DNA of 46,011 bases, taken from Chitinophagales bacterium. Lineage in GTDB: Bacteria > Bacteroidota > Bacteroidia > Chitinophagales > LD1. Shown here piece by piece: positions 1 to 46,011 of the stretch. Positions within the stretch are counted from its first letter, which is position 1; each line of letters opens with the position of its first letter. The DNA lies in the NCBI GenBank assembly GCA_025057415.1, contig JANWXI010000011.1:1-46011 (forward strand), written 5' to 3'. The notes below the pieces were generated by a model. The model was not told where the DNA came from. It did no database searches and saw nothing but the letters and a program-made list of their open reading frames with translations. Made by a program: the position numbers and the translations under genes.

Positions 1-207
1 CTCACAGCCAACACAAGAGTAGGCGCTATATATTATTCATCAGGTTATGCAACTGCACTGCTGATGTTTATATAAAGAACATAAAACTGTACCAAAATAA
101 CTAAACGCCTGCTTCAATAGCGTTTCACAAGCAAAAAGTGCGACAACTATTATCAAAGCGGCAGAGGTAGAAAGTGTAATTATTTTGATGCTTACCGCCG
201 GAGCGTT
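1..207. other. Intergenic flank, no supported gene
   Basis: This stretch lies beyond the stop codon of the minus-strand DUF4340-type gene. A plus-strand frame is open from base 1 to a TAA at 73-75 and could be the tail of a gene cut by the window edge. Its 24 codons show no recognisable motif, so I do not call it. No terminator hairpin is evident. Confidence 0.5.
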
Positions 208-1242
208 TCACGGTTTGTAAAAGAAATCGCGGTAACTGCGCAGTAGTTTTCCGAACACATAGTACTGCACAATAGCGAGGTCCTTGCCATCGTTTAACAC
301 GGCGTAGTAGTGCTCAGCATCATATTTGAGCGGCATGCCGTATTTATCGGTAAGTGTTTGGCTGCGCTCGTTGATGGGCATGTAATGCAGGCGTACGTGT
401 TGTGTTGTCCCATCGGTCAAGCGCGCCGTGATAAGGCAATAGGGGGTGCCGTTTATAATGGTGTCTTTGGCTTTATTGGCATTATCAAAAGTTTCTACCG
501 ATACTGAGTTATAAAAATCCAGGTACTGGTGGATGTATCGCTGTACGTAATTATCCTGCAGGCGATATGGCTCCTGCAAAGGATGTAGTACAAACGAGTC
601 GGCAGCAACCCTAACAATGCGAAAACTGTTTTGTGGTTCCTGTACGTAATTTACTTCCAGTGATTGTAACGCAGACGAGGTAAAAGATAGCACAATACGG
701 TTTCTCCAGCGCTCCTCGTCTAAATCGGCATATATGGGTGTAAGGTAACCCGAATGGCTCGGCAAATAAACCATTACCGGGCGCTCGGCCGGCTTTCCGT
801 CTTTTTCAAGCAACATGTATGATGCCTTGTTATCAGTAGTAGCCCCGCCTACGTAAAAAACTTTCACCGGTTTCATGCTCCCTTCCTCTGAAACGGTTAC
901 TTTGATATACTTTGCCATCATTTCGCGCATTACGTTGTCATGTGCACTACGGGGTACGGGAGCGAGTACCCGTTGGCGTTGCAGGGTGGTCAGTATCATT
1001 TGTATCAGTTCAGGACGCGCTTCGTAACGTCCGTTTACCCGCCATACACCGTTTATCTTTTCAAGCAACAACCGCTTTTGCTCATAATTTTCTATGGTAA
1101 TTTTATTAACCCTGCGCGTATCTTCTATTGCCAACTCTTTCTCAAAATCCGGAGCGGGGCGCAGTACATACCGGTATAATGCGGCTCCCGCCGCCAGCAA
1201 CAGCGCTACCAATATGATAATTTGTAACCAATACTTCTTCAT
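208..1242 (-). CDS. DUF4340-type membrane-anchored protein
   Basis: A 344-aa protein starting at the ATG at 1242, where MKKYWLQIII begins a single N-terminal membrane helix (about residues 5-23). The open frame extends 24 codons further upstream, but that stretch looks unlike a signal sequence. The rest is predicted to be extracytoplasmic and has the look of the DUF4340 family: a beta-rich domain with an early VWRVNGRYEA segment and later alternating hydrophobic strands. Family members often accompany GldG-like ABC transporter genes, but none is next to this one. It diverges from asd across about 230 bp. The biochemical role is unknown, and the family assignment is from overall resemblance only. 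Confidence 0.65.
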   Translation of the reverse strand: MKKYWLQIIILVALLLAAGAALYRYVLRPAPDFEKELAIEDTRRVNKITIENYEQKRLLLEKINGVWRVNGRYEARPELIQMILTTLQRQRVLAPVPRSAHDNVMREMMAKYIKVTVSEEGSMKPVKVFYVGGATTDNKASYMLLEKDGKPAERPVMVYLPSHSGYLTPIYADLDEERWRNRIVLSFTSSALQSLEVNYVQEPQNSFRIVRVAADSFVLHPLQEPYRLQDNYVQRYIHQYLDFYNSVSVETFDNANKAKDTIINGTPYCLITARLTDGTTQHVRLHYMPINERSQTLTDKYGMPLKYDAEHYYAVLNDGKDLAIVQYYVFGKLLRSYRDFFYKP

Positions 1243-1440
1243 CGCTGCGAAATAGGGAAAAAGCTGCAAATGAAATGTCATTGACCGGTAAATTATACTT
1301 TTACTTTTTCCCACATGTCTGTTATGTAAACAAATGCTTACGGATGTAATTACTTTCCTTTATGGTACGATACATCCGTTCGCGCTTGCACGCTGAGGCA
1401 TGTAATTCACCCTCGCGGAGAAATATCGCGGTAATGAGTA

Positions 1441-1448
1441 TATATTCG
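1441..1448 (+). promoter_or_regulatory. Possible -7 element of asd
   Basis: TATATTCG matches the Bacteroidota -7 consensus TAnnTTTG at 7 of 8 positions and lies 22 bp before the asd ATG. The same TATATTCGCGC followed by TTTAAAA occurs before typA. I see no convincing TTG at the -33 distance here. Confidence 0.3.
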
Positions 1449-1470
1449 CGCTTTTTAAAATTTACAGAAT

Positions 1471-2520
1471 ATGCGTGTAGCCGTAGTAGGAGCTACCGGG
1501 TTGGTAGGCAGTAAAATATTGCAGGTATTGGCAGAGCGCGACTTCCCCGTTTCGGAATTAATTCCCGTAGCGTCAGAAAAGAGCGTAGGTAAAAAGGTGC
1601 ATTTCAAGGGGAAGGCACATGAGGTGGTCAACTGGCAGCAAGCCCTCGAGCGCAAACCGCGCGTAGCGATTTTTTCGGCAGGGGGCGCCACTTCCAAAGA
1701 ACTCGCTCCCCGTTTTGCCGAAGTGGGCTGCACAGTAATTGATAATTCCTCTGCCTGGCGCATGGAGCCGCACATACCCCTGGTAGTACCCGAGGTAAAC
1801 GCCCATGTACTGAAACCTACCGATAAAATTATTGCCAATCCCAACTGCAGTACTATACAAATGGTAGTCGTGTTAAAGCCCCTGCACGACCGTTACCGGA
1901 TAAAACGCGTAGTGGTCAGTACATACCAAAGCGTAACGGGTACCGGCAAAAAAGCGGTTGACCAGCTTATGCGCGAACGAAGAGCCGCCGTAGGCAAAAT
2001 GCTGCAGGATGAGAAAATTTTGCCTGCTGAAATTACCCTGAGTGCCGAAGGCGAAATGGCATACGCCTATCCGATAGACCTGAACGCCATACCGCACATA
2101 GATGTTTTTCTGGAAAATGGCTACACCAAAGAGGAAATGAAAATGGTGAACGAAACCAAAAAAATTATGGGCGATGAAAACATCCGCGTAACAGCCACTA
2201 CGGTACGCATACCCACCATAGGCGGGCACAGCGAAAGCGTAAACGTGGAGTTTGAAAATGATTTTGACTTAGATGAAGTGCGCGCCCTGCTTGCCCGGGC
2301 GCCGGGCGTCATTGTTGCCGATGATGTGAAATCGCTCACATATCCCATGCCGCTCTACGCCCACGATAAGGACGAAACGTTCGTAGGGCGCCTGCGCCGT
2401 GATGAAAGTCAGCCCCGCACGCTCAATTGCTGGATTGTAAGCGACAACCTGCGCAAAGGAGCCGCTACTAATGCGGTGCAAATTGCGGAATACCTGCTCA
2501 AAAACGGCATGCTGTCGTAA
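1471..2520 (+). CDS. asd: Aspartate-semialdehyde dehydrogenase
   Basis: This 349-aa enzyme reduces aspartyl-4-phosphate to aspartate semialdehyde with NADPH, the branch point to lysine/diaminopimelate, methionine and threonine. The N-terminal Rossmann motif GATGLVG is at residues 7-13. The catalytic cysteine lies in NPNCST (Cys126), and the catalytic-base histidine lies in IGGHSE (His253). The length is normal for the family. The gene stands alone on the plus strand, divergent from the DUF4340-type gene and convergent with the Spy-like gene; 33 bp separate its stop from that gene's stop, and there is no obvious terminator between them. The start is the ATG directly before MRVAVVGATG, which leaves no room for a longer N-terminus. 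Confidence 0.97.
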   Translation: MRVAVVGATGLVGSKILQVLAERDFPVSELIPVASEKSVGKKVHFKGKAHEVVNWQQALERKPRVAIFSAGGATSKELAPRFAEVGCTVIDNSSAWRMEPHIPLVVPEVNAHVLKPTDKIIANPNCSTIQMVVVLKPLHDRYRIKRVVVSTYQSVTGTGKKAVDQLMRERRAAVGKMLQDEKILPAEITLSAEGEMAYAYPIDLNAIPHIDVFLENGYTKEEMKMVNETKKIMGDENIRVTATTVRIPTIGGHSESVNVEFENDFDLDEVRALLARAPGVIVADDVKSLTYPMPLYAHDKDETFVGRLRRDESQPRTLNCWIVSDNLRKGAATNAVQIAEYLLKNGMLS

Positions 2521-2553
2521 AACGAACTCTCAGAGCGCTCAGCAATAACCAAC

Positions 2554-3033
2554 TTACTGTGGGCCGCGAGGTCTGAACGCAGGAGGTAACGGAGGGTCCA
2601 TTCTGCCGGGATAGTCAGCATGGCGCCGCTCGCGAAATTCCTGTATCGTCTTGCGAAATTCATCCTCTAATGCATACAACCGGTTCACTTTGTCTTTTCC
2701 GATACACGCTTCAAACTCTGCTTTGTATTTTTTCTTGAGGTCTAACTTTTTTTGTTCAAAATCCAGTTGCTGCTCGGCTGTAGGCGGTTGCGATGAGGTG
2801 TTGCGGAAGTTTTCGCGGAGTTTCTGCAAATCGGCCTGATACTGGTTATACACGGGCCAGAATTTCTGAGCTTCGGCAGGGGTGAGTTCCAGGCGTTGCG
2901 ATATAAAGGCGATGCGCAGCGCCTCGATACGTTCGCGATGTGTATCCGGTCCGTGAGGGGGCACATGCTGAGCGGTGGCAAATAAACAACCAAGCACCCA
3001 GGCAGCCGGCAGTATCATCTTTTGGAAAAACAT
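2554..3033 (-). CDS. Spy/CpxP-like periplasmic protein
   Basis: A 159-aa protein with an N-terminal signal peptide (cleavage probably after FATA, about residue 21). The mature part is almost wholly helical and charged. It contains LELTPAEAQKFWPVYNQY, resembling the LTxxQ-type repeat of the Spy/CpxP/heavy-metal-sensor fold, and a proline-rich tail. Such proteins act as periplasmic chaperones or stress sensors. It is the last gene of a three-gene minus-strand operon after the ECF sigma factor and a one-TM putative anti-sigma (28 bp gap). This order recurs in Bacteroidota and suggests an envelope-stress circuit. The family is likely; the ligand or stress is unknown. Confidence 0.7.
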   Translation of the reverse strand: MFFQKMILPAAWVLGCLFATAQHVPPHGPDTHRERIEALRIAFISQRLELTPAEAQKFWPVYNQYQADLQKLRENFRNTSSQPPTAEQQLDFEQKKLDLKKKYKAEFEACIGKDKVNRLYALEDEFRKTIQEFRERRHADYPGRMDPPLPPAFRPRGPQ

Positions 3034-3061
3034 AATAAAAATATTTAATGTTTAGTAATAA

Positions 3062-3697
3062 TCATTCACTAAGGTATTCCAGCTCTTCGTCTGTAAAATC
3101 GTTGAGCCAGATATCACCGGCTGTTAAAGCGGCGGGAAGGTCATCCACATTGTAGGCGCTGCCTGCTGCATCTTCGCTGAACTCATCGGCATGGTTGCGC
3201 ATATACAAATCAATTTCGCGCTCATCTATTTGCTGCAGTTGGCATAGTAAATCTCCCTGCGGGCAAGCTGCGCCATCGGGTGATGCGAACCATAATAAGC
3301 CCACCAACACGAGGGTGGATGCAAGCGAGTATGCCCACACGAGCCGCGGTCTGAAAATGAGCGCAAGCCCCGCCTGCAATTTTTCGTCAATATTTCGCAG
3401 CCATGCGGGGAAAATTTCAGTGCGCTGCGGGGCTGCTACTTCGCTGAGCATTCTGCGAGTGAACGCATCAAAATAACCTGCCGGCACCTCTGCCACGAGG
3501 CGTTGATGCAGGGTTTGCAAAGCTGCTTCAGGCAACATTTGCCTGTCAACAACTGCCACCCGGGTTGCCATACGCGATGTAAATAGCGCAAAGTAACCCT
3601 CGGGCGCGCTTACCGGTTGCCGGTAAGGAATTCGCGCCAGTAAAGGGGCTATTGTGGTTAACTCCTCGGTTATCCCGGTATGGGGTCTGTTATCCAT
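3062..3697 (-). CDS. Putative one-TM anti-sigma factor
   Basis: This 211-aa protein has a cytoplasmic N-terminal part of about 115 residues, one membrane helix (about 119-138) and an acidic C-terminal tail of about 70 residues. The N-terminal part carries the same short motif twice: APEGYFALFTSRM (about 31-43) and VPAGYFDAFTRRM (about 71-83). P-x-GYFxxFxxRM segments are common in Bacteroidota membrane proteins encoded next to ECF sigma factors. Its position 39 bp downstream of the sigma gene and the topology suggest it anchors or inhibits that sigma factor. I see no classical zinc HxxxCxxC anti-sigma motif, so the function rests on context and topology. Confidence 0.6.
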   Translation of the reverse strand: MDNRPHTGITEELTTIAPLLARIPYRQPVSAPEGYFALFTSRMATRVAVVDRQMLPEAALQTLHQRLVAEVPAGYFDAFTRRMLSEVAAPQRTEIFPAWLRNIDEKLQAGLALIFRPRLVWAYSLASTLVLVGLLWFASPDGAACPQGDLLCQLQQIDEREIDLYMRNHADEFSEDAAGSAYNVDDLPAALTAGDIWLNDFTDEELEYLSE

Positions 3698-3736
3698 GGC
3701 TGGTTAGGATATTTGACAGTATATGCGGTGTTCGGT

Positions 3737-4297
3737 TTAATCGTTTTCGAGTAAAAATTTTTCAATTTTCCGCACCGCGTGGTGATAGTTGGCTTTGAGC
3801 GCTCCTTCGCTGGTGCCGAGTATTTCGCTCATCTGCTCGTACGATAACCCATCGTAGTACCGCATGTGAAAAACCAGTTTTTGTTTATCGGGAAGTGTAT
3901 CAATGGCGCGTTGCAGCTTTTGTAGCAGCGCCTCTTCGTCTATCTCGTAACTATCGCCAGGTACATACCGCGACGGGCTGTAATCTGTATCATCTTGCAA
4001 TTCGTTTTGTTCAAAACTGATGGCGGTGTGGCGACCCTGGTGTTGTAAAAAACTAATCGTTTCGTTTGTGGCGATGCGGTAAATCCAGGTAAATAGTTGC
4101 GACTCGGCTCTGAAGTTTGGCAGGCCGTTCCAGATTTTCAGGAAGGTGTTTTGCATGATGTCGTCTGCATCTTCGTGCCGTTTCACCATGCGGCGTATGT
4201 GATAGTAGATGCGCTGCTGATACGCTTCCATCAACATTACAAAAGCCCGTTCACGCTGGCCGGCATGAAACGTTTCCAGTATTTCTTTATCGCTCAT
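3737..4297 (-). CDS. ECF-type RNA polymerase sigma factor
   Basis: A 186-aa sigma-70 family factor of the extracytoplasmic-function type. Region 2 is recognisable from the DADDIMQNTFLKIW-like core and FTWIYRIATNE. Region 4 is LPDKQKLVFHMRYYDGLSYEQMSEILGTSEGALKANYHHAVRKI, whose C-terminal part is the helix-turn-helix for the -35 region. I chose the ATG at 4297 (MSDKEILETF); an ATG nine codons upstream is also open but adds a basic, unrelated stretch. It heads the operon with the putative anti-sigma and Spy-like genes. It probably directs its own operon, but I could not identify its target promoter in the upstream region. Confidence 0.93.
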   Translation of the reverse strand: MSDKEILETFHAGQRERAFVMLMEAYQQRIYYHIRRMVKRHEDADDIMQNTFLKIWNGLPNFRAESQLFTWIYRIATNETISFLQHQGRHTAISFEQNELQDDTDYSPSRYVPGDSYEIDEEALLQKLQRAIDTLPDKQKLVFHMRYYDGLSYEQMSEILGTSEGALKANYHHAVRKIEKFLLEND

Positions 4298-4419
4298 AAG
4301 CACTGTGCGCTGCCGCAGGGGCAAGTGTAGTGAAAAGTAACGTTAAGGAGCAAAGGGATTTTTGCGGGTGCAGCAAACCGGTGCGTTTTTCATTGTGAAG
4401 TAACGATATGTTGCGCAAG
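4298..4419. other. Intergenic leader of the sigma operon
   Basis: These 122 bases lie between the sigma factor start and structured repeat copy 1. They are AT-rich in the middle. I see no clear TAnnTTTG promoter or hairpin, although the promoter of the sigma operon should be here. Confidence 0.4.
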
Positions 4420-4589
4420 CCGGGTGAGGGATGCGTAGGGCGCGAGCGCAGCGAAGCGGCCGCGCCCGTACCTTTGAATAATCAAAAAAACTTACGGGCG
4501 CGGCGGGAGCGAAAGCGTACCCCGTAGCCAGCCCGACCCCGCGGCGGCGCGGAGCTTTGCGGAGTGCCGCCGCGGGGGCACCCCCAAAA
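4420..4589 (-). repeat. Structured 3'-flanking repeat, copy 1
   Basis: First of three copies (others at 21321-21479 and 35411-35578) of a GC-rich element of about 160-170 bp. Hairpin A pairs 4459-4470 with 4493-4504 (12 bp perfect), and its loop carries TTTGA/TCAAA, which can pair as an inner stem. Hairpin B pairs 4537-4550 with 4564-4577 (13 pairs plus one G-T). A short GGGGG-CA-CCCCC palindrome follows. The element ends 28 bp past the TonB receptor stop codon. Strand is given as that of the upstream gene, because all copies have the same orientation relative to it. No open frame inside it looks like a real gene. Confidence 0.9.
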
Positions 4590-4617
4590 TATTAAAAATT
4601 TAATGAATGTAAAATTG

Positions 4618-7038
4618 TCAGAATGTGTAGCGCAATTGCAAGGTGTAGCTGCGGAGTGGTTCTATTTTGCCGGGGCGGAGGGCGTATATGCGGTTGGTGA
4701 AGTTTTTGACGATGAAGCCGATTTTGAAGTGTTCGTTGAGGTTTGCGCCCGCGCGCAGGTCAAAGAAGAAATCACCGGGTATGTGCTTTTGCAGGTATTT
4801 GTCCACGGCATAGATGTCGCCAAACAAAATGTTGGAAGCAGCTTTGAAAAGCGGGGGAATTTTTTCGGGCACAGTGGCAAAATTGAAGGTACCACCTATA
4901 TAAAAATTTTTATATGTGATTTCTACGTCGGTGCGGAATAGGTGCCGCAAGCGGTAGTGCAGGAGTTTGGCGGTGTCGGGGTTGTCTATGGCTACGCGTT
5001 TAAAGTTGTATTTGAACATGTCAACAATGAATTCGCTGATTGGGTATGTGGGGCGACCGGAAGTATCGCGCTCATCTTTGCCGGGCCAGGTGTAGGTGTA
5101 GCCCGACAGAAGTTGTATGCCTACGGGACCTATGCTGCCGTTGCCTGCCATGCCTATTTCGTAGCCGGCTATACGGGCATTTTCGACATTCAGCGCTTTG
5201 AGGCCCAGCAGTAAGCCGGTGCCCGGAAACGGAAACTCTAAACTATCGGGAAAAATGGGTGCGCCGTTGCTATATTGATTGGCCCAGGTGCCTACCTGAA
5301 ACTCGATAAACCTGCGGTACTCCTGCCAGTAAAACGCACCATCGAGGTACGCCATCCATTTACCGATTTGGATGCCTTGCTTTAACCCGATTTCCAAACT
5401 CCATCCGGTTTCGGCTTTGAGGGTATCGTTGGGAATGACAAACAGCCCGCTGATGAAGTCGTTGCTGATGTATTTTTCGGCAATGGAAGGGATGCGGTAA
5501 CCCTGCCCCCATGACATGCGCAGAAAAGTGGCTTTGGCTGCCTGCACGTTTATGCCTGTGCGAAAAACCGGAAGACCGGGTTTGTTTTTATCAAAATTTG
5601 AGCGGATGGGATAGCCGATGGTGCGGTCGGTGTCCACCTGCGCTATTTCGTACCGCAAGCCGCCCTGCAGCGATACAATTTTGTAGTTAAGCTCTAACTG
5701 GCCGTACAGCGCCGTAGTGAAATTAAGCCGGGTGCCCGGGTACAGGTTGCTGCGCGATAAACCGATAGTAAAAGGAATGCCGCCTGTAAATATTAAAAGA
5801 TTTTTCCATTTGTATTGGTACTGGTTGTCGGAGATGAATTGTATGGAGTTGGCATCGGGGTCGGGCGGGTTACCGGGACGAAAGATGTGCATGATGCGAA
5901 AGTTTGAAGTAATCCGGTGACCTTTGGCGTGCGTATAACTTACGAAGGGGTCCACGCTGGTGCGATAGTAAACATCGTCAGAGCCGCTTTTTCGGTAAAG
6001 CGACAAACTGTCTATACCTCGGGAGATAAAGAAGCGGTCGCTGGTTTCGTGCTGAAAACTTCCGTTTAAGCCAAAATTTAATCCTTCTATTTTGGGATGC
6101 AGATAGCGCATTTTAAACAGTATCTGTTCGCGAAGCTCACCGGAGAGCTCCAGGTAACCATCGGTGCGTGTGATATTGGCAGCGGCAACGAGCTGAAATT
6201 GCTTAATGCGCTGCTGGTAATTGAAGTTGACAATGCCGTAAACGGGTGAGGGCGCGCCCTGCCACCATTTATTAATGCCGCGGGGCGGATTGTCATAAAA
6301 CCCGAAGTTTAGTTCAACTGCGGTTTTCGGTTCGTAATCAGCAGGCCACTGGGTAACAACGTTTACAACCCCGTTGAGGGCAGATGAGCCGTACACTACC
6401 GAGGAGGCGCCTTTGATTACTTCAACCTGTTTAACGTTTGAAAGCGGCACCATTTTGTTTTGTGCTTCACCGAGGTCTGCGCTTTGCATCTGCAGTCCAT
6501 CTACGAGTACGGCCGTGCGAGTGCCCACACCGTAGCTGTAAGAGCTGCCGCCGCGAATGGAAATTTGCCCGTCCTGTACCAGTACGCCGGGCGATTTTTG
6601 TACTACTTCGCCCAGGTCGTTGCTGTTGGTGTTTTGTATTTGCCTGGCCGAGAGAACTTCGGTAGTTACCGTTTCTTTTGCTACATTCTTTTTGTAGGCG
6701 CTTACCGTTACTACTGCATTAACCTGAATGGCAGAGGGCTCTAAGGAGATGGAGAGTTGTTTTTTGTCACCTTCTTTTAATATAATTTTTTCTTTATATG
6801 TTTTGAAGCCGATAAAGCTCACCGCCAGGTCGTACTCGCCCGGCTGAAGTGGTATCTTAAACCGCCCCGAGGCATCGGTGATACCTCCCTTTACTTTGTC
6901 AATTTTAACGGTGGCGCCCTGGAGCGGCTCCAGTGTTTGCGCATCGGTTACTTTGCCGCTCAGCTCTGCGCTTTGTGAAAAGCCGATGAGCGCGCTACAC
7001 AACATCATCACAAAACTTAACGTACGCAGGCGGGTCAT
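4618..7038 (-). CDS. TonB-dependent outer-membrane receptor
   Basis: This 806-aa receptor has a signal peptide (about 1-22), a carboxypeptidase-regulatory-like beta-sandwich (about 24-102), a plug domain (about 115-235, with ISIRGGSSYSYGVG and IEVIKG-like VEVIKGASSVVYG) and a 22-strand-type barrel to the end. The last residues are YTLQLRYTF, ending in the phenylalanine typical of barrel proteins. It imports a substrate using TonB-ExbBD energy. No SusD partner follows, so it is not a standard Sus pair. It is preceded by a PhoD-like phosphatase gene with only 30 bp between them, suggesting co-transcription and a phosphorus-containing or phosphatase-released substrate. The substrate itself cannot be read from the sequence. 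Confidence 0.93.
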   Translation of the reverse strand: MTRLRTLSFVMMLCSALIGFSQSAELSGKVTDAQTLEPLQGATVKIDKVKGGITDASGRFKIPLQPGEYDLAVSFIGFKTYKEKIILKEGDKKQLSISLEPSAIQVNAVVTVSAYKKNVAKETVTTEVLSARQIQNTNSNDLGEVVQKSPGVLVQDGQISIRGGSSYSYGVGTRTAVLVDGLQMQSADLGEAQNKMVPLSNVKQVEVIKGASSVVYGSSALNGVVNVVTQWPADYEPKTAVELNFGFYDNPPRGINKWWQGAPSPVYGIVNFNYQQRIKQFQLVAAANITRTDGYLELSGELREQILFKMRYLHPKIEGLNFGLNGSFQHETSDRFFISRGIDSLSLYRKSGSDDVYYRTSVDPFVSYTHAKGHRITSNFRIMHIFRPGNPPDPDANSIQFISDNQYQYKWKNLLIFTGGIPFTIGLSRSNLYPGTRLNFTTALYGQLELNYKIVSLQGGLRYEIAQVDTDRTIGYPIRSNFDKNKPGLPVFRTGINVQAAKATFLRMSWGQGYRIPSIAEKYISNDFISGLFVIPNDTLKAETGWSLEIGLKQGIQIGKWMAYLDGAFYWQEYRRFIEFQVGTWANQYSNGAPIFPDSLEFPFPGTGLLLGLKALNVENARIAGYEIGMAGNGSIGPVGIQLLSGYTYTWPGKDERDTSGRPTYPISEFIVDMFKYNFKRVAIDNPDTAKLLHYRLRHLFRTDVEITYKNFYIGGTFNFATVPEKIPPLFKAASNILFGDIYAVDKYLQKHIPGDFFFDLRAGANLNEHFKIGFIVKNFTNRIYALRPGKIEPLRSYTLQLRYTF

Positions 7039-7068
7039 GTAAATATCGGCTAAACATAAATAATTTAC

Positions 7069-8142
7069 TTAGAAGGAAATTTCGCTGAAGGGCACCGTAT
7101 GGTGGAAAGGTGAATTGTTCTGCTCGTCTTTGATTTCGAGCCGTACGTTTCTTTGTTCCCAGTCAATGGTGATAAGACCATAGTTGGGTTTCATATAAAT
7201 GTAATTATGCAAGCGATGGATGTTGCCGCCATCGCAAGGGTGTCCGTGGGTCATTCCGCTGCTGGTGAGGTCGTAAAGGGGATAGCATGATTGGCGCTTG
7301 AGGCGGCTCAGCTCGGCATAGTGTACATCGCCACTGATAAAGATTACCCCGTTGGCACGGGTTTTTTCTATCAGTTGCATCATTCGCTCGCGCTCATGGG
7401 GCATGTTTATCCACGCTTCCCAACCGTTGAACTCCACCAGAAATTGTGTGCTCGATACAATTATCCGCAAATCAGCCGGCTTGCTCAGCTCCTTTTCGAG
7501 CCATGCCCATTGCTCCTCGCCCAGGAAAGTTTTGTGTTTGCCAGGCGTTTTGGCGTAAGGGCCTTTGCAATCTGTATCGGCCCGCACGCGCAGGAGTTTA
7601 TCGCGAAACGTGCGCGTATCGAGCACAATGATTTGCAGCAATTTGCCGGTTTCTCCGAAGAAGTAACTGTGGTAAATGCCTTCGTGTGACCAACGCGATG
7701 AAGTATCGGGCTCTTCAAAAAAGCGGAGGAACTCTTTTTTACTTTCCGCTTTCATGCGGTATTCTTTTCCGGCATCGTTTTTACCGTAGTCGTGGTCGTC
7801 CCAGGTGGCGATGATGCGCGTATTTTTTTTCAGCGTGCGGTAACCCGGCTTGTTGCCGAGCATGTCGTATTTTTGCCGGAGCAGCTGCATATCGTACGTA
7901 TCTCCGTAAATATTGTCGCCACAAAAAATGAAAATATCGGGGGCCTGCTCCGCCACCTTGTACCATATATACTGCGGATGGTTTTGACTAATGCAGGAAC
8001 CGAAAGCGATTTTGCGCACAACCTGCCCCTGTGATTGCCCTGAACTCCAGAAAACACAACAAAGTATAATCGCACAGGTGATTGTCCTAAATGTTAGGAT
8101 ATTTGAATAAAAATATTTTATCATGTGATTAAGGTAAATCAT
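7069..8142 (-). CDS. Secreted PhoD-like metallophosphatase
   Basis: A 357-aa protein of the PhoD-like alkaline phosphatase/phosphodiesterase group. Visible motifs are FGSC (47-50), CGDNIYGDT (74-82), WDDHDYGKND (114-123) and a late SGDVHYAELS; the Asp, Asn and His residues in these are the expected metal ligands. An N-terminal hydrophobic stretch (about 17-33) is a signal peptide or anchor. The start may instead be the ATG at 8124 (MIKYFYSN), which gives a more compact signal sequence. It is upstream of the TonB receptor in the same operon and divergent from the lipid kinase gene across about 110 bp. It probably releases phosphate or an alcohol from an organophosphate outside the cytoplasm. 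Confidence 0.85.
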   Translation of the reverse strand: MIYLNHMIKYFYSNILTFRTITCAIILCCVFWSSGQSQGQVVRKIAFGSCISQNHPQYIWYKVAEQAPDIFIFCGDNIYGDTYDMQLLRQKYDMLGNKPGYRTLKKNTRIIATWDDHDYGKNDAGKEYRMKAESKKEFLRFFEEPDTSSRWSHEGIYHSYFFGETGKLLQIIVLDTRTFRDKLLRVRADTDCKGPYAKTPGKHKTFLGEEQWAWLEKELSKPADLRIIVSSTQFLVEFNGWEAWINMPHERERMMQLIEKTRANGVIFISGDVHYAELSRLKRQSCYPLYDLTSSGMTHGHPCDGGNIHRLHNYIYMKPNYGLITIDWEQRNVRLEIKDEQNNSPFHHTVPFSEISF

Positions 8143-8253
8143 GCCGGAAAGTTTCTGCTACGTTAACCATTTTGTGAATACGAAGTGATGCTGCGCATGT
8201 AATATAATTCATAAGGGGGTATTATCAAAAAGATAACTAACATTGCTGCCGTT

Positions 8254-9168
8254 ATGGATGCTGTGCAGGAGAAGAAAAAAATCATGTTTATCATCAACCC
8301 CATATCGGGGGTGTATCGCAAAAAGAACATTCCGGAAAAAATAGCCCGTTACATTGATTACGTAAAATACGACTACACCATACGGTTTACACAATACGCA
8401 GGGCACGCCACCCTCATCGCCCAGCAGGCGGTGGAGCAGGGTTATGATGTGTGTGTGGCGGTTGGTGGCGATGGAAGCATCAACGAGGTGGCACAAAGTT
8501 TAGTGGGCACGCAAACAGCGCTCGGGGTTATTCCGTACGGCTCCGGCAATGGCTTTGCCACTCACCTGAAAATACCTCCGCGCGATGCAGAAGGCGCCAT
8601 CAACGTGTTGAACACCGGCAAAATCGTAAAGTTAGATTTAATTAAAACCAACCTGCGCTATGTGGTGAGCAATGCGGGCTTCGGGATTGACAGCAGCGTG
8701 GCGCGCCGGTTTCATCATCATAAAATACGCGGATTTGCTTCCTACGCATGGGCTGTAATGAAGGAACTGCTGCTTTATTTTAAACCCTTTGATGCCAAGG
8801 TAGAGATAGACGATGTGGTGCTGGAGAGGGAATTTTATCTTTTTACGGCATTTAACGCCAACCAGTACGGGTATAATTTTTCGGTATTTCCCTTCACCAG
8901 CATGAAAGATGGCGTAATGGATGTGATTGTACTTAATCCGTTTCCGTTTTGGAAACTGTTTTACATTTTCTTTTGCTGTGTGATGAAACGGCCTGACGTA
9001 GTAAAGGAAGCAGAAATATTTCGCGCCCGCCGTATTAAAATTCACGGTACCAAAAAAATGCTCTATCAGTTTGACGGTGATTCGGTCATCTGGCATGATG
9101 ATGTTATGCTTGAGGTGGTACCGCAGTGCATACAGGTGATTGTACCGGAACATTTAAATTCGTTCTAA
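8254..9168 (+). CDS. Diacylglycerol/sphingosine-kinase family lipid kinase
   Basis: This 304-aa protein belongs to the DAGK catalytic-domain family (YegS/BmrU/DgkB type). It has the phosphate-binding GGDGSINE motif (71-78), GSGNGFA (96-102), and the C-terminal beta-sandwich ending in FDGDSVIW. The likely reaction is ATP-dependent phosphorylation of a lipid such as diacylglycerol; sphingolipid-like substrates are possible in Bacteroidota. There is no signal peptide, so it is cytosolic or peripheral at the membrane. It starts a plus-strand run, with bshC beginning 10 bp after its stop. The start ATG gives MDAVQEKKKIMFIINP; a second ATG at the MFIINP methionine is less likely because it removes the lysine-rich lead. 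Confidence 0.88.
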   Translation: MDAVQEKKKIMFIINPISGVYRKKNIPEKIARYIDYVKYDYTIRFTQYAGHATLIAQQAVEQGYDVCVAVGGDGSINEVAQSLVGTQTALGVIPYGSGNGFATHLKIPPRDAEGAINVLNTGKIVKLDLIKTNLRYVVSNAGFGIDSSVARRFHHHKIRGFASYAWAVMKELLLYFKPFDAKVEIDDVVLEREFYLFTAFNANQYGYNFSVFPFTSMKDGVMDVIVLNPFPFWKLFYIFFCCVMKRPDVVKEAEIFRARRIKIHGTKKMLYQFDGDSVIWHDDVMLEVVPQCIQVIVPEHLNSF

Positions 9169-9178
9169 CTGCTACTCC

Positions 9179-10756
9179 ATGCGCCCGATGTTTTTCTATG
9201 ACTATGAAAACCTGCCACTATTGCCCAAACTGATTCACCACTACCTGCAGGGCAAACCTGAGGTAATGCAGTTGTGTGCATACTCACCGCGCCGGGAGTC
9301 CTTTGCCGAAACCATTTCGAGAAGAAAACAATTTCCGCTTTTCAGAGATACGCTCGTACAAGTGTTAGAAGAGCAATATCGCACACTTGCCATACATCCG
9401 AAAGTGTCAGAAAACATCCGTGTCCTGAAACGCGAAAACACCTTTACGGTAACTGCCGCCCACCAGCCCTGCCTCTTTGGCGGGCCGCTGTATAATATTT
9501 ATAAAATTTGCCATACGATAAAGCTGGCTCAGACGCTCCGCGAAATGTACCACGAGTACTACTTTGTACCGGTTTTCTGGCTGGGCACTGAAGACCACGA
9601 CACTAAAGAACTTAGCCACGCTTTTATCAACGGGAAAAAAATTGTTTGGGAACATGCGTACAAAGGGCCCTCCGGCAGGTGGCCGGTAACCGGTATTGGT
9701 CAACTCAGCGGAGATGCTGCCTGGAGCGAACACCAAAACGATGCATACAGGATTTGGTTTGAGGCAGCAGAGCGCTGTGATGTGTTTGGCAAATTGGTGC
9801 AGTTCTTTCTGCATACTCTGTTTCAGGAGTATGGTTTGGTTGTAATTGACCAAAATCATCCTGAATTAAAAGCACTGCTGAAAGAAGTAATATTGCAGGA
9901 TGTGCTGCATCAAAAAACGCACAGCATCATGCAGCCCACGCTTGCTTTTCTGGATAAAAATTACCACGTGCAGGCGCGCCCCCGCGAGGTAAACTTTTTT
10001 TACATAAGCGATACATCGCGCGAGCGGATTATTTGGAAACCGCAAAACGCATCCTATCAAATCGGGCAAAGCGGAGCAAGTTTTACCGCACCGGAAATGA
10101 CGACCGAAATAAGCGCCCGTCCGGAGCGCTTCAGCCCCAACGTAATTCTCCGGCCGGTTTATCAGGAGATTGTGTTGCCCAATGTGGCTTTTGTAGGGGG
10201 AGCAGCGGAGCTGAGCTACTGGTTAGAACTAAAAGCGGTGTTTGATGCCTACGGGGTTGCATTTCCGGCGCTGATGATGCGCAACACTGCCACGCTATTG
10301 CGCCTCCGCGATGTGCGAAAGTTAGAAAAGACCGGACTGGTGGCTGATGTTTTTTTTCAACCGAAAGAAGTCACCATAAAAAAATTTATAACGGAGCATT
10401 TGGACGAAGAAAAGCGTCTGGACAAAGAAAAGGAACAAATTGATAAAATATTTAATATTATTATACAAAAAGCATCAGACGCTGATTCTACTCTCTTGCA
10501 TACAGCACAAGCTGAGAAAATAAAAGTTTTGGCGGGCATAGATGCGCTGCAACAAAAAATTTTACGTGCCGAAAAGCGCAAAAACGAGCAACTTGTACGT
10601 CAGATAAACGATTTGTACGATGTGTTTTGCCCTGAGGGCGAATGGCAGGAAAGGAGAGAAAACTTTATCCCGTTTTATACACAAAACATGTTTGAAGTAA
10701 TTATCCGAAACTTTGATCCTTTTGAACCCGGTATGCACATATTTGCCTTAGCATAA
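9179..10756 (+). CDS. bshC: Bacillithiol synthase (cysteine-adding enzyme)
   Basis: This 525-aa enzyme catalyses the last step of bacillithiol synthesis, adding cysteine to glucosaminyl-malate. Family hallmarks are AAHQPCLFGGPLYNIYK (about 93-109), VPVFWLGTEDHD (130-141) and the later RPVYQEIVLPNVAFVGGAAELSYW. A long charged coiled-coil region (about 395-480, rich in K, E and Q) precedes the C-terminal segment, as in known BshC. The length is normal. It sits between the lipid kinase (10 bp) and ligA (4 bp), so it is probably co-transcribed with both. The partner genes bshA and bshB are not in the window. Confidence 0.95.
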   Translation: MRPMFFYDYENLPLLPKLIHHYLQGKPEVMQLCAYSPRRESFAETISRRKQFPLFRDTLVQVLEEQYRTLAIHPKVSENIRVLKRENTFTVTAAHQPCLFGGPLYNIYKICHTIKLAQTLREMYHEYYFVPVFWLGTEDHDTKELSHAFINGKKIVWEHAYKGPSGRWPVTGIGQLSGDAAWSEHQNDAYRIWFEAAERCDVFGKLVQFFLHTLFQEYGLVVIDQNHPELKALLKEVILQDVLHQKTHSIMQPTLAFLDKNYHVQARPREVNFFYISDTSRERIIWKPQNASYQIGQSGASFTAPEMTTEISARPERFSPNVILRPVYQEIVLPNVAFVGGAAELSYWLELKAVFDAYGVAFPALMMRNTATLLRLRDVRKLEKTGLVADVFFQPKEVTIKKFITEHLDEEKRLDKEKEQIDKIFNIIIQKASDADSTLLHTAQAEKIKVLAGIDALQQKILRAEKRKNEQLVRQINDLYDVFCPEGEWQERRENFIPFYTQNMFEVIIRNFDPFEPGMHIFALA

Positions 10757-10760
10757 AACC

Positions 10761-12860
10761 ATGTACGACACTACACAACAAAACCGCCTGCTGGAACTCA
10801 CCCGGAAGCTGTTGCGCACTGATACTCTGCCCGAGACAGCGCATACAGCCGATGAATTGCGAGAAGTAATCAACTATCACGACTGGCGGTACTACGTGCT
10901 CAGCGAGCCGGTAATTACGGATTATGAATACGACAAGCTTTTCTCGTTTCTCAAACAACTGGAAGGAAAGCACCCGGAGTGGCAGACGCCCGACTCACCC
11001 ACACAGCGCGTGGCACGGGGGCTTACGGAAGAATTTACTCCTGTGCCGCATCTGGTATCGATGCTATCGCTCGAAAACAGCTACAACGAAGCTGACCTGT
11101 ACGACTTTGACAGAAGGGTAAAAGAGTTTATCCGGCATGAAACGCCTGAATATTGCATTGAGCCGAAATTTGACGGCAGCAGCATAGCCCTTATTTATGA
11201 AAACGACCGGCTTGTACGAGCGGCTACCCGCGGTGACGGTATCATGGGCGATGATATAACCAACAATGCAATGGCGCTGTCGTCTATCCCTTTGCGCGCT
11301 GCTTTTTCAAAATATGGAATATACCGCGTTGAAATACGCGGTGAAGTAATCATTCAGCGGCACATTTTTGAAAAAATGAACGAGGAGCGCCGGGCGCGGG
11401 GCGAAAAGGTTTATCAGAATGCGCGCAACACTGCCTCGGGATCTTTGCGCACCAAAGACCCGAACGAAACCCGCGCCCGTCACCTGGAAGCCATCATGTA
11501 TCATATCAGCTATGCCGAAGACCCCCAGGGAAACGATTTACTTGCAAGCCGCCTCACCACGCATTATCAGTGTGTGCAAATACTGCACGATTGCGGTTTT
11601 AAAACGCCTCTTCGCGAGTTGCGTGTGTGCCGGTCTGTTTCCGAGTTGCAGGACGTGATTCACGAATGGAATGAGCGGCGGCATACTTTTCCGATTGATA
11701 CGGATGGTATGGTGATTAAAGTCAACTCTCTCAGGCACCAGCAGGTGTGCGGCAGCACAGCCCATCATCCGCGATGGGCCATAGCGTATAAGTTTGCTGC
11801 CCGCCAGGCACACAGTAAATTACTGAAAGTGGAATTTCAGGTAGGCCGCACCGGAGCCATAACGCCCGTAGCAAAAATAGAACCGGTGTTTTTATCGGGT
11901 GTTACCATATCATCTATCTCACTACACAATGAAGATTTCATTCGTGAGAAAGACATAAAAATAAATGATACCGTAATCGTGGAACGCGCCGGTGAAGTGA
12001 TTCCGTACATTGTGGGAGTAGTAGAAGCACTGCGGGATGGCTCACAGGTTGAGATTGAATTTCCACGAAATTGCCCGTCGTGTAATTCCGCGCTTGTAAA
12101 ACCTGCAGGCGAAGCCGTGTGGCGGTGCGACAATGCCGACTGCCCCGCTCAAACCGAGGAGCGCCTGATTCATTTTGTGAGTAAGGATGCTATGGACATT
12201 GAGGGCTGCGGTAAGGAAACTATCGCATCATTTATCCAATTGGGCTTACTGAAAAGCATTGAAGACCTCTATCGCCTGCCTTATGAGCACATCCGCAAAC
12301 TGGAAGGATGGAAAGACAAGTCCGTTTCGAACTTGAAGAACGGCATAGAAGAATCCAAGAAGCGCCCGCTGTGGCGTCTTCTCCATGCGTTGGGAATACG
12401 CCATGTAGGCGTAACAACCTCAAAAGATGTTGCTGCACATATTCAGAGTATTTTTGATTTGGAACGGATGAGTATTGAACAGTTGATGGCTATTGAAGGT
12501 ATAGGCCCCAAAGTAGCTCAGAGTATTTATGATTTTTTTCATCAACCCGCCAATATTCGCCTTTTGCACGAATTGAAAAAACTCGGAGTGAATACCGAGA
12601 ATAAGCCGGAGCACACTGCCGCCAAAAACAATAAGCTGCAGGGGAAAACATTCCTCTTTACCGGAACCCTGAAAAATTTTACGCGCGCGAGAGCCAAGCA
12701 GTTGGTAGAAGAAAACGGCGGGCGATTGTTAAGCAGTGTTTCGGCAAACCTGAACTATTTAGTAGTGGGCGAAGACGCCGGCAGCAAATTGGCCAAAGCA
12801 CAAAAAATCCCCAGCATACAAATTATCTCCGAAGAGGAATTTCTGCAGATGATTTCGTAA
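10761..12860 (+). CDS. ligA: NAD-dependent DNA ligase
   Basis: This 699-aa enzyme seals nicks in replication and repair using NAD. In order: an Ia domain with HDWRYYVLSEPVITDYEYD, the adenylation domain with the KFDGS nucleophile (Lys136), an OB fold, a four-cysteine zinc finger (CPSC from Cys438, then CDNADC), helix-hairpin-helix motifs (MSIEQLMAIEGIGPKVAQ), and a C-terminal BRCT domain (about 622-699). All expected domains are present at normal length. The start is 4 bp after the bshC stop, implying translational coupling. Confidence 0.98.
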   Translation: MYDTTQQNRLLELTRKLLRTDTLPETAHTADELREVINYHDWRYYVLSEPVITDYEYDKLFSFLKQLEGKHPEWQTPDSPTQRVARGLTEEFTPVPHLVSMLSLENSYNEADLYDFDRRVKEFIRHETPEYCIEPKFDGSSIALIYENDRLVRAATRGDGIMGDDITNNAMALSSIPLRAAFSKYGIYRVEIRGEVIIQRHIFEKMNEERRARGEKVYQNARNTASGSLRTKDPNETRARHLEAIMYHISYAEDPQGNDLLASRLTTHYQCVQILHDCGFKTPLRELRVCRSVSELQDVIHEWNERRHTFPIDTDGMVIKVNSLRHQQVCGSTAHHPRWAIAYKFAARQAHSKLLKVEFQVGRTGAITPVAKIEPVFLSGVTISSISLHNEDFIREKDIKINDTVIVERAGEVIPYIVGVVEALRDGSQVEIEFPRNCPSCNSALVKPAGEAVWRCDNADCPAQTEERLIHFVSKDAMDIEGCGKETIASFIQLGLLKSIEDLYRLPYEHIRKLEGWKDKSVSNLKNGIEESKKRPLWRLLHALGIRHVGVTTSKDVAAHIQSIFDLERMSIEQLMAIEGIGPKVAQSIYDFFHQPANIRLLHELKKLGVNTENKPEHTAAKNNKLQGKTFLFTGTLKNFTRARAKQLVEENGGRLLSSVSANLNYLVVGEDAGSKLAKAQKIPSIQIISEEEFLQMIS

Positions 12861-12932
12861 TAATCATCAGTGCACATTGGCGTACTGGAAAATTTATCAA
12901 TACTTTTGATTATTTTATAATAGTTTATCATC

Positions 12933-13847
12933 ATGAAGACCGTTCTTATCACCGGCGCAAGCGGGCTAATCGGCTCGCAACTCACCCGCCATTTGCTGAG
13001 TCGTAAGTACACAGTGCACACACTTACCCGCAATAAGAAGATGTTTAAACACAAAAACGTTCATCCGTTTGAATGGGATATAGAGAAGGGCACGATGGAA
13101 CCGGCAGCACTGGAGGGAGTAGAAGCCATTATCCACCTGGCGGGAGCTGGAGTAGCCGAGAAAAGGTGGAGCGAAGAGCGCAAAAAAGAACTTTCAGAAA
13201 GCCGCCTGAAAAGCACACGGCTGCTGTACGATTTCCTGCAACAATACCCCCACACGGTAAAGACCATCATCAGTGCCTCAGCAGTAGGATACTACGGGGA
13301 TCGCGGTGCTGAGGTGCTAAACGAAGAAATGCCGCCGGGCGATGGATTCCTGGCTGAGCTGTGTCGCAAATGGGAAGATGAAGTTATGCGCTTTGCCAAA
13401 ATAGGCGTTCGGGAGGTGCGTTGCCGCATCGGTATTGTGCTGGCAAGCGCCGGAGGCGCGCTGCCGGAATTGATAAAAACGCTCCCGCTGGGATTTGTTC
13501 CTTATTTTGACAAGAAGGAGCTTTACTACCCCTGGATACATATTGATGATGTATGTGGCATTATGCTATATGCACTGGAAAACGAAAATCTATCCGGTGC
13601 ATTTAACGTCACTGCTCCGGCGCCTTTGCCCATGAAAGCCCTGATGCAAAAAGTATTAGAGGTAAAATCATCGCGCGCAATGTTAGTACCCGCGCCACCT
13701 GTAGTTATCCGCTTAGCGATGGGCGAAATGAGTGAAATGCTGCTGAGCAGTGAACGATGCAGCGCTCAGAAAATTCAGCAGGCAGGTTATCGTTTTCAAT
13801 ATCCGGATGCAATTAGCGCATTAAAACAAATTTTTGGTAAAAACTAA
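12933..13847 (+). CDS. TIGR01777-type NAD(P)-binding epimerase
   Basis: A 304-aa atypical SDR of the SDR39U1/YfcH type. It has the N-terminal nucleotide-binding motif GASGLIGS (7-14), the family segment IIHLAGAGVAEKRW, and SASAVGYYGDRG, which carries the tyrosine of the SDR active-site region. The C-terminal DUF1731-like tail is recognised from MLLSSERCSAQKIQQAGY. The substrate is unknown for the whole family. It is 72 bp after ligA and may have its own promoter. Its stop codon lies within a perfect 10-bp hairpin that acts as terminator. Confidence 0.9.
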   Translation: MKTVLITGASGLIGSQLTRHLLSRKYTVHTLTRNKKMFKHKNVHPFEWDIEKGTMEPAALEGVEAIIHLAGAGVAEKRWSEERKKELSESRLKSTRLLYDFLQQYPHTVKTIISASAVGYYGDRGAEVLNEEMPPGDGFLAELCRKWEDEVMRFAKIGVREVRCRIGIVLASAGGALPELIKTLPLGFVPYFDKKELYYPWIHIDDVCGIMLYALENENLSGAFNVTAPAPLPMKALMQKVLEVKSSRAMLVPAPPVVIRLAMGEMSEMLLSSERCSAQKIQQAGYRFQYPDAISALKQIFGKN

Positions 13848-13862
13848 CAGTCGTTAGTTTTT
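13839..13862. terminator. Bidirectional hairpin terminator
   Basis: AAAAACTAAC (13839-13848) pairs perfectly with GTTAGTTTTT (13853-13862) around a 4-base loop. The A and T runs put a T tract after the hairpin on either strand, which suits the convergent epimerase and glycosyltransferase genes. The left arm includes the stop codon of the epimerase gene. Confidence 0.75.
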
Positions 13863-13886
13863 CGCATGCTTATCATGAAAAGTTAA

Positions 13887-15872
13887 TCACCGGTTGATTA
13901 AACTGCGCAGGTACTGGGCCTGGGTTTGGTCACCGCTCATTTCGTAGGCGGCAGCCAGCAGGTTGATGGCGTATGGGTTGTCGCGGTTTAACTGCAGGGT
14001 GGCAGTGAGTGTTTGCACGGCTTTTTGCAGGCGCGATGGGTCGGTGCGGACCGTCTGCAGGTACGCCAACCCCAGATTTGTAAGCGCCATGTCGGCTTTC
14101 GGATATTTGGCACAGTACGGCTCCAGCAGGCGAACAGCTTGTTCGTAATCACCGCGCTGCAATGCTTCGTAGCCGAGGTAATCGCTTTTATCTGTTTTTT
14201 TGATTACCGCACACAAAGGCACACCGTCAGCCGTAATGGTGTGAAGGGTTTGTTCGGGCGGGTAACAGTGGTTGATGAGCAACTCTCTATCCACAAACCG
14301 CGAGTAGAGGATGAGGTAATCGGCATCTACGGTGGTGCGGTTTCGGTAACTAACGTAACCCACCGATACATGTTGCGAATCGGGCATAAAATAAAAGTTG
14401 CAAGGAGCCACCGCGTTGGTAAACAGTTTCAGTTTGCGTCCGTCCCGGGCTGTGAGTTTTTCGTTTGCCCGCAGCCAATCAGCCGCCTGTTTTACGCTGT
14501 TCATATAATAATCGGTTTCAAAATTGATATGCGCTTTTTGAATGCCGCCGGCCAATTCATTAAAATAGACATACTGGTTAGGGTGGTTAGCAAACATCCA
14601 ACGTGCCGGAAGCGCCAAGAGCGCCACCGTGACACCCAGCGCCACGAACTTCATGGGTTTTTGCAAACGCAATAACAGGTAATGAACGGCTAAACCAGCC
14701 AGTATAACGATACTCGGATACACAAAGTAAATGTGGCGCATACCATCATATAAAACAGATTTTTTATATATAATGTAAGCAATGGGGAAAATGATAGTAA
14801 AATACAGAAAGCCGATGTAGAGCGTTTTCTTTTCTTTTTTGAGCGCCGTGGGCAAAACTACGGACTTTACAAAACCAATCAGAATTACCAACGGTGTGGA
14901 GATAAGCAGCCATTTCGGCTCGTAATACCAGGGCACCTCGGTACTGTTGATTTGAGCGCCATCAAACAAAATGCGGATTTGCACCGGAAATTTGGCGGCA
15001 ACGCTCAGCGCGGTAAATGGTCCGGTGAGCGGGTTCACTAAACCGTAGGGCCACAGAATTAAGCTGCCGAAGTAACCGATTACGGAAGCGATGAGCACCA
15101 TGCGCAGGCCCGGCCATACATTTTCCCGAAATTCTGACGTATTAAAAAAAACGCCAAAGCCAAAACGTTGCACTGTGGACAGTGCAAAAAACAACAAGAG
15201 GTAAGGGATGAGCAAAAGCCCGCCTATGCGTATGCCCATCGCCAGTGCGATGGCAGCGCCCAGCGCCAGAGTGGTTTTCCAGGAGGGCCGGGGCAGGGCT
15301 TTCAAAAATCGAATGATGAAGAAGTAGGCAATCATGTATCCTGTTGCCATGGTGATGTCTTTGGGGTTGTTCATGCTCTCACCAAAAAAGCGCGGAGAAA
15401 ACAGCATAAAAACAAGTACAATAACAGCAGCATTCCATCCCATAATCTCCATCGCTACCAGGCCGGCAAAAACCATGGCTGCCCAACCGTAAGCAGCGTT
15501 TACGGCATGGCGGATGTGCCATTCGTTTATCCCCGGGAAGGCGCGGGATAAAAGCGCAGTAGAGCCGTCAAACAACCCTCCGTAATAAATCATCAGTGAG
15601 TCGGGTCCCTGTTCGCTGATGGCAGTTTTATCTTTCCCCAATGTTTTATAAAAATCAACAATGTGATGACCGTAAACACGGTGAAAGTTTTCATCGCCCG
15701 AGATACCGTACTGATGACTGACACTTACCATCAGCACTAGCAGCAAAGCAGCTATCGCCACGAAAATCTTTTTTGCCAGCGGCTCCGGCAGCAGGGGTGT
15801 AAGAACAATTTCTTTAGCGGCAACCGGCTGTTTGGCAGATTTACCAGCGGCTTTTGGTGCAGATTTGCTCAT
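13887..15872 (-). CDS. GT-C (family 39-like) glycosyltransferase with TPR tail
   Basis: This 661-aa membrane protein has a basic, Ala/Lys-rich cytoplasmic head (1-32), then about ten to twelve hydrophobic helices between residues 35 and 430. The first periplasmic loop carries SGDENFHRVYGHH (about 58-70); an acidic pair there is the catalytic signature of polyprenyl-phosphate-sugar-dependent GT-C enzymes such as PMT and ArnT. A soluble domain follows, and the last 100 residues contain tetratricopeptide-like helices (YEALQRGDYEQAVRLLEPY, then MALTNLGLAYLQ, then YAINLLAAAYEMSG). It probably transfers a lipid-linked sugar outside the cytoplasm; the acceptor is unknown. It lies downstream of two T9SS cargo genes on the same strand. 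Confidence 0.75.
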   Translation of the reverse strand: MSKSAPKAAGKSAKQPVAAKEIVLTPLLPEPLAKKIFVAIAALLLVLMVSVSHQYGISGDENFHRVYGHHIVDFYKTLGKDKTAISEQGPDSLMIYYGGLFDGSTALLSRAFPGINEWHIRHAVNAAYGWAAMVFAGLVAMEIMGWNAAVIVLVFMLFSPRFFGESMNNPKDITMATGYMIAYFFIIRFLKALPRPSWKTTLALGAAIALAMGIRIGGLLLIPYLLLFFALSTVQRFGFGVFFNTSEFRENVWPGLRMVLIASVIGYFGSLILWPYGLVNPLTGPFTALSVAAKFPVQIRILFDGAQINSTEVPWYYEPKWLLISTPLVILIGFVKSVVLPTALKKEKKTLYIGFLYFTIIFPIAYIIYKKSVLYDGMRHIYFVYPSIVILAGLAVHYLLLRLQKPMKFVALGVTVALLALPARWMFANHPNQYVYFNELAGGIQKAHINFETDYYMNSVKQAADWLRANEKLTARDGRKLKLFTNAVAPCNFYFMPDSQHVSVGYVSYRNRTTVDADYLILYSRFVDRELLINHCYPPEQTLHTITADGVPLCAVIKKTDKSDYLGYEALQRGDYEQAVRLLEPYCAKYPKADMALTNLGLAYLQTVRTDPSRLQKAVQTLTATLQLNRDNPYAINLLAAAYEMSGDQTQAQYLRSLINR

Positions 15873-15952
15873 AATCCATTAGCGGGTGCAAAATAATAAA
15901 CCGAAATAAATAGGGGGGTGATATTACGATAACGACAGGTGCATCGGGCAAG

Positions 15953-18283
15953 TCACTTGTGTGACATCAACAGTAGTTTTTTTACGACAACACCTTCCTC
16001 AATAAAAATTTTCAGGTAATACAGCCCGGTGGGCAAAAGCGGAAGTGAAATAGTACTTTCGGCTCCTTCGTATATCGCTTCGCCATTTCCGTCAATGAGT
16101 TGCCATTTGAGTAGCTGTTCATCGCAAACTACGTGTATATCGCGCCAGGCAGGGTTGGGGAATATAGTTACCCGCTGTTCGGCAAGGGGTTTGTATCCGG
16201 CTGTGCAATCATTTTCCTGGCGGGGAGTGCGTTGATAGGTCTTGATAAAAATACCGGAGCCATCCGGACATCGCGCCATGGCTTCATCCGTATTACTGGT
16301 GCCAAATACGTGAGAGTCGAAAATTGTAATGCCATCGCTTAGTATGATTGCATCGCCCGTTCCGCTCAGATTAAAATTGGTATGCAGGTCTAAATGTGTT
16401 TTATCCAAATCATCAGCCCATACCAGTAATCGTTCATAAGGTTTGATAAACGCTTTAGACGGAAAGTTCCATTTCATTAATTGTGCGGCATCATCGCTCA
16501 GATACAAGCCGGATAACGCCAGGGTTTTGGGAGTTGTGTTGTAAATTTCTATCCAATCTTTGTATTTGCCGGCTTCATTTTGTATGCCTGTTTGATTGTT
16601 TGCTGTAATTTCATTAATCACTAACTCGCCCTGAGTGGCAGTGGGAAGAGTGGCTGTTAGAGAGTAATATTCATGCTCTGCCCGCTCAGGCGAAAACGCG
16701 CCGGTGAAGGCATTTTCAGCATATATGTAGTAGTGCAACGTCAGGGTGCGGAGCGGCACGCGAACACCATACACTCCGTCACCTGCGGCTCCATCGCCAT
16801 GCGAACCATCGTCATACATCATTTCGCGCACAAACCTATCCTGCTTGCCGTAACGATATCCGACATAAACCCTTGCGCCGTTTTGGACGTGTGCTGTAAT
16901 GAAAACGGTATCTCCATATCCGGTGGAGCCCGCATGGGTGACATTGCCGATGACCGGCGGCGCTGCTGATAACACATTAGCCAAATAATTTGCCCGGGCA
17001 TCCATAAGCGGATATAACCCCGGACAGGTTCCCCCTGTGTAACTTACCTGCGTGTTTGCCAATAGGGATTGCTGAAAATCGGTGTAATTACCGAGAAAAT
17101 TGGTATCGGTATATACGAAACTTTCAATCAAAGCATGCAATGAATCAGCGATAATCTTGTAAAAACCATTGGCAAAGTTTTGCTGGTTAATGGTACGCAA
17201 GTGAGCATCGTACATTTTGGAATACGTAGTATCGTTGAGCAGCTTGTAAAGCAGCGGCCACGCCGGCTCGTTTTTGTGCAACGTATAACTCATGGTGGGC
17301 ATGGTAGCGGGTGTAAGATTTGAAGTATTGCCGCCTGCTATGGCAAATCCACCAAAACATAAATTCAAATCCCACACAGCGGGTATCCACTGTCCGGCAT
17401 GATTTCGGTACAGATAATAGTTTTGACGATATGCTCCTGAATAACTATCTAAATTTATAGTTGCATTATTAAATGCCAGCATCCACAAAAAGCGATCTAC
17501 ATCTGCAATAGTATGAAAAGAAGAAAAGTGATTATTGAGCGTATCGCAAAATTGTATCAGCTCATGCCAGCCGGTGTCAGATTTTAATTCGTATTTTGAG
17601 TAATAGTTTGCCGGATTAACCCCTAAGTAAGCCAGATTGGCGCCGTTGCCCGCACCGGGGCCTTCTTCAGGGGGATTACATTTGAAAAATGTATGTTTAG
17701 AGGTGTAATAACGATCCAAAAGATAGCGCTTGTCAATGCTTTCGGTATTACTCATCAACCCGTAGTAAATGTCATTGATATATACGCGGGCAAAATTTGA
17801 GCGGGGCGCATCCATATATTGCCGCAAAATATAATAGCCCAAAGCATCGCGAATCATGGAGTTATCGCTGAAACCGTTGCCGAGCTTTATATCGTCATAG
17901 CCCTCGTATTCCTGGTCAATCCATTTATCTAGCTTGATGTGTATGGGATTTTTTTTACGCGCAGGATCATAGGAACTATATCCCTTGTACTTTACTCCAC
18001 AGCTCAGAAATTTTTTTCCGTTGATGACTACCGAATCCGCCATCAGATACGTGCCGCTACCGGCTTTGGCTGTATCCAACCGGTAATCCCAATCCGGCAT
18101 ACCGAAATAAATTCTTATTTCCTGAATTTTCCACAAATCATAAAACGATTGGGCATTCAGAGATTGCGTTAAAACCAACGTTATGCCCATGAGGCATACT
18201 GCTGCAAAAGGGATGTCAGACGCTATCTTTTTAAACGCATTGCAAACCAAAGCTATCCGACACATATACTCCGTAGGAAACAT
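15953..18283 (-). CDS. Secreted CotH-kinase-like protein with lamin-tail domain and T9SS signal
   Basis: This 776-aa protein has a signal peptide ending near SLNAQ (about 45; the ATG at 18265 would give a shorter lead). A CotH domain (about 55-420) is recognisable from VKYKGYSSYDP, DDIKLGNGFSDNSMIRDALGY, RVYINDIYYGLMSNTESID and PAVWDLNLCFGG. A beta-sandwich linker follows, then a lamin-tail domain (about 560-690; GELVINEITANN, YKDWIEIYN), and a type A T9SS sorting domain at the end (VTIFPNPAWRDIHV, LPTGLYYLKI). CotH proteins are secreted protein kinases, but here the pWDlD-like motif reads WDLN, so activity is uncertain. It is 28 bp after the arylsulfotransferase-like gene, a likely two-gene unit of exported proteins. 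Confidence 0.88.
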   Translation of the reverse strand: MFPTEYMCRIALVCNAFKKIASDIPFAAVCLMGITLVLTQSLNAQSFYDLWKIQEIRIYFGMPDWDYRLDTAKAGSGTYLMADSVVINGKKFLSCGVKYKGYSSYDPARKKNPIHIKLDKWIDQEYEGYDDIKLGNGFSDNSMIRDALGYYILRQYMDAPRSNFARVYINDIYYGLMSNTESIDKRYLLDRYYTSKHTFFKCNPPEEGPGAGNGANLAYLGVNPANYYSKYELKSDTGWHELIQFCDTLNNHFSSFHTIADVDRFLWMLAFNNATINLDSYSGAYRQNYYLYRNHAGQWIPAVWDLNLCFGGFAIAGGNTSNLTPATMPTMSYTLHKNEPAWPLLYKLLNDTTYSKMYDAHLRTINQQNFANGFYKIIADSLHALIESFVYTDTNFLGNYTDFQQSLLANTQVSYTGGTCPGLYPLMDARANYLANVLSAAPPVIGNVTHAGSTGYGDTVFITAHVQNGARVYVGYRYGKQDRFVREMMYDDGSHGDGAAGDGVYGVRVPLRTLTLHYYIYAENAFTGAFSPERAEHEYYSLTATLPTATQGELVINEITANNQTGIQNEAGKYKDWIEIYNTTPKTLALSGLYLSDDAAQLMKWNFPSKAFIKPYERLLVWADDLDKTHLDLHTNFNLSGTGDAIILSDGITIFDSHVFGTSNTDEAMARCPDGSGIFIKTYQRTPRQENDCTAGYKPLAEQRVTIFPNPAWRDIHVVCDEQLLKWQLIDGNGEAIYEGAESTISLPLLPTGLYYLKIFIEEGVVVKKLLLMSHK

Positions 18284-18311
18284 CGCATAAAATATTAAAA
18301 ATAAATTTTAT

Positions 18312-21167
18312 CTATTTACGGATAAAACACAACTGCCTGCGGAGGATCACATCCCTGTTGGATACAATGGTTAAGTAAATACCTTCCGCAAGGTCTCCTA
18401 CAAAAATTTCCGGTGCAGAAACATTTCTGACACAACGACCGGCATTATCATACAATGCCATCCGAATTCCGGCATCATGTTGAAGGCCGGTTACAGCAAT
18501 TTTCTGCTCTTGTACATGAATGTAAAGATTTGTACTCTCAGAGTTTACATCAGCCGTTCCGACGGATGTGTGTATGTACTCAAAGGGTTCCGAAATGGGC
18601 GAGGCGCATCCGTTAGAATCTGTTACCTGCACCTGATACGAGCCGTCTAAAGTGGGATCCAGGGTTTGTCCGGTGGCACCGGATATCGGGCTGCCGTAAT
18701 AAAACCACTGGTTATTGACAGGCGATGAAGATACGAGTATGGTATCATTTAATGTAATAGTGGGCGCAGGAGGCAAGGGTAACACCACAACCGGGTAAGA
18801 GGCAGAAGCTGTAGAGTTACCGTCAGAAACAGTAACGCTATAGACGGTAGTTTGGGAAGGATTGATATATGGATCGCTGAGCGTGGAGTTTAACCCTGCC
18901 GGCGAGGATGCCCACTGATACGCATAAATACCGCTGCCGCCCTGTGCGTGCGCAAAGAGTTGCGATGCTTCGCCCAGGCATATTGTATCGGACGTTGAAG
19001 TGATGGTCACGGAGAGCGGCCCGCCCGAAACAAACACAACGACTTCATCACTGGCGCTGCAACCATTGGTATCGTAACCCGTAACGGAGTAAGTGGTTGT
19101 AACGGAAGGTGTCACATTATGGGAAGCAGTTTGGGCGCCGTTGCTCCATTGGTATGTAATGGCGCCAGAGGCCGTAAGGGTTACGCTGTTACCGGCCGTA
19201 ATCACAACATCATTCCCCGCACTTACGGGTGGAAGCGGATGTACGGTTACACTAACACTAGCCGAAGCCGTGGAGTTGCCATCGTTCACCGTTACGGTAT
19301 AAATTGTATTGGCAGCAGGATTAGCCACAGGATTTTTCGAAGTTGAGCTCCAGGAGCCGGCAGTTGATGACCATGTGTAGGTATAATTACCGCTTCCGCC
19401 AGAGGGCAAAGCATCAAGCTGTACTGATGCGCCTGCGCAAATGGTTTGCGGTGAAGCAGTAGCCGACACAGATAAACCGCCACCGGAAACATACACCGTG
19501 ACCTGGTCAGATGCTGTACACCCTTGTGAATCGGTTACCGTAACGGTATAAATAGTGGTTGAACCGGGTGATACGGTAATAGAAGGAGTGTTTGCACCGT
19601 TGTTCCATACGTAAGAAACACCTCCGCTAGCTGTAAGGGTAACGCTCTGACCATACGCTACAGTAACATCATTTCCGGCATTGGCATTAGGCGGGGTAAG
19701 AACCCCCACCGTAACGGAAGCAGTAGCTGTACATTCACCGGTGCTGACGGTCACAGTGTATGTAGTGGGTTGTGTGATACCGCTCACCATCGGATTGGCC
19801 ACAGTGGCACTCGATAAACCCGTTGCCGGAGACCAGTTATAGGTAAATGAATTGACAGCCGTGGCGGTTACGGAAGTTTGAAGTGTCAGCGTACCCCCCG
19901 GGCATACCGCCGGAGCGATGTTAGTAATGGTAACTTTGGGATTTTGGATAAAACAACGCGAGTAGCGCGATGCCTGCGCCATGTTGGTGTTGCTTGTGTA
20001 TTGCCATAATTTGTTTCCATTAGAATCAATTTCATATACGTAACCACCTATGCCAAGGCAAATGAGTGTATTACCGTTTGGCAACTGCTGGCTGTTGCTC
20101 ATATTACTGGAGTAACCGGCATTGCCCGATGCATTCGTATAGGCGATACGCTTGTTGTAAGTGGCAGGCGGTATGGGCTGCCCGGGCGTAAATATGTATT
20201 GCGAGCCATTCCAGGGCGCGTTAATCAAATCTACACAGGAGTGATTGTTTGATATGCCTTTGTTGTTGAAACCCACCAGCCAGCCGGCGTTAGGGCAGTT
20301 ATCAGGAACCCAATGGGCATCGTGTATTACATTGAAGTTAGCGGTTCCCGGTGCGTCATAAGCTGCAGGATTGCCCCACCGGTAAAGAAAATCACCGCCT
20401 TTACCGTGAATCCCTCCGGTGTGGCCGGCTGCCTCTGCAGTAGTGGTGCTGTGGTCTATCACGTACAATTCATTAGTGTTATGTGCACTTACTACAATGA
20501 GGTCTAATGCCTGGTTGTAATCAATGCCATTCATGTGCCACCAGTCGCTCAGGTTGGCTTTGTAGTTCACATTCATCAATTGAGGGTTTTGCACTATTGA
20601 GCTCACGTAATTAGCTGCGTTAGGATTGGTATTCTGGCACAGATGGTCGAATAAATTCCATTGCCACACGATATTGGCGGTGCTCGGTCCGGTGGGTTGC
20701 AGTTCCACAATTTTCTCGAGTAGTTTTGAAACATTAGAAGTACAACCGGCGGCGGTCATTTGGGTACCTGTTTTCTTTTCATACACAATAAGCAATACGT
20801 TCCCGTTGGGCATGGGGCATATATCGTGGTGTGAGATTTCGTTGGCATTGGAAATGGTATAGTCAAAGAGTACGTTACCGTTCCAGTCGATTTTCTGTAC
20901 TCTGCCGCATAGTCCTCCACCGGAGAAGTTGGGGTTATTGGTTTTTACGGAGCGCCAAAGAAAACCACCCGGAGTAAGATAACACGAATAGCCGGTTTGA
21001 CCGGGTAAGTTTGTCCAGGTTTTTACCACATTACTGTTTGTATCTAACAATGTAACTGTTGTAGAGTTTTGGGGAGCTATGAGGGTTACCCACCCCCATT
21101 TTTCGGAGGCGGCAATCGAAACAGTACAGGAGACAAATGTGAGCGCGAGTAATGCGATTTTTTTCAT
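18312..21167 (-). CDS. Secreted arylsulfotransferase-like protein with Ig/PKD repeats and T9SS signal
   Basis: A 951-aa exported protein. After a signal peptide (1-19) comes a beta-propeller-like domain (about 20-412) resembling ASST-type arylsulfotransferases: repeated strands such as VQKIDWNGNVLFDYTI, EISHHDICPMPNGNVLLIVY, GIHGKGGDFLYRWGNP and YVYEIDSNGNKLWQYT. Six Ig/PKD-like repeats of about 70-80 aa follow (about 413-865). Repeats 2+3 and 4+5 form a duplicated two-domain unit joined by VSGG-x-LSV. A type A-like T9SS C-terminal domain ends the protein (LAEGIYLTIVSNRDVILRRQ). The fold assignment is firm; real sulfotransfer activity is not shown, since related proteins in Bacteroidota are mostly uncharacterised. 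Confidence 0.82.
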   Translation of the reverse strand: MKKIALLALTFVSCTVSIAASEKWGWVTLIAPQNSTTVTLLDTNSNVVKTWTNLPGQTGYSCYLTPGGFLWRSVKTNNPNFSGGGLCGRVQKIDWNGNVLFDYTISNANEISHHDICPMPNGNVLLIVYEKKTGTQMTAAGCTSNVSKLLEKIVELQPTGPSTANIVWQWNLFDHLCQNTNPNAANYVSSIVQNPQLMNVNYKANLSDWWHMNGIDYNQALDLIVVSAHNTNELYVIDHSTTTAEAAGHTGGIHGKGGDFLYRWGNPAAYDAPGTANFNVIHDAHWVPDNCPNAGWLVGFNNKGISNNHSCVDLINAPWNGSQYIFTPGQPIPPATYNKRIAYTNASGNAGYSSNMSNSQQLPNGNTLICLGIGGYVYEIDSNGNKLWQYTSNTNMAQASRYSRCFIQNPKVTITNIAPAVCPGGTLTLQTSVTATAVNSFTYNWSPATGLSSATVANPMVSGITQPTTYTVTVSTGECTATASVTVGVLTPPNANAGNDVTVAYGQSVTLTASGGVSYVWNNGANTPSITVSPGSTTIYTVTVTDSQGCTASDQVTVYVSGGGLSVSATASPQTICAGASVQLDALPSGGSGNYTYTWSSTAGSWSSTSKNPVANPAANTIYTVTVNDGNSTASASVSVTVHPLPPVSAGNDVVITAGNSVTLTASGAITYQWSNGAQTASHNVTPSVTTTYSVTGYDTNGCSASDEVVVFVSGGPLSVTITSTSDTICLGEASQLFAHAQGGSGIYAYQWASSPAGLNSTLSDPYINPSQTTVYSVTVSDGNSTASASYPVVVLPLPPAPTITLNDTILVSSSPVNNQWFYYGSPISGATGQTLDPTLDGSYQVQVTDSNGCASPISEPFEYIHTSVGTADVNSESTNLYIHVQEQKIAVTGLQHDAGIRMALYDNAGRCVRNVSAPEIFVGDLAEGIYLTIVSNRDVILRRQLCFIRK

Positions 21168-21320
21168 TTTGCATTCATTTAAGGTAAAGTTAATTTAAGG
21201 TTAGACATTTTATTTAACAAAAGTTTAACATAGTGGGGGACAAAATATTTATGGTATAGGTTATTGCTGTTGTACATAAAAAATTCACAAGGTAGGGAGT
21301 GTTGTATCGGGTGCGGGATG
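21168..21320. other. AT-rich leader with a direct repeat
   Basis: The region upstream of the arylsulfotransferase-like gene, up to repeat copy 2. ATTTAAGGT occurs twice at 21177-21185 and 21193-21201, 16 bp apart start to start, and could be an operator. I see no full TAnnTTTG promoter on the minus strand. Confidence 0.35.
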
Positions 21321-21479
21321 CCGGGTGAGGGATGCGTAGGGCGCGAGCGCAGCGAAGCGGCCGCGCCCGTACCTTTGAAAAATCAAAAAATTTACGGGCG
21401 CGGCGGGAGCGACAGCGTACCCCGTAGCAAGCCCGACCCCGCTGCCTTGCATGGCTTGGCAGCGGGGGCACCCCCAAAA
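21321..21479 (-). repeat. Structured 3'-flanking repeat, copy 2
   Basis: Second copy of the element. Hairpin A pairs 21360-21371 with 21393-21404 (12 bp perfect) with the same TTTGA/TCAAA loop as copy 1. Hairpin B pairs CCCCGCTGCC (21437-21446) with GGCAGCGGGG (21458-21467); this stem differs in sequence from copy 1 yet is perfectly paired. It ends 47 bp past the glpD stop codon. Flanks of copies 1 and 2 are unrelated outside the element, which sets its limits. Confidence 0.9.
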
Positions 21480-21526
21480 AGTTAATATTTTTTTAATATG
21501 TTTGGATGAGAAGCGGAGCGCAGCAG

Positions 21527-23167
21527 TTATGCGATGAAACGAACAGCATCGTGGTATGCGCGGAGGGTTTCCTGCTCCATGGCGTATGCCTGATGGGCGG
21601 GGATGCCGGTGTGCTGAGCGAGAAATTGCGTGAAGGGGTGCACTTGGTGCAGCGAGGCGGCGCGGTCGAAAAACAGTTTGCCCGTTCTGCGCACAAAAAA
21701 ATCGGACGGATGCATGACCATTTCGTGCTCCAGCGCATAGAGCCACTCGGCATGCCGGATGGCCGTGTTGAGGTCGGTGCCCTGTGCGGTGAGTTGCGAT
21801 ACGTAGCGGATGAGCACATCGGTGTTGCTTCCGTAGCGATAGAACCACTCGCGGGCGGTGTGGGGCGCGATGCCCGTTTGCTGCGCGAGATGGGTGAGGG
21901 TTCTTTCCTGAGCCAGAAAGTGTTCTTCGTCTTCAAATTCGCTGCCGGAGAGTTTGATATGTCGGGTGGATAGGTTATTAAATTTTTTTGCAATGTATTT
22001 ACGGAGCAGGTTTACCGTTTTTTGTGCCATGAGCCGGTAGCCGGTGAGTTTTCCGCCGGCTATGGAGATGAGGCCGTTGGCTGAGATGATAACTTCGTCT
22101 TTACGGGAGAGTTCAGAGGGAGATTTGCCGTCTTCATGAATCAAGGGACGCAGGCCTGCCCAACTGGAAATAATGTCGCTGATTTGTAAATGTACCGAGG
22201 GGAACATGGCGTTGACGGCATGCAGCAGGTAGCGCGCATCTTCTTCGGTACACAGCGGGTGGTCAATATCATCATGGTACACCGTATCGGTAGTACCCAC
22301 GTATGTAATGTTTTGGCGCGGGATGGCGAATATCATTCTGCCATCGGGTACATCAAAGTATATAGCTTGCCGCACGGGGAGTTTTTCGTGCGGAAACACC
22401 AAATGGACGCCCTTGGTGAGTTGCAGGCGTTTGCCCTGAAGGGAGTTATCTTTTTTGCGCAGTAAATCTACCCAGGGGCCTGCAGCGTTGACCACCGCTG
22501 TGGCGCGAATGGTGATTTCGTTACCGGTGAATGGATCGATGGCAATGACACCACATATTTTATTTTTTTCATATATAAATTTTTCTGCCTGCAGGTAGTT
22601 GACGAGAACAGCCCCGAGCGAAAATGCCTTTTTGGCAATTTCGATGGTGAGGCGGGAGTCATCGGTGCGGTACTCGTAGTAAAGGCCGCCACCGAGCAGC
22701 CGGGTGGGATCCAGGAGCGGCTCAGCGCGCAGCGTGTCGTGGCGGTTGAGCATTTTGCGCCACTCGCTGCGTTTTACACCTGCCAGTAAATCATACACGA
22801 GTAGCGCTGCGGAGGTTGATAACTCGCCAAGCGAACCGTGCCGGACGATGGGCAGCAGCATTTTTTCGGGAACAACCAGGTGGCGCGCATTGCGATGCAC
22901 CACTGCGCGCTCGGTGCCCACATCGCGCACGAGTTTAAATTCTAACTGCTTGAGATACCGAAGCCCACCGTGTATGAGCTTGGTAGAGCGTGAACTGGTA
23001 CCGAAGGCAAAGTCGTTTTTCTCTATCAATGCCACACGCATCCCCTGCAAGGCAGCATCCAGCGCAATACCGCATCCGGTTATGCCGCCGCCTATCACCA
23101 ATACATCATACGAATTTTCGGCTAACGCATGCAGTAATTTATGTCGGTTATGATGAGAAAATTGCAT
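21527..23167 (-). CDS. glpD: Glycerol-3-phosphate dehydrogenase (FAD)
   Basis: This 546-aa flavoprotein oxidises sn-glycerol-3-phosphate to dihydroxyacetone phosphate and passes electrons to quinone or oxygen. The FAD-binding motif VIGGGITGCGIALDAA lies at 24-39, followed by IEKNDFAFGTSSRSTKLIHGG, the conserved segment after beta-2. The substrate-domain and C-terminal DAO_C-like helical domain (LAQQTGIAPHTAREWFYRYG) are present. The length is typical. The gene begins 12 bp after the tandem-rhodanese gene, so the two are probably one transcript. Structured repeat copy 2 follows its stop codon. Confidence 0.95.
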   Translation of the reverse strand: MQFSHHNRHKLLHALAENSYDVLVIGGGITGCGIALDAALQGMRVALIEKNDFAFGTSSRSTKLIHGGLRYLKQLEFKLVRDVGTERAVVHRNARHLVVPEKMLLPIVRHGSLGELSTSAALLVYDLLAGVKRSEWRKMLNRHDTLRAEPLLDPTRLLGGGLYYEYRTDDSRLTIEIAKKAFSLGAVLVNYLQAEKFIYEKNKICGVIAIDPFTGNEITIRATAVVNAAGPWVDLLRKKDNSLQGKRLQLTKGVHLVFPHEKLPVRQAIYFDVPDGRMIFAIPRQNITYVGTTDTVYHDDIDHPLCTEEDARYLLHAVNAMFPSVHLQISDIISSWAGLRPLIHEDGKSPSELSRKDEVIISANGLISIAGGKLTGYRLMAQKTVNLLRKYIAKKFNNLSTRHIKLSGSEFEDEEHFLAQERTLTHLAQQTGIAPHTAREWFYRYGSNTDVLIRYVSQLTAQGTDLNTAIRHAEWLYALEHEMVMHPSDFFVRRTGKLFFDRAASLHQVHPFTQFLAQHTGIPAHQAYAMEQETLRAYHDAVRFIA

Positions 23168-23179
23168 GGAGAGAATGGC

Positions 23180-23833
23180 TTACTCGGATGATTTTTCGGG
23201 TGGTTGAGTTTGTTTTTTAGAGGTAACAACAGGCACCTGCTGTTGTTTGATTTCGTCAAGGGTGGCTTTTACCAGCCGCACGCGCTCAAATCCCGCGCGC
23301 TTAAAGAGCGAGCCGGCTGTGAGCGTATTGGCAACATTGCCTGCAAACACGTAATAGAGTTGATTTGCATCCATATCGCACAGCATGTTTTCGAGGTCGC
23401 CCAGAGCTATGTGGGCTGCATACTCTATATGCTGCTGACGGAATTCTTCGGCTGAGCGCACATCCAGTAATACAAACTCATCATAATGATAATCCATGGC
23501 AAACTCATCGGCATCAATACCGATGAGGATGTCAATAGGATATCCGGAGGAATGCCATGCCGCGAAGCCGCCGTTCATAATACCGGCTATTTGGTAAGCG
23601 CCTGTTCCGCGAAGCATGTTTGTAACTTCGGCAACCTTGTCCTCATCAGCCAGTAGGAGTATTTCTCCATCGGAAAGTACATTTTGTAATTCGTGTAGGA
23701 AATCAGAGGCATAAGGTACTACCAAAGCGTTTTTGATGATGCCCTCCCAAATTTGTTCGGGACTGCGCGTATCCAGTACGGTTACATCGCGTTTATACAA
23801 CTCGTAAAATTTATCTGTATTGAGCAGTTGCAT
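23180..23833 (-). CDS. Tandem rhodanese-like protein lacking catalytic cysteines
   Basis: A 217-aa protein with two rhodanese-fold units (about 1-100 and 108-205), each showing the early V-L-D-x-R-S-x-E motif (VTVLDTRSPEQIWEG; VLLDVRSAEEFRQQH). The active-site loops read LADEDK (61-66) and VFAGNVA (162-168), where an active sulfurtransferase would have cysteine; neither does. It is therefore likely a binding or regulatory rhodanese rather than an enzyme. I start it at the ATG at 23833 (MQLLNTDKFYELY); the frame stays open 20 codons upstream but that part is unlike the domain. It is followed closely by glpD. Confidence 0.8.
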   Translation of the reverse strand: MQLLNTDKFYELYKRDVTVLDTRSPEQIWEGIIKNALVVPYASDFLHELQNVLSDGEILLLADEDKVAEVTNMLRGTGAYQIAGIMNGGFAAWHSSGYPIDILIGIDADEFAMDYHYDEFVLLDVRSAEEFRQQHIEYAAHIALGDLENMLCDMDANQLYYVFAGNVANTLTAGSLFKRAGFERVRLVKATLDEIKQQQVPVVTSKKQTQPPEKSSE

Positions 23834-23855
23834 GGCATGTATGCATAAAGAGGTG

Positions 23856-23883
23856 CGAAAATAAAATTCATTATCGTTAGCAA
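23856..23883 (-). promoter_or_regulatory. Possible promoter of rhodanese-glpD unit
   Basis: On the minus strand TATTTTCG (at 23863-23856) matches TAnnTTTG at 7 of 8 positions, with a TTG (23883-23881) 17 bp upstream, slightly short of the usual 19. It lies 22 bp before the chosen start codon, which supports that start over the longer frame. Confidence 0.35.
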
Positions 23884-23940
23884 TACGCCCCAAACAGAGA
23901 TGTGCCAGTCACCGCACAATTTGTACGGTGAAAAGGATGT

Positions 23941-24237
23941 TTAAGGACTGGAGAAGTATTTTGCCAGCGAATCGCAAAAGCGTAGCATAAACTGACGGTT
24001 GATTGCATAATACACGTGGCGATGTTTGCGATAGCCGTGCAGAATGCCGGCGTTTTTTAATATACGCAAATGCTGCGAGGCGATGGCGGGCGTTATCTTG
24101 AGCTCATCGTATATGTTTTGTACCGGAAGGGGTTGTTTTTCGGCTGCCATGCAAACTATGCGAAAGCGTAACGGATGCGCAATGGCACGCAAGACATGCA
24201 GGGCAAGGGGTAAATGTTTATCAAGCGCTTTGTACAA
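23941..24237 (-). CDS. ArsR-type winged-helix regulator (short)
   Basis: This 98-aa protein is a winged helix-turn-helix of the ArsR/SmtB type: ALHVLRAIAHPLRFRIVCMAAEK, then IYDELKITPAIASQHLRILKNAGIL as the recognition region, then the wing GYRKHRHVYYAIN. No metal-binding ELCVCDL-type motif is present. The only usable start is a TTG at 24237: no ATG occurs between it and the upstream in-frame stop at 24292-24294. It is downstream of the second regulator, beyond a terminator, and 107 bp upstream of the rhodanese-glpD unit, which is a plausible target. Confidence 0.82.
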   Translation of the reverse strand: MYKALDKHLPLALHVLRAIAHPLRFRIVCMAAEKQPLPVQNIYDELKITPAIASQHLRILKNAGILHGYRKHRHVYYAINRQFMLRFCDSLAKYFSSP

Positions 24238-24254
24238 AACAGGTGATTTAAGGA

Positions 24255-24287
24255 TAAAAAATCCCGGGCATGCACGGCAGCCGGGAT
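24255..24287 (-). terminator. Rho-independent terminator after the ArsR-type gene
   Basis: On the minus strand ATCCCGG (24287-24281) pairs with CCGGGAT (24267-24261) and is followed by six T (24261-24256). It lies between the two regulator genes and should end most transcripts of the upstream one. Confidence 0.82.
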
Positions 24288-24312
24288 AACATTATTTTTA
24301 CGTAAAAGGTAT

Positions 24313-24660
24313 TTACTCGTCTTGTGCGAGGTCTTGTATCAGGTTGTTGATTTCCTCCAGACGTTTTTTATCGGCAGTGTACCAAATGAACTTTCCTTCG
24401 CGGGAGGCCTTGGCTACGCCGGCTCTGCGTAGAATGGCGAGGTGCTGTGAAGCCACAGATTGCTCCAGCTTGAGCTTGCCGTAAATTTCGGTCACATTCA
24501 CCTTCTTTTTAGATTCCATTATCTCAAGCATCTGTTTGCGGATGGGATGGTTGAGCGCACGCAAAGTGAGGTGTGCTCTGCGCAGTACGCCATAGTCAAT
24601 CGTAAACTTAGAGCCATTGTCTTTCGTAATAACAAGAGGTTTAATAGATTTAGAAGCCAT
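24313..24660 (-). CDS. ArsR-type winged-helix regulator
   Basis: A 115-aa DNA-binding protein. After a basic N-terminus (MASKSIKPLVITKDNG) comes the winged helix: LTLRALNHPIRKQMLEIME, then VNVTEIYGKLKLEQSVASQHLAILRRAGVA as the DNA-reading part, then the wing SREGKFIWYTAD. It resembles the neighbouring 98-aa regulator, including the shared (S/A)xASQHLxILRxAG core, so the two are likely paralogues. The ATG at 24660 is preferred; a TTG nine bases upstream is the only longer start. A palindrome sits within its own promoter, so autorepression is likely. No metal-ligand motif was seen; the signal is unknown. Confidence 0.88.
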   Translation of the reverse strand: MASKSIKPLVITKDNGSKFTIDYGVLRRAHLTLRALNHPIRKQMLEIMESKKKVNVTEIYGKLKLEQSVASQHLAILRRAGVAKASREGKFIWYTADKKRLEEINNLIQDLAQDE

Positions 24661-24685
24661 ATAGTTCAATTTTGGTTTTGCAGTG

Positions 24686-24717
24686 TAAACATATTAAAAA
24701 ACTTAAAAGTTTCAAAA
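24686..24717 (-). promoter_or_regulatory. Promoter with embedded palindromic operator
   Basis: On the minus strand TTTTG (24717-24713) is followed after exactly 19 bp by TATGTTTA (24693-24686), close to the Bacteroidota TTG-N19-TAnnTTTG promoter. The palindrome AAACTTAAAAGTTT (24699-24712) lies entirely in the spacer, where a bound ArsR dimer would block polymerase. The predicted leader to the ATG is about 20 bases. Confidence 0.65.
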
Positions 24718-24760
24718 CGACAGGTAAAAATAAAAATATGTAAAAAAAAGCATATACAGT

Positions 24761-25417
24761 TTACAGTTTGCCAAAGGGTTGTATATACATTGGCTCAAAG
24801 CGTGCAAGGTCTGCAAATTGCTGTCTTTCACGCAACATAAGCGCGGGTTTAATGAGCAAAGTTGCTGCGGACTTTATCATTACGTATTTATCTGTTAGTT
24901 CTGCAAATGCCCCGGATGGTTCCAGTGTAAAGTTGGCACAAACCGTGCAGGATGATTGTTGTTTGTACAGTTTTACGAATTCATCTGCCGTGACCAAAGA
25001 TGGGGGTGACACTTCATGAAAAGCGCGGTCGTACATTGCAGCAAACACTTTACCGTGCCGCGCTTCTATTGCCGACAGGTAGTAATCAGAGGGTTTAACA
25101 GACGCAGCTTGATATGCTATCGCCAGCAAAGAGGGCACAGCCATGATGGGTTTACCGAGTGCATAGGCAAGTCCTTTGGCTGCCGAAACACCGATGCGTA
25201 GCCCGGTAAAAGAACCGGGGCCGATATTTACTACAATGTATGCTATCGCGTGAAGTTTCAGCCCCGCCTCTTCACAACAGGCGCTGATGAGTATCGTAAG
25301 CTCACGGGCATGACTGTTGTAGTCCGCATGTTCGCGTGTACACAAGATGATATCCTCTTCTGCAATCGCTACCGAGCAAACCGGCGTAGCTGTATCTATA
25401 CACAATAGCGTAGCCAC
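24761..25417 (-). CDS. tsaB: tRNA t6A biosynthesis protein TsaB
   Basis: This 218-aa protein of the ASKHA fold is the TsaB partner of TsaD in making N6-threonylcarbamoyladenosine at position 37 of ANN-decoding tRNAs. The N-terminus LLCIDTATPVCSVAIAEE and the signature VNIGPGSFTGLRIGVSAAKGLAYA are characteristic, as is the HARELTILI segment. It lacks the metal-binding histidines of TsaD, as expected. It is divergent from typA across 104 bp and upstream of the ArsR-type gene on the same strand. TsaD, TsaC and TsaE are not in the window. Confidence 0.93.
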   Translation of the reverse strand: MATLLCIDTATPVCSVAIAEEDIILCTREHADYNSHARELTILISACCEEAGLKLHAIAYIVVNIGPGSFTGLRIGVSAAKGLAYALGKPIMAVPSLLAIAYQAASVKPSDYYLSAIEARHGKVFAAMYDRAFHEVSPPSLVTADEFVKLYKQQSSCTVCANFTLEPSGAFAELTDKYVMIKSAATLLIKPALMLRERQQFADLARFEPMYIQPFGKL

Positions 25418-25458
25418 GAGGCAAACCTAAGCAATGTAATGTTTTCAGAAACCTCCCG

Positions 25459-25487
25459 TTGCCTTGTGCCATCGCTTTGTATATTCG
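25459..25487 (+). promoter_or_regulatory. Probable typA promoter
   Basis: TTG at 25459-25461 and TATATTCG at 25480-25487 form a near-consensus Bacteroidota promoter with an 18-bp spacer. The core TATATTCGCGC is shared with the asd leader. It supports the typA start at 25522 rather than the longer open frame. Confidence 0.45.
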
Positions 25488-25521
25488 CGCCCGTTTAAAA
25501 ATACCCGCCACAACATCTGCC

Positions 25522-27324
25522 ATGCTTCAACACCACCTTCGAAACATCGCTATCATCGCACACGTGGATCACGGTAAAACCACCCTCGTGGACAAGATAC
25601 TGCACCAATGTGCGCTTTTTCGCGAAAACCAACAAACCGGAGAACTGATATTGGACAACAACGAACTGGAGCGCGAGCGGGGGATTACGATACTTGCCAA
25701 AAATGTTTCGGTGGAATACAAGGGGGTTAAAATCAACATCATTGATACCCCCGGCCACGCTGATTTTGGCGGAGAGGTTGAGCGCGTGTTAAACATGGCC
25801 GATGGAGTACTGCTGCTGGTGGATGCATTTGAGGGTCCCATGCCGCAAACGCGCTATGTGTTATCAAAAGCGATTCAACTCGGTAAAAAGCCCATTGTTG
25901 TTATCAATAAAGTGGATAAAGAAAACTGCCGGCCCGATGAAGTGCAGGAAGCCGTATTTGATTTGATGTATGCCCTGGGCGCCACCGAAGACCAACTTAA
26001 CTTTCCCACGGTATTTGGCTCAGCCAAGCGCGGATGGATGAGTGGCGACTGGAAACATCCTGCCGAAGACGTAACATACCTGCTGGATACCATCATCGGG
26101 CATATCCCCGCTCCGCCATATCGCGAGGGCACGGTGCAAATGCAAATTACCTCGCTCGATTATTCATCGTACATAGGTCGTATTGCGATTGGACGTGTAG
26201 CGCGCGGCACGCTCGCCATCAACCAGCCCGTGAATTTGGTGAAACGCGATGGGCGTGTGCAAAAAGCAAAAATCAAAGAGTTGTATGTATTCAGCGGTCT
26301 CGGAAAGGTAAAAGTTGACACGGTCCCCTGCGGTGATTTGTGTGCGGTGGTAGGCATAGAGGGTTTTGAAATAGGCGACACCATCGCAGATGCAGAAAAC
26401 CCGGAACCATTGCCTCCTATTCACATTGACGAACCGACCATCAGCATGGTGTTTACTACCAACACATCGCCTTTTTTCGGCAAAGAGGGTAAGCATGTGA
26501 CATCGCAAAAAATCAGGGAGCGTTTGTACCGGGAGCTTGAAAAAAACCTGGCGCTGCGCGTAGAGGAGACCGAGAGTGCCGATACATTTAAAGTTTACGG
26601 ACGCGGCATACTGCACCTGTCTGTGCTCATCGAAACGATGCGCAGGGAAGGATACGAAATGAGTATCGGTAACCCCCGGGTAATCATCAAGGAAATTGAC
26701 GGACAAAAATGCGAACCGGTAGAAATCCTCACCATTGACGCTCCGGAGCAGGTAGCCGGCAAATGCATCGAGTTAGTAACGCAGCGCAAGGGGGAACTGA
26801 TGATTATGGAGCCCAAAGGCGACAGGATGCATTTGGAATTTGAAATTCCCTCGCGGGGAATTATCGGTTTGCGGACACTCATCCTCAACGCAACGGCAGG
26901 AGAAGCTATCATGGCGCACCGTTTTAAGGAGTTCAAACCTGTGCGGGGTGAAATTCCAACGCGCATCAACGGCTCGCTCATCGCCAAGGAGCAGGGAAGA
27001 GCTACCGCTTACAGTATGGATAAACTCAAAGACCGCGGCGTGTTTTTCATAGAACCCGGCGCTGAGATTTATGAGGGTCAGATAGTGGGCGAACACTCCA
27101 AGAGCGGAGATCTGGTAGTCAATCTCGTTACTGCCAAACAACTCACCAACTTTCGCGCCGCCGGTGCCGATGATAAAGTGATGTTGCCCCCTCCGGTGCG
27201 CATGAGCTTAGAGGAATGTATGGAGTACATACAAGAAGACGAGTACGTAGAAGTAACCCCGCAAAGCATACGCCTGCGCAAAATTTTACTGAATGAGAAC
27301 GACCGCAGGCGCGCAGGCAAATAA
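25522..27324 (+). CDS. typA: Ribosome-associated GTPase TypA/BipA
   Basis: A 600-aa translational GTPase that binds the ribosome and helps 50S assembly under stress and cold. G motifs are AHVDHGKTT (13-21), DTPGHAD (75-81), NKVD (129-132) and a following GSAK. EF-G-like domains III and V (FFGKEGKHVTSQKIRERL; EFEIPSRGIIGLRTLILNATAGEAIM) and the TypA-specific C-terminal domain complete it. I use the ATG at 25522 (MLQHHLRNIAIIAHVD). A start 21 codons upstream is open but its peptide is unlike TypA, and the predicted promoter overlaps it. Confidence 0.97.
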   Translation: MLQHHLRNIAIIAHVDHGKTTLVDKILHQCALFRENQQTGELILDNNELERERGITILAKNVSVEYKGVKINIIDTPGHADFGGEVERVLNMADGVLLLVDAFEGPMPQTRYVLSKAIQLGKKPIVVINKVDKENCRPDEVQEAVFDLMYALGATEDQLNFPTVFGSAKRGWMSGDWKHPAEDVTYLLDTIIGHIPAPPYREGTVQMQITSLDYSSYIGRIAIGRVARGTLAINQPVNLVKRDGRVQKAKIKELYVFSGLGKVKVDTVPCGDLCAVVGIEGFEIGDTIADAENPEPLPPIHIDEPTISMVFTTNTSPFFGKEGKHVTSQKIRERLYRELEKNLALRVEETESADTFKVYGRGILHLSVLIETMRREGYEMSIGNPRVIIKEIDGQKCEPVEILTIDAPEQVAGKCIELVTQRKGELMIMEPKGDRMHLEFEIPSRGIIGLRTLILNATAGEAIMAHRFKEFKPVRGEIPTRINGSLIAKEQGRATAYSMDKLKDRGVFFIEPGAEIYEGQIVGEHSKSGDLVVNLVTAKQLTNFRAAGADDKVMLPPPVRMSLEECMEYIQEDEYVEVTPQSIRLRKILLNENDRRRAGK

Positions 27325-27416
27325 AAATGTGAGAGCGCCACTGCACTGCTGTAATAACGCATCACCGCCCGAAAGTCATTTAATTTTTTCTACGTAGTCG
27401 GCATGAAACACATTAA

Positions 27417-28595
27417 TCACAAGTTGCACGCAAGCCATGCCATTAGTCCGGGGCTGTGTAGCAGGCATGTTTCATCAACATCAAAATCGGGTGTATGTAA
27501 CCCGGCGGTTATCCCTTTCTTTTTATTGCCTGTGCCAATGCGATAAAACAACCCGGGCACGTGATGCGTGTAATGGGCAAAATCTTCGCTGCCCATGCGA
27601 TAAGGTAATTGCAGCACCTGCCCGCTGCCCGAATATGCCGCAGCGAGACGCATGGCGGTAGATGTAAGCGCCGGGTCATTGACGAGCACCGGAGCCCCCT
27701 CGCGAAAATGCACCTCGCAACCGGTGAGATATTTATCGGTTATCTCATGACAAATATTTTCTATATGATTTTTGGTTTGCCTGCGCCATGCTTCATCAAA
27801 ACAGCGGAGCGTACCCGCCAGCGACACCCGGTCGGGAACAATATTTGTACTGCCGGCTCCCTCCATCTTGCCGAAAGAGAGTACGGAAGGGCGCTGCAGG
27901 TCGGTAAACATGCGGAGTTCCAACAGGATTTCCGCAGCAATTAAAAGCGGATTTTTCAACTCCTCTACACGCGCCGCATGACCACCTTTGCCGATAACGG
28001 TTATGTACACCTCATCGCTGCTGGCCATGAAGTTTCCCGGGCAAAACCCGTAAGTGCCGGTTTCCAATTCGGGCGATACATGCAAGGCGATGATCTTTTC
28101 CACGTTCGGGTTTTGCAACACACCCGCTTTAATCATGGCATCTGCGCCACTCGGTAGTTGTTCCTCGCTCGGCTGAAAAATGAATTTGAAAGTTCCGGTA
28201 AGCGAATGGCGAAGCGAAGCGAGTATCGAAGCTGTAGCCAGTAAATTGGCTGTGTGCACATCATGGCCGCAGGCGTGCATCACCCCCTGCACAACTGACT
28301 TGTAGGCGGCAGCGTTGTTTTCCTGTATGGGCAAGGCATCCATATCGGCACGCAGCGCCACGCAGCGGCTATCGGGCTCCGCGCATCGGAGTATGCCCAC
28401 TACTCCTGTGCCGGCTATGCCGGTGTATACCTCTATGTCCATGGCGCTTAGCGTATCGGCTACCAAACGTGCGGTGAGGTGCTCCTGCCAGCTCAACTCA
28501 GGATGTGTATGTAATTGCCTACGCAACGACACCGTCCGCTCATAGTGTTTTTCAGACAGGTTGCGGAATGTAGCCGCATCAGGAGCGGACACCAT
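27417..28595 (-). CDS. M20 family amidohydrolase
   Basis: This 392-aa metallohydrolase resembles hippurate hydrolase/N-acyl-amino-acid amidohydrolases (M20D). Metal ligands are visible in HACGHDVH (107-114), with QPSEEQ (141-146) holding the catalytic and bridging acid residues and SEDFAHY near the C-terminus holding a late ligand. The dimerisation domain follows FCPGNFMASSDEVYITVIGKGGHAA. There is no signal peptide, so it is cytosolic; it removes acyl groups from amino acids or peptides, but the substrate cannot be deduced. I start at the ATG at 28595, one base beyond the stop codon of the SPOR gene, so the two are translationally coupled. Confidence 0.92.
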   Translation of the reverse strand: MVSAPDAATFRNLSEKHYERTVSLRRQLHTHPELSWQEHLTARLVADTLSAMDIEVYTGIAGTGVVGILRCAEPDSRCVALRADMDALPIQENNAAAYKSVVQGVMHACGHDVHTANLLATASILASLRHSLTGTFKFIFQPSEEQLPSGADAMIKAGVLQNPNVEKIIALHVSPELETGTYGFCPGNFMASSDEVYITVIGKGGHAARVEELKNPLLIAAEILLELRMFTDLQRPSVLSFGKMEGAGSTNIVPDRVSLAGTLRCFDEAWRRQTKNHIENICHEITDKYLTGCEVHFREGAPVLVNDPALTSTAMRLAAAYSGSGQVLQLPYRMGSEDFAHYTHHVPGLFYRIGTGNKKKGITAGLHTPDFDVDETCLLHSPGLMAWLACNL

Positions 28596-28596
28596 A

Positions 28597-28983
28597 CTAT
28601 TGGATCTTGATTTTATCTTTAACAATAAACGCGCCGGGATAATGCGTTATGATTTGCTGCAAATAATACGTGGCTTCCAGCCGCGTGGCAAAATCACCAA
28701 CCTTGAGTTTATAGTAAGGGGCATCGTAATCTACATATGAGCGGAGCTCCGGAAATATGCGATACAAATTGGCCTTACTTTTGTAAACCTCATCGCGTAC
28801 ATCGGTGTAAGTAATCTGCAGTCGGTAACCATCGGTTGTCTCTGCCCGGGCGGTGTATTCATTATACCGGCTTACAAGCCGGCTGATGACAGAGTCCCTC
28901 ACGATATAACACTGCGCGTCCGCACTCCTGAAAAATGCGATAGTCCACAATATACACATCAACTTTAGTATACGCAAATTCAT
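28597..28983 (-). CDS. Exported SPOR-domain-like protein
   Basis: A 128-aa protein with a signal peptide (about 1-24, ending near SADA) and a C-terminal domain resembling SPOR: YRLQITYTDVRDEVYKSKANL, PYYKLKVGDFATRLEATYYLQQI and a final IVKDKI. SPOR domains bind denuded peptidoglycan glycan strands at the division site. A short basic/aromatic segment lies between them. The ATG at 28983 (MNLRILKLMC) is preferred over one ten codons upstream. It is directly followed by the M20 gene with a 1-base gap. The fold call is from pattern and length only. Confidence 0.72.
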   Translation of the reverse strand: MNLRILKLMCILWTIAFFRSADAQCYIVRDSVISRLVSRYNEYTARAETTDGYRLQITYTDVRDEVYKSKANLYRIFPELRSYVDYDAPYYKLKVGDFATRLEATYYLQQIITHYPGAFIVKDKIKIQ

Positions 28984-29186
28984 ACCGCCAGCAAAAATAT
29001 ATTTTCGCAACACAACTTGATGAATCCGTTTATCATTAAACGTAACACTCCCCGTTGCCTTTCATAATCAATGTGAAGATTTTGTAATAAAGCGTAATAT
29101 CCCGCTATCCGGGTAAAAGGTTGAGAACTTTTATTTACTATATCGGATTTTGGTATCATATTTGGTTTCGACATAATAAAACATTT

Positions 29187-29444
29187 ATGCTATCAATTAT
29201 CTGGACAGCCATTATAGGCCTTCTGGCAGGCGCCATCGGTAAGCTCATCATGCCCGGTAAAGACCCTGGCGGTATTATCGTAACCATGCTGATTGGTATC
29301 GGTGGGTCCTTTGTGGGCAAATATCTCGGAGAAGCTCTTCAGGTGAATTTTCTCAACGGCTTCGGGGGAGCGGTGCTGGGCGCCATTATTATCCTTGCTT
29401 TATGGCGGGTAATCAGCAACAAAATCCTCAACAAGGGAGAATAG
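29187..29444 (+). CDS. GlsB/YeaQ/YmgE-like small membrane protein
   Basis: An 85-aa protein with three hydrophobic segments (about 1-20, 28-48, 57-77) and the family pattern GLLAGAIGKLIMPGKDPGG followed by a glycine-rich IGIGGSFVGKYLG. The family (transglycosylase-associated/GlsB) is linked to general stress, with unknown activity. The ATG at 29187 begins MLSIIWTAII; the longer open frame adds an aromatic stretch not seen in the family. It is alone on the plus strand, followed by the S41 proteases. Confidence 0.9.
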   Translation: MLSIIWTAIIGLLAGAIGKLIMPGKDPGGIIVTMLIGIGGSFVGKYLGEALQVNFLNGFGGAVLGAIIILALWRVISNKILNKGE

Positions 29445-29536
29445 TTCCACTCAAGCTGCCGCCCTGCAGGTGAAAGTTAATTTCCCTGAAATAACTACGG
29501 TATCGTAAAATATACCGCATCATCTGCCGTATTGAT

Positions 29537-29544
29537 TATGTTTG
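29537..29544 (+). promoter_or_regulatory. Possible -7 element before the S41 pair
   Basis: TATGTTTG is a perfect match to TAnnTTTG, though no TTG stands at the -33 distance. It overlaps the earliest open start of the protease frame and so favours the start at 29598. A 6-bp inverted repeat, GTCGGC/GCCGAC, begins at its last base (29544-29560) and would lie near the transcript start. Confidence 0.38.
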
Positions 29545-29597
29545 TCGGCCGATTGCCGACCGAAGAAGTATCTTCTACCGGCTACCAAAAATATAAC

Positions 29598-31262
29598 ATG
29601 ATGTCCATCTGCAAAAGCACTAGGATTGTATTGCTCATTACCGGCGCCTGCATGGCGTTGCTATCGTTTAGGCAGGTCAACTTTTTTGATATTACAAAAA
29701 ATTTAGATATATTTATTTCTTTATACAAAGAGCTGAACACCTATTATGTGGACACCCTGCAACCCGATAAGCTTATCAAGGCGGGTGCCACAGCCATGTT
29801 GGATGATTTGGATCCCTACACCGATTTTATCCCGGAAGAAGACATGGATGAATACCGCATACAAACCACGGGTAAATACGGAGGAATAGGAGCCATTATC
29901 GGTACCCGGGGTGAATGGGTAACCATAACCGAGCCGTACGAGGGGTGCCCGGCTGCAAAAGCCGGTTTAAGGGCAGGCGATAAAATCATTGAAGTAAACG
30001 GCAAAAGTACCCGTAACCAAAAGACCGATGAAGTCAGTTCCATGCTGAAGGGTAAACCCGGTACCACGGTACAGGTGAAAATCAGGCGGCTTACGGCCGA
30101 TGGCTCCGAACAAGATATGACCGTAACACTTACCCGCGAAGAAATCAAAATCAAAAACGTACCCTACTACGGCATCATCGAAGAGGGCATCGGGTATATA
30201 CGTTTAATTAACTTCACCGACCGCGCAGGAGCAGAAGTACGTATGGCATTGCAACAAATGCAATCTAAGGCAAAACTCAAAGGAGTTATTCTGGATGTGC
30301 GCGGCAATCCGGGCGGACTGCTTCACGAAGCCATCCATGTAGCGAATGTATTTGTGGATCGCAACGTAGAGATAGTTTCCACCAAAGGCAAAATGAGCGA
30401 ATGGGATAAAACCTTTTTTACCACACAGGATCCTGTAGATACAAAAGTGCCGTTAGTGGTGCTGGCAGATGGAGGATCTGCATCTGCCAGCGAGATCGTA
30501 AGCGGTGCACTGCAGGATCTGGACCGTGCTGTGATCATCGGGCAAAAAACATACGGAAAAGGTCTGGTGCAAAGTACCCGTTCGCTACCATATGGCGCCA
30601 AGCTCAAAATCACAACGGCAAAATACTACATACCCTCCGGACGTTGTATCCAGGCCATTAACTATGCTGAGCGCAACGAAGACGGCAGTGTGAAGCATAT
30701 CCCCGATTCGCTCAAAAACGCCTTTAAAACGCGCAACGGGCGCACGGTGTATGACGGCGGCGGTATAGACCCCGATATTGTTACCGAACCCGAAAAGCTC
30801 GCCAACATCACAGCATCTCTGGTGAGCAAAGGACTGCTGTTTGATTACGCCAATCTGTTCCGGGCGCGGCACGAGTCGATCCCGGATGCCGCCTCCTTTG
30901 CACTTACGGAAGAGGAGTACGACGCTTTTGTGCAATGGTTGGCTGGCAAAGAATATGATTACACCACTGAAAGCGAAAAAATGCTGGAAGAACTCAAGGC
31001 GGCTTCTGAAAAAGAAAAATATTACGAGTCGCTGCGCACTGAACTGGAGAGTTTGAAGAAGAACATGTCGCACGATAAGCTAAACGATTTGAAAAAAGCC
31101 AAATCACAAATCAAAAGCATGCTGGAAGAGGAAATTGCCTCGCGGTATTACCTCAGTAGCGGACGTATTGCAAACTCTATTCGCTCTGACGGTGACATCC
31201 GAAAGGCCGTAGAGATACTGCGCGATGAACAACAGATGAAAAAAATATTAGCTAAAAAATAA
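29598..31262 (+). CDS. S41 family C-terminal processing protease (first copy)
   Basis: This 554-aa exported protease has an N-terminal signal/anchor helix, a CTP N-domain (ELNTYYVDTLQPDKLIKAGATAMLDDLDPYTDF), a PDZ domain (about 85-165; KYGGIGAIIG, AGLRAGDKIIEVNG), the S41 core, and a long charged helical C-terminus. The catalytic Ser lies in GGSASASEIVSGALQD and the Lys in IIGQKTYGKGLVQ. It trims C-termini of exported proteins by a Ser-Lys mechanism. The start is one of two adjacent ATGs (29598/29601). It is followed after 15 bp by a paralogue of the same architecture. Confidence 0.93.
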   Translation: MMSICKSTRIVLLITGACMALLSFRQVNFFDITKNLDIFISLYKELNTYYVDTLQPDKLIKAGATAMLDDLDPYTDFIPEEDMDEYRIQTTGKYGGIGAIIGTRGEWVTITEPYEGCPAAKAGLRAGDKIIEVNGKSTRNQKTDEVSSMLKGKPGTTVQVKIRRLTADGSEQDMTVTLTREEIKIKNVPYYGIIEEGIGYIRLINFTDRAGAEVRMALQQMQSKAKLKGVILDVRGNPGGLLHEAIHVANVFVDRNVEIVSTKGKMSEWDKTFFTTQDPVDTKVPLVVLADGGSASASEIVSGALQDLDRAVIIGQKTYGKGLVQSTRSLPYGAKLKITTAKYYIPSGRCIQAINYAERNEDGSVKHIPDSLKNAFKTRNGRTVYDGGGIDPDIVTEPEKLANITASLVSKGLLFDYANLFRARHESIPDAASFALTEEEYDAFVQWLAGKEYDYTTESEKMLEELKAASEKEKYYESLRTELESLKKNMSHDKLNDLKKAKSQIKSMLEEEIASRYYLSSGRIANSIRSDGDIRKAVEILRDEQQMKKILAKK

Positions 31263-31277
31263 ATATATCCGGTGGTC

Positions 31278-32933
31278 ATGAAGCGGATTTTACCAGGCAT
31301 TACAGCAGCAGCGGGTATAGCAGCGATAACGGCATTTACCGACCGATACTTTGAACTATCCAAAAACATAGAAGTATTTTCTTCGCTCTACAGAGAAGTA
31401 AACACGTATTATGTAGATGACGTAGAGCCCAGTAAACTGATGCGCAACTTTCTGGATGGCATGCTCAAGACCTTAGACCCTTACACAAATTACTTTTCGC
31501 AATCGCAGATTGAAAAAGCCCGCATACAGCAGGGTGGGAAGTTTGGCGGTATAGGCATTGAGATAGACACCATGCGTGGCTATCCGGTGGTTACGGCTGT
31601 ATGGAAAGACCAACCAGCCGACAAGGCAGGCATTCAACCCGGAGATGTCATTCTCTCTATTGACGGCTCCACAACGCTCAACCGTCAAAAAGAGGATGTG
31701 GAGAAGTTTCTGACCGGAGAGCCCAAGAGCCGTATCATACTTCAGATAGAGCGAAAAATATCTTCGTCAGAAACCAGGCAACTGCATCTGAATCTGATGC
31801 GCGAAGAGATTCAGGAAACGAATGTGCCTTTCTTTGGGATGATTACCCCGGAGATTGGTTGCATCAAACTCAAAATTTTCAATGAACATGCCGCGCAGGA
31901 TGTGCGACGCGCTTATGATAGTTTAAAGAACATTCAGCCCCGGCTCAAAGGGTTGATATTAGATTTGCGGGGTAACCCCGGCGGGCTGATGCTGGAGGCC
32001 GTTGAGATTGTGAACATGTTCATTGAGAAAGATAAGCTGGTGGTAGCCACCAAAGGCAAGGTGGACGAGTGGAACAACACTTTTAAAACCAAATCAGACC
32101 CGGTGGATTTGCAAATACCGATTGCCGTGCTGGTTAACTCGGGCAGCGCCTCAGCATCAGAGATAGTGAGCGGTGCACTGCAGGATTATGACCGGGCAGT
32201 TATCATCGGGCAAAAAACCTTTGGTAAAGGTTTGGTGCAAATTACACGACCTCTCTCTTACAATACCATGCTGAAAGTGACCACCGCAAAATACTACATA
32301 CCTTCGGGGCGTTGCATTCAGGCCATCAACTATGCCGAGCGCAATGAAGACGGAAGCGTGAAACGCATCCCCGACTCGCTTAAGCGCGAGTTTAAAACCT
32401 CGGCTGGCAGAAAAGTGTGGGATGGAGGCGGTATTGACCCCGACATACCGTTGCCAAAACCGGAGCTGAGCGCTGTAGCCCAGGCCCTGGAGCGCCAGCA
32501 TCTGATATTTGATTTTGCTACCCTATATACCCTGCAAAAAAATAATCTTGAAGACCCTGCAACCTTCAAGCTAAGCGAAAAAGATTACAACGACTTTCTC
32601 GCCTTCATCCGTTCACGCGGATTTGCATACCGCACCGAAACCGAGCAGAAACTGGAAAAACTGAAGCAAATTGCAACAGACGAGAAATACTTTGACGCCA
32701 TTCAGCCCGCCCACCAACAATTGATAAAAAAAATAGCCAACGAAAAAGAACAAGACCTTATGCGCCACAAAGGCGAGATTATCACTCTTTTAGAAAATGA
32801 AATCGTGGGGCGTTATTACTACGCATACGGTAAGGTGAAAAAGAGTTATCAGAACGATGCAGAAGTTGCCCGGGCGGTGCAGTTACTCAACCAGCCAGAT
32901 GAGATTAAAAAAATATTGAGCGCTAAAAATTAA
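31278..32933 (+). CDS. S41 family C-terminal processing protease (second copy)
   Basis: A 551-aa paralogue of the preceding protease with the same order: N-terminal hydrophobic anchor (1-20), CTP N-domain with EVNTYYVDDVEPSKL, PDZ (KFGGIGIEIDT, AGIQPGDVILSIDG), S41 core and C-terminal helices. The catalytic Ser is in SGSASASEIVSGALQD and the Lys in QKTFGKGLVQ. The segment around KYYIPSGRCIQAINYAERNE is identical in both copies, while the PDZ and C-terminal regions have diverged. The ATG at 31278 is used; a GTG two codons earlier is open. Its end overlaps the convergent OM-like gene by 11 bp. Confidence 0.93.
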   Translation: MKRILPGITAAAGIAAITAFTDRYFELSKNIEVFSSLYREVNTYYVDDVEPSKLMRNFLDGMLKTLDPYTNYFSQSQIEKARIQQGGKFGGIGIEIDTMRGYPVVTAVWKDQPADKAGIQPGDVILSIDGSTTLNRQKEDVEKFLTGEPKSRIILQIERKISSSETRQLHLNLMREEIQETNVPFFGMITPEIGCIKLKIFNEHAAQDVRRAYDSLKNIQPRLKGLILDLRGNPGGLMLEAVEIVNMFIEKDKLVVATKGKVDEWNNTFKTKSDPVDLQIPIAVLVNSGSASASEIVSGALQDYDRAVIIGQKTFGKGLVQITRPLSYNTMLKVTTAKYYIPSGRCIQAINYAERNEDGSVKRIPDSLKREFKTSAGRKVWDGGGIDPDIPLPKPELSAVAQALERQHLIFDFATLYTLQKNNLEDPATFKLSEKDYNDFLAFIRSRGFAYRTETEQKLEKLKQIATDEKYFDAIQPAHQQLIKKIANEKEQDLMRHKGEIITLLENEIVGRYYYAYGKVKKSYQNDAEVARAVQLLNQPDEIKKILSAKN

Positions 32934-33705
32934 CGTGTTGCTTTTTGTTGCGCTTGCGGTAAAAATACTCGGTCACCCAGCGCACACCGCCTGAGATCCA
33001 CACCGGCATGGGCTCTGTACCACCCAAACCGTTACCGATGGTCATATCCAATTGCAACAGATCGCTCACAAAGTAACGCATACCCGCCTGCACAGCTGTA
33101 CCTGCCCCTGCCACGTACGGGTCGCCCGAAAAAACCTCGCCTACAAAATGAAAACCTCCGTGCATGCGAATTTGTGTACCCAGGCCCCAAATCAATTTTA
33201 AATCGTTTTGTTTATCAATACGCAAATAATTTCCCCCTATGTTGCCGTGAATGAGGACACCGTCGTTTTTAAAAAAACTTTGTGTTAACATAAGAATAGA
33301 ATACGCGCCGTAACCCGGAGGACGTGTAGCGCCCCTGCCGTATGGTAAAAAGGAACCCATAGAAAAAGCTACGCCGGGAGCTTTGTTGGGTTTGTACTCG
33401 CGCAGCAGAAATTTTATTTGCAAAAGCGGGGCGGCAAACGTTGCGTGAAGTGAAGGGCGCTCCGTAAAATCGCCACCCCCCACCATCCCGAGAGACAGTT
33501 CGACATTCTTGTGTGGGCCGTACGCAAACATGTGCCAGCTCTGCATGCCTGCCACATCCATGCGCAGCCATGACTCCCATTGAAACAACCTCCAGCCCAC
33601 TACCCGCGCATCATCTGTAATGAACGGGCGCACCGCATGTGCTACGCTACACAAGAAAACAAAACATAATGCCGTAATATTTTTAAAAAAGTAACGCAAT
33701 GCCAC
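32923..33705 (-). CDS. Putative outer-membrane beta-barrel protein
   Basis: A 260-aa protein with a signal peptide ending near AHA (about 24) and then RPFITDDARVVG, a start often seen in the phenol-degradation MetA-like transporter family of outer-membrane proteins. The rest is beta-rich with alternating aromatic/hydrophobic strands (GVLIHGNIGGNYLRID, GLGTQIRMHGGFHFVGEVF). It ends in a basic tail rather than a terminal aromatic residue. The start is a GTG at 33705. Its 3' end overlaps the second S41 gene by 11 bp. I cannot name a transported compound. Confidence 0.6.
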   Translation of the reverse strand: MALRYFFKNITALCFVFLCSVAHAVRPFITDDARVVGWRLFQWESWLRMDVAGMQSWHMFAYGPHKNVELSLGMVGGGDFTERPSLHATFAAPLLQIKFLLREYKPNKAPGVAFSMGSFLPYGRGATRPPGYGAYSILMLTQSFFKNDGVLIHGNIGGNYLRIDKQNDLKLIWGLGTQIRMHGGFHFVGEVFSGDPYVAGAGTAVQAGMRYFVSDLLQLDMTIGNGLGGTEPMPVWISGGVRWVTEYFYRKRNKKQHVNF

Positions 33706-33933
33706 CGATTATGAGCCGCCGCGAAAATGACATTTATCTGACAAAATGAAAATCTTGGTTGATAAATACATGACAAAAAAACGTTAAGTGATTTTTAGGT
33801 CTATGAAAAAATCGGTTAAGTCACACATCGCTATACCATGCTTCTTCCCCGCATTGTATGCCTAAACACTCAATTAAGCGGGTATAATTTTCGTTGCAGT
33901 AAATTGGAATGTAAATTTTATTTACCTCTATAG
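33706..33933. other. Intergenic, no feature seen
   Basis: AT-rich DNA upstream of the decayed CHU_C domain and of the OM-like gene. I see no open frame or repeat that I could support; it may hold the more decayed front part of the same pseudogene. Confidence 0.4.
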
Positions 33934-34197
33934 CTCTTCTGGAGTGTACTTTTTGGAGATGGCCGCAATGATTCGTGGTTTCCTCCCGTATATTTGCTGA
34001 GATTGCAGCAGATGCAAACGGCTGTGTATAATCGCTGAGGCGAGAAGGCGTATGAGAGCCGCGAAATACCCTTTGCCTGGGATGGTACGCACAACGGCGC
34101 AAAAGCGCCGCCGGGAACATATATTTATATTGTATGTATGTGTAAAAATGGTGACCGTGCGCGCTCGTACCAGGGCAGCGTAACATTGCTACGGTAA
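33934..34197 (+). pseudogene. Decayed T9SS type B (CHU_C) sorting domain
   Basis: In the frame ending with the TAA at 34195-34197, the translation shows GDGRNDSW (from 33955), then VYNR, a TGA stop at 34036-34038, then GEKAYESREIPFAWDGTHNG, APPGTYIYIV and SYQGSVTLLR. This matches the CHU_C/type B sorting domain of the 1354-aa protein (NGDGANDV, LYNRWGEKVFE, DGWDGKYKG, KGSVTLLR). The stop falls where a conserved tryptophan (TGG) belongs. No start codon or upstream domain remains. The stop of the phosphoesterase gene on the other strand lies inside this remnant. Confidence 0.8.
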
Positions 34198-34980
34198 ATC
34201 GGACTCTTCGGCTTTGAGCCACGAATACGGGAAATGCAGGTCTTTGTACCAGATTAGTTTCCATTGCCCCTCGTGGTATTCCAACGCCGTGAGGTTCTCT
34301 ACCCAGTCGCCACTGTTGAGGTATAATACCTTGCCCTTGTCGGTAGTGATTTCGCGGATATCGGGCATGTGTGAATGACCGTTGGCTACCACATCGTATC
34401 CGTTTTCTATGGCGATTTCGGCTGCGGTGGTTTCATAATCGTGGAGTTTTTTTACGCCTCGTTTGGTAGCGCGTTTGATGCGCTGCGAGAAGGAAGATTT
34501 GGGGCGCCCGAACAATTCAAGAAAAAAGTTTATAAATTTATTTAATAATATAAGAATTTCGTATCCGGTGGTGCCCAGTTTGGCTATCCAGCGCGAGCCC
34601 TGCACGCTGATGTCAAACACATCGCCATGAAAAAACCAGTGTTTTTTGCCATCTAACTCTAATACTACTTTGTCTTCTAAAATCAGATTGCCAAGCTGAA
34701 GGCCTGAATATCTGCGCAGCAGCTCATCGTGATTGCCGGTGAGCAGATACACTTTAACCCCATCGCTGACAAAACGAAAAATTTGTTGCAACACACGGGT
34801 ATGGCTGCGGGGAAAATAGTATTTGCGAAATTGCCAGATGTCAATCAGGTCGCCATTGATGATGAGGATTTCGGGGGCGATGCTCTCTAAGTAGCGGTTG
34901 AGTTCTTTGGCGCGGCAGCCCAAAAACCCCAGGTGTACATCGCTGATGACACACACGCGCACCTTTCGCCTCTGCTTCAT
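34189..34980 (-). CDS. LpxH-like UDP-2,3-diacylglucosamine pyrophosphatase family protein
   Basis: This 263-aa calcineurin-like phosphoesterase has DVHLG (14-18), GDLID (43-47), GNHD (82-85), FHGD (about 116) and GHSH (about 207), the five metal-binding blocks of the LpxH-type family. An inserted helix-rich stretch (LLNKFINFFLELFG) sits between blocks four and five, as in LpxH, and may contact membrane lipids. LpxH hydrolyses UDP-2,3-diacylglucosamine to lipid X in lipid A synthesis, though some homologues act on other substrates. It stands alone on the minus strand. Confidence is high for fold and family, moderate for the exact reaction. Confidence 0.83.
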   Translation of the reverse strand: MKQRRKVRVCVISDVHLGFLGCRAKELNRYLESIAPEILIINGDLIDIWQFRKYYFPRSHTRVLQQIFRFVSDGVKVYLLTGNHDELLRRYSGLQLGNLILEDKVVLELDGKKHWFFHGDVFDISVQGSRWIAKLGTTGYEILILLNKFINFFLELFGRPKSSFSQRIKRATKRGVKKLHDYETTAAEIAIENGYDVVANGHSHMPDIREITTDKGKVLYLNSGDWVENLTALEYHEGQWKLIWYKDLHFPYSWLKAEESDLP

Positions 34981-35410
34981 GTAGCAAAGATAATGTACGG
35001 GAATATGAACCTTAAAAAAAGTTATTCGCGAGTCGAAACGGCAAAGTTTTAAAGTTTATCCATAGAAAAAGTAAGCAACAGGTAATGTTATTATTAAGTA
35101 TTTCTGAAGATGCGTAAACAAGCATGTGCGGAAATGGAAGATGTGCAGTTAATTCTGATAAACAGGGAAAACTCGTTTATCAGTAAAAATGTAACGGCTG
35201 TCCGAGGGAGGAAAACTGAAAGCGTTTTGTCGTTACACATCAAACTTTGCTGAAAGCACAAAGTACATTTATAGATATAAAAGTAACTTACGGTGAGGTG
35301 TTAGGGAGGGAGGCGTTTACATACTGTGCAGCCGGTTTGGCGAAGGGTATAACAGTGGGAACCAGTTGTGAGTAATGTAAAAGATGCGTTTGCCATGTTT
35401 ATATCTTTTT
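34981..35410. other. Intergenic with a perfect 9-bp inverted repeat
   Basis: No gene is supported in these 430 bases. CTGATAAAC (35155-35163) and GTTTATCAG (35175-35183) are perfect inverted repeats around an 11-base spacer. No T tract follows on either strand, so it is not a standard terminator; it could be a protein-binding site or a small RNA hairpin. The rest is AT-rich. Confidence 0.45.
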
Positions 35411-35578
35411 CGGGTGAGGGATGCGGAGGGCGCGAGCGGAGCGAAGCGGCCGCGCCCGCACCATTGTTTAAAATATATAATTGCGGGCGCGGCGGGAGCA
35501 ATAGCGTACCCCGTAGCAAGCCCGACCCTGCTGCGGCGCGTGAGGCACGAGCGGGACGCAGCGGGGGCACCCCCAAAA
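35411..35578 (-). repeat. Structured 3'-flanking repeat, copy 3
   Basis: Third copy of the element. Hairpin A pairs 35449-35460 with 35482-35493 (12 bp perfect); here the arms read CCCGCA/TGCGGG instead of CCCGTA/TACGGG, a compensatory double change. Its loop sequence is unrelated to copies 1 and 2. Hairpin B pairs CCCTGCTGCG (35526-35535) with CGCAGCGGGG (35557-35566), with one T-G pair. An inner CGTG-AGG-CACG can also fold. It ends 68 bp past the galE stop codon. Confidence 0.88.
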
Positions 35579-35646
35579 TATAAAAAACCGTAATTATATA
35601 TTAATAAAATAAATAATGTAAAAATGTGCCGGGATGTGTGATGGAA

Positions 35647-36666
35647 TTATCTTTTGGTGAGGTTTTTTTCCCATTCCCAGGCGGTGCGCATCATGTCGTC
35701 TAACGTATAGCGGGGTTGCCAGCCGAGTTTTTCGCGGGCAAGGCGGTTATCTGCGTAGATGGTGACCACATCGCCACTGCGGCGGGGTCCGATGGTGTAA
35801 CGGAGTTTTTGCTGTGTGACTTTTTCAAAAGAGCGGATGGCTTCCAGTACGCTGATGCCTTGTCCGGTACCGAGGTTGAAAGTTTCTACCTGCTGCGCGC
35901 CGGTATTGGAGAGTAGGTACGCAAGCGCGAGTGTGTGGGCGCGGGCGATGTCCATTACGTGTACATAATCGCGGATGCAGGAGCCATCGCGCGTGGGGTA
36001 GTCGTTGCCGAAAACAGTAAAAATATCAAACTTGCCGATGGCAGTGCCGGTGATGCGCGGCACGATGGCAGTTACCTGGTCGGTGTTGTCTTCGCCCAGC
36101 AAACCGCTTGGATGAGCGCCGGCGGGGTTAAAGTAGCGCAGCAAGATAAACTTTACCTGTGTATTGACTGCGTGGTAGCGGATGATTTCTTCGCAAATCT
36201 GTTTGGTATGTGCGTAGGGCGACTCGGCTTTGCCCAGCGGAGTATTTTCGGTAACAGGCAGCGCATCGGTATTGCCATATACAGAGCACGAGGAGGAAAA
36301 AACAAAATGTTTGATACCGAACAAATCAATTAGCTCCATCAGGTTGATGAGCGAGAGGAGATTATTGTGGTAGTACATCAGCGGTCGCCTGACACTATCG
36401 GGTACAGATTTGAGCGCGGCAAAATGGATGATGCCTTGTATGTTTTTTTCCTGCTCAAGCACGCGTGCGGTGGCTGTTTTGTCGCAAAGGTCCACGGCGT
36501 AGTTTGTAACGGAAACACCGGTAATTTGTCGGATGCGCTCGAGGGCCCGTGGAGTGGAGTTGAGGAAATTGTCAATGCTAACAACTTCCCAGCCGTTATC
36601 GAGTAAATCTACGATAGTGTGTGACCCGATGTAGCCGGCACCACCGGTAACGAGAACTTTGCCCAT
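35647..36666 (-). CDS. galE: UDP-glucose 4-epimerase
   Basis: This 339-aa extended SDR interconverts UDP-glucose and UDP-galactose. NAD-binding GGAGYIGS lies at 8-15; the catalytic serine stretch is SSSCSVYG and the catalytic pair is in SPYAHTK (YxxxK). The C-terminal substrate domain has LRYFNPAGAHPSG and GDDYPTRDGSCIRDYVHV-like GNDYPTRDGSCIRDYVH, hallmarks of GalE over related epimerases. I use the ATG at 36666; a TTG two codons earlier is open. It is last in a three-gene operon after the UXS-like gene (2-bp gap) and rfbA, so it supplies sugar nucleotides for surface glycans. Confidence 0.95.
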   Translation of the reverse strand: MGKVLVTGGAGYIGSHTIVDLLDNGWEVVSIDNFLNSTPRALERIRQITGVSVTNYAVDLCDKTATARVLEQEKNIQGIIHFAALKSVPDSVRRPLMYYHNNLLSLINLMELIDLFGIKHFVFSSSCSVYGNTDALPVTENTPLGKAESPYAHTKQICEEIIRYHAVNTQVKFILLRYFNPAGAHPSGLLGEDNTDQVTAIVPRITGTAIGKFDIFTVFGNDYPTRDGSCIRDYVHVMDIARAHTLALAYLLSNTGAQQVETFNLGTGQGISVLEAIRSFEKVTQQKLRYTIGPRRSGDVVTIYADNRLAREKLGWQPRYTLDDMMRTAWEWEKNLTKR

Positions 36667-36668
36667 GG

Positions 36669-37622
36669 TCAATAGTTGTATTGTCCGCTTTCGATGGTTT
36701 TGCGAATGCCTTCTTCGAGAGTGGTCATGGGGCGGCCCAGGAGTTTTTTCATTTTGGTGATGTCGGGCCGGCGGCGCGTCATGTCGCCTTCTTTAAGAGG
36801 AGGCAAGTGCACAATTTCAGATTTTGAATTAGTAATTTTTATAATGAGTTTGGCTAAGTCCAGAATGCTGATTTCATGGTCGCTGCCGATGTTGACGGTG
36901 TCGTTAATGTGAAGGTCTTCGTAAAGACAACGCACACATGCCTCAACGTTGTCATCGCGGTAGCAAAAGGTGCGGGTTTGTGAGCCATCGCCATAGATGG
37001 TAATTTCTTTGTTTTCGAGGGCGGCTTTAATAAAGCGCGTCATTACAAAATCGCTGCTTTGTTTGGGCCCGTAAGTATTGAAAAAACGGAAGATAGTATA
37101 ATCCAGGTTAAACTCCTGTTTGTAGCTTTTCAGAAACGCCTCGCCTACGTTTTTGACCACCGCATACGGCAGGCGCGAGTTGAGGGGCGTAGTCATTTCG
37201 TTTTGCGGATGCTCAAAGGGCTCACCATAAACTTCAGAGGAGGAGGAGAAGAAAATGCGCTTTACGCCGGTGTTTTTACACAAATCCAGAATGTATTTAA
37301 AGCCGTTGATATCATTGAGAACTGCCACGGGATTTTCGAGGGTGCGTTTTACGCCCACCACGGCAGCATAGTGGAATACGTAATCTAACTGATAGGAGGT
37401 GAGGATGGCTGCAATATCGCGATACGAGTTGACATCGCACTTGATGAAGCGCCAGTTTTTGTATTTGTTTTCGGTGGGCAGCCGCTTGATGTTTCCGGTT
37501 GAGAGATTATCAACTACCAGCACAAAATTATCGGGGTTTTCGATGAGTTTATCCACTAAAGTACTGCCGATAAAGCCCGCCCCACCGGTAACGAGGATGC
37601 GATTTTTAAAACCGTGTTCCAT
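36669..37622 (-). CDS. UDP-glucuronate decarboxylase-like SDR
   Basis: This 317-aa extended SDR has NAD-binding GGAGFIGS (13-20), a catalytic SSSSEVYG followed by PYAVVK (the YxxxK pair), and IYGDGSQTRTFCYRDDNVEA, a stretch typical of the UXS/dTDP-glucose-dehydratase-like branch. The closest look is UDP-glucuronate decarboxylase (making UDP-xylose), but other 4-epimerase or dehydratase functions cannot be excluded. No UDP-glucose dehydrogenase gene is present to make the UDP-glucuronate. It lies 13 bp after rfbA and 2 bp before galE, on the same transcript. Confidence 0.75.
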   Translation of the reverse strand: MEHGFKNRILVTGGAGFIGSTLVDKLIENPDNFVLVVDNLSTGNIKRLPTENKYKNWRFIKCDVNSYRDIAAILTSYQLDYVFHYAAVVGVKRTLENPVAVLNDINGFKYILDLCKNTGVKRIFFSSSSEVYGEPFEHPQNEMTTPLNSRLPYAVVKNVGEAFLKSYKQEFNLDYTIFRFFNTYGPKQSSDFVMTRFIKAALENKEITIYGDGSQTRTFCYRDDNVEACVRCLYEDLHINDTVNIGSDHEISILDLAKLIIKITNSKSEIVHLPPLKEGDMTRRRPDITKMKKLLGRPMTTLEEGIRKTIESGQYNY

Positions 37623-37635
37623 ATATGCAAAAATA

Positions 37636-38496
37636 TTATGATATTAATTCGAGGAGGTATTGTCCGTAACCACTTTTGAGCAGGGGCTCTGCCAGCCGGC
37701 GCAGCTGCTCATCGTTAATGAAACCCTGACGCCACGCTTCTTCTTCAATACATCCCACTTTGAGACCCTGCCGTTGTTCTATCACCTGTACAAATTGTGA
37801 TGCCTGCATGAGGGAGTCGAAGGTGCCGGTATCAAGCCATGCTGTGCCGCGGTCAAGGATACCCACGTGCAGTTTACCCATTTGAAGATACGTTTTGTTA
37901 ACGTCTGTAATTTCGTATTCGCCCCGCGCGCTCGGCTTAAGCGATTTGGCAATTTCGATTACCTGATTATCGTAAAAGTACAAGCCCGGCACAGCATAGT
38001 TGCTTTTGGGTTGTTTGGGTTTTTCTTCGATGGAGATGGCTTTGCCGCTTTTGTCAAATTCCACCACACCGTAGCGTTCGGGGTCGCTTACATGGTAGGC
38101 AAAGACCACACCTCCGTCAGGGTCACAATGTGAACGCAGTAGTTCATCTAAGCCCGTACCATAAAATATGTTGTCGCCTAAGATGAGGGCAACCTTATCG
38201 TTACCGATAAATTGCTCTCCCAAAACAAATGCCTGTGCCAAACCGTTGGGCACTTCCTGTTTTTGGTAGGCAAAAGAGCATCCATACTGTGAACCATCGC
38301 CCAGCAGACGCTGAAAATTGGGTAAGTCGGTAGGTGTAGAGATTATAAGAATTTCGCGTATGCCCGCTTTCATCAGCACCGAAAGGGGATAGTAAATCAT
38401 CGGTTTGTCATAAATAGGCATAATCTGCTTACTGATAGCGTACGTGATCGGGTAAAGACGGGTGCCGCTGCCGCCTGCCAGAATAATCCCTTTCAT
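37636..38496 (-). CDS. rfbA: Glucose-1-phosphate thymidylyltransferase
   Basis: This 286-aa enzyme joins glucose-1-phosphate and dTTP to give dTDP-glucose, the first step of dTDP-rhamnose and related sugars. The nucleotide-binding loop is [11 protein letters not shown] (6-16), followed by [17 protein letters not shown] and [11 protein letters not shown], which carries the metal-binding Asp. The C-terminus LEEIAW-like segment is replaced by [12 protein letters not shown], normal for RfbA/RmlA. The ATG at 38496 is chosen because MKGIILAGG is the standard start; the open frame 17 codons longer is not conserved-looking. The later steps rfbB, rfbC and rfbD are absent here. Confidence 0.95.
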
Positions 38497-38877
38497 CACC
38501 GGATACTTGTTATCAGGCAAACCAACACAAAGTTTTAGTAATTGCAAAAGGTAGAGTGTTATGCAAAATTTACTGAATCAACTTTGGCTGAATTGCCGTG
38601 AAGGTGGTTATAGAGTTGGAATAAATGAAATTCACCTATTCAGTTGTATTTAATTGCCGGGTTAAGCACACGAGAGGAGCACAAAGCAGAGAAACGAAAA
38701 TTTATGTGATGGGGGGTTGTTTGATTTCTATACTTCCTGTATTAACATTTCTAATATCACCGGAGAAAAAGTAGAAAACTTGTATATGGAGTTTGTGTAT
38801 TTGTATAAGTGGATTTACAACTATTACTTTTAAAAATACTACTAATTTAGAGCGTCTTATCATAAACCCGCTACAAA
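38497..38877. other. Divergent intergenic region rfbA / T9SS adhesin
   Basis: No gene is supported here. The region must hold the promoters of the nucleotide-sugar operon and of the large adhesin gene. It is AT-rich near both ends, but I find no full TTG-N19-TAnnTTTG match on either strand. Confidence 0.4.
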
Positions 38878-41800
38878 ATGCGTGTACTGTTACATAACGC
38901 CATTACACTATGCTGTGTGGTTTTATTGTGCCACACGGGGTTATACAGCCAGCAATGTAACGTGATTTATGTGACGCCTAACGGTGCCAGCAGTGGCAAT
39001 GCTGGCACGCGTACCAACCCGGCATCGTTGCAATATGGACTTACATTAGTGAATGCCACCACCAACAAGATTTGGATGGCGGTAGGCACATACAACATCA
39101 ATACTGAATTGCAACTGGTCAATAATCTAACGCTTGAAGGAGGTTTCGATCCTGTTACCTGGACCAAGAGCAATGCTGCGGCAACCATCATTAACCGCAC
39201 CTCGCAAAACGTGTTACCTGCGCCTGCCAACGGAATTGCGGCTATATTCGGAGCTTTTGTTAGTGGCTTTCGCCTGCAGGATTTAACCATTACGGTTGAA
39301 GTACCCGGTGCTACGGCTGCCTCGGCTTATGGTATTTACCTGAATTTCTGCAGTAACTATCATATTGTTCGCTGCAACGTGAGCACCACGGGTGGCGCCC
39401 CCGGCGCTAATGGTGTAGATGGCGCACCGGGCGCCAATGGAGGTGACGGTCAACCCGGAGTAAACGGTGGTTTGGAACCCCCCAAGCCGGGCGGTGCAGG
39501 GGGTGTAGGAGGGTACAATGGTGGCAATGGCGCTAATTCGGGCGTACATGGCAGTGTGGGTCCTCCGGGACAAACAGGGGGAGGACCTTGCGGAGGCGCC
39601 GGAGGTACAACAGGCACCGGGCCATCGTGCAGTTTCGGTTGTACGTTTGGAAGCCCCAGTTGCGGAAGCGCCACCCCCGGTCAGCCAGGGCAAGCCGGCG
39701 GACCTGGAACGAACGGCGCTAATGGCGCACCAGGACCTCCAGGCACTATACAGGCTCCCGGTTATTTTGTTCCCGGAGCTCCGGGCGGAAACGGCGCCCC
39801 CGGTACACACGGATGTGGAGGAGGCGGTGGAGGAGGCGGCGGCGGACGTCAAAACAACGGACTGGATGATGTGGGCGGCAGCGGTGGGGGCGGTGGAGGC
39901 GGCGGTTATGGTGGGCAAGGTGGCACAGGAGGTGGTGGCGGTGGGGGTTCGTTTGCCGTATTCATATATAATAATGGAGCAGGAGGCAACATTGTAGATT
40001 GTAACCTTTCGGCCGGACCCGGCGGTGCCGGAGGACAGGGCGGAGCCGGAGGCCCCGGCGGAGCCGGAGGGCAAGGCGGACCGGGCGGCGGACCGGGATG
40101 CGGTAATACCCCCGGTGGTGCAGGAGGACCGGGCGGACCCGGCGGGGCAGGCGGAAATGGCGGAAACGGTGCTCCCGGAATGAGTCAAAACCTTTACGTA
40201 AACGGCACAGCTCCCAACCAATCCAACATCACATCTGTTCCCGGCAACCCACCCGTTATTACAGTGCTCAACAACGGATGTGCCAATGCCGAAGTACAGT
40301 TCTCCTCTACTTCACCAGGTAGCTGGAACTTCGGGGCGGGCGCTAACCCGCCTACGGCAACCGGCGTAGGTCCCATCCATGTGTTATATTCCACTACCGG
40401 CAGAAAAACCATCACCTTCAACGGCACTGTTTTCACAGATTTTATAGACATTTTCACCAACCCGCTCAGCGGCAGTACCATTACACATACCAATAATCCC
40501 GCTACCAACGGTTGCCCTGACACTTTTACCACTACCCTCACCGGTAGTTTTTACGAGTGGGAATTCGGAAGCGCAGCTTTGCCCCCCACTGCTTCCGGCG
40601 CTACACTGCAAAGCACCAGCGTGGTGTTTACCACTCCCGGTACATACAAAGTTATCGTATGGGTTACCACCCCATGTTGTGGCAGAGTAAAGGACTCTCT
40701 GACTATCACAGTACAACCCAATACGCTGCCTATTTCTTTATCTGCTTCGGCTAATTCTGTATGCGCCGGTCAGCCCATTACTTACACTGCTTCGCCTGCC
40801 AACTACATCCAATACACTTTTATCGTAAATGGCACACCAGTTCAAACGTCTGCTTCCAATACTTATGTAGCCAACGGATTGCAACAAGGCGACAGTGTAG
40901 TGGTGTTGGGTTTTAACGGAATATGTTACTCAAATCCCAGCTCGGTACATTACCCTACTATAATACCGGTACCAACTGTCACTATCACCAGTTCCGATGC
41001 TGATAATACTATATGTAGCGGTGAGCTGATTACTTTCACGGCAACGCCTGCAGGATACGATAATTACGCCTTTTACAACGGCAGCTCCCTGCAGCAATCC
41101 GGGCCTTCAAACGTATGGAGCACTACGCAATTGGGGCAGGGCAACAGTGTTTACTGTATTGCTACCGAAAACGGATGTAACAGCCCGCAAAGCAATGTAA
41201 TCGTTACGATAGTTAATCCCACTCCATTTGTCACCATTTCTACCCCCAACACTACGATTTGTGACGGTGACAATATCACCATTACGGCCTCCCCCGCCGG
41301 GCTTGACAACTACCAGTTTTTTGTAAACGGAAACCCGGTACAAAACAGCAACTCCAACACTTACTCCTCGTCATCTTTCAACAACGGAGATGTGATAACC
41401 GTTATAGGCACACTCAATAATTGTCCCAGCCCCCTAAGCCCCGATATTACTCTCACCGTAAATCCGTTGCCCTCCGTAACACTCAACAGCAGCGATGCTG
41501 ATAACTCCATCTGCGAAGGAGAAACGATAACCTTTACTGCCAATCCTCCGGGATATACATCTTATCAGTTTCTCAATAACGGCACAGTGTTACAAAACAC
41601 CTCTTCTCATACCTATACTACTTCATCATTACAACCGGGCAACAGTATTACAGTGATAGCCGTGAACAACGGCTGCACCGGAGCGCCCAGCAATGCAGTG
41701 AACGTTGCCGTACAGCCCGCTCCTGTTGTAAATGCAGGAGCTGATGCGGCTGCTTGCATAGATGCTGGAGCGCAAACGCTCAATGGTTTTTCACCTCCGG

Positions 41801-42942
41801 GAGGCACCTGGTCTGGTACGGGTATTACCAATCCCGCCGGGGAGTTTACTCCTGCATCTGCAGGGGCAGGCGCCTGGTGGATATACTATTATTACGCAGA
41901 TCCCTCTACGGGTTGCTCCGGACGCGACAGCGTGCGTTTTACTGTGTTTGCCCTGCCTAATATTGGGCTTGCATCATCCGTAAATATATGTGAGGGCGAT
42001 GGCACTACCCTCAACGCCAGCGGCGGCACCACTTATAACTGGAGCCCGGCTACCGGCCTAAGCAGTACGTCAGTCGCCAACCCCACAGCATCCCCAACAA
42101 CCACTACTACGTACAATGTTACTGTTACCGATGCCAACAACTGCAGCAACAGCGCCGCTATTACCGTTAACGTGAATCCGAATCCGGTCCCCTCGTTTAC
42201 CGTACAGGATGTTTGTGCCGGGCAGCCCAGCGTGTTTATCAACAATACCACACCTCCCAACGCATCCTTTAGCTGGAGTTTTGGCGATGGCAACACATCT
42301 GCAGCAACTTCCCCCTCTCATACTTATGCAGATTCAGGTACATACATCGTAACGCTTACCGCCACTCTTGGCGGATGCTCCGTTACTTATACTAATACAG
42401 CAACCGTACATCCCGCCGCACAAGCCGACTTTTCAGCCAATCCGCTTACGGGATACAGCGATGCCAGTTCTCCGATTGTATTCACCAACCTTTCCACCCA
42501 CAGCGATTCCTGGAGCTGGAATTTTGGAGATGGCAAAAGCAGCACAGCCCAGTCGCCTGCACATATCTATGAAGAACCGGGTATTTACACCGTTTCGCTC
42601 ACTGCTTACAATCCGTACGGCTGCAACAGTACCATAACCAAAACCAATTACATTCAGATTTTTGAATTGCCGCGCGTATTTATCCCTACGGCATTTTCGC
42701 CCAACGGAGACGGAGCTAATGATGTATTGCGCGTTTTAACCAGCGGTACGAAGTATTTCCAATTTAAGCTGTATAACCGTTGGGGCGAAAAAGTATTTGA
42801 AACCAATAACTCATTGGACGGATGGGATGGCAAGTACAAAGGAATAGACCAACCGATGGGCGTATATGTTTACACGCTGAATGTCGCTTTTGAAGATAAC
42901 ACTACACGGGTCATAAAAGGTTCGGTAACCCTATTGCGTTAA
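38878..42942 (+). CDS. Giant Gly-rich, Ig/PKD-repeat T9SS-exported surface protein
   Basis: A 1354-aa protein. Signal peptide (1-24); a beta-helix/DUF1565-like segment (about 28-170; NPASLQYGL, NNLTLEGGFDP); a Gly/Ala/Pro-rich region (about 170-434) of irregular G-x-x and GGxGG repeats; two PKD-like domains (about 455-615); four tandem repeats of about 82 aa (about 615-950), each with IC-x-G-x-x-IT-x-TA-x-P and a conserved NGC; further Ig/PKD domains; and a type B (CHU_C) sorting domain from VFIPTAFSPNGDGAND to the end. This is typical of SprB-like gliding or adhesion proteins, but with an unusual collagen- or PE_PGRS-like tract. It has no paralogue neighbour; a strong opposite-strand shadow frame in the Gly-rich part is an artefact. 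Confidence 0.9.
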   Translation: MRVLLHNAITLCCVVLLCHTGLYSQQCNVIYVTPNGASSGNAGTRTNPASLQYGLTLVNATTNKIWMAVGTYNINTELQLVNNLTLEGGFDPVTWTKSNAAATIINRTSQNVLPAPANGIAAIFGAFVSGFRLQDLTITVEVPGATAASAYGIYLNFCSNYHIVRCNVSTTGGAPGANGVDGAPGANGGDGQPGVNGGLEPPKPGGAGGVGGYNGGNGANSGVHGSVGPPGQTGGGPCGGAGGTTGTGPSCSFGCTFGSPSCGSATPGQPGQAGGPGTNGANGAPGPPGTIQAPGYFVPGAPGGNGAPGTHGCGGGGGGGGGGRQNNGLDDVGGSGGGGGGGGYGGQGGTGGGGGGGSFAVFIYNNGAGGNIVDCNLSAGPGGAGGQGGAGGPGGAGGQGGPGGGPGCGNTPGGAGGPGGPGGAGGNGGNGAPGMSQNLYVNGTAPNQSNITSVPGNPPVITVLNNGCANAEVQFSSTSPGSWNFGAGANPPTATGVGPIHVLYSTTGRKTITFNGTVFTDFIDIFTNPLSGSTITHTNNPATNGCPDTFTTTLTGSFYEWEFGSAALPPTASGATLQSTSVVFTTPGTYKVIVWVTTPCCGRVKDSLTITVQPNTLPISLSASANSVCAGQPITYTASPANYIQYTFIVNGTPVQTSASNTYVANGLQQGDSVVVLGFNGICYSNPSSVHYPTIIPVPTVTITSSDADNTICSGELITFTATPAGYDNYAFYNGSSLQQSGPSNVWSTTQLGQGNSVYCIATENGCNSPQSNVIVTIVNPTPFVTISTPNTTICDGDNITITASPAGLDNYQFFVNGNPVQNSNSNTYSSSSFNNGDVITVIGTLNNCPSPLSPDITLTVNPLPSVTLNSSDADNSICEGETITFTANPPGYTSYQFLNNGTVLQNTSSHTYTTSSLQPGNSITVIAVNNGCTGAPSNAVNVAVQPAPVVNAGADAAACIDAGAQTLNGFSPPGGTWSGTGITNPAGEFTPASAGAGAWWIYYYYADPSTGCSGRDSVRFTVFALPNIGLASSVNICEGDGTTLNASGGTTYNWSPATGLSSTSVANPTASPTTTTTYNVTVTDANNCSNSAAITVNVNPNPVPSFTVQDVCAGQPSVFINNTTPPNASFSWSFGDGNTSAATSPSHTYADSGTYIVTLTATLGGCSVTYTNTATVHPAAQADFSANPLTGYSDASSPIVFTNLSTHSDSWSWNFGDGKSSTAQSPAHIYEEPGIYTVSLTAYNPYGCNSTITKTNYIQIFELPRVFIPTAFSPNGDGANDVLRVLTSGTKYFQFKLYNRWGEKVFETNNSLDGWDGKYKGIDQPMGVYVYTLNVAFEDNTTRVIKGSVTLLR

Positions 42943-42951
42943 CAGATGTAT

Positions 42952-42981
42952 TTTATTTTAAATGTGAAATTTGTACCTTTG
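42952..42981 (+). promoter_or_regulatory. Probable promoter of the small T9SS gene
   Basis: TACCTTTG (42974-42981) is a perfect match to TAnnTTTG; the -33 site is a T-rich stretch (about 42952) rather than a clear TTG. It would give a leader of about 55 bases to the ATG at 43042. Confidence 0.45.
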
Positions 42982-43041
42982 GATTTTCATTACAAACTTT
43001 AAAAACGTTTTGTGAACTCAAATCAAAATCAAATCTACACT

Positions 43042-43848
43042 ATGAGAAAAATTACACTTACTGTCCTTTCGGCTCTTGGCATGCTGGTAGCCATAGCCCA
43101 GCCGTGCACTATTGACCAGAGCAATACTGAATTTTTTGACCCTAAAGCCAGCGATGTACCCTGTGCTATCCGTGGGGTAATGTATGACGAGGTTCTGCAA
43201 ATTTACATCCCTCAGCAGGTTGACTTACAGGACTATGGGGTTCCTATTTCTTACATTTTAACTTGCGACTCAGTAGTGCTGGATAGCATTACGGGGCTGC
43301 CCTCCGGTTTGAACTGGAGTGTGAATCCCAACCAAAAAACATTTTTAGGTGGCACTCGTGCCTGTGGGCGTACTTTCGGCACCACCAACGAACCGGTAGG
43401 GGTTTACCAGATTACCTTCCACGGTTTGATTTATTTGCGCGGTAATCCTTTCCCGGGCTTCTTTGATGGTGACACCTTTTTTACCATTTCGCAGTTTTTG
43501 CAAGCCAATCAGGGAACACCCACCTACCCGCTTAGAGTAATCAACCAGGGGCAACCTTGCGACAGCACCGTTTCAGTGTTTGACATACGCTCATCGCTGA
43601 ATATATCTTTTAATGTATTTCCCAATCCGGCTCGCGGTGAATTTTATGCAGAGATGAATACCGGCAAACCGTTCTCAGGCGAACTTGTAGTAACAGATGC
43701 TACCGGACGCAGAGTTTATGGTCAACCCGTTGAAGTAAACGGCTGGCTCCGGCACCCCATTTACCTGGGCAATATGGCGCCCGGCCTATACATTGTGCAA
43801 TTCCGCACGGCAGAAGGCACTGCATCGCGAACAATTACATTAGAATAA
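43042..43848 (+). CDS. Small secreted protein with type A T9SS sorting domain
   Basis: This 268-aa protein has a signal peptide ending near AIAQP (about 20), a beta-rich body with several cysteines (CTIDQ, PCAIRG, LTCDSVV, RACGRTF, QPCDSTV) and a type A T9SS C-terminal domain: FNVFPNPARGEFYAEM, then GELVVTDATGRRVYG and APGLYIVQFRT. The cysteines suggest disulfide-stabilised folding outside the cell. I start at the ATG at 43042; an in-frame GTG ten codons upstream is less likely. No homologous domain could be named for the body. It is followed by a strong terminator. Confidence 0.9.
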   Translation: MRKITLTVLSALGMLVAIAQPCTIDQSNTEFFDPKASDVPCAIRGVMYDEVLQIYIPQQVDLQDYGVPISYILTCDSVVLDSITGLPSGLNWSVNPNQKTFLGGTRACGRTFGTTNEPVGVYQITFHGLIYLRGNPFPGFFDGDTFFTISQFLQANQGTPTYPLRVINQGQPCDSTVSVFDIRSSLNISFNVFPNPARGEFYAEMNTGKPFSGELVVTDATGRRVYGQPVEVNGWLRHPIYLGNMAPGLYIVQFRTAEGTASRTITLE

Positions 43849-43870
43849 ATATTCATGCGTTACTTCGCAA

Positions 43871-43905
43871 ACGGGATGGGATTTACGGAATCTCATCCCG
43901 TTTTT
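43871..43905 (+). terminator. Rho-independent terminator after the small T9SS gene
   Basis: ACGGGATGGGAT (43871-43882) pairs with ATCTCATCCCGT (43890-43901) with one G-T pair, 7-base loop, followed by TTTTT to 43905. It ends the upstream transcript before the flippase gene. Confidence 0.9.
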
Positions 43906-43955
43906 CATTGTAAAAATTGCAGAGGCGAATCGCTATTCGTTTTTAACTTGGCACA

Positions 43956-45269
43956 GTGAATTCCACACACCGCCTGAGCGCATTACAGCTTTTTCAAATT
44001 GCACGTTATGGCACCATGGTGCTCATCGGCATCATCCTCGCAAAGTCAGGATACACGCTTGCGCAAATAGGGGCATACGAAAATCTGATTTTCACCTCGG
44101 GCATGCTTACATTCTTCTGGGTGGGGGCGATGATTCAATCTCTGTTGGCGTGCTATGGCAAATGCGATGAATCGCAAAAACGCATAACGATTTATAACAC
44201 ATTTGTGGTGTTAGCCGCCTGCAGCGTTGTTGTAGCGGCTGCCTTGTGGATATACGCCCAGCTCCCCCTTCCGTTTATCAGCGCGCGGGGGCTTACGCAA
44301 GCAGGCAACCGCACGGTGTGTATGCTGGCAGGGGCATACATATTATTCAACGTGCCAGCGTATATTATTGAATATGTCCTTTTCCTGCACGGGCGAAGCA
44401 AAGAGCTGATTGGGTATGCCCTGCTGAGCTCCACGGTAACGTTGGCGCTATCCTTGGCAATGGTAAAGATTGACGCGTATCAGCCGTTGATGGCAATGGC
44501 AGCCGTATTGAGTGCGGTAGCTGTAATTAAGTTCTTCTACGCGCTCACGCTGCTAAACCGGTATGGTGCTTTTCATTTTCAAAAGAAATTGTTTTGGGAG
44601 CAATTCCTTACAGCATGGCCCATATTACTATCTTTATTGGTGAGCGGCTCGGCTGAGTATATTGACGGGTGGTTGGTAGGAGAGTTTTTCAGCAGCGATG
44701 TGTATGCGGTTTACCGGTATGGAGCCAAAGAGCTACCCGTTCTGCTGCTGATAGCTAACACTTTCAGCGCTGCGGTCATTACCGAAATCTCTGCAAATAC
44801 TGAGAAAGGTTTAACAAAGCTATATACGGGTAGTCAGAAACTAATGCACTGGATGTTTCCGGTAACCATCGCATTGTTGCTGTGCAGCGAGTGGTTATAT
44901 CGCGTTGTATTTTCGGATTCGTTTATGGCGGCCCACCGGGTATTTGATGTGTATTTGCTGCTCATCATACCGCGTTTGGTATTTCCGCAGAGTATTCTAA
45001 CGGCATCCGGCAATACCAGGCCTATTCTGCTCAGTTCGCTGCTGGAGATAACACTAAATGTAACGGTGAGCTATTTTTTAGGTAAACAGTTCGGTTATGT
45101 GGGTATTGCATGGGGAACTGTAGTAGCATTTTGTGCCGATAAATTATTTTTAACTTATATGTGTTACCGGCGCCTGGGCATTCCGGTTACACGCTATGTG
45201 CCGCTGCGTACATTTTTGCTGTACAGCGCCCTCCTGGTAACTGTTTATTTATGGAAAGTATTGGTGTAA
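43956..45269 (+). CDS. Polysaccharide flippase (Wzx/MATE-like)
   Basis: A 437-aa integral membrane protein with about 12 hydrophobic helices throughout. The amphipathic N-terminus leads into RYGTMVLIGIILAKSGYTLAQIGAYENL, and the second half repeats a similar arrangement around SGSAEYIDGWLVGEFFSSDVYAVYRYGA, the pattern of Wzx/MATE/MurJ-type exporters. It would flip lipid-linked glycan units across the inner membrane. The start is the GTG at 43956; the next ATG (residue 21) would remove part of helix 1. It is alone after the terminator, convergent with the DUF47 gene, and near the nucleotide-sugar operon but not in it. Confidence 0.82.
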   Translation: MNSTHRLSALQLFQIARYGTMVLIGIILAKSGYTLAQIGAYENLIFTSGMLTFFWVGAMIQSLLACYGKCDESQKRITIYNTFVVLAACSVVVAAALWIYAQLPLPFISARGLTQAGNRTVCMLAGAYILFNVPAYIIEYVLFLHGRSKELIGYALLSSTVTLALSLAMVKIDAYQPLMAMAAVLSAVAVIKFFYALTLLNRYGAFHFQKKLFWEQFLTAWPILLSLLVSGSAEYIDGWLVGEFFSSDVYAVYRYGAKELPVLLLIANTFSAAVITEISANTEKGLTKLYTGSQKLMHWMFPVTIALLLCSEWLYRVVFSDSFMAAHRVFDVYLLLIIPRLVFPQSILTASGNTRPILLSSLLEITLNVTVSYFLGKQFGYVGIAWGTVVAFCADKLFLTYMCYRRLGIPVTRYVPLRTFLLYSALLVTVYLWKVLV

Positions 45270-45275
45270 AATTTT

Positions 45276-45962
45276 TTAGGAATTTTTTACGATAATGGTT
45301 TCTATCACATTCGCCACGTCCTCGCACTTATCGGTTGCCAGTTCCATACTGGAAAGTATCTCCTTGAATTTGAGTACCTTTACCGGGTCGCTCTCTGCCT
45401 CAAAGAGGTTTGCTATTGCAGCGTCAAAAATATCATCGGCATGATTCTCTAAGCTGTTGATGCGCACGATGGCTTCGCGCACGCGGATGAAATTGCTTAT
45501 ATCGCGCATGCCGCTTATGGCTACATGAATTTCTTTGGCAGATTGCTCAATGATTTCGGCTAATTTTTTCATACCGGGGAGCGGTTCACCCACCTGGTAT
45601 AATTCAAAGCGCTTGGCAGAGCCGTGAATGTTATCGGCTATATCATCCAGCGATGCGGCTAAGTAGGAGATGTCTTCCCGGTCGAAAGGAGTGATAAAAT
45701 GAGTGGACAGTTCGAGAAAAATACGATGAGTTACATCATCGCCCACATGCTCGTAATCGCTGATTTTTTTGACCAGAGCGGCGCGTTGTTCGGCAGGGGC
45801 GTTTACCATTTGCACAAGCGCACCCGATATGTCAGTGAGGTTGCCGCTGCTCTGTTCAAAGAGTGTAAAGAAATTGTTAGCTTTTGGTGTAAATATTGAG
45901 AAAAATCTATTCAACGCAAGGTATTTTATATTTGTGATACAGATAGGTAGGTAGTATCCCAA
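45276..45962 (-). CDS. PhoU-like DUF47 protein
   Basis: This 228-aa all-helical protein belongs to the DUF47/PhoU-like family. Key segments are FFTLFEQSSGNLTDISGAL, YEHVGDDVTHRIFLELSTHFITPFDREDI, LDDIADNIH and a final MELATDKCEDVANVIETIIVKNS. The acidic Asp/Glu positions in the EHVGDD and DREDI parts match PhoU metal sites. It is usually encoded beside a PiT-type phosphate transporter, but the gene after it here is the convergent flippase; an upstream partner could lie beyond the window. The true start may be the TTG at 45914 (before NRFFSIFTPK), which gives the length and N-terminus common in the family. Confidence 0.87.
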   Translation of the reverse strand: MGYYLPICITNIKYLALNRFFSIFTPKANNFFTLFEQSSGNLTDISGALVQMVNAPAEQRAALVKKISDYEHVGDDVTHRIFLELSTHFITPFDREDISYLAASLDDIADNIHGSAKRFELYQVGEPLPGMKKLAEIIEQSAKEIHVAISGMRDISNFIRVREAIVRINSLENHADDIFDAAIANLFEAESDPVKVLKFKEILSSMELATDKCEDVANVIETIIVKNS

Positions 45963-46011
45963 AAAGTGTGTATGAAGTGTAGTTGTTTTTTTACAAACAT
46001 AGTACTTTTTT

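Follow-up and report, generated by a model that had tools for sequence, protein, structure and literature searches.

The element that occurs three times in the 46,011-nt window (the whole stretch of DNA analyzed here, from a Chitinophagales bacterium) is probably a structured, non-autonomous REP/MITE-like DNA repeat, and would represent an amplified, derived subtype of an intergenic repeat that is found throughout the Bacteroidota and has Flavo-1 as its core in Rfam. It does not serve as a device for gene 3' ends. A repeat comparison of the 46 kb recovered a 124-base three-copy family, which is not due to chance, and alignment together with HMM edges bore out the three copies in the same orientation that had been recognized in a first-pass annotation, all on the minus strand (Table 1), with flanks that showed no mutual similarity. 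Read on this strand, the layout is TTTTGGGGGTGCCCCCGC-[hairpin B]-GCGGGGTCGGGCT...-[hairpin A]-...CGCATCCCTCACCCG, with CAGGGTCGGGCT instead in copy 3, and GGGTG/CACCC form the terminal inverted repeats of all three copies. Hairpin A, GCCGCGCCCGTA/TACGGGCGCGGC, has the 12 pairs described at first pass, and the compensatory change in copy 3 was read directly on both sides. The arms of hairpin B had been called almost entirely different between copies, which is overstated, since the outer pairs are near-constant; the inner arm varies and, as claimed, mostly stays paired. The near-constant linkers, GCGTACCCCGTAGC and GGGGGCACCCCC, were likewise present between the hairpins.

Table 1. Positions of the three element copies and of their parts in the window
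Feature	Position	Strand	Basis or remark
Element copy 1 (type 1)	4420..4589	-	HMM edges, alignment
Copy 1 outer end, 5' arm GGGTG	4579..4583	-	complementary to 4422-4426
Copy 1 hairpin B	4537..4578	-	
Copy 1 hairpin A	4459..4504	-	
Copy 1 outer end, 3' arm CACCC	4422..4426	-	
Element copy 2 (type 1, short hairpin B)	21321..21479	-	HMM edges, alignment
Copy 2 outer end, 5' arm GGGTG	21469..21473	-	
Copy 2 hairpin B	21437..21468	-	
Copy 2 hairpin A	21360..21404	-	
Copy 2 outer end, 3' arm CACCC	21323..21327	-	
Element copy 3 (type 1)	35408..35578	-	HMM edges, alignment
Copy 3 outer end, 5' arm GGGTG	35568..35572	-	
Copy 3 hairpin B	35526..35567	-	
Copy 3 hairpin A	35449..35493	-	
Copy 3 outer end, 3' arm CACCC	35412..35416	-	

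The repeat is abundant in its own genome. A strict two-ended pattern gave at least 164 exact matches there (reversed control, none) and a single match in 118 other genomes, and a DNA search returned at least 40 matches, all of the best 40 of 304 candidates matching. In 38 contigs comprising 1,025,572 bases, 60 full copies were located by searching for anchors, each of which could contain one mismatch; the copy density of this sample is biased, since 18 contigs (the window's included) were chosen as known carriers and the other 20, taken by number, skipped contigs earlier found to match. Type 1, the subtype of the window copies, accounted for 34 full copies, followed by type 2 (13 copies, marked by a GTGCTCCACTGCGTTACGCAC module), type 3 (10 copies, marked by CAAGTCCTCG...GGGCTTTCCGCT) and type 4 (two copies), while the one copy left unclassed by the script looks like type 1 by eye. 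Aligning 40 full-length matches from the first 626 kb revealed common ends and a common hairpin B, the latter in at least three forms by eye, and differing inner parts. At least four inner hairpin modules lie between the common ends in the subtypes of this genome, and the units are thus mosaics of hairpin cassettes between fixed ends. The copy number, the unrelated flanks and the intergenic sites support the earlier description of a dispersed REP/MITE-like repeat, and the element combines the high copy number, intergenic location and palindromic structure by which REP are recognized.

Further modules adjoin some copies in this genome. A 120-bp module, D1, was found 13 times (e.g., among L032-L071), of which 12 immediately followed the element on its downstream side and the 13th lay at a contig end, and a module D2 (23 finds, 14 of them near an element) follows D1 or often lies at contig ends; some copies are therefore composites of several hundred bases. 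A number of copies were located within 300 bp of contig ends, so that assembly probably stops at the repeat, which would have more copies than were counted.

The first-pass annotation had placed the copies 28, 47, and 68 bp past minus-strand stop codons (copies 1, 2, and 3, respectively), in agreement with our independent gene calls, and had proposed a 3'-UTR or post-stop preference. Pfam supports upstream genes encoding a TonB receptor (copy 1), a GlpD/alpha-glycerophosphate-oxidase-type protein (copy 2) and an NAD epimerase/dehydratase (copy 3), the last being GalE-like, of a subtype that Pfam does not distinguish. An element of 3'-UTRs, or a terminator, linked to the ends of genes would account for all three window copies following a stop codon in the same orientation, but as a general rule this was contradicted when orientation to genes was tabulated across the 1.03 Mb sample, in line with the check that the annotation had proposed. 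None of the 60 full copies overlapped a gene called by our hexamer script, which will miss small genes. Among the 51 copies with genes called on both sides (nine at contig edges were left out), 23 had a gene end and 28 a gene start facing the 5' side of the element, as compared to expected gene-end shares of 37% (by length) and 44% (by number) under random intergenic placement (binomial P 0.31 and 0.89, respectively). These 51 copies lay in 26 tandem, 17 divergent, and eight convergent contexts, and gaps with an element were long, with medians of 400-787 bp by class versus 33-199 bp without one. Among relatives of the same genus, the element faced a gene end at 8 of the 16 loci that could be used (40 loci scanned; 16 without a recognized motif and eight duplicates dropped). 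Since orientation is about even in the genome sample, the arrangement in the window, with a probability of 5-9% for all three copies, is compatible with chance, and no intrinsic terminator (GC hairpin followed by a T run) was found around any of them. We therefore rejected the post-stop preference on the placement counts in the own genome and the genus relatives, and regard a role tied to gene ends as very improbable.

Three other features of the window were noted. A promoter-like match on the element's own strand (35593-35622, minus strand; 11 of 12 positions of the sigma-70 consensus) lies just upstream of copy 3, and may mean nothing as Bacteroidota promoters differ. The ORF at 38878-42942 (plus strand) contains a glycine-rich tract of 9-base repeats (39755-40178) that is possibly collagen-like, and a 239-base direct repeat of 78% identity (30492-30730 and 32160-32398) lies inside two adjacent ORFs, where tandem gene duplication is likely.

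The conserved fold claimed at first pass is supported by changes on both sides of the helices and by covariation above slid controls. In an alignment of 39 type-1 copies from the own genome (out of 57 scanned loci; the window copies being L001, L013, and L098), two helices had 94.6% of cells paired, 6 of 22 pairs carried changes on both sides, and the covariation score was 0.120 as compared to at most 0.058 in slid controls. A second alignment, A2, consisted of rows from 18 relatives picked for a short hairpin B and matching outer ends; 8 of its 19 given pairs changed on both sides, with covariation of 0.326 versus at most 0.107, and its outer-end helix was 100% paired because rows had been chosen for matching ends, leaving helices 2-4 as independent there. 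On the other hand, further pair types did not exceed shuffles in either alignment (11 against a mean of 12.7 for type 1, with shuffles that do not control for common descent, and 14 against 13.3 for A2), which qualifies the covariation result and counts against the mobile-DNA reading.

The outer ends were therefore not judged from A2, but from 34 copies comprising 33 pattern loci outside the own genome and L073, which provide a fair test for this helix. In 33 of these, the five letters after ATCCCT were the reverse complement of a 5-mer at most 110 bases upstream of GGGCT, as opposed to 58 of 828 cross-pairings between different 5-mers from other copies; as the nearest match is taken, chance may account for a few of the 33 at this 7% background, and in L206 and L219 the test landed on an inner copy of the 5-mer. 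The single exception was L200. Eight 5-mers occurred among the 34 copies (GCGTA, GCGTT, GCGTG, GGCTT, GGGTT, GCATT, GCGCA, and GGGCA), and GGGTG of the window is a ninth. The base next to GGGCT paired with its partner in 32 of 34 copies (TA/TA in 21, TT/AA in nine, and TG/CA in two), with the mismatched TT/TA in the other two. Moreover, a compensating double change from G-C to A-T separates the orthologous copies L199 and L205, which belong to two congeners and have adjoining DNA of 93% identity on one side. Between the helices, TCCGCTNC is present on both sides and faces itself, forming a symmetric internal loop that is kept in sequence.

Paired changes might also arise from template-switch correction of palindromes at replication, with the repeats being passive and their fold not under selection. 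The 15 type-3 hairpins fit such a process, as they vary in arm sequence, yet contained 183 Watson-Crick pairs and two other mismatches in 185 cells, with no G.T and no A.C. However, the outer ends are complementary across some 65-155 nt (across genomes) with other hairpins between them, and the internal loop is kept in sequence, and we accordingly give this explanation little weight. The strand that folds did not emerge from these data. Asymmetry of G.T and A.C was tried as a pointer and abandoned, as the hairpins contradict each other, with seven G.T versus 32 A.C in hairpin B and 21 versus eight in hairpin A (both read on the minus strand), and when folding energies were compared, the sense strand had the lower value for 17 of the 39 copies of type 1 and for 5 of the 18 relatives, neither strand being clearly favored. 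This contradictory strand evidence speaks against the mobile-DNA reading as well.

A search of 119 genomes with the type-1 consensus produced a single short match outside the own genome. Type 3, however, carries the core GGGCTNNCCGCT...TTTCCGCTNNNATCCCT, which recurs in further genomes from the same genus, order, and class. The relaxed pattern GGGCTN{2,4}CCGCTN{30,60}TTTCCRCTNNNATCCCT occurred in 12 of the 119 genomes and in 9 of 395 genomes drawn from the phylum, the own genome included in both counts and the controls giving none. When 15 relative loci were submitted to Rfam, 14 were listed as Flavo-1 (RF01705), three of them over the gathering score, and L073 was unlisted; in a second set, 6 of 11 loci reached it, two of the six being L254, the Flavo-1 positive control, and L199, carried over from the first set. 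Canonical relatives scored up to 60 bits against RF01705, the threshold for membership being 42 bits. In contrast, RF01705 matched none of the three window copies at E ≤ 10, none of 13 own-genome loci of types 1-4, and nothing among the best 150 of 409 candidates in the own genome, and an Rfam scan of the window gave nothing over threshold. A model built from 18 relatives, R1, was then applied reciprocally to 29 of 30 RF01705 loci (L265 was left out) and matched all 29 at E ≤ 1 and 24 at E < 0.001. In the window, R1 ranked the three copies first to third with weak scores (18.6, 13.3, and 12.3 bits; E 0.011, 0.27, and 0.48), closely followed by a fourth match of 11.7 bits that is not an element, a weakness that also counts against our reading of the copies as mobile DNA. 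Of the 18 genomes of the genus, 16 (the own included) contained the family according to R1, with from at least one to at least 35 matches each among the best 150 candidates per genome, and RF01705 itself was found in 56 of the 395 phylum genomes, many with at least 11 matches, a number reached in several genera of the same class.

Hence, we consider the window element related to Flavo-1, because types 1-4 share their ends, the canonical core is present in type 3, copies of the canonical kind score as Flavo-1, and R1 recognizes all Flavo-1 loci given to it; we infer this chain from shared parts rather than from a tree. Flavo-1 is the inner core common to the relatives of the window element, and is itself multi-copy. 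It differs in that the Rfam model, of 76 positions and on the opposite strand, lacks hairpin B and the complementary outer ends, whereas in the window copies the inner module is replaced. Taken together, these sequence comparisons suggest that the window element is a derived, amplified subtype related to the phylum-wide Flavo-1, a new variant within a known kind of repeat. A literature search, limited to main texts and to part of the journals, returned no description of the amplified subtype or of its modules, hairpin B and outer ends.

Rfam types Flavo-1 as "Gene; sRNA," and the element could accordingly be a genuine structured RNA, transcribed in many UTRs, folding to bind a protein or to protect mRNA, and kept for this function. 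The covarying helices and the conserved TCCGCTNC/TCCGCTNC loop would suit an RNA, as would the copies kept at orthologous positions, and Table 1 of Weinberg et al. (2010; PMC2864571) lists Flavo-1 as RNA "y" and cis-regulatory "n." Nevertheless, orientation to genes is not constant in the own genome or the genus, and no consistent G.U preference marks one strand. In the part of PMC9723704 available to us, Flavo-1 matches of F. psychrophilum are described on either strand of transcribed regions and in many cases elsewhere, and no clue to function is offered. We thus find an RNA function unlikely, although it deserves consideration, and retain the mobile-DNA reading.

Comparison between congeners showed both absence and persistence of copies. 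Locus L316 of genome G010 holds two copies (62.4 and 62.5 bits with R1). At the first site, which is flanked by genes, G005 shares DNA on both sides and has no R1 match in its stretch, while at the second G005 shares one side and has a match of noise level (11.9 bits, E 0.36) on the opposite strand, so that decay is possible there. In G013 and G016, the stretches with shared DNA next to the L316 sites likewise gave no R1 match. Neither of the two sites compared presented a clean empty site or a target duplication, which weighs against mobility; the adjoining intergenic DNA differs at both, and therefore no junction could be read. Orthologous copies that are kept in place between species, such as L199/L205, could instead mean a host function. 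Separately, an insertion in L247 (about 1664-1781), palindromic and about 117 bp long (CCATTAAGAAATTAAG...CTTAATTTCTTAATGG), is absent from a 93% identical relative (L245, about 1420); it adjoins a Flavo-1-type element and looks like a different MITE.

The ends of integron attC sites run AAC...GTT, those of the element GCGTT...AACGC, and an attC identity was dropped on these grounds. Terminal inverted repeats, the hallmark by which MITEs are recognized, were found in 33 of 34 relatives (5 bp) and in the three window copies. The Porphyromonas MITEs, which we take to be those named BrickBuilt, are like the element short non-coding repeats with complementary ends in Bacteroidota. In the element, unlike such MITEs, the complementary ends are about 5 bp long and differ between species, and neither a target-site duplication nor a parent transposon was found. 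Short non-coding repeats in Bacteroidota are documented for these MITEs in the available part of PMC4596501.

The element likewise resembles REP/BIME in being short, hairpin-forming, intergenic, high-copy, and modular, and might, as in Enterobacteria, be mobilized by a RAYT (Y1 HUH transposase). It differs in its length of about 160-170 bp with several hairpins, in having no conserved GTAG foot, and in the absence of a Y1 match over the cut-off from its genome. The RAYT-like transposase that the first-pass annotation suggested looking for gave no match above the Pfam cut-off in this genome, which is 94% complete and may thus still encode one, and the one sub-cut-off match lies at a site with no ORF of at least 60 aa on that strand. 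The other 17 of the 18 genus genomes do have Y1 over the cut-off, which argues for a RAYT, as does the presence of a strong family copy (84.6, 60.2, and 47.4 bits) at 3 of 29 genus Y1 loci, where 0.25 were expected from R1 density (Poisson P 0.002), and of a weak Y1 match about 230 bases from an R1 match in G007 (contig C1). Y1 is also commoner in Flavo-1 genomes, with 47 of 56 as opposed to 224 of the 339 others (Fisher P 0.008, with no control for relatedness), and atypical structures flank RAYT subclass 2.6 of Bacteroidetes in the portion of PMC6006769 available. However, the genome with the amplified subtype is the only one of the 18 without Y1 over the cut-off, nine of the 56 Flavo-1 genomes have no Y1 match, four of these with at least 11 Flavo-1 matches, and many genus Y1 genes are flanked by other hairpins by eye. 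One such hairpin, ATAGCCCACGGTTTAAACCGTGGGCTAT, was seen near L354 and L369 (set L344-L372). In addition, the GTAG/GTGG foot is not conserved in its second base, G-N-AG (in the complement of CCCTNCGC) having A, C, G or T among the 39 type-1 copies. The CGTC tag is absent from the 39-copy consensus, whose ends by eye are GGGGTG and CACCC; CGTC-tagged REP occur in Bacteroidetes among others, according to the part of PMC3733652 available. Mobilization by a RAYT therefore appears quite unlikely to us, and that no mobilizer was found also counts against the preferred reading of a mobile DNA repeat.

For such a repeat, we infer spread from its dispersal. The element would spread as non-autonomous structured DNA, as a single-stranded hairpin or a cruciform, and might be copied by machinery acting in trans that recognizes the ends in their folded form along with TCCGCTNC, the paired motif of the internal loop, while selection or palindrome correction may keep the arms paired. 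Going further, we tentatively raise the possibility, which at present we hold to be less than probable, that Flavo-1, instead of being an RNA gene, forms the core of transposable DNA of Bacteroidota that is non-autonomous and belongs to a new class; such a class would have a two-ended fold, co-evolving complementary ends serving as a private recognition code, interchangeable hairpin cassettes, and a mobilizer other than RAYT.

Flavo-1 has been catalogued since 2010 with no function given in the available parts of PMC2864571, PMC9723704, and PMC9029176, the last of which names it. Our data suggest that its boundaries can exceed the Rfam model, and that Flavo-1 may be one branch of a repeat family with multiple subtypes, of which one branch has multiplied in one genome. 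In conclusion, the question would shift from the function of Flavo-1 as an RNA to mobile structured DNA, and its mobilizer, in a major bacterial phylum.
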